Positions 1 to 23,736 of a stretch of DNA of 23,736 nt are shown in pieces (within the stretch, counting starts at the first letter, position 1; the number at the start of each line of letters is the position of its first letter). The notes under the pieces were generated by a model. It was not told the origin of the DNA. It did no database searches and worked only from the letters and a program-made list of their open reading frames with translations. The stretch comes from a virus: the IMG/VR virus record IMGVR_UViG_3300025872_000307, positions 1-23,736 of that record. One strand, given 5' to 3'. The position numbers and the translations under genes are program-made.

Positions 1-2
1 GG

Positions 3-746
3 GATTACTGGAAGAACATCACTACTAACACCACTTTACCAGCTTTAAATTTACAATCGGATAGGCAAAATGAGTATAGATTTAATACAGAGGAAGCGTG
101 GAAGCGTACCTACATACACTATCAAGTCGATTATGCAGATACGCATACTCTGGATAAATTTGACCCAACTGATGCCGAATATAGCACCGAGCCATTGAAT
201 GTAATTAATGAAGATTTGGTAAGTATTCGAGGTTTTAACGATGTAAATATACCATTTGCTTTGGGTGTAAGAAAGGATGAACTAAGTTATATCGAAATTT
301 TTGGGCGTACATTTTTACAATTAGCGGATAGTATTATTGGTTTGTTTGGTGTTGATTTAAATTTTACATCATTAATTACAGACCGCTTAGGAGTTACGCA
401 AATCAGCAGCCAATTTTTTGGAGTTACTAAGGTGCTTTACGCTGTAAATGGAAGACAGCCAAAAAACTACGTGGATAAAATAAAAGCTAGTAATATTTAT
501 AATCTTTACCACAAAATAAACGAAATTAATGTAAATGGCTTTAAGGTGTATAATGATGCACCAATGCGATTAAATCCGCAAGAATTTATATCTTTGTTAG
601 ATAATAATTTTGCTTATATTAATGGTGCTTTATGCGAGATTTTGACAGTACGTTTTACGGATGAACAAAGTCAAGCGGTTATAAGCTACCGAGAGCCGTT
701 TAATTATGCTGAGGGTAAAGTTGAAATATTAACAATAAATGATTAA
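3..746 (+). CDS. Phage structural/tail protein, 5' truncated by window edge
   Basis: The reading frame is open from base 3, so the gene begins outside the window. The TTG at 195 could be taken as a start, but in-frame codons continue upstream without a stop (beginning DYWKNITTNT), so at least 247 residues are coded here. I do not recognise a domain. It is a mixed alpha/beta soluble protein with no signal peptide or membrane segment. It is the first of a tightly packed run leading to receptor-binding-like genes and a lysis module, so a minor tail or baseplate role is likely from position alone. The next ORF starts 2 nt after its stop codon. Confidence 0.75.
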   Translation, partial: DYWKNITTNTTLPALNLQSDRQNEYRFNTEEAWKRTYIHYQVDYADTHTLDKFDPTDAEYSTEPLNVINEDLVSIRGFNDVNIPFALGVRKDELSYIEIFGRTFLQLADSIIGLFGVDLNFTSLITDRLGVTQISSQFFGVTKVLYAVNGRQPKNYVDKIKASNIYNLYHKINEINVNGFKVYNDAPMRLNPQEFISLLDNNFAYINGALCEILTVRFTDEQSQAVISYREPFNYAEGKVEILTIND

Positions 747-748
747 TC

Positions 749-973
749 ATGGGAATTGAAGAAATAGCAAAAAACTTGCAGAATTTAAGCGCGAATGTGG
801 AGCAATTAGTAAAGCTACAAAATGAAGCTTACAGCAAGTTAGCGCCCGAAGTTTACGAAAAAGTAAAACAACATCAAGTTGATATTAACGAAATGATGCG
901 AGAGGTTAAGAGTGGGAATTTTTTAGGAATTAATAAATTTGCAGAAAAATATGCCGATATTAATAGAAAATAA
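749..973 (+). CDS. Small helical (coiled-coil) phage protein, unknown function
   Basis: A 74-residue charged protein starting at ATG 749, 2 nt after the previous stop. The first half (IAKNLQNLSANVEQLVKLQNEAY) has heptad-like spacing of hydrophobic residues and would form an amphipathic helix or short coiled coil. The rest is also predicted helical by eye. There are no cysteines and no membrane segment. Its 3' end overlaps the next gene by 23 nt, which suggests coupled translation within the late operon. It could be a small tail or baseplate accessory or chaperone-like protein; this is inference from location only. Confidence 0.7.
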   Translation: MGIEEIAKNLQNLSANVEQLVKLQNEAYSKLAPEVYEKVKQHQVDINEMMREVKSGNFLGINKFAEKYADINRK

Positions 974-3245
974 TAACTATACAAACGCGTATGGTTATAG
1001 CGGTCCAACTTATGTAAGTAATGCTGGGGATACAAGCATTTTAACGATTACAGTAGCCGAATTAATCCGAGTTACAACACAGGGTAATCCGTTTAGTTTT
1101 GACCCGATAATGAATATTTTGAGCAGTCCAACGATTAGTTGGATTAGCGAGGGTATAAGAGTTGGCGACATTGTACGAATTAGGAAATATACAAGTGCTG
1201 GGGTGTTAAGCGCAACACACCACGCGAATGTAACAAGCGTAACAGCTACGAACTTAAATCTTGATACGTGGTCGGCTGGTTTGTTTTACGACATTTCGGC
1301 GAACGAGATAATGGAAGTAGTGCCAGTTGTAAGTGTTGGCGGTGTTGCACGTAGGAGGTCGGATTTGTTACTTGAATTTAACCATGCACTAAATAATCAA
1401 AGCGGTAGTTCTGCAAGTTTAATAGACGGAGAAAAAACACAAATATTTTTCGGGCAAGTAAACGATTTAATTGTGAGCGGTGCGCAAGGTGGTTTCTTAA
1501 TTGGCAATCAATCGGGGCAATTCTTAGATAATGCCGAAATTGAGTATTTAGGAACTAATGCAGATGGTTTCCATCAATACGAAATAAGTATTGAGTTTGC
1601 AAATAGTGGGGTATTTAATCAAGAATGGTTCGCAACATCCGATTGTTTGAAAGTATTTGTACGCGGACTTTGGGCGAGTATAGACAATGAAGTGTTTAAC
1701 CGAGCTGAATTTGTATTGGATGAAAGTGCGAACACTGGTTGGTTTAATGAAGCAAATAATATAAGTGTTGCAACTGGTGGAAGTGTAGTGTTACCGATTA
1801 GCGAACTAAAATTTAATACAGTAAACACCGTATCTTTTGAAGTGGATTTAAATGGTACTGATGTAGACGATTTGGCAATCGGAGGGGTTTATATTTCAAC
1901 CGATGATAGTTATTTCAAGAATAAACCTACGAGCCAAAGTAAGTTAAGTTACCTATTACCAACTACGGTAATAACCGTAGGCAATACCTATACATCATTT
2001 GCAAACAATGGTGCTGAATGGGAGGTGCTTGTTTTCGATATTGATGTTGTTTCGGATGTTGCGACGGTAACGCTAGAGGTTACGTTTAATAATGCTTTTC
2101 AAACCTTTATTGATGCGAGGGATGAAGACCGTTTATTTTACATTTGGGCGAAAGTTGGTAACACAAATCATTTAGTTTATTCCGAACAATTAAGCAAAGA
2201 AATGCCAACAGGGGGGGTGTTGACTATGAATAGTAATTTTGGTTACTTAGACCATTCCCAAAATGTAACAAGTGTATCAGGCGACTTAACAGAATTTGAT
2301 GCGGACATTGAAGACGATTTGGCTTATTATAGCACTTTTAATTTAGAGAAATTTAAAACTACCTACGAAAATATAAACGTACGTATTGAAGCGTATAATA
2401 CCACTACAGATGAACGTTTTACATTGCAACAATCAAACTTTAGCTTTGCAAGTGCCATTTATCAAAGTAGTACGGGTAAATACCTACTTAACCAAACTCA
2501 AAATATAAATAATGAGTTGTTAAATACCAGCGAAAAAAGAAACGCAGTTGTACAATTAACAGGTGTTGAAGATAGCGAAAGTTACGAGGTATCTGTTTAC
2601 TATCCTTTTATTATAAATTGGAAATACTGGCTAAGCTTACTAGGTGTAAATACTGATTTTGCTCCTGATTTTAATAATGATTGGTTTCCTTATGCAAATA
2701 CGGGAGCGTGGGAGGTAAGGGCAACAATCGTTTTAACTGATAACGGTTTAAATTTTGAACATTCCAACACTTTAGCAATAAACAACTATGATGCTAATGA
2801 TGATGTTGACACTACTATTGTTTTGCGTAAAGCTTCCGATAATAGCGTGGTTACTTTTATTCCGAAAAACGAGCCGTTAATAATTGAAACTACTCACGTT
2901 TTGAACTCAGGAGTTTGGGATTTACAAAAGATTTGGGGACAAATTACGGTAGAGCCATTCGAGAATTCTCCGAGGTGGATGTTATCTAGTATCATTGATT
3001 TTGATAATAATATAAATAATCCTTTGCGACCAATCTCTGGTTTACTTTTAGATTTTGATTTAATTTCTACAAATATTATAAAATTTTCTTGTAACTTTGA
3101 CAGTAGTAAATTATCTACGGTAAAAAACGTAAAAATAACTGCTAAAATTAAGCAAGGTTTGGAAAATATTGTTACCGTTTTTAAACTTACAACGGCAAAC
3201 GATGATAAAGAAACAACAGAAGACGAACTAAAAATATTAAGTTAA
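951..3245 (+). CDS. Large beta-rich phage structural protein (tail/baseplate candidate)
   Basis: A 764-residue protein. An upstream in-frame TTG at 939 exists, but ATG 951 (MPILIENNNY) is the better start. It is rich in T, S, N, V and D, poor in cysteine, and has the alternating pattern of beta-sandwich virion proteins throughout. No enzymatic motif is visible. It is the largest protein in the window, lies upstream of two receptor-binding-like genes and abuts the next ATG directly (stop 3243-3245, start 3246). A tail tip, baseplate hub or side-fibre role is plausible; the family is not recognised. Confidence 0.8.
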   Translation: MPILIENNNYTNAYGYSGPTYVSNAGDTSILTITVAELIRVTTQGNPFSFDPIMNILSSPTISWISEGIRVGDIVRIRKYTSAGVLSATHHANVTSVTATNLNLDTWSAGLFYDISANEIMEVVPVVSVGGVARRRSDLLLEFNHALNNQSGSSASLIDGEKTQIFFGQVNDLIVSGAQGGFLIGNQSGQFLDNAEIEYLGTNADGFHQYEISIEFANSGVFNQEWFATSDCLKVFVRGLWASIDNEVFNRAEFVLDESANTGWFNEANNISVATGGSVVLPISELKFNTVNTVSFEVDLNGTDVDDLAIGGVYISTDDSYFKNKPTSQSKLSYLLPTTVITVGNTYTSFANNGAEWEVLVFDIDVVSDVATVTLEVTFNNAFQTFIDARDEDRLFYIWAKVGNTNHLVYSEQLSKEMPTGGVLTMNSNFGYLDHSQNVTSVSGDLTEFDADIEDDLAYYSTFNLEKFKTTYENINVRIEAYNTTTDERFTLQQSNFSFASAIYQSSTGKYLLNQTQNINNELLNTSEKRNAVVQLTGVEDSESYEVSVYYPFIINWKYWLSLLGVNTDFAPDFNNDWFPYANTGAWEVRATIVLTDNGLNFEHSNTLAINNYDANDDVDTTIVLRKASDNSVVTFIPKNEPLIIETTHVLNSGVWDLQKIWGQITVEPFENSPRWMLSSIIDFDNNINNPLRPISGLLLDFDLISTNIIKFSCNFDSSKLSTVKNVKITAKIKQGLENIVTVFKLTTANDDKETTEDELKILS

Positions 3246-4841
3246 ATGGCTGGAATTAAAATACATCAATACCCATTAGAGCGCACAAGTATAGGCGATG
3301 AAGATTACTACGACATTGATTACTATACAGGCTCGGGTTATCAATCGGCAAAAATTAAGGGTTCTACGTTAAAAAACGTACTTGGAGCGAACTACATTGA
3401 TATTTCAACCTTTATTTCGGGGTATGATTTAACCAATGTTGATGCTGGGAAATTAATTACTAACTCAAATGCTAATGTAAGGACTTTAGTAATTACAAGC
3501 GGTTTAGCTTTACCAAATAATATGGTAAGTGTTAAGGGTAGGATAGCTATACAACCAGAAACAGGTGTAAATATTACTTTGCCTAATGGTTCAACTATTA
3601 CAGAGCCTACACAGTTTACTTGCGAAGCCGATGAGGTTTATATTTTGCATAAATCAGCATTTACAGGCGACAATTACATTTTAGTTTCCTTAAAAAAATC
3701 CGAAAATATAGGCACAAACGATTTGATAATTTCGGACACTGTAAGAGAATTACAAGTTGCAACAGATGGAACATTCCAAATCGTTACAAATGATGCTAAC
3801 AACTCTGCTATTTTTAAAGTGGGTGAAAATAATAATGAAAGGTTTAGTTTAATAGAATTTAACACGGTTATATTTGATTTAATTAGTAAGTTCCAAAACC
3901 CTGCTATTACAGCTGGTGTAATTGTTGAAGTAAATCCTAATGAGTTTAAATTCATCGTGTTGCCTAATACAAGCAATACATCGGTTTACCATGGATTAAT
4001 AAGTGTAGATGCAAATAAAACAATAATTGAAAAATCAAATGCAGGTAAATTAACATTCAATAGTTCTTTGTCTTCTAACACTTTTGAAGATTTAAGAGCT
4101 ACAAAAAAAGGAATAGAATATAGTGCCGATTATTCTGCTAATTTTTCTGTTCGCAGTTTGGTGGATAAGGGTTATGTTGATAGTAATATTACTGATTACT
4201 ACGATGATGCCGATGTAACACCTTTACCACAAAGAGGAAAATTAAGAGCTTTAGAATACATTGAATTGGTGGATAATCCAACAAGTGAAGAAACCGAAAT
4301 ACAACTAAGAGCCGATAGTATTAAGGATGCTGAGGTAACAAGATTTGGCGAAAATGGTTCGGGTAATGTTGATTTAAAAATCCAAGAAAATAAATTATTA
4401 ACAGGAACTGCTGGGGGTTTTGCAATTGAGTTAAGTTTTGCACAAGAGGGTATTTTAGGATTAGATGTAAATAATGAAGTAAAGGAGTTTGAAGTAGTAG
4501 AAATTTACAACATACTTAAGGAAGAAAGTGTTACAGGCAACAAACAACTTGCATTATTAGATATAAACGGAAATTCTGCAAATGTTAAAGCTAAATTTGA
4601 AATTAGTGCAATAGCAGTTCAAAACACCACCGCCAACGCTGTTACGATTAATATAGGTAGTACGTCTTTAGGCACGGATGTAGTAAATGCTTTTGCATTG
4701 GGAGCGAGTGAAACAAAGAAACTACCTTTGGGCACAACATTTTTTAGCACAACAACAGGACAAAGTTTGTTCATTTCTTCTTCAAGTTGGAATAGTGCAA
4801 ACATAAATATACACGTAACAATTTCAAAGATATGGCAATAG
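3246..4841 (+). CDS. Tail fibre / receptor-binding-like structural protein
   Basis: A 531-residue protein starting at the ATG immediately after the preceding stop. The N-terminus (residues about 1-45, IHQYPLERTS ... DEDYYDIDYYTGSGYQSAKIKGSTL) looks like the attachment segment seen at the start of many Bacteroidetes phage fibre proteins; this is recollection, not a search. The middle is repetitive beta-rich sequence. The last 100 or so residues (from about EESVTGNKQ) read like a compact beta-sandwich tip domain ending in ...HVTISKIWQ. It overlaps the following lectin-like gene by 10 nt, so the two are probably translated together and may act together in host recognition. Confidence 0.75.
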   Translation: MAGIKIHQYPLERTSIGDEDYYDIDYYTGSGYQSAKIKGSTLKNVLGANYIDISTFISGYDLTNVDAGKLITNSNANVRTLVITSGLALPNNMVSVKGRIAIQPETGVNITLPNGSTITEPTQFTCEADEVYILHKSAFTGDNYILVSLKKSENIGTNDLIISDTVRELQVATDGTFQIVTNDANNSAIFKVGENNNERFSLIEFNTVIFDLISKFQNPAITAGVIVEVNPNEFKFIVLPNTSNTSVYHGLISVDANKTIIEKSNAGKLTFNSSLSSNTFEDLRATKKGIEYSADYSANFSVRSLVDKGYVDSNITDYYDDADVTPLPQRGKLRALEYIELVDNPTSEETEIQLRADSIKDAEVTRFGENGSGNVDLKIQENKLLTGTAGGFAIELSFAQEGILGLDVNNEVKEFEVVEIYNILKEESVTGNKQLALLDINGNSANVKAKFEISAIAVQNTTANAVTINIGSTSLGTDVVNAFALGASETKKLPLGTTFFSTTTGQSLFISSSSWNSANINIHVTISKIWQ

Positions 4842-5587
4842 AGCAAAAAATATTGACTTTTGGCACTAACAAGGTTGGAACTATTGGAGGGAAGTTAATG
4901 GGTTATACTGAACCGCCAATACCATTGCAAGTTACAGATATTAGGCTTTGGCTTAATAATGATTTGTCAACAATGACGGTTAACGGCTCAAATAAAGTAT
5001 CACAATGGCGAGATAGTAGTGGGAATTTAAACCATTTTTCGCAAGGAACAGGCGCAAATCAACCGTTATTTGTTGCTAATGGTATAAATGGGCAAAATGG
5101 AGTTAAGTGGGATAATAATTCGGACGAGTTTTTAAATTGCACATTAGGTTCTGCTATTAGCCAAAAATACACAATAATAACTGTATGGAATTTAGACTCT
5201 AACAGTACAAGGAGTTACCCTTATGTTTACGACAGAAATGGGGCTATTGGCGATAGAATACAACTATATTGGTTTAGTGGCAATATTCGTATAGGTTCGC
5301 CAACAGTAGTAACAGCTTATGCAAAAACACGACCTTTTAGCCTTATGAGTAGTGAGGTTTGTTATAATAATACAAGCTCAAAGGTTTATCAAAATGGAGT
5401 GTTACAAGCCACAGTTAACAGCGGTTCAAGTTCTCTAACATCTTTACGTTTAGGACATTTAAACACTTTTGATGCTAACTCTAGATTAAGCGGTTATATT
5501 TGTGAGATGATGGTTTACGCTAAAGAATTAAGCGCAGGAGAGAGAACATTAATAAACGATTATTTAACTTTAAAATATGGTTTATAA
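4832..5587 (+). CDS. LamG/concanavalin-A-like lectin domain protein, probable receptor-binding protein
   Basis: A 251-residue protein whose ATG lies inside the last codons of the previous gene. From about residue 36 it has the hallmark pattern of LamG-like domains: LWLNNDLS...VSQWRDSSGNLNHFSQG..ANQP, then NGVKWDN, a central beta region, LRLGHLN, and a C-terminal strand and helix EMMVYAKELSAGERTLINDYLTLKYGL typical of this fold. LamG-like domains bind glycans, so the protein probably sits at the tail tip and contacts host surface polysaccharide. The first 30 residues may be a short virion anchor. It overlaps the next ORF by 11 nt. Confidence 0.8.
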   Translation: MAIEQKILTFGTNKVGTIGGKLMGYTEPPIPLQVTDIRLWLNNDLSTMTVNGSNKVSQWRDSSGNLNHFSQGTGANQPLFVANGINGQNGVKWDNNSDEFLNCTLGSAISQKYTIITVWNLDSNSTRSYPYVYDRNGAIGDRIQLYWFSGNIRIGSPTVVTAYAKTRPFSLMSSEVCYNNTSSKVYQNGVLQATVNSGSSSLTSLRLGHLNTFDANSRLSGYICEMMVYAKELSAGERTLINDYLTLKYGL

Positions 5588-6032
5588 AATAGATTTAAGC
5601 GTTTATACAACGCAAATCCAACATTTAAATAATGAATGGATTACGCAACATAGGGCAAACAATCCACAAGACACCGTAACACAACGCTATGTTGATGAAT
5701 GGGTGTGGCGTGGGTTTGGTTACGTTGTTAAAGATGCAATTACAGAGCAGTATATTACTGATTACGTGGAAATAGTGGATGAATTGCCAACACGTTGGCA
5801 CGAAGATAAAGCGGTGCAAATCATACAAAATAAAAGCGGTGTAGTTTGGGGTGCAATGAATGAGCCACAAATAGCATTAGGTTTGGCAATGCACCGACAA
5901 GCAATGAATATGCAAACGTATGAAGAGGGCGATAAGCTTTATTTTTATGCTAATACAATACTGCCCGAACATCAAGCAATTTTTGAAGCATATCCTAACT
6001 TAGAAATTACAGTTAACCATGCAGAAAACTAA
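5577..6032 (+). CDS. Hypothetical phage protein of the tail/lysis junction
   Basis: A 151-residue soluble protein starting in the 3' end of the lectin-like gene. It is rich in W, Q and Y (for example YVDEWVWRGFGYVV and LPTRWHEDK). No known motif is seen. The composition and predicted helix/strand mixture do not suggest an enzyme, and there are no membrane segments. Position between a receptor-binding candidate and membrane proteins suggests a fibre-associated or assembly protein, but I cannot assign a function. It overlaps the downstream 25-residue ORF by 14 nt. Confidence 0.65.
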   Translation: MVYKIDLSVYTTQIQHLNNEWITQHRANNPQDTVTQRYVDEWVWRGFGYVVKDAITEQYITDYVEIVDELPTRWHEDKAVQIIQNKSGVVWGAMNEPQIALGLAMHRQAMNMQTYEEGDKLYFYANTILPEHQAIFEAYPNLEITVNHAEN

Positions 6033-6096
6033 CATTGAAAGGTGGGCGGAGTTAGCCTTGTTTATTATTTTTATTTACTTGTTTGTATCTAAATGA
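6019..6096 (+). CDS. 25-residue single-pass membrane micropeptide
   Basis: ATG at 6019 opens a 25-codon frame: a polar, charged start (MQKTNIERWAE) followed by a hydrophobic stretch LALFIIFIYLFV and a C-terminal SK. It overlaps the previous gene by 14 nt and the next gene by 4 nt (its TGA at 6094-6096 lies in the ATGA junction). It exactly fills the gap between two genes, which argues for real translation. An N-in/C-out small membrane protein such as a lysis regulator is possible. It is very short and could be a by-product of overlap, hence modest confidence. Confidence 0.45.
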   Translation: MQKTNIERWAELALFIIFIYLFVSK

Positions 6097-6509
6097 AAAC
6101 ACTTATAACTAATATCGTTTTGCTTTTAATTGCAATGATTTTGGCGGTGGTTTTATTTCCCTTTGGCTGGTTACATGGATTGTTTACTTTGCGTCTTAGT
6201 ATGGCACGTTTAAGCCACTATTTTTTGACTATTGCGCTAAGTATTGACCAAATGGGCAATGTTATTTTAGCACCTTTATTTAACGCTATAATGATTAAAC
6301 GAAATGGTTACAAGTTTGGCGACGAGGATGAAACAATAAGCTACGTTTTAGGTAGAAACCAAATAACCGAAACTTTGTCAAAATGTGGAAATTTACTTGC
6401 AAATTTATTAGACTGGATTGACGAAAACCATTGCGCTAAAACTGTTTTAATTGTTTGGCGTAAAGGAAAAAAATACTGTGGCGATAAACCATATTTGAAC
6501 AAATTTTAA
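6093..6509 (+). CDS. Phage membrane protein of the lysis region (DQxxN...DETIS type)
   Basis: A 138-residue protein with a strong N-terminal membrane segment (residues about 5-32) and a second weaker one (about 40-60), then a soluble tail. Two conserved-looking motifs occur: DQMGN (residues 52-56) and DEDETIS (77-83). A similar DQ..N plus DETxS pairing is, as I recall, present in small membrane proteins of many tailed phages that sit near lysis genes; their function is not established. The gene is coupled by ATGA to the 25-residue ORF upstream and is followed by two holin-like genes. Confidence 0.7.
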   Translation: MKTLITNIVLLLIAMILAVVLFPFGWLHGLFTLRLSMARLSHYFLTIALSIDQMGNVILAPLFNAIMIKRNGYKFGDEDETISYVLGRNQITETLSKCGNLLANLLDWIDENHCAKTVLIVWRKGKKYCGDKPYLNKF

Positions 6510-6522
6510 TAGTTTTGCATAC

Positions 6523-6717
6523 ATGGACACAAACGTAAAAGATATATTAGTTACTAAGATTACAGGAGGGGGCACGTTCCTGTCGATTATCGTTGGCGAA
6601 ATTACCCAAGAAACGAATTTAAAATTAAGCGCGGTTTCTTACATTGTCGGGATTACTTTGGGAATTATAACGATTATAATCAAGTTAGTTGAAGCGTACA
6701 AAACCTTAAAAAAATAA
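6523..6717 (+). CDS. Small holin-like membrane protein
   Basis: A 64-residue protein: short polar N-terminus (MDTNVKDILVTK), a glycine-rich segment ITGGGTFLSIIVG, a polar turn (EITQETNLK), one long hydrophobic helix (residues about 35-57, LSAVSYIVGITLGIITIIIKLV), and a basic C-terminus. Size, topology and position 1.1 kb upstream of an endolysin fit a holin. The segment DTNV....VT...GGG is shared with the adjacent gene, suggesting duplication. It could equally be an antiholin or regulatory partner. Confidence 0.6.
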   Translation: MDTNVKDILVTKITGGGTFLSIIVGEITQETNLKLSAVSYIVGITLGIITIIIKLVEAYKTLKK

Positions 6718-6721
6718 AGCT

Positions 6722-6982
6722 ATGTTAAAAGATTTCTTATTAAAAATAAACCCAGTAGCCATAATTAAAGCACTTAAAAAAACTGATACCAACGTAATGG
6801 TAAAAGGAGTTACCCAAATGGGGGGCGGTGGAGTGTTGATTACTTCGGGTATTACGCTAATTACAGATGGAGCAATGAATAAGAGTTGGTACGAAATAGT
6901 AGGAGGTTGTGCCCTTATTATTGCTGGGGTTTACATTGCAAAAAATTTAACGGATAAAATCGAAAAATTACCAAAAGAATGA
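6722..6982 (+). CDS. Small holin-like membrane protein, paralogue-like to the preceding gene
   Basis: An 86-residue protein with two hydrophobic segments: residues about 33-49 (GGGGVLITSGITLITDG) and about 58-75 (EIVGGCALIIAGVYIAK), with charged ends including a lysine-rich C-terminus. Residues TDTNV....VT..GGGG align with the start of the preceding ORF. A pair of small two-segment membrane proteins upstream of a peptidase endolysin is consistent with a holin/antiholin system. It starts 4 nt after the preceding stop and its stop overlaps the next ATG by 4 nt. Confidence 0.6.
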   Translation: MLKDFLLKINPVAIIKALKKTDTNVMVKGVTQMGGGGVLITSGITLITDGAMNKSWYEIVGGCALIIAGVYIAKNLTDKIEKLPKE

Positions 6983-7842
6983 TAATTCAAGAACGATTTG
7001 CGCAAGTATTTACAACTGTTGAACTTCCAACAGTTAAGGCAGTTAACGAGTTTAATGAGCCTTTTCGTTGCTGTGATACTAAGCGATTAGTTTTAGCGCA
7101 TTCAATCCAAAATGAAACGTGGAAAAACGATGTAACTAGCGCGTGGATTAAGTTAAGCGAAATTACTGATACTATCGAGTTTAAACTAACAAAAAACGGC
7201 GAAAATATAAGCTATACACCAACACCGATATTATTCCCAAGTGAAGATTTTGCTTGGTACACAACCATTCGTTGGCAAAATGTTTTAAATTCCGATGGTG
7301 CTGGGTGCTATAAATTGGAATTGCTTTATAATATTCAAGGTGTGGAGGGTGTGATTACATGGGGCATTTACGATTTAAAAGCTTATAGTTTAGAAACTGC
7401 TAAATATACGGCACGTTTAAGGGTTAAATTTAACCTTAACCAAACTATTGAGGGGATTAATTTCACAAACGCAAATGTTGAAGATACTATCCGTTTTAAT
7501 GGATTTATCGGTAACAGGCAACCGAATATGGAAATTGATAATTTAATTTATCAAGATAGAGTAATTAAATCCGTTGTTCGCGAAAACCTAAACACCTACG
7601 AAATTAAAACAGACCCTTATACTTCGCCTATTTTGGACCAGTTGAGCAATTTATATTTATTGTCTGAAAACGAATTGTACATTAGTGATTACAACGTTTT
7701 CAACAACTCGCATTCTATTTTGGATTTACCTGTAATTGTAACAGAGAGCCCCGAAATTGATTACTTAGAAGACTTCCAACGTAAAGCGGTGCTTACCTGT
7801 ACCGTTGGCGACAAAACCAATAATAAACGAACACATTATTAA
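6979..7842 (+). CDS. Phage structural protein, unknown (beta-rich)
   Basis: A 287-residue soluble protein beginning at the ATGA overlap with the holin-like gene. It is rich in N, T, E and beta-branched residues (for example WYTTIRWQNVLNSDGAGCYKLELLY), consistent with a virion protein. There is no catalytic signature or signal peptide. Its position between holin-like genes and endolysin shows that structural and lysis genes are interleaved. A baseplate or distal tail role is possible but unproven. Confidence 0.65.
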   Translation: MIIQERFAQVFTTVELPTVKAVNEFNEPFRCCDTKRLVLAHSIQNETWKNDVTSAWIKLSEITDTIEFKLTKNGENISYTPTPILFPSEDFAWYTTIRWQNVLNSDGAGCYKLELLYNIQGVEGVITWGIYDLKAYSLETAKYTARLRVKFNLNQTIEGINFTNANVEDTIRFNGFIGNRQPNMEIDNLIYQDRVIKSVVRENLNTYEIKTDPYTSPILDQLSNLYLLSENELYISDYNVFNNSHSILDLPVIVTESPEIDYLEDFQRKAVLTCTVGDKTNNKRTHY

Positions 7843-7844
7843 TT

Positions 7845-8291
7845 ATGAAACTAACAGCTAATTTTTCTTTAAAGGAGTTCATAGAGGGCGAAATGCCAAA
7901 GGAAGCAATTAAAATGAACTACGATTTATTAACTGATGAACAGCAAAAAAATATCGGCTTAATTGCGGTTGAATTACAAAAACTTAGAGATAAAACAAAG
8001 GCAGAATTTGGCTCTAAATTTACAGGGTTCAAAATTACATCAGGTTTGCGCCAAAAAGAGTGGGAATTAAAGCAAAAAAGGTCTGGAAATAGCCAACATA
8101 CTAAAGGGTGGGCGGTTGACTTTCAGCCAATTTGTGCAAAAGAAGATTATTTAATTATTTTCTACTGGGTATTTAAGCAACTTGAAAACTTCAATGGCGG
8201 TGTGGCACAAAAAAAGCCTGATCTACCTAAAGGAAAAAAGGGATTTATACATTTTGATTTGCGCGGTGTTCGTGCCCGTTGGGAGTATTAA
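7845..8291 (+). CDS. Peptidase M15-type endolysin (peptidoglycan peptidase)
   Basis: A 148-residue protein with the M15/VanY-like zinc peptidase signature: SGLR at residues 66-69, SQHTKGWAVDF at 83-93 supplying H85 and D92, and FIHFDLRG at 134-141 supplying H136 as the third zinc ligand and D138 nearby. The family cleaves peptide bonds in peptidoglycan cross-links or stems. It has no signal peptide, so release to the periplasm would need a holin, and two candidates lie just upstream. The size is typical of single-domain M15_3-like phage endolysins. It is the last gene before a terminator, so it closes the late operon. Confidence 0.87.
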   Translation: MKLTANFSLKEFIEGEMPKEAIKMNYDLLTDEQQKNIGLIAVELQKLRDKTKAEFGSKFTGFKITSGLRQKEWELKQKRSGNSQHTKGWAVDFQPICAKEDYLIIFYWVFKQLENFNGGVAQKKPDLPKGKKGFIHFDLRGVRARWEY

Positions 8292-8313
8292 CTGTTAAAA
8301 TATTATAAAAATT

Positions 8314-8346
8314 AAGGTGTAGCATAAAAAACTACACTTTTTTTTT
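8314..8346 (+). terminator. Rho-independent terminator after endolysin gene
   Basis: A 9-bp stem AAGGTGTAG (8314-8322) with CTACACTTT (8332-8340), one G-U pair, a 9-nt A-rich loop, followed by a run of T to 8346. It lies 22 nt after the endolysin stop and separates the late operon from the promoter at 8359. Confidence 0.85.
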
Positions 8347-8358
8347 GCATTATGTTTT

Positions 8359-8385
8359 TTTATTCAAAATAACTTTATATATTTG
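8359..8385 (+). promoter_or_regulatory. Phage promoter P1 (Bacteroidetes type, extended motif)
   Basis: The -7 box TATATTTG is at 8378-8385. A TTTATTCAAA block begins exactly 19 nt upstream of it, at 8359. The same 27-bp arrangement recurs at 13922 and 16861, each 30-45 nt upstream of a start codon, so it is a genuine regulatory element. It lies just after the late terminator and should drive the early/replication operon. No good -33 TTG element is present at the usual distance, so the TTTATTCAAA block may substitute for it or bind a regulator. Confidence 0.8.
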
Positions 8386-8428
8386 TTTAAAGTTTAAAAC
8401 TAATAACTAACATTTAAAATAAAACGAC

Positions 8429-8848
8429 ATGGAAACTTTAAACACAAAACAACAAGAAATTTTAAAATTAGCTCAATTTGGTAAATGGGTAAAGTACCAA
8501 ATACAATTAAATCAAATAGCTTATACAAGTGAAGATTTAATTGCTATTTTGAAACATATTTCCGAAATGGAAAATGACAGAGGGGCTTGTTTTATTTTTA
8601 CCACGGATTACAAGCACGTTAATGTTTACAACATATCAGGATTTGCAATTTATTTAAACATAAATAAGTATGAAGAGTTTAAACATTTACCTTTTTTCGA
8701 TAAAAATAATGGTAAAGACATTACAACTTACCACACAGCTAAAAAAGAGTTGAAAATTAGATTAGCACAAATGTTAAGATTACCTATTTTTGGTAATGGA
8801 AATTTGTATAAAAAAACAAAATTAGAAATTAATAAATTAGTAGCATAA
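8429..8848 (+). CDS. Hypothetical protein, first gene after promoter P1
   Basis: A 139-residue soluble protein starting at ATG 8429, 43 nt after the P1 -7 box, in an A-rich leader without Shine-Dalgarno. The N-terminal 50 residues are helical (TKQQEILKLAQFGKWVKYQ); the C-terminal half is basic (KKELKIRLAQMLRLPIFGNGNLYKKTKLEINKL). There is no recognisable domain. With a promoter in front and a possible terminator behind, it can form an independent transcription unit and could be an early host-takeover or regulatory protein, by inference only. Confidence 0.65.
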   Translation: METLNTKQQEILKLAQFGKWVKYQIQLNQIAYTSEDLIAILKHISEMENDRGACFIFTTDYKHVNVYNISGFAIYLNINKYEEFKHLPFFDKNNGKDITTYHTAKKELKIRLAQMLRLPIFGNGNLYKKTKLEINKLVA

Positions 8849-8857
8849 AACAAATAC

Positions 8858-8897
8858 ACCCTCCATGCCTCTCATGGAAGCACACTTGGGGGGTTTT
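8858..8897 (+). terminator. GC-rich hairpin, probable terminator
   Basis: ACCCTCC at 8858-8864 pairs with GGGGGGT at 8888-8894 (one G-U), followed by TTTT. An internal CCATG/CATGG hairpin (8863-8867 with 8873-8877) overlaps the outer stem and is an alternative fold. The GC-rich block stands out in an AT-rich region between two genes. The T-run is short, so termination may be partial, or this may be a structured leader for the next gene. Confidence 0.5.
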
Positions 8898-8927
8898 CTC
8901 TAATGTAAACAATTAAACCAAAATAGT

Positions 8928-9332
8928 ATGAAAACAGAAATCAAGATTACAGACCACTTAAAGCGCGAACATTTAGTAAGCTTTAATTTCACAGTTAGAA
9001 CCAACGGCTTTCAAAGTTGGAAGATTTACGCCGATGTAAGAAGCAACGGCGAACGTATAAGCTTTGAATATTTGGAGGGCAAAGAAACCATTGATTGGCT
9101 TATGGAAATAAAAGGCTCAAATCATAAGGCAGATTTTTTAGCTACTAATTTACGTGTAAAAGAGCACCAGTTAATCTACTCATGGCTTAGTGACTTTCCG
9201 CGTTGGCACGTAATCGACGCAATAAGCAAGGAAGTGCTAACAGAAGAACGCACATATTCACAGGCTGAGGATATGGCGGAAAGTTTCTATTTTGTTGAAA
9301 ATGTTAAAATAGTTGACACATGGAGCTTATAA
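8928..9332 (+). CDS. Hypothetical protein
   Basis: A 134-residue soluble protein with several tryptophans (SWKIYADV, DWLMEIKG, RWHVIDAI, DTWSL) and no motif I recognise. The C-terminal half (RWHVIDAISKEVLTEERTYSQAEDMAESFYFV) looks like a small alpha/beta unit. It overlaps the start of the DnaA-like gene by 13 nt, so it is probably co-translated with it and belongs to the early operon. Function unknown. Confidence 0.65.
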   Translation: MKTEIKITDHLKREHLVSFNFTVRTNGFQSWKIYADVRSNGERISFEYLEGKETIDWLMEIKGSNHKADFLATNLRVKEHQLIYSWLSDFPRWHVIDAISKEVLTEERTYSQAEDMAESFYFVENVKIVDTWSL

Positions 9333-9643
9333 GTCCACAAATGTACGTAGGTTTAAAATTTAAGCCTAAGTACAACCATTTAGCGCACATTATGAACGTA
9401 GTTTGCCACTCCTTGAAACTAAATAAAAAGGAAGTAATGGGAAAAACAAGATTTGAACATTTAGTACGTGCAAGGCAAATTTACTGTTATGTTGCAAGGC
9501 AAAATGGATTTACTTTTGATGTTATCGGTAAGTATATTAAACGCGACCATGCAACAGTTATTTATGGATGCAAACTTGTAAAAAATAGACAATTTGACTT
9601 CAAAATGTTAGATGATTTTAACAAAGTAATTGAAAATTTATAA
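9320..9643 (+). CDS. Stand-alone DnaA domain IV-like DNA-binding protein
   Basis: A 107-residue protein. Residues 42-85 carry the DnaA C-terminal (domain IV) pattern: KTR......RARQIYCYVAR....FTFDVIGKYIKRDHATVIYGCK, with the RDHATVI signature (75-81) that in DnaA contacts the DnaA box. The AAA+ ATPase part is absent, so this is a DNA-binding domain only. Such proteins may recognise DnaA-box-like sites at a phage origin or interfere with host initiation; which applies here is not known. ATG 9341 is an alternative start. It lies upstream of the replication initiator and helicase genes. Confidence 0.8.
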   Translation: MELISPQMYVGLKFKPKYNHLAHIMNVVCHSLKLNKKEVMGKTRFEHLVRARQIYCYVARQNGFTFDVIGKYIKRDHATVIYGCKLVKNRQFDFKMLDDFNKVIENL

Positions 9644-9646
9644 CTT

Positions 9647-9871
9647 ATGGAAATAACGTTTAAAGAGTTAAAAAGCTACGGTGTAAAGTCAAAGGTGCTT
9701 AATGATATTTTACGCTGGGAGAACCAAAATAACAACGGTGTAATTAGAAGCACATTTAATCGCGAATTATATTTAAAAATCTTAAAATTAAAAAACGATG
9801 CTAAAGCAATTGATCAAGGTACAAGATTTTGTGAAAAAATCATTGGAAACATACCCAAAACTAAGGGATAA
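9647..9871 (+). CDS. Small hypothetical protein
   Basis: A 74-residue basic protein starting 3 nt after the DnaA-like gene. It begins MEITFKELKSYGVKSKVLNDILRW, possibly a short helix-turn-helix-like element, and ends with KTKG. Its last 74 nt overlap the next ORF in another frame. The overlap is unusually long for this genome but both frames look coding. No function is assigned. Confidence 0.55.
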   Translation: MEITFKELKSYGVKSKVLNDILRWENQNNNGVIRSTFNRELYLKILKLKNDAKAIDQGTRFCEKIIGNIPKTKG

Positions 9872-10100
9872 TGATGTGCGCCTAGTGGCTACTTACTACT
9901 ATAATAACATCCCTAATATTAACGAAATGAGTGCTATCGAGTTTTTGGAGGTAATGGTAAACGGTAAATTTGCAAGTCCCGACACAATCACTCGAGCCAG
10001 AAGAAAAATACAGGAAAAACACCCCGAATTACGTGGGGTTAAGTACGAGGAAAAGCAAAAGTTTGAAAAACAAGTACGCGAAAATATTAATAAGGTATGA
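9798..10100 (+). CDS. Conserved early phage protein, unknown function
   Basis: A 100-residue protein. The pattern VKKSLETYPKLRDNDVRLVATYYYNN ... PDTITRARRKIQEKHPELRG resembles a widespread small phage protein in which a YPETRNSD-like stretch is followed by an ETITRARRKIQ helix; this is recollection, function not established. Because the first conserved part lies upstream of 9871, the start must be near ATG 9798, giving a 74-nt overlap with the previous gene. The C-terminus is basic and helical, which could bind nucleic acid. Coupled (ATGA-type) to the following gene. Confidence 0.7.
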   Translation: MLKQLIKVQDFVKKSLETYPKLRDNDVRLVATYYYNNIPNINEMSAIEFLEVMVNGKFASPDTITRARRKIQEKHPELRGVKYEEKQKFEKQVRENINKV

Positions 10101-10339
10101 TTTACAAGCGAAAAAAAGAAGATTGGAGCGAACAAATTGTCGAAGTTGAAGCGTTTTTTAGCACCGTACCTTTGCCAAAAATACCTATTAAGCTAAATGA
10201 AGCAACTACCATACTAGATTGTAAAAGATTTATTGAAAATCATTTAGGAATTGTTAAAGCAAACGAGGGTAAGACAAGATTTAAACCGTATTTAGAACGA
10301 TTACAGACACTAAAAAATGTATTAGAATGCAAACACTAG
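10097..10339 (+). CDS. Small conserved protein, DUF6965-like
   Basis: An 80-residue protein with the pattern EAFFSTVPLPKIPIKLNEATTILDCKRFIENHLGIVKANEGKTRFKPYLERLQTLKNVL. This resembles the small Bacteroidetes family I recall as DUF6965 (acidic start, LP..PI.LN, F...HL..V..N.G...F.PYL.RL..LK). No biochemical role is known to me. It overlaps the previous gene by 4 nt and the 49-codon HTH gene downstream by 13 nt, so it is part of the early operon. Confidence 0.65.
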   Translation: MIYKRKKEDWSEQIVEVEAFFSTVPLPKIPIKLNEATTILDCKRFIENHLGIVKANEGKTRFKPYLERLQTLKNVLECKH

Positions 10340-10476
10340 ATTTAATAAAAGTAAGCAACTACGCAAAAAAAATAGGCAAGAGTGTAACATGGGTTTACAA
10401 ACTTGCTAAAGCTGGAAAAATTGAAATTGTCGAAATCGACGGAGTTAAATTTGTAAAGGAAAAAGAAAAAGATTAA
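10327..10476 (+). CDS. 49-residue excisionase/MerR-like HTH protein
   Basis: ATG 10327 opens a 49-codon frame overlapping the preceding gene by 13 nt. Residues 8-44 (KVSNYAKKIGKSVTWVYKLAKAGKIEIVEIDGVKFV) match the small winged-helix HTH_17/excisionase-type fold: helix, turn, recognition helix with WVYKLAKAGKI, then a wing with EIDGVKFV. It probably binds DNA as a small regulator or architectural factor. It is the last gene before the structured non-coding region at 10502-10595, so it might be co-regulated with it. Confidence 0.7.
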   Translation: MQTLDLIKVSNYAKKIGKSVTWVYKLAKAGKIEIVEIDGVKFVKEKEKD

Positions 10477-10487
10477 GAATTATTTTG

Positions 10488-10495
10488 TATATTTG
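10488..10495 (+). promoter_or_regulatory. -7 promoter element before structured RNA
   Basis: TATATTTG at 10488-10495 matches the Bacteroidetes -7 consensus TAnnTTTG and the -7 box of the three extended phage promoters. No clear -33 TTG element is visible 17-23 nt upstream, and the TTTATTCAAA block is absent, so strength is uncertain. The predicted transcription start is near 10500-10503, right at the foot of the first hairpin of the candidate RNA. Confidence 0.55.
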
Positions 10496-10501
10496 CATTT
10501 G

Positions 10502-10595
10502 TCTTAAATGAAGTCGGAAATCATTTAAAAAATTTATTGTAAAAACCTATCAAAAGATGCCTGTCCGACTTGGCTATTTTGTATAGGTTTTTTTT
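10502..10595 (+). ncRNA. Candidate structured small RNA with complementary (kissing) hairpin loops and terminator
   Basis: Two hairpins. Hairpin 1: 8 bp, 10504-10511 with 10521-10528, loop AGTCGGAAA. Hairpin 2: AAAAACCTAT (10541-10550) with ATAGGTTTTT (10583-10592), then CAAAA/TTTTG (10551-10555 with 10577-10581), an internal loop, and GCC/GGC (10559-10561 with 10572-10574), closing a 10-nt loop TGTCCGACTT. Loop-1 bases 10512-10518 (AGTCGGA) are perfectly complementary to loop-2 bases 10564-10570 (TCCGACT), so the loops can kiss or form a pseudoknot. Hairpin 2 ends in eight T and works as an intrinsic terminator. A -7 box lies just upstream and no ORF fits. It could be a free ncRNA, or a leader/attenuator of the operon at 10638. 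No known RNA family is recognised. Confidence 0.6.
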
Positions 10596-10637
10596 ATTTA
10601 AAATTTTGCTTGTTTTTTTAAAAACATTCACAAAATC

Positions 10638-10871
10638 ATGGCAAAAGTAAAAACAATTTTTGTAGGTGCGAATGATAGTAACACCAATTTTAGCGAATTA
10701 GAATGTTATTTTGAACATTATTCAAATAACATTATTATTACTATTTTAGATGTTGCCAAAAGCGAATTTCCAATTTCTATTGAATTGGATAAATCAACAG
10801 CTGTAAGGTTATCAAAGGAATTAAGAAGACAAATCGCTTTAATTCAAGGAGAGGAGATTAACAATGGCTAA
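10638..10871 (+). CDS. Small hypothetical protein upstream of replication initiator
   Basis: A 77-residue protein beginning 42 nt after the T-run of the structured RNA. The sequence (KTIFVGANDSNTNFSELECYFEHYSNNIIITILDV ... SIELDKSTAVRLSKELRRQIALIQG) suggests a small beta-strand/helix fold. No known domain is recognised. Its 3' end overlaps the initiator gene by 8 nt, so it is probably the first gene of the replication sub-operon. Confidence 0.6.
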   Translation: MAKVKTIFVGANDSNTNFSELECYFEHYSNNIIITILDVAKSEFPISIELDKSTAVRLSKELRRQIALIQGEEINNG

Positions 10872-11613
10872 AGAATTACCTTATTTTAAGTTTGAGCCCA
10901 ACGAATGGGAAAACGGAAATATTCAAATGTTATCGAGAGAGGATAAAGGTTTGTTTATTGATTTATGTTCAATGTATTGGAGTAGGCTCGGAGATGTACC
11001 ATTAAAATTAGCAATACAAAAGTTATGCGGTGGCAATGCGACCGCATTATTGTCGCTTTGCGAAGAAAAAATAATAGATGTAATTGATGATTATATTTTT
11101 ATAAAATTTCTATCTGAACAGTTAGGCGAATTTGAAGAAGTAAGCAAAAGAAAGAGTAAAAACGCTTTAGATGGATGGAAAAAACGTAATGAATTAAAGG
11201 GTTTAAGCGACCGCAATGCGACCGCATCAATATCGCAATGCGAAAACGATGCTATAAGAGAAGATAAGATAAGAGAAGATAATATAATATTAAAAAAAGA
11301 AAAAGTAAAAAAAGAAAGTGCAAGCACTTTGGATTGGGATAAATTTTTGGCTTTTTTTAATCAAACATTTAATAAGCGTGTAACAGTATTTGATACTTCG
11401 ATTAAAAACAAATATAGTGCAAGGATTAAAAGTGGTTATACTAAAGAAAATATTATTGATGCAATGATAACAGTCAGTAAAGATAGTTTTCATGTAGAAA
11501 CTAATTTTAAACATATTGGTTTAGATTTCTTCGCAAGACCTGACAAACTAAGCAAGTATAGTTTTAAAAGCGAAAAAAAAGCAGTTACTAACAATTATAA
11601 CGGTACATTATGA
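10864..11613 (+). CDS. Phage replication initiator / helicase loader (DUF1376- or DnaD-like)
   Basis: A 249-residue protein. N-terminal domain residues 5-90: YFKFEPNEWENGNIQMLSREDKGLFIDLCSMYW, the start typical of Lin1244/DUF1376-like phage replication proteins with a winged-helix fold. A polar linker follows (about 92-155) with NATA...CE repeats and the pair IREDKIREDN, then a C-terminal helical domain (about 156-232: FNQTFNKR ... RIKSGYTKENIIDAMITVSKD ... FKHIGLDFFARPDKLSKY) typical of phage replisome organizers. It overlaps the DnaB helicase gene by 4 nt (ATGA), supporting an origin-binding and helicase-loading role. The linker DNA holds repeats that look like an origin. Confidence 0.78.
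   Translation: MAKELPYFKFEPNEWENGNIQMLSREDKGLFIDLCSMYWSRLGDVPLKLAIQKLCGGNATALLSLCEEKIIDVIDDYIFIKFLSEQLGEFEEVSKRKSKNALDGWKKRNELKGLSDRNATASISQCENDAIREDKIREDNIILKKEKVKKESASTLDWDKFLAFFNQTFNKRVTVFDTSIKNKYSARIKSGYTKENIIDAMITVSKDSFHVETNFKHIGLDFFARPDKLSKYSFKSEKKAVTNNYNGTL
11026..11290 (+). repeat. Iteron-like repeats and AT-rich tract inside the initiator gene: candidate replication origin
   Basis: GCAATGCGACCGCAT occurs twice, identical, at 11033-11047 and 11213-11227 (180 bp apart), each containing the inverted repeat ATGCG-AC-CGCAT. Each is followed at the same offset by a near-palindrome: TCGCTTTGCGA (11053-11063) and TCGCAATGCGA (11233-11243). The second copy also forms an 11-bp tandem with GCGACCGCAAT (11207-11217). 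Immediately downstream, ATAAGAGAAGATAA is repeated at 11254-11267 and 11269-11282, then a purine/AT-rich tract. Iterons followed by an AT-rich region inside the initiator gene is the layout of the lambda O origin. Confidence 0.55.
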
Positions 11614-12962
11614 TAGACATTAGAGATAAGGTTTTTGGAGTTTTACTTAATTTAGATAAAAACCAGCAAAACGAGTTTGTAAATAATTTGCGTCCTGAGT
11701 GGTTCGATAGTCGCTTTCATGTAGCTATTTTAAAAGGGGTACAAGCGATTAAAAACGAAAATAGGTATATTGACTTACCGAGTTTAATTAAATGGCTTAG
11801 AGAGGCTAATTTGCTCGAAAAGGATTTTATGGTGCGATTGACTACTTTAATAGCAAATGCAGACTTAACAGAAATATTAAGCAAAAATTCTATTTTAAAC
11901 CAATGTGCATACGAATATTCCATTAAAAAAGTGGCTTTAATGGTTAATAACGTTAATGTTGAAATCACAAAAGACCAGCCGAGCCAAACGCGAATATTGG
12001 AAGAGCTGGAAAAAGTTAAAAATTTGTTTACTGAGAATACAAAAAAGGAGGTAAGCAATGAAGAAAGTATTGATTACATACTAGAGAAGCACCTACAAGC
12101 AAAACAAGGGGTTGTTTTAGGCTTAGAATTGGGGTGGAAATGCTTACATAAGGAAGTGATTTTAGAAAATGATGATGTTATGATAGTAGGAGGTCGTCCT
12201 GCAATGGGTAAAACAGCGTGGGCAATTTCATTAATGAAAAATATTTGCTTTGAGCAGAACAAAGTAATGGTATTTTTTAGCCTTGAAATGGCGCACGATA
12301 GGATATTAAGAAGATTGATATCTAATGTTACTGGTGTAGATAGCAACAAGATTAAATATGGAACATGTGAAGACCACGAAATAAGAAAAATATTAAATTT
12401 CAAGGCTGATGAAAGGTTGAAAAATATAATAATATTCGACGGCTCACATACGACTAAGGACATTGAAAATAAACTACAAAGTGTTAAAAATAGAGGTTTA
12501 GAGGTTGATGTTTTTGTAGTTGATTACATACAGAAAATACTACCTGAAAAATCCGACAATAGGTATCAGGAAGTTACGCGAATATCCAACGATATTAAAC
12601 GAATAGTAATGGCTCACAGAATACCGACTATTTGTTTGGCACAACTATCAAGAGATGCGGGAAAAACTGGTAAGCGTCCAACTTTGCCCGATTTAAAAGA
12701 GAGTGGAGAAATTGAACAGGATGCTAGTATTGTCGCATTTTTGCACCGTCCCGAGTATTATGGGGTTATGGAAGACGAAAATGGTAATAGTTTGGAGGGT
12801 GTTGGTGAATTTCTAGTAGCTAAGAATAGAGATGGCGCAATCGGTGTACATACAATGGATGTTAAGTTGGAAACAAGCGAATGGAACGACTTAACGGATC
12901 GACTGCAAGAACTACGAACAGAGCCTAAATATGCTAACTTTACGCAAAATTTACCTTTTTAA
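11610..12962 (+). CDS. dnaB: Replicative DNA helicase, DnaB family (SF4)
   Basis: A 450-residue protein of normal DnaB length. The N-terminal helical domain (about 1-145) is followed by the RecA-like ATPase: Walker A GGRPAMGKT (194-202), FSLEM (223-227), Walker B VDVFVVDYIQ (299-308), the sensor-like LAQLSR (343-348), and the PDLKESGEIEQDAS arginine-finger region (360-373). It unwinds the phage fork as a hexamer. Its ATG overlaps the stop of the initiator gene (ATGA), matching loader-helicase coupling. No intein or truncation is seen. Confidence 0.95.
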   Translation: MIDIRDKVFGVLLNLDKNQQNEFVNNLRPEWFDSRFHVAILKGVQAIKNENRYIDLPSLIKWLREANLLEKDFMVRLTTLIANADLTEILSKNSILNQCAYEYSIKKVALMVNNVNVEITKDQPSQTRILEELEKVKNLFTENTKKEVSNEESIDYILEKHLQAKQGVVLGLELGWKCLHKEVILENDDVMIVGGRPAMGKTAWAISLMKNICFEQNKVMVFFSLEMAHDRILRRLISNVTGVDSNKIKYGTCEDHEIRKILNFKADERLKNIIIFDGSHTTKDIENKLQSVKNRGLEVDVFVVDYIQKILPEKSDNRYQEVTRISNDIKRIVMAHRIPTICLAQLSRDAGKTGKRPTLPDLKESGEIEQDASIVAFLHRPEYYGVMEDENGNSLEGVGEFLVAKNRDGAIGVHTMDVKLETSEWNDLTDRLQELRTEPKYANFTQNLPF

Positions 12963-12970
12963 AAATAATT

Positions 12971-13516
12971 ATGAAGAAATGTAAAGTATGCAGTAAGGAG
13001 TTTGAGCCTTACAGGAGTACACAAAAAGTATGTAGTTTTGAGTGTGCAATAATTTTAACCAATTCCGAAACGCAACGTAACTTTAAAAAAAAGGTTGCTT
13101 TTGAACGTAAAAAATTTAACTACGAAAATTTAACTTTGTCGGATTGGAAGAAAAAAGTGCAAACCATTTTTAATAAATACATTCGATTAAGGGATGTAAA
13201 CAAAGGCTGTGTAAGTTGTGGTGTGCCATTGCAAAACCGAAAATTTGACGCTGGTCATTTCTACCCTAGTACATACGAGGGATTAAGGTTTAATGAATTA
13301 AACGTGCATGGGCAATGTGTACCATGCAACCGAGAAAAACACGGTAATTTGCACGAATATCGGAAACGAATATTAACGCGAATTAATCAAGAAGATTTAG
13401 ATTGGTTGGATGCTAATCGAAATACAAAGCTAAAATTAAGCAAAAACGAATTAGAGGACTTATTTATTCACTATACTAACAAAGTAAAAAATGAACAACT
13501 TAAACAAAACGATTGA
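12971..13516 (+). CDS. ninG: NinG-family recombination protein (Rap-like, zinc/HNH-type)
   Basis: A 181-residue protein with two cysteine clusters. N-terminal C4-x2-C7 with C21-x3-C25 (KVCSFECA). A second module has C80-x2-C83, DAGHFYPS with H96, and LRFNELNVHGQCVPCNREKHGN with H113, C116 and C119. The DAGHFYPS...VHGQC..CN..KHG pattern is diagnostic for NinG/Rap of lambdoid phages, a structure-specific nuclease that stimulates phage recombination. It follows the helicase gene by 8 nt and overlaps the next gene by 26 nt. Confidence 0.9.
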   Translation: MKKCKVCSKEFEPYRSTQKVCSFECAIILTNSETQRNFKKKVAFERKKFNYENLTLSDWKKKVQTIFNKYIRLRDVNKGCVSCGVPLQNRKFDAGHFYPSTYEGLRFNELNVHGQCVPCNREKHGNLHEYRKRILTRINQEDLDWLDANRNTKLKLSKNELEDLFIHYTNKVKNEQLKQND

Positions 13517-13913
13517 AGAAATTAACGGAATTATAGAATGGTATCATGATCTGCCTATGGATTACAACGGAATAAATGAGATAATGTTCCAGCGCATCCA
13601 ACTTATAACACATTTAGCTTTTTACAGCTCCGAAATGAGCGAAGCGCGTATAAGGTGGAAAAATGCAGAAGCCGAAACCGAACGTGTAAGGCGCACTGAA
13701 ACCAAAAAAGCAATGAGTTTGAATTTACCAATGGCAAAGGCTGTTGAAATAGGTAAATTTGAGAGTATAGAAGAATATGCAAACGAAAAGCAATGGGATG
13801 GTGTATATTACCAAATGCGAACTTTTTTCGATGTATGCAACGGTATTGTAGACGCAATGAACCAACACATATCTAATTTAAAAAGAGAAGAAAATCAACA
13901 AAAAAGTGTATAA
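13491..13913 (+). CDS. Conserved early phage protein, unknown function
   Basis: A 140-residue, largely helical charged protein. Features include RIRWKNAEAETERVRRTETKKAMSLNLPMAKAVEIGKFESIEEYANEKQWDGVYYQMRTFFDVCNGIVDAMNQHISNLK. Such proteins sit next to recombination genes in many Bacteroidetes phages, as I recall, but without known function. It overlaps ninG by 26 nt, so it shares its transcript. The operon from 10638 ends here, immediately before promoter P2. Confidence 0.7.
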   Translation: MNNLNKTIEEINGIIEWYHDLPMDYNGINEIMFQRIQLITHLAFYSSEMSEARIRWKNAEAETERVRRTETKKAMSLNLPMAKAVEIGKFESIEEYANEKQWDGVYYQMRTFFDVCNGIVDAMNQHISNLKREENQQKSV

Positions 13914-13921
13914 TATTTTTT

Positions 13922-13948
13922 TTTATTCAAATTAATTTTATATATTTG
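13922..13948 (+). promoter_or_regulatory. Phage promoter P2 (extended motif, second copy)
   Basis: TTTATTCAAA begins at 13922 and the -7 box TATATTTG is at 13941-13948, exactly the 19-nt offset seen at P1 and P3. Of the 27 positions only a few in the centre differ between copies. The leader also contains TAATAACTAA (13957-13966), shared with P1 (8401-8410). It drives the gene starting at 13979 and probably the recombination genes downstream. Confidence 0.82.
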
Positions 13949-13978
13949 TAAATAATTAATAACTAAAACAAAACAATT

Positions 13979-14374
13979 ATGGAAAATTTAATTCAATTTT
14001 TAGACTTTAGTAAAAGTCGTTTTTCAGGAAAAGCAGGACTTGGAGAAAGTGAATTTTCGGTTTACTATTCAAACCTAAACCAAAACAAAAACTACTGCGT
14101 GACATTTGGGAAAAAATGTAAAGAAGCAAAACAATTTATAAAAGTTGGTTATTTTGCTAACTTTATTGTTTTTCAATTTTTTGACCAAATGGAAAAAGGA
14201 TGCATAAAAGGGCATTTATCAGGGAAAGATAAAACTTGCGTTACATTTACGTCAAAAGATTTGGTTGAATTTATTTTAAATAAATTTGGCGAAAAAGTTG
14301 AAGAGAAAACAAAAAAACGTTTTGTTTATCAGTATGAAAAAAGCGGAGAATATTTAATTGTAAAAATTAACTAA
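13979..14374 (+). CDS. Hypothetical protein, first gene after promoter P2
   Basis: A 131-residue basic protein (many lysines; MENLIQFLDFSKSRFSGKAGLGESEFSVYY ... FVYQYEKSGEYLIVKIN) with no known motif. It is separated from the annealing-protein gene by a single nucleotide, so it is the leader gene of the recombination operon. DNA-binding or regulatory function is possible given the charge, but unsupported. Confidence 0.65.
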   Translation: MENLIQFLDFSKSRFSGKAGLGESEFSVYYSNLNQNKNYCVTFGKKCKEAKQFIKVGYFANFIVFQFFDQMEKGCIKGHLSGKDKTCVTFTSKDLVEFILNKFGEKVEEKTKKRFVYQYEKSGEYLIVKIN

Positions 14375-14375
14375 A

Positions 14376-14981
14376 ATGGAAAACAAAACAATCTTTGAAA
14401 CGTTAAGTGCTATTAACGTGAACGAAAAAACCGAAAAAAAGAGCGGTTTAACTTATCTTAGCTGGTCTTGGGCGTGGTCTGAATTTCAAAAGGTATGTCC
14501 TGAAGCTACCTACTACATTGTTAAAGATACAAGGGGGTTACCCTACTTTGCTGATGAAAGTGGAGCAATGGTGTACACACGTGTTACTGTTGGTAATATT
14601 ATGCACGAAATGTGGTTACCTGTAATGGACGGTGCAAATAGAGCCATGAAATCCACACCTTACACTTACACCACTAAATTCGGCGAAAAAACAGTTGAGG
14701 CTTATACTATGTTTGATATTAACAAAACAATCATGAGATGCTTAACTAAGAATTTAGCAATGTTTGGTTTGGGGATTTATATCTATGCTGGTGAAGATAT
14801 TCCTGAGGGTTACGAAGCACCAGCACCGAAAAAGCCAACACTTGACAAATCAAGATTTAATAGTGCCTTAGATAGTATTAAAAAAGGCACTTACTCGATT
14901 GAAAAGTTAGAAGAAACTTTTGATCTAAGCGAAGCACAAAGAAAGGAATTAAATAAATTTATTAACGAAAAAGCGAAATAA
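14376..14981 (+). CDS. Single-strand annealing protein, DUF1071/Sak-type recombinase
   Basis: A 201-residue protein matching the DUF1071 annealing-protein pattern closely: TYLSWSWAWSEFQKVCPEATY (26-46), GAMVYTRVTVG (63-73), EMWLPVMDGANRAMK (78-92), and FDINKTIMRCLTKNLAMFGLGIYIYAGEDIPEG (113-145). This Rad52-like family anneals complementary single strands during phage recombination and usually pairs with a 5'-3' exonuclease, which is encoded two genes downstream. The C-terminal tail (150-201) is a basic helical extension. Confidence 0.88.
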   Translation: MENKTIFETLSAINVNEKTEKKSGLTYLSWSWAWSEFQKVCPEATYYIVKDTRGLPYFADESGAMVYTRVTVGNIMHEMWLPVMDGANRAMKSTPYTYTTKFGEKTVEAYTMFDINKTIMRCLTKNLAMFGLGIYIYAGEDIPEGYEAPAPKKPTLDKSRFNSALDSIKKGTYSIEKLEETFDLSEAQRKELNKFINEKAK

Positions 14982-14982
14982 G

Positions 14983-15603
14983 ATGAAAATTAGCAATTTA
15001 AAACAGCCTTATAGACGCATGGCGGAGTATTTGGCGGAGAGAAATACCAATCCTAGAAGAAACGATAAAACTTTTTTACTTAATGCTTTTGATTGGGAAG
15101 AAACTAATGATTTGTTTTGGGATGATGTTGATGAAGGCAACTACCCCGAAATAACAGAGGAAATAAAATCTCACTTCCCCCCTGACTTTGATTTTTCTAG
15201 TGAGGAAGAAAACTTAAACAAAAAATACACCCGACTAGCTAAAGAGGGTAAATTTGACCAGTTACCTGATACTTGTGAGTTTTCGGAAGCGGTGGAGTTG
15301 GAGGTGTGGGATGATGAATTGTCGAGAGATTTTCGTAAAATTATAGGTAAATTCAAAGGTAATTATATGGATATTCATTGTATTGGATGGAAAAACGCCC
15401 AACTACCCACCAAAAAAATAGATTTTACGCAATTCCAAACTGGCGATGTTGTGGAGGTAGTGAGTAAAGATGATAGCTTTTTTTTAGGTTATTTTTCAAT
15501 AGAAGCAGAGGAAAATATAGAAATATCTTACGCAAAAAATGAGCGAGTAGGTTTATATCCAATTTTAAAAAAACATATTAAATCAATAACTAAAATCAAA
15601 TAA
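14983..15603 (+). CDS. Hypothetical protein within the recombination operon
   Basis: A 206-residue acidic protein with an unusual N-terminus (KQPYRRMAEYLAERN), a strongly acidic centre (NLFWDDVDEGNYPEITEEIKSHF-like region, about 45-75) and a beta-rich C-terminal domain (about 150-206: GDVVEVVSKDDSFFLGYFSIEAEENIEI). It lies between the annealing protein and exonuclease genes with 1-nt gaps on both sides, implying a linked role such as a modulator. No family is recognised. Confidence 0.65.
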   Translation: MKISNLKQPYRRMAEYLAERNTNPRRNDKTFLLNAFDWEETNDLFWDDVDEGNYPEITEEIKSHFPPDFDFSSEEENLNKKYTRLAKEGKFDQLPDTCEFSEAVELEVWDDELSRDFRKIIGKFKGNYMDIHCIGWKNAQLPTKKIDFTQFQTGDVVEVVSKDDSFFLGYFSIEAEENIEISYAKNERVGLYPILKKHIKSITKIK

Positions 15604-15604
15604 A

Positions 15605-16261
15605 ATGGAACTAAAAGTAAGATGTTCGGAACTTAGCAACTTAATGACTAAGGGCAGAAGCAAAGCCGAGCCACTAGGCGAAACCGCTAAATCATACATA
15701 CAAGAAAAAGCAAAATGCGACTTCTACGGTTTAAAACCTATTTTAGAAAATAAATACTTAAGTAAGGGTATAGCCAACGAGCAAATCGGGATTGACTTAG
15801 TTAACCAAGTTAGATTTATGGATTTCGTGAAAAATACCGATAGAATAGATTTAGGGTGGTTGACTGGCGAATGTGATATTAATGCAGATGACAGGATAAT
15901 CGATATAAAATGCAGCTGGTCATTTGATACATTCCCAGCGTATGAAGAAGAAGCACAAAAATCTGTTAAAAAAGCTGGTTACGATTGGCAAATGAGGGGT
16001 TACATGATGCTTTACAATAAAGAAGTTGCAGAAGTAATATATTGCCTTACTTCAACACCTGATCTTTTGTTGACATCTTGGGATGACTTAACCATGCATA
16101 AGGTGGACCACATAGAAGCCGAAAAACGAATTACAGCGGTTCGAATTGAAAGAGATTTGGAAATAGAAGAGGAAATAAAAAAACAGTATCAAATAGGGAA
16201 TGAATATTATAAAGAGTGTATTAATCAATTAACAACTAAAAACCAAAAATCATGGATTTAA
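15605..16261 (+). CDS. PD-(D/E)XK phage exonuclease (YqaJ/lambda-exo-like)
   Basis: A 218-residue protein. Motifs: conserved E59 in KGIANEQIGI, D91 in LTGECDINADD, D100-x-K102 in RIIDIKCSW, then the QMRGY helix (129-133). Together these form the PD-(D/E)XK nuclease core used by YqaJ/lambda-Red-alpha-type exonucleases. It would resect DNA 5' to 3' to create single strands for the annealing protein encoded upstream. The C-terminal part is helical (LEIEEEIKKQYQIGNEYYK). It overlaps the DUF3127 gene by 10 nt. Confidence 0.85.
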   Translation: MELKVRCSELSNLMTKGRSKAEPLGETAKSYIQEKAKCDFYGLKPILENKYLSKGIANEQIGIDLVNQVRFMDFVKNTDRIDLGWLTGECDINADDRIIDIKCSWSFDTFPAYEEEAQKSVKKAGYDWQMRGYMMLYNKEVAEVIYCLTSTPDLLLTSWDDLTMHKVDHIEAEKRITAVRIERDLEIEEEIKKQYQIGNEYYKECINQLTTKNQKSWI

Positions 16262-16587
16262 AAGGAGAATTAATCAGAATTTACGACACAAAACAAGTAA
16301 GCGAAAAATTTGCTTTACGTGAATTCGTAATTGAAACGAAAGAACAATACCCTCAGAGTATTGTTTTGCAAGTATCACAAGATAAATGTAAAGTATTAGA
16401 CAATTACAAGCTGGGTGATTTGGTGCAAGTAAGTATAAATGTAAGAGGTCGTAAATGGATCGACAAAAACGGTCAAGATAGATTTTTCAATACTTTGGAA
16501 GTTTGGAAAATTACAAACGAAAGTTCTGCACCTGTAAGTGTACCAGCACCAGAGCCAACAATGGAAGACGATAAATTACCTTTTTAA
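16252..16587 (+). CDS. DUF3127 SSB-like single-stranded DNA-binding protein
   Basis: A 111-residue protein with the DUF3127 pattern: MDLKGELIRIYDTKQVSEKFALREFVIETKEQYPQSIVLQVSQDK ... GDLVQVSINVRGRKWIDKNGQDRFFNTLEVWKI, an OB-fold-like beta barrel. A proline-rich linker (about 92-103) leads to an acidic C-terminal tip EDDKLPF, which looks like the protein-interaction tail of SSB. It probably serves as the phage single-strand-binding protein for replication and recombination; this role is inferred from family and operon context. Confidence 0.78.
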   Translation: MDLKGELIRIYDTKQVSEKFALREFVIETKEQYPQSIVLQVSQDKCKVLDNYKLGDLVQVSINVRGRKWIDKNGQDRFFNTLEVWKITNESSAPVSVPAPEPTMEDDKLPF

Positions 16588-16589
16588 TT

Positions 16590-16808
16590 ATGGAAAAGAT
16601 AAAACCAGAGCAATTAATTAACCTGACAAGGGATTGTAAGGAAATTATAAACGATTACATGGCTAAGCATGAGTTAAGCATACACGCGTTTACGAAGCTT
16701 TGCAAATTGAATAGTAACCAGCTTTATTTGTTTTTGAACGATAAACGAGGTTTGAATTTAACAACGATGCAACGTATCGCAGAAATAGTTAGCAAGGAGG
16801 GGGGTTAA
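16590..16808 (+). CDS. Small Cro/CI-type HTH protein
   Basis: A 72-residue protein. Residues 25-69 (ELSIHAFTKLCKLNSNQLYLFLNDKRGLNLTTMQRIAEIVSKEGG) match a lambda-repressor-like HTH: helix, turn, recognition helix (SNQLYLFLN), followed by the typical LTTMQRIAE helix. There is no dimerisation or protease domain, so it resembles a Cro-like regulator. The stop codon lies in the loop of the terminator hairpin at 16795-16818, so the gene ends the recombination operon. Candidate regulator of P1-P3, by position only. Confidence 0.75.
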   Translation: MEKIKPEQLINLTRDCKEIINDYMAKHELSIHAFTKLCKLNSNQLYLFLNDKRGLNLTTMQRIAEIVSKEGG

Positions 16809-16818
16809 CCCCTTTTTT
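16795..16818 (+). terminator. Rho-independent terminator overlapping the HTH stop codon
   Basis: GGGG (16801-16804), loop TTAA, CCCC (16809-16812), followed by six T. The stem is extended by purines at 16795-16800 against the T-run. The stop codon TAA (16806-16808) forms most of the loop, so terminating ribosomes would cover the hairpin. Confidence 0.85.
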
Positions 16819-16860
16819 GTTAATAAATCTTAATGAAAAATATTTTTATAAACATTGTAG

Positions 16861-16887
16861 TTTATTCAAAATTAATTTATATATTTG
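16861..16887 (+). promoter_or_regulatory. Phage promoter P3 (extended motif, third copy)
   Basis: TTTATTCAAA at 16861-16870 and -7 box TATATTTG at 16880-16887, the same spacing as P1 and P2. A TTG at 16855-16857 leaves 22 nt to the -7 box, acceptable for a Bacteroidetes -33 element. It lies between the terminator at 16818 and the gene at 16921. Confidence 0.82.
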
Positions 16888-16920
16888 TGTATAGTTATTA
16901 ACAATTAAAATAAAAAGGTT

Positions 16921-17118
16921 ATGTTATACACAAAAGAATTTTACGAAATAATGGATGTTTTTGAAAAAAACGCAAATAAATTAGTATCATTTGGAGCAAT
17001 GGGATTAACTAGAGAAGCGTCAGAAAATTGGACTAATCAGCAATATTATTGCGACGGAAATGTTAACAATGCTTTTAAAATGTTTTTACATGGTGTATCG
17101 TTAGGAAAAATACTATAA
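16921..17118 (+). CDS. Small hypothetical protein, first gene after promoter P3
   Basis: A 65-residue protein starting 33 nt after the P3 -7 box. It is helical by eye, with aromatic clusters (FYEIMDVFEKN, NWTNQQYYCDGNVNNAFKMFLHGVSLG). There are no membrane segments and no known domain. It leads a run of small unknown genes, often the site of host-interaction or accessory functions in phages; the role is unknown. Confidence 0.6.
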   Translation: MLYTKEFYEIMDVFEKNANKLVSFGAMGLTREASENWTNQQYYCDGNVNNAFKMFLHGVSLGKIL

Positions 17119-17129
17119 AAATAAATCTT

Positions 17130-17291
17130 ATGTCAAAAGAAACTAAATTTTTACAAGAATTAGATATTATAGATATCAATTGCAATGATTTAATAATAAA
17201 ACAAAAAAACGGTAGAGAGATAAGTTTATGCACATTACTGAAAACTTATCTTGAAGAAAACACATTGCAAAATGGTAAATCATGCGCCTAA
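17130..17291 (+). CDS. Small hypothetical protein (53 residues)
   Basis: ATG 17130 opens a 53-codon frame: MSKETKFLQELDIIDINCNDLIIKQKNGREISLCTLLKTYLEENTLQNGKSCA. It reads as helix-strand-helix with two cysteines and ends in an overlap with the ORF that begins at 17282. It is too short for a family call. Spacing (11 nt after the preceding stop) supports translation. Confidence 0.5.
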   Translation: MSKETKFLQELDIIDINCNDLIIKQKNGREISLCTLLKTYLEENTLQNGKSCA

Positions 17292-17491
17292 TCCTCCTAC
17301 TCCTACCAATGCAACTAATTACGCACCATTTACCAAGTGTAAGGGTGCAAAAGTTGGAATACTCGGAACACATAAGGCAGAAGCTAAATTCAATCCTAGA
17401 AATACCAGAGGGGAGAAATTACTGGGAGAAAGAATTTAAGACTGTTATTTACGAAAATAAACTTAAACAATACTTACAACATGGAAATTGA
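17282..17491 (+). CDS. Small hypothetical protein in an ambiguous overlapping-frame region
   Basis: A 69-codon frame. The second half (LEYSEHIRQKLNSILEIPEGRNYWEKEFKTVIYENKLKQYLQHGN) reads like a genuine amphipathic protein, but the first 20 residues (MRLILLLLPMQLITHH) look like a shadow. A competing frame, 17275-17439, has more AT-biased third positions up to about 17400. One real protein may begin in the other frame and switch, or only one of the two may be used. The end overlaps the next gene's start by 11 nt. Confidence 0.4.
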   Translation: MRLILLLLPMQLITHHLPSVRVQKLEYSEHIRQKLNSILEIPEGRNYWEKEFKTVIYENKLKQYLQHGN

Positions 17492-17852
17492 TTTAAAAAA
17501 AGTAAGAAAAGAAATTAGGAAGTTAAAAAAGTTAGTAACTACTGAAGAGCTAAACAAATTTAATGTTGACGCAATTGAAAATGGGGATTTGCGCGGTTTT
17601 TACACTCAATTAACTGGACACTTTTTTAGTGATCGAGCTCAAAAATTGATTAATGAAAGTGCCACTTTGTTTTACCAAGATAATGGTTTGGGGTTAACTC
17701 CTAGAAATAAAATTATTCCACCAAACTTTATGACTTATCCAAACTCAAGAAACTTTACACTATTGGAAGTTTACATGGCGTATAATCACGATAAAATAAA
17801 CCACATTTTAAAATTTTTAAAGTCGGAAATTAAACAATTAAATATAAAATGA
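17481..17852 (+). CDS. Hypothetical phage protein
   Basis: A 123-residue protein with a strongly basic helical N-terminus (MEIDLKKVRKEIRKLKKLV) and a central segment NGLGLTPRNKIIPPNFMTYPNSRNFTLLEVYMAYNHDKINHILKFLKSEI. No domain is recognised; the basic start could contact nucleic acid. It is coupled to the next gene by an ATGA overlap (17849). Confidence 0.65.
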   Translation: MEIDLKKVRKEIRKLKKLVTTEELNKFNVDAIENGDLRGFYTQLTGHFFSDRAQKLINESATLFYQDNGLGLTPRNKIIPPNFMTYPNSRNFTLLEVYMAYNHDKINHILKFLKSEIKQLNIK

Positions 17853-18154
17853 AAGTAGAACTACACGATTACAACATAGGATCACAATCAGGAGATGCAA
17901 CGGTATTGGTTTATGATAATCCAACAGATTTAAATAGCGTTGTTTTCGACGGCACTGTAAATTTTGAATTTAGCGTGGACAAGTACGAAACAGGGGATGG
18001 ATATTTAACACCTATTGAAAATTGGATGGATGTTGAGATTACGGATATCGAATTTTTTGATACTGAAAACCGCAGAATTAAGCCGAAATACGAGATTAAG
18101 GAAGCAATAGAGTATAATTTAATTGAAGAAATAAAAGATAAGGAAAATGAGTAA
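17849..18154 (+). CDS. Small acidic hypothetical protein
   Basis: A 101-residue acidic protein starting at the ATGA overlap. It is beta-rich at first (VELHDYNIGSQSGDATVLVYDNPTDLNSVVFDGTVNFEFSVD) with an acidic helical C-terminus (YEIKEAIEYNLIEEIKDKENE). Acidic small phage proteins can be DNA mimics or inhibitors, but nothing specific supports that here. It overlaps the next gene by 8 nt. Confidence 0.65.
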   Translation: MKVELHDYNIGSQSGDATVLVYDNPTDLNSVVFDGTVNFEFSVDKYETGDGYLTPIENWMDVEITDIEFFDTENRRIKPKYEIKEAIEYNLIEEIKDKENE

Positions 18155-18497
18155 AGAAGAAAAAGACAATATCACACGTTTAAGCGCATTATGTGCTATA
18201 ACTAGCCTTTATATTAAAGGGTGTAAAAAAACGATACAGGAAGCAAATATACAAGTATTGAAGCAACAGTATAAGTACGACCAGTTAAGCATTCCAAACA
18301 AAAAAGTAATTGATAAGCGAATTCAGGATGCAATGAAAAATTTAAACCTTACAATGGATACAACTACGATAGTTTTAGGTAGGATTGAAAAAAGTATGCG
18401 AAATACGTTAACAGATGAAGTAACAGACGCTTTAATCGACAAACTCGATGCGGTGCTTGATAGTGTTGATTTGGAGGGGGTGTTGAAGAAGAAATAA
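18147..18497 (+). CDS. Helical hypothetical protein
   Basis: A 116-residue, almost entirely helical protein (for example NITRLSALCAITSLYIKGCKKTIQEANIQVLKQQYKYDQL and DEVTDALIDKLDAVLDSVDLEGVLKKK). It has two cysteines and no membrane segment long enough to span. No family is recognised. It follows the acidic gene with an 8-nt overlap. Confidence 0.65.
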   Translation: MSKEEKDNITRLSALCAITSLYIKGCKKTIQEANIQVLKQQYKYDQLSIPNKKVIDKRIQDAMKNLNLTMDTTTIVLGRIEKSMRNTLTDEVTDALIDKLDAVLDSVDLEGVLKKK

Positions 18498-18521
18498 CGA
18501 AGTAAATTAAAAAGATTAGAT

Positions 18522-18869
18522 ATGATAAAGCTAAAAACAGAGGTTAATAAAAGTGCGATAATGAAACAATTACGCAAAGAAGCAACTGAAATGTACGATG
18601 CTGCATACGAAGGTGAATATGCAATTGAACAATTTCTATACGGAGCAGAAAGGCTTTTTAATTTATTGCGTTTACCACGTGTTAGCGGTAGTTTATCGAT
18701 TGAACAACTTGAAAAAGCTGATATGTGGTATTGTCTACATAAGAATCATGTAAATAAGTTGTACCACTTAGCGGAAAACTCTTTACCACCAACACTTAAT
18801 GAAGATAAAAACAACCCCTCACTTTGGAAAGCAGGACATTGGAAGTGGTACTTAGACAATTACCGCTAA
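18522..18869 (+). CDS. Hypothetical protein adjacent to the attC-like region
   Basis: A 115-residue protein, helical with a tryptophan-rich end (ADMWYCLHKNHVNKLYHLAENSL ... SLWKAGHWKWYLDNYR). No known domain. Its TAA stop (18867-18869) falls within GCTAACG, the left end of the first attC-like palindrome, as happens when a cassette gene runs into its recombination site. It is otherwise in line with the upstream gene run (24-nt gap). Confidence 0.6.
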   Translation: MIKLKTEVNKSAIMKQLRKEATEMYDAAYEGEYAIEQFLYGAERLFNLLRLPRVSGSLSIEQLEKADMWYCLHKNHVNKLYHLAENSLPPTLNEDKNNPSLWKAGHWKWYLDNYR

Positions 18870-18993
18870 CGTTGACAATAAGAATGTATGGGAATTAGAA
18901 GCAGTAACCTATCCACATACACCTAACTAAATTAAAGGTAAAACTGCACAGTTTGGTACTAACACCCATATATTTTTTATTGTGTGTTATAGC
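18866..18993 (+). repeat. attC-like imperfect palindrome 1
   Basis: The left arm from GCTAACG (18865-18871) through GACAATAAGAATGTATGGG can pair imperfectly with CCCATATATTTTTTATTGTG and the right-end GTTATAGC (18986-18993). The interior holds a small hairpin AAACTG-CA-CAGTTT. The 3' core GTTATAGC is identical to that of the second site (19289-19296). Overall length (about 128 nt), inverted ends and imperfect pairing resemble integron attC sites, though the left core is shorter than at site 2. Confidence 0.4.
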
Positions 18994-19289
18994 TAGTTAA
19001 TTTTTATGTTATGAAACTTTATACTGAAGAACAATTATTTGATATTTGTCAATCTGTATCAGAAAAAATGTGTGCTAATTCTTTACCACGAGAAAGTGTG
19101 ATTGATAAATGTATGTATTACGGACACTCTAAAATTGAAATAGATATTGATACAATACAGAAGTTAATGGAAGATGATGATGTTGATGTTATAAAGGTTG
19201 CTGTCGTTTAATTGGCTATAACGTATGGTGCTTTGCTTCAGTTGTGCCTATGCGGTGCGTATGTTCGGCACAATTGAGCAAAACACTTG
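18987..19289 (+). mobile_element. Candidate 303-bp integron-type gene cassette
   Basis: If recombination occurs as in attC sites, between G and TT of GTTATAGC, the cassette runs from T18987 to G19289. It would hold a short leader, a single 66-codon gene and an 82-nt attC-like palindrome 4 nt after its stop, the standard one-gene cassette arrangement. No integron integrase is in the window. The two GTTATAGC cores and the site-2 fold are seen directly; mobility is inference. Confidence 0.4.
19011..19211 (+). CDS. Small cassette-encoded protein, unknown function
   Basis: A 66-residue acidic protein (MKLYTEEQLFDICQSVSEKMCANSLPRESVIDKCMYYGHSKIEIDIDTIQKLMEDDDVDVIKVAVV) with three cysteines and an acidic C-terminal half. 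No family is recognised. It is the only gene between the two attC-like palindromes and fills the candidate cassette, ending 4 nt before the second palindrome. Cassette genes are often of unknown function. Confidence 0.55.
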   Translation: MKLYTEEQLFDICQSVSEKMCANSLPRESVIDKCMYYGHSKIEIDIDTIQKLMEDDDVDVIKVAVV

Positions 19290-19296
19290 TTATAGC
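19215..19296 (+). repeat. attC-like imperfect palindrome 2
   Basis: The ends are perfect inverted repeats: GCTATAAC (19215-19222) and GTTATAGC (19289-19296). After a short unpaired spacer, the arms continue: 19227-19248 (GGTGCTTTGCTTCAGTTGTGCC) pairs with 19267-19287 (GGCACAATTGAGCAAAACACT), with an extrahelical T at 19237 and a C-A mismatch at 19231. An 18-nt terminal region follows (19249-19266). Inverted core, spacer, second stem with an extrahelical base and a variable terminal loop is the recognised attC architecture. A simple terminator would not need such paired cores. Confidence 0.5.
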
Positions 19297-19322
19297 ACGT
19301 TGTTTAATTAAAAAAATATAAT

Positions 19323-20240
19323 ATGAGAATAGAAGAAAATGGTAAAATGATTACAGATTGGTTAAAAAAAAACGGTAATCCTGCAATTGAAAAACAAGTT
19401 GAAAGAGAATTAGAAAATATGTTTAAAAATAAAATATTTAATGAAAATTGTTTAGAAACAATGAATAGAATTCCTGATGATTTCATTGACTTGACAGTTA
19501 CTTCGCCACCATACGACAATTTAAGAACTTACAATGGGTATAGCTTTGACTTTGAAAGTATAGCAAAAGAACTTTATAGAGTAACAAAACAAGGTGGTGT
19601 AGTTGTTTGGATTGTTGGTGATTCAACTATTAAAGGAAGTGAAACAGGAACAAGTTTTAAACAAGCATTGTTTTTTATGGAATGTGGCTTTAATTTACAT
19701 GACACTATGATTTGGATAAAACCAGACCCAATACCATTGACACATAATAGATATGAACAATCTTTTGAATATATGTTTGTGTTAAGTAAAGGCAAACCTA
19801 AAACTTTTAATCCTATAAAAGTAAAAACAAAATATGGTGGTAAAGTAGAAAATATGAAAAATTGGAGTAGTAAAGATAAAAGCCAAGCAAAAAGAATTAG
19901 AGATGAAGATATAATTAGAAAAGAATTTAGAATAGATTATAATAATTGGAATATAAGTGTTAATGATGGTGTTAAAGTAAAACATCCTGCAAAATTCCCA
20001 GAAGGATTATGTGAAAGACATATATTATCTTGGTCTAATGAAAATGATTTAGTTTATGATTGCTTTATGGGAAGTGGTACAGTAGCAAAAATGAGTATTT
20101 TAAATAAACGTAATTGGATAGGTAGTGAAATATCTTTTGAATATTGCGAGATTATTAATGAACGAATAAAAAAAACGTTGGAAGAAAAAAGAAAAGAAAA
20201 AGATTTAACGCAGAAAACTCTATTCGGAGATGGAATGTAG
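19323..20240 (+). CDS. DNA methyltransferase, N6-adenine/N4-cytosine class (beta order)
   Basis: A 305-residue protein. Catalytic motif IV TSPPY (60-64) comes first, then HPAKFPEGLCERHI (221-234) and the SAM-binding motif I-like YDCFMGSGTVAK (245-256), the order of class-beta amino-methyltransferases. It would methylate adenine N6 or cytosine N4 in a short target. No endonuclease partner is nearby, so it probably protects phage DNA from host restriction. Arginine is coded almost only by AGA (about 12 of 14), unlike neighbouring phage genes that mix CGA/CGT/CGC/AGG. It follows attC-like site 2 by 26 nt. This suggests separate acquisition. Confidence 0.9.
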   Translation: MRIEENGKMITDWLKKNGNPAIEKQVERELENMFKNKIFNENCLETMNRIPDDFIDLTVTSPPYDNLRTYNGYSFDFESIAKELYRVTKQGGVVVWIVGDSTIKGSETGTSFKQALFFMECGFNLHDTMIWIKPDPIPLTHNRYEQSFEYMFVLSKGKPKTFNPIKVKTKYGGKVENMKNWSSKDKSQAKRIRDEDIIRKEFRIDYNNWNISVNDGVKVKHPAKFPEGLCERHILSWSNENDLVYDCFMGSGTVAKMSILNKRNWIGSEISFEYCEIINERIKKTLEEKRKEKDLTQKTLFGDGM

Positions 20241-20292
20241 TATTACTGACAACACCCCCGTTAACGATAGTTTTAATTTAAAATAAAAGAAA

Positions 20293-20472
20293 ATGAAACC
20301 ACTAACACTACAACACGCACTCGAAAACAAGTTTACAGGGATTGATTGCGTACGCTATTTTAAACCTGATTGGAGCGATGAAGAATGTGATTATCACTTA
20401 TGGTCGCATACTTGTTTTCCATTTTCTACAGAAATTATGATTAATCAATTAAATCAACATTTTATAAAATGA
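20293..20472 (+). CDS. Small hypothetical protein (59 residues)
   Basis: ATG 20293 opens 59 codons: MKPLTLQHALENKFTGIDCVRYFKPDWSDEECDYHLWSHTCFPFSTEIMINQLNQHFIK. It is rich in cysteine, histidine and tryptophan (three C, four H), so metal binding is possible but no spacing pattern is convincing. It is coupled to the next ORF by a 4-nt overlap and starts a chain of tiny ORFs before the terminase. Confidence 0.55.
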   Translation: MKPLTLQHALENKFTGIDCVRYFKPDWSDEECDYHLWSHTCFPFSTEIMINQLNQHFIK

Positions 20473-20552
20473 AAAAAGAAATACTCATATTCCTATACGG
20501 ATTTTTAATAGGTTTATTTATTAATATTTTAGCAGATTTTATTATATTATGA
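20469..20552 (+). CDS. 27-residue membrane micropeptide
   Basis: ATG 20469 overlaps the previous stop (ATGA) and opens a 27-codon frame, MKKEILIFLYGFLIGLFINILADFIIL, which is one hydrophobic helix behind a positive start. It ends in another ATGA overlap with the next ORF. The chain of exact 4-nt couplings makes translation plausible despite the size. Function unknown. Confidence 0.4.
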   Translation: MKKEILIFLYGFLIGLFINILADFIIL

Positions 20553-20650
20553 GAGCACTAATATATTACGCGCTATTCAAGACTTTATTAACTTATTTGG
20601 TTATAAAGCATAAATTACGTAAATTTGTAACGTTTTGTTTTAATTGTTAG
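20549..20650 (+). CDS. 33-residue small peptide, possibly membrane-associated
   Basis: ATG 20549, coupled to the previous ORF, opens 33 codons: MRALIYYALFKTLLTYLVIKHKLRKFVTFCFNC. It is hydrophobic and basic, with a possible short membrane segment. The promoter at 20596-20627 lies inside it. It may be spurious, since it spans the promoter, but the coupling supports it. Confidence 0.3.
   Translation: MRALIYYALFKTLLTYLVIKHKLRKFVTFCFNC
20596..20627 (+). promoter_or_regulatory. Consensus Bacteroidetes promoter upstream of terminase region
   Basis: TTTG at 20596-20599 (-33) and TAAATTTG at 20620-20627 (-7, matching TAnnTTTG) are separated by 20 nt, the expected spacing. The predicted start is near 20634, so the transcript begins just before the GC-rich dyad at 20654 and continues into the terminase genes. 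This differs from the extended P1-P3 motif and may be recognised by host RNA polymerase alone. Confidence 0.6.
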
Positions 20651-20653
20651 TAA

Positions 20654-20720
20654 TATTAGGGGGTTGCATTTCGTTCTTCGTGCATAGTTCAACTTTAAAT
20701 TAATACTGCACCCCCTAGTA
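20654..20720 (+). other. GC-rich dyad upstream of terS: structured leader RNA or cos/TerS-binding site
   Basis: TATTAGGGGG (20654-20663) pairs with CCCCCTAGTA (20711-20720), including one G-U. After a T bulge, TGCA (20665-20668) pairs with TGCA (20707-20710), for 14 bp in all. TGCA at 20681-20684 can pair with the first TGCA instead, and GTTG (20663-20666) with CAAC (20689-20692), so mutually exclusive folds exist. There is no T-run, so it is not a terminator. Two readings: a 5'-leader riboregulator of the terminase transcript, or a DNA packaging site (cos or pac) beside terS. Confidence 0.5.
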
Positions 20721-20741
20721 ACTACCATAAACCTATAAATC

Positions 20742-20921
20742 ATGAAATACTTACTTTTTCCTATACTTTATTTAATCTGGACTTTAGACCGTATTTTCTG
20801 CGCCTTACTTCCACACACCGAACACCCAAAATTTAAAGATTTTTTTCCTAGTTGGAATATAGTTAAATTTGCGTTGGTAAGAGTATTAATTTTAATTTTA
20901 GTGTTATGGCTGGTAAAGTAG
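20742..20921 (+). CDS. Small membrane protein upstream of terminase
   Basis: ATG 20742 opens 59 codons: MKYLLFPILYLIWTLDRIFCALLPHTEHPKFKDFFPSWNIVKFALVRVLILILVLWLVK. There are two hydrophobic helices (about 1-22 and 43-58) separated by a polar loop, a topology like small phage membrane proteins of unknown role. It overlaps terS by 16 nt and is probably the first gene of the terminase transcript. Confidence 0.6.
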   Translation: MKYLLFPILYLIWTLDRIFCALLPHTEHPKFKDFFPSWNIVKFALVRVLILILVLWLVK

Positions 20922-21352
20922 GTGCGCCTTTTGGTAATAAAAATGGTTTAATTTGGACTTTAGAAAAAGCTACGGATTTACTAGATAAAGCAATTGAATT
21001 GACTAATCGAAAAGAATTAGTGTATGTGGATAAGCAAGAAGTTGAAGCGTACGAATTTGATTTTATAGGCGAAATTGCAAGGGAATTAAACGTATATCAT
21101 TCTCTTTTAACTCGAGATATACCCAATCAACACCCCGATTTACAACCAAAAGTAAGGTTATTATTAAACAGATTAGAAGCAAATTGCTACTCAAACACAA
21201 AAAAAGGGAAGATAAATACAGCCGTTGGAATAGTCAATTTAAAATCAAATCATGGTTGGACTGACCGACAACACATTGAACAAAAACAAACCAATATTGA
21301 TTTATCAGGTTTAACAACCGAGGAAATTAAGGATTTACTAAAAGATGAATAA
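20906..21352 (+). CDS. terS: Terminase small subunit (TerS-like)
   Basis: A 148-residue protein starting MAGKVGAPFGNKN, a typical opening of Bacteroidetes phage TerS. The central helical region (about 20-100) would include the DNA-binding part, and the conserved segment INTAVGIVNLKSNHGWTDRQHIE (103-125) is characteristic of this group. The acidic C-terminus (SGLTTEEIKDLLKDE) probably contacts TerL. It overlaps terL by 8 nt. It recognises the packaging site, for which the dyad at 20654-20720 is a candidate. Confidence 0.85.
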   Translation: MAGKVGAPFGNKNGLIWTLEKATDLLDKAIELTNRKELVYVDKQEVEAYEFDFIGEIARELNVYHSLLTRDIPNQHPDLQPKVRLLLNRLEANCYSNTKKGKINTAVGIVNLKSNHGWTDRQHIEQKQTNIDLSGLTTEEIKDLLKDE

Positions 21353-22697
21353 AAAGGAAGCTATAAAGGAACTATTAAGAGCTGAACTCTCAAGAAGAAA
21401 TTTTTGGGAGTTTTGTTTATTTTACGATAGGGAATTTTTCGAAAAAAGACCATTTTTAAAAAATGTTGCGGATGCTTTTCAGTTAATCGAGGAAGGCAAA
21501 ATAAATAGTCTATCCGTATCAATGCCACCAAGAGCTGGAAAAAGCTACATAACAACTTTGTTTAGCGCGTGGAGTATAGGCAAAACACCGCAAGAAAGTA
21601 TCATGAGAAATACTTGTACGGCTACCCTATATTTAAAGTTTAGTTACGATGTACGAAACGTAGTTAAAACCGAGAAATTTAGTAAAGTATTTCCCGATGT
21701 AAGATTGTCGGATGACAAAGCAAATCTGCAAGGGTGGAACACTAATCAATCTAAACAGGTGGGATATTTCGGTGCTGGTGTAGGTGGTACAATTATCGGA
21801 TTTGGTGCTACAAAGTTGGCTATTACGGATGACTTGTATAGAGGTGTTGAAGATGCAATAAGTGATAATAGCAACGATAAAATACTACAATGGAAAGAAG
21901 CGACCCACGATAGCCGATTAGAGCGAAATTGTAGAAAAATTGATATTGGAACACGTTGGAGTATTAACGATGTAATAGGGCGAAATTATGAAGCTGGGAG
22001 GTATGATTTAAGCGTAATTATACCAGCGTTGGACAATGAAGATAAATCGTTCTGCGAGGATGTAATGACTACCGAGCAATACCATGAGATAAGAAGCCGA
22101 ATAAATCCCGATATTTGGAGCGCGGAATATATGCAAGAACCTGTGGATATTAAAGGGCGTTTATTTAGCGGTTTAAATAAGCTATCAAAAGAGGAATTTA
22201 ACAGTATTAAAGATAAGATTGAGGGATACGTTGGTTATATTGATGTTAGCGATCAAGGTACGGATTTTACAGCGTTGGCGATTGGTGGAATAATGGATAA
22301 TAAGGTTTATATTGTTGACTATGTATTTACCCAAGCAAACACCGATATTACGCTTCCAATGTGCGCCGAAAAATTAACAGAATGGGGGGTTAAATATTGT
22401 CGTGTTGAGAGTAATAGCATGGGGGCAATGTTTAGCCGACAATTGCAGAAATTAACCAGGACCCGAATACTACAAGTGAACAATACGCGTAACAAGATTA
22501 CACGGATTATCATGGAAAGCGGATTTATTATCCAATCCTTACATTTTGTAATGTTAGAAAATAAAGAATATCATCAATTTATAACCAATGTAGAGGGGTT
22601 CTCTAAGGAGGGTAAGAATAAAAACGACGATGCTCCCGACTGTTTAGCTGGTTTATCAATGTTTTTAAAATCTTTATTTCCTAAGAATTTCGTTTAA
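21345..22697 (+). CDS. terL: Terminase large subunit (TerL)
   Basis: A 450-residue packaging motor. ATPase: Walker A-like MPPRAGKS (60-67), Walker B LAITDD (158-163), then GTRW motif region (about 202-205). Nuclease domain of the RNase-H-like type: D300 in GYIDVSDQGTDF, E355 in VESNSMG, and the DDAPDC cluster (D428/D429/D432). It cuts concatemeric DNA and drives it into the procapsid. Its stop overlaps the stop of the portal gene on the other strand by 2 nt; convergent orientation is unusual. Confidence 0.93.
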   Translation: MNKKEAIKELLRAELSRRNFWEFCLFYDREFFEKRPFLKNVADAFQLIEEGKINSLSVSMPPRAGKSYITTLFSAWSIGKTPQESIMRNTCTATLYLKFSYDVRNVVKTEKFSKVFPDVRLSDDKANLQGWNTNQSKQVGYFGAGVGGTIIGFGATKLAITDDLYRGVEDAISDNSNDKILQWKEATHDSRLERNCRKIDIGTRWSINDVIGRNYEAGRYDLSVIIPALDNEDKSFCEDVMTTEQYHEIRSRINPDIWSAEYMQEPVDIKGRLFSGLNKLSKEEFNSIKDKIEGYVGYIDVSDQGTDFTALAIGGIMDNKVYIVDYVFTQANTDITLPMCAEKLTEWGVKYCRVESNSMGAMFSRQLQKLTRTRILQVNNTRNKITRIIMESGFIIQSLHFVMLENKEYHQFITNVEGFSKEGKNKNDDAPDCLAGLSMFLKSLFPKNFV

Positions 22698-23734
22698 AAC
22701 TGCGGTGCTGGTGGTCTAATTTCAATAGTGCTAGTAATTGCCGTTGCTTGTTCCCTTGAAATTCCAAATGAAATAATTAAAATTTCCGTTGCGCTTTCTC
22801 GAGTTAAAATACCCTCGCTAATTGCTTGAGCCACCTGTACCATTGAAGTTACTTGAGCACCATTTAACGATTGAACTGGTGCGCCTTGCTCTTCCTTAAC
22901 TGGGTAGCCTAACTCGTTACGTGCTTCAGAGCTATCAATTACACCTTTCTCAAACAATGATAAAACAACAGCCGATTTACTTGCTTCATCCTCCTGTAAA
23001 ACAGGAATATGCGAAAAATCAGGTTTTAAATACAACCCTTGCGCCGTTAAACCTAGTTGTTGCGACATGGTTTGATACATTTGGGTAACTTCGGGAATGA
23101 TAGTATCTTGATAAGCCATGCGCATCCCCTCTTTAACGTTGGTAAATGTGCTATCACTTGCGGAACTAAACACGTATTTATTTAAACCGTAAGCATCAAT
23201 TATAGCCATTTTATCTTCGTTCAACTCCTCGAATAAAAGTAAATCCTTAGTAGGGTAGGACATAGGTGTCCATTGTATGTCCGCTTCTGTAAGCACTAAT
23301 TTATCTTTATTTCTGCTTACCCAATCTTTACGGATTTCGTCTTTTTCTTCTGGTGTCATTGGGATTGTTCCACCCATATCCGATTTCTTACTCGACAAAA
23401 TACCGATAGCACCCATGTTCTCCAAAATAACATTACGTTTATTGTAGGTGGCCATAATGTTGGATAAAGGGTATTTTAACGTATCAATCCTATTAATCGA
23501 ATTAATTAAATTGATACCGTCGGGGGTGTTCATGTACACCATATCTTGAAGCTCGATTTTCTCCATTTTTTGGCTATCATACCAAAATTCAAAATTCTTA
23601 ATCAATCCATCTTTGTCGATTTGATTTAGGAATTTTCCTGTACCAACAATTTTAACTTGATTGGCTGGTAAAGGCATAATTAAATTACGAATATCAAAGC
23701 TACGTTTCGGGCAATAGGCAAATGAATTGTTAAA
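22694..23734 (-). CDS. Portal protein (HK97-type), 5' truncated by window edge, antisense to terminase
   Basis: Read on the minus strand, the frame is open from the right window edge, so the M at 23677 is internal or only an alternative start (upstream residues FNNSFAYCPKRSFDIRNLI). About 346 residues are present. The pattern PLPANQVKIVG ... FWYDSQK ... ELQDMVYMNTPDG ... INRIDTLKYPLSNIMATYNKRN ... GAIGILSSKK ... WTPMSYPTKDLLLFEELNEDKMAIIDAYGLNKYVF ... FTNVKEGMRMAYQDTIIPEVTQMYQTMSQQL ... YLKPDFSHIPVLQEDE ... SSEARNELGYP is typical of HK97-family portals. The portal forms the dodecameric vertex through which TerL packages DNA. It converges on terL, which is unusual since the two are normally co-oriented. 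Confidence 0.85.
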   Translation of the reverse strand, partial: FNNSFAYCPKRSFDIRNLIMPLPANQVKIVGTGKFLNQIDKDGLIKNFEFWYDSQKMEKIELQDMVYMNTPDGINLINSINRIDTLKYPLSNIMATYNKRNVILENMGAIGILSSKKSDMGGTIPMTPEEKDEIRKDWVSRNKDKLVLTEADIQWTPMSYPTKDLLLFEELNEDKMAIIDAYGLNKYVFSSASDSTFTNVKEGMRMAYQDTIIPEVTQMYQTMSQQLGLTAQGLYLKPDFSHIPVLQEDEASKSAVVLSLFEKGVIDSSEARNELGYPVKEEQGAPVQSLNGAQVTSMVQVAQAISEGILTRESATEILIISFGISREQATAITSTIEIRPPAPQF

Positions 23735-23736
23735 TA

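Follow-up and report, generated by a model that had tools for sequence, protein, structure and literature searches.

Early genes of the phages studied here, among them cultured phages of Flavobacterium columnare, are preceded by a promoter and two hairpins whose loops are complementary to each other, and covariation between these loops shows that the loop-loop contact is under selection. We interpret the element as a cis-acting 5' leader which would control the following gene via translation or mRNA stability, a reading to which we assign a probability of roughly 55%.

Two hairpins with complementary loops before replication genes

The window, that is the whole stretch of 23,736 nucleotides analysed, is a 23.7-kb IMG/VR virus record, judged from its -7 type promoters and A/T-rich genes to derive from a phage of Bacteroidota. 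In the first-pass annotation of this DNA a -7 box, two hairpins and a T tail were reported from an intergenic region without ORF, and all four elements are present as described, both in the sequence and in the minimum-energy fold; the gap spans 10476 to 10638. The locus comprises the following features:

10488 to 10495, plus strand: -7 promoter element TATATTTG, from sequence (Bacteroidota consensus TAHHTTTG, PMC6847099)
10500, plus strand: predicted transcription start (via the numbering of PMC6847099, G of the box at -5)
10504 to 10528, plus strand: hairpin 1, from the fold, 8 bp, TTAAATGA/TCATTTAA, with the 9-nt loop AGTCGGAAA at 10512-10520
10511 to 10518, plus strand: kissing strand 1, AAGTCGGA, perfect complement of 10564-10571, covarying in relatives
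10529 to 10540, plus strand: A/T-rich linker, from sequence
10541 to 10592, plus strand: hairpin 2, from the fold, a long imperfect stem whose consensus pairs show compensatory changes
10564 to 10571, plus strand: kissing strand 2, TCCGACTT, perfect complement of 10511-10518, covarying in relatives
10588 to 10595, plus strand: run of eight T, from sequence
10638 to 10871, plus strand: downstream gene, 77 aa, no PHROG or Pfam family
10864 to 11613, plus strand: DnaD/O-like replication protein (PHROG primosomal / replication initiation O-like), encoded by the following gene of the putative operon
11610 to 12962, plus strand: DnaB-like replicative helicase (Pfam DnaB_C, 9.6e-59)

The -7 box of F. 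johnsoniae has the consensus TAHHTTTG and its numbering puts the G at -5 (PMC6847099), so transcription is predicted to start near 10500, four bases 5' of hairpin 1. The minimum-energy fold of 10496-10600 consists of exactly hairpins 1 and 2 (-21.4 kcal/mol; z of -2.86 against dinucleotide shuffles). In hairpin 2 the apical stem is GCC/GGC at 10559-10561/10572-10574, and a small internal loop holds a conserved A 5' of GCC and TA 3' of GGC. The loop complementarity, which had been given a length of 7 nt, is indeed perfect and is in fact 8 nt long: AAGTCGGA at 10511-10518 forms eight Watson-Crick pairs with TCCGACTT at 10564-10571, the first A of AAGTCGGA doubling as the closing base of hairpin 1. 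Between random 9- and 10-nt loops of the same base composition a 7-nt complement arises with P = 0.0012 (about 1 in 850), so a single genome alone is only suggestive.

Upstream of the leader lies a small Cox/HTH-like gene, ending at 10476. The proximity to replication initiator genes that had been reported was found, with one small ORF (10638-10871) intervening before the DnaD/O-like and DnaB genes. A portal-like ORF at 22694-23677 lies on the minus strand, with the other large genes of the window on the plus strand; this arrangement may reflect a genuine inversion or a joint made in assembly.

Four loci related to the window were collected through the DnaB gene. Around the RNA, locus L005 differs from the window at 26 of 581 positions, and the change of loop 1 from AGTCGGA to AGTAGGA is compensated in loop 2 by the change from TCCGACT to TCCTACT; hairpin 2 holds additional paired changes. 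Loci L003 and L004 have the upstream gene and the promoter as in the window, while the RNA and the downstream gene are different: hairpin 1 reads TTTGTAA-CGGTCAA-TTACAAA and the loop of hairpin 2 is TTTGACCG, again a perfect match. Relative to the window, these two loci contain a partial duplication of the Cox/HTH-like gene that precedes the leader (L003 3647-4100). A leader peptide (ATGAAGTCGGAAATCATTTAA, which would read MKSEII) was considered and rejected, as in L005 a stop follows after two codons.

These relatives bear on the simplest alternative, an ordinary terminator with an upstream hairpin that pairs with it by accident. In A/T-rich sequence one genome could show such a match (at about 0.001), but complementarity conserved with changing sequence in many relatives already refutes this explanation, and we consider its probability negligible.

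Loop covariation across classes and scaffolds

Further members were obtained by pattern scans; the two larger ones prescribed the promoter, the string TGGCTA and the terminal part of hairpin 2 and left the loops unspecified. Together with a covariance model and later finds the scans gave 24 distinct sequences, designated class 1. Every one of the 24 has loop complementarity over 6 or more contiguous nt, and 19 have it over 8 or 9. Among 15 distinct loop pairs, compared over 7 bp, 102 of 105 pairs are Watson-Crick and 3 are G-U, with no mismatch. An alignment of 14 loop pairs, two rows of which are off by one base and thus lower the value, gave a loop covariation score of 0.81, against 0.20 for shuffles and no more than 0.17 once the register was shifted. 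As the pattern-scan list had been filtered for loop complementarity, the covariance model (R1, built from 22 members with the loop pairing not included) is the cleaner test: it gave 30 matches at E ≤ 0.01 in 0.83 Mb, with complementary loops in 30/30. Complementarity is thus kept through complete turnover of the loop sequences, which points to selection on the pairing itself and not on its sequence.

The stems behave as expected of RNA. Compensatory changes are present in 12 of the 17 consensus pairs of hairpin 2 (22 sequences), where G-U pairs are common, in contrast to the loop-loop pairs; hairpin 1 is retained in most relatives with stems of other sequence. Covariation in the stem and conserved complementarity of the loops thus came out for the kissing loop or pseudoknot that had been proposed from the window, and support its reading as a phage regulatory RNA.

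One could instead regard the loops as an inverted-repeat operator of a DNA-binding protein, with the hairpins incidental. The near-absence of G-U is what a DNA inverted repeat would give, and in some members the motif occurs a third time close to the start codon. The repeats are, however, placed exactly in the loops of two hairpins with independently covarying stems, the G-U pairs and compensatory changes of hairpin 2 are RNA-like, and the motifs differ between leaders of one phage, which together make a DNA element very improbable.

A purely structural role does not account for fast loop turnover with almost no G-U. The kissing duplexes have energies of -9 to -15 kcal/mol; loops so diverse and so poor in G-U could result either from selection against pairing of one leader with another or from a strict requirement that the kissing helix be strong.

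The R1 model also matched second leaders in the same phages, which led to the discovery of class 2, GAAGCNNNGGAACTTC ... TCCNNNGCACC, with 20 distinct sequences. Three middle loop bases were left free in the class 2 pattern, and they are complementary in 20/20 (GTA, GTC, GTT, CTC). R1 and the class 2 model, R2, each detect members of the other class, so the two classes are probably homologous.

A structure-only scan, demanding a promoter-like box, a hairpin with a loop 7-mer, a strong hairpin whose loop contains the complementary 7-mer and a T-rich tail, gave 27 matches in 3.35 Mb of viral loci, compared with 1 in a shuffle of the same size and 0 in 1.7 Mb of bacterial loci. The viral matches are mostly true members, a few being repeats or coding sequence, and include scaffolds unlike class 1 or 2 (L087/L099/L103, L095, L082:14191 and L034:2683); L352 is another such scaffold. 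Both classes and these scaffolds share one plan, in which a promoter is followed by a 5'-terminal hairpin, a second hairpin whose loop is complementary to that of the first, and a start codon. Where one phage has several leaders their loops are different (8/8 phages), and in most of these phages the scaffolds differ too. A separate observation comes from L006 (5445-5573), where a promoter box and a strong terminator-like hairpin with eight T are followed by ATG and the loops are not complementary; hairpins in the leaders of genes may occur more often than kissing leaders do.

Isolates of Flavobacterium, Cellulophaga, Croceibacter, Riemerella and Bacteroides phages were examined by structural scan; FCL-2 was positive, and the Cellulophaga, Croceibacter, Riemerella and Bacteroides phages gave no convincing match. 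Leaders are present in the cultured F. columnare phages FCL-2, V186 and FCV-1. In FCL-2 (NC_027125) the leader precedes gp54, at 37494, with the loops CATCCAC/GTGGATG. The corresponding site of V186 and FCV-1, which follows the same upstream gene, holds an unrelated leader (9-bp stem AATGTAATG/CATTACATT; GTAGAGAG/CTCTCTAC) and another downstream ORF. A second leader of V186, at 38611 (GTAGTGC/GCACTAC), stands before a gene named from its sequence as a NUMOD4/HNH-type homing endonuclease. At this site in FCL-2 the leader and the endonuclease gene are both absent, and the flank behind them is identical over 315 nt:

L362 2311-3109 (V186 38611-39408) and L355 near 40530 (FCL-2): presence and absence, respectively, of leader plus NUMOD4/HNH gene

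FCL-2 retains the last codons of the endonuclease ORF (L355 near 40530), a possible scar.

Position of the leaders and their proposed mode of action

A promoter lies directly upstream in all members. For class 2 this could be compared with a background, since the search pattern contained no promoter: the -7 box is found in 20/20 (15 with strict TAHHTTTG), against 16 of 513 control windows (0 strict). Hairpin 1 of class 2 begins 5-10 nt 3' of the G at -5 (numbering of PMC6847099), which places it at, or a few bases from, the predicted 5' end.

On the other side, an ORF with an ATG start and 40 or more codons begins no more than 48 nt behind hairpin 2 in 43 of the 44 members (median 18). The spacing is bimodal, mostly 12-23 nt, and 42-48 nt in the window (46 nt), L005, L079, L104, L305, L318 and L319. 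Members of the latter group all stand before homologous genes of 66-77 aa, the 77-aa gene of the window included, although their leaders belong to both class 1 and class 2; the spacing class tracks the gene and not the leader class. The downstream genes serve mostly DNA metabolism: BT4734-like/PriCT/VapE primases, Prim-Pol/DUF3987, DUF6291 and Phg_2220_C replication proteins, as well as DnaD/O-like proteins, SNF2 helicase-methylases, NUMOD4/HNH and GIY-YIG endonucleases and a C5 methylase. Between hairpin 2 and the start codon the tail AACTTTT recurs in L003, L034, L123, L124 and V186, and CGCATTTTA is a recurrent tail of class 2.

Leader and gene travel together as a cassette, which argues for action in cis. 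The window and L003 share the upstream gene and differ in leader and downstream gene, and V186 and FCL-2 do likewise. Action on the downstream gene thus gains support from a gene that follows in 43/44, from the fixed spacing and from the common transfer. The Bacteroidota hosts initiate translation without Shine-Dalgarno pairing and tune it by structure around the start codon (PMC6847099), which, with the short gene-specific distance to ATG, suggests that control is exerted on translation or on mRNA stability.

The cis-acting leader, some 100 nt long in the window, might work as follows. Transcription would start near 10500 and hairpin 1 would fold at the extreme 5' end of the transcript; its loop would pair with that at the apex of hairpin 2, and the resulting compact kissing-loop pseudoknot would stop a short way 5' of the ribosome-binding region belonging to the next gene (in the window, the early small gene with the replication genes). 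In the kissed state the 5' end would be protected, hairpin 2 held closed and the A/T-rich start region left free for translation. If some presumed factor opened the kiss, loop 2 would become free and expression would drop. In 4-6 of the 24 class 1 members the freed loop 2 might also pair with a copy of loop 1 at the start codon: directly 5' of it there is a copy of 6-8 nt in L003, L034, L110 and L138, and one of 5 nt at the matching place in L147 and L326. No such copy is present in 18/24 class 1 members, the window included, or in any of class 2. Pairing of loop 2 with the start region was therefore rejected as a universal mechanism, being available to only 4-6/24 of class 1 and 0 of class 2; in some members it looks like an additional off-switch.

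The main rival is transcription attenuation, in which hairpin 2 is an intrinsic terminator and the kiss, formed before the 3' arm, sets termination against read-through to the replication genes. Eight T follow hairpin 2 in the window, where it can, judging from this arrangement, serve as an intrinsic terminator; the good T-run and the 46 nt to ATG fit attenuation equally well and count against control by translation or stability. All members have the promoter immediately 5', and a T-run of at least 6 follows hairpin 2 in 16/44. In 17/44, however, the run is at most 4, and recurring tails such as TTTAACTTTT or TTTTCGCATTTT should terminate poorly, so intrinsic termination is not the common denominator; the conserved uninterrupted T-run by which an intrinsic-terminator attenuator is recognised is present in the window and not across the 44 members. 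Tight spacing to ATG is, moreover, unnecessary for attenuation. We hold this explanation to be unlikely, though clearly the strongest competitor of the cis-acting translation or stability leader. The same counts limit the discrete small RNA ended at hairpin 2 which the first-pass annotation had suggested: it is possible in the window and does not extend to the family in general.

A trans-acting small RNA of about 95 nt, with loop 2 as a seed for other RNAs and loop 1 as a built-in decoy or dimerisation site, would account for the own promoter and, in the window, the terminator, as well as for loop pairs that differ within one phage as if avoiding cross-talk. The sequence AAGTCGGAAAT, which matches the loop-1 region of the window over 11 nt, recurs at 17820-17830, 18-28 nt 5' of ATG 17849 of another gene; this copy may be due to chance or possibly be a second target of loop 2. 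Loop-1 7-mers are, however, not enriched elsewhere in the phage contigs, where a search for trans targets with them gave about the chance frequency, and the leader is always near, and on the same strand as, a downstream gene, with which it travels. We regard this reading as improbable. Antisense-like control of replication, also proposed from the window, is not supported, as an opposite-strand promoter is found in only 3/44 and copies of the loop motif in the own genome are not enriched; action of the RNA in trans or as an antisense is less probable than that of a leader in cis.

Implications and comparison with known systems

Structured leaders are, to our knowledge, hardly known in Bacteroidota phages. 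A loop-loop contact that survives full sequence turnover makes an unusually clear case for a functional tertiary contact, and one plan on several scaffolds suggests general control of early phage genes. We propose tentatively, at somewhat below even odds, that lytic phages of Bacteroidota share sequence-agnostic cassettes of promoter and kissing loop, several per phage, which move together with early genes (replication initiators, primases, homing endonucleases) and whose loops diversify to avoid cross-pairing. If true, they would form a natural library of orthogonal kissing-loop switches; the perfectly matched and mutually different loop pairs are potential parts for RNA circuits. Since cultured Flavobacterium phages carry the leaders, their role is testable at once.

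The Rfam search that had been recommended returned no family: the window and 14 related loci have no match at the gathering threshold of Rfam 15, the permissive matches being far below it. Searched at the nucleotide level with the window and with concatenated members, the INPHARED phages gave no match, and no description of such leaders was found in the literature searched. A pattern scan of genome contigs for prophage copies returned chance matches only, and R2 found 0 members in 299 genomes from the family of one Flavobacterium genome, a weak search without positive control.

The put RNA of phage HK022 consists of two hairpins which open an early transcript and act on the nascent transcript and RNA polymerase. 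The leaders likewise place two hairpins at the predicted transcript start; they show loop-loop covariation, and we know of none in put. In the packaging RNA (pRNA) of phi29 complementary loops pair between molecules around the packaging motor, so both systems have two complementary loops in one small phage RNA. Gene context argues against a pRNA of this type, as the leader stands before replication genes, several occur per phage, and the window phage has an ordinary large terminase gene. In antisense-RNA attenuators such as pT181 kissing hairpins decide the terminator in a replication-gene leader and the partner is a separate antisense RNA, whereas both loops lie in the phage leader itself.

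Nearest in function, as far as it is described in PMC8383071, is the repZ leader of the IncI-alpha plasmid ColIb-P9 (Asano and Mizobuchi 1998, cited there), where a pseudoknot 5' of the ribosome-binding region controls translation. According to that account repZ, too, is a replication-gene leader in which distant elements pair via a hairpin loop upstream of the start. The antisense RNA Inc competes for this pairing in ColIb-P9 (PMC8383071), while the phage leaders have no shared opposite-strand promoter (TAHHTTTG box in 3/44). From what is reported there the two also differ in sequence, host phylum and gene, and in the phage leaders hairpin 1 stands at the 5' end and the scaffold recurs before many genes, homing endonucleases included.
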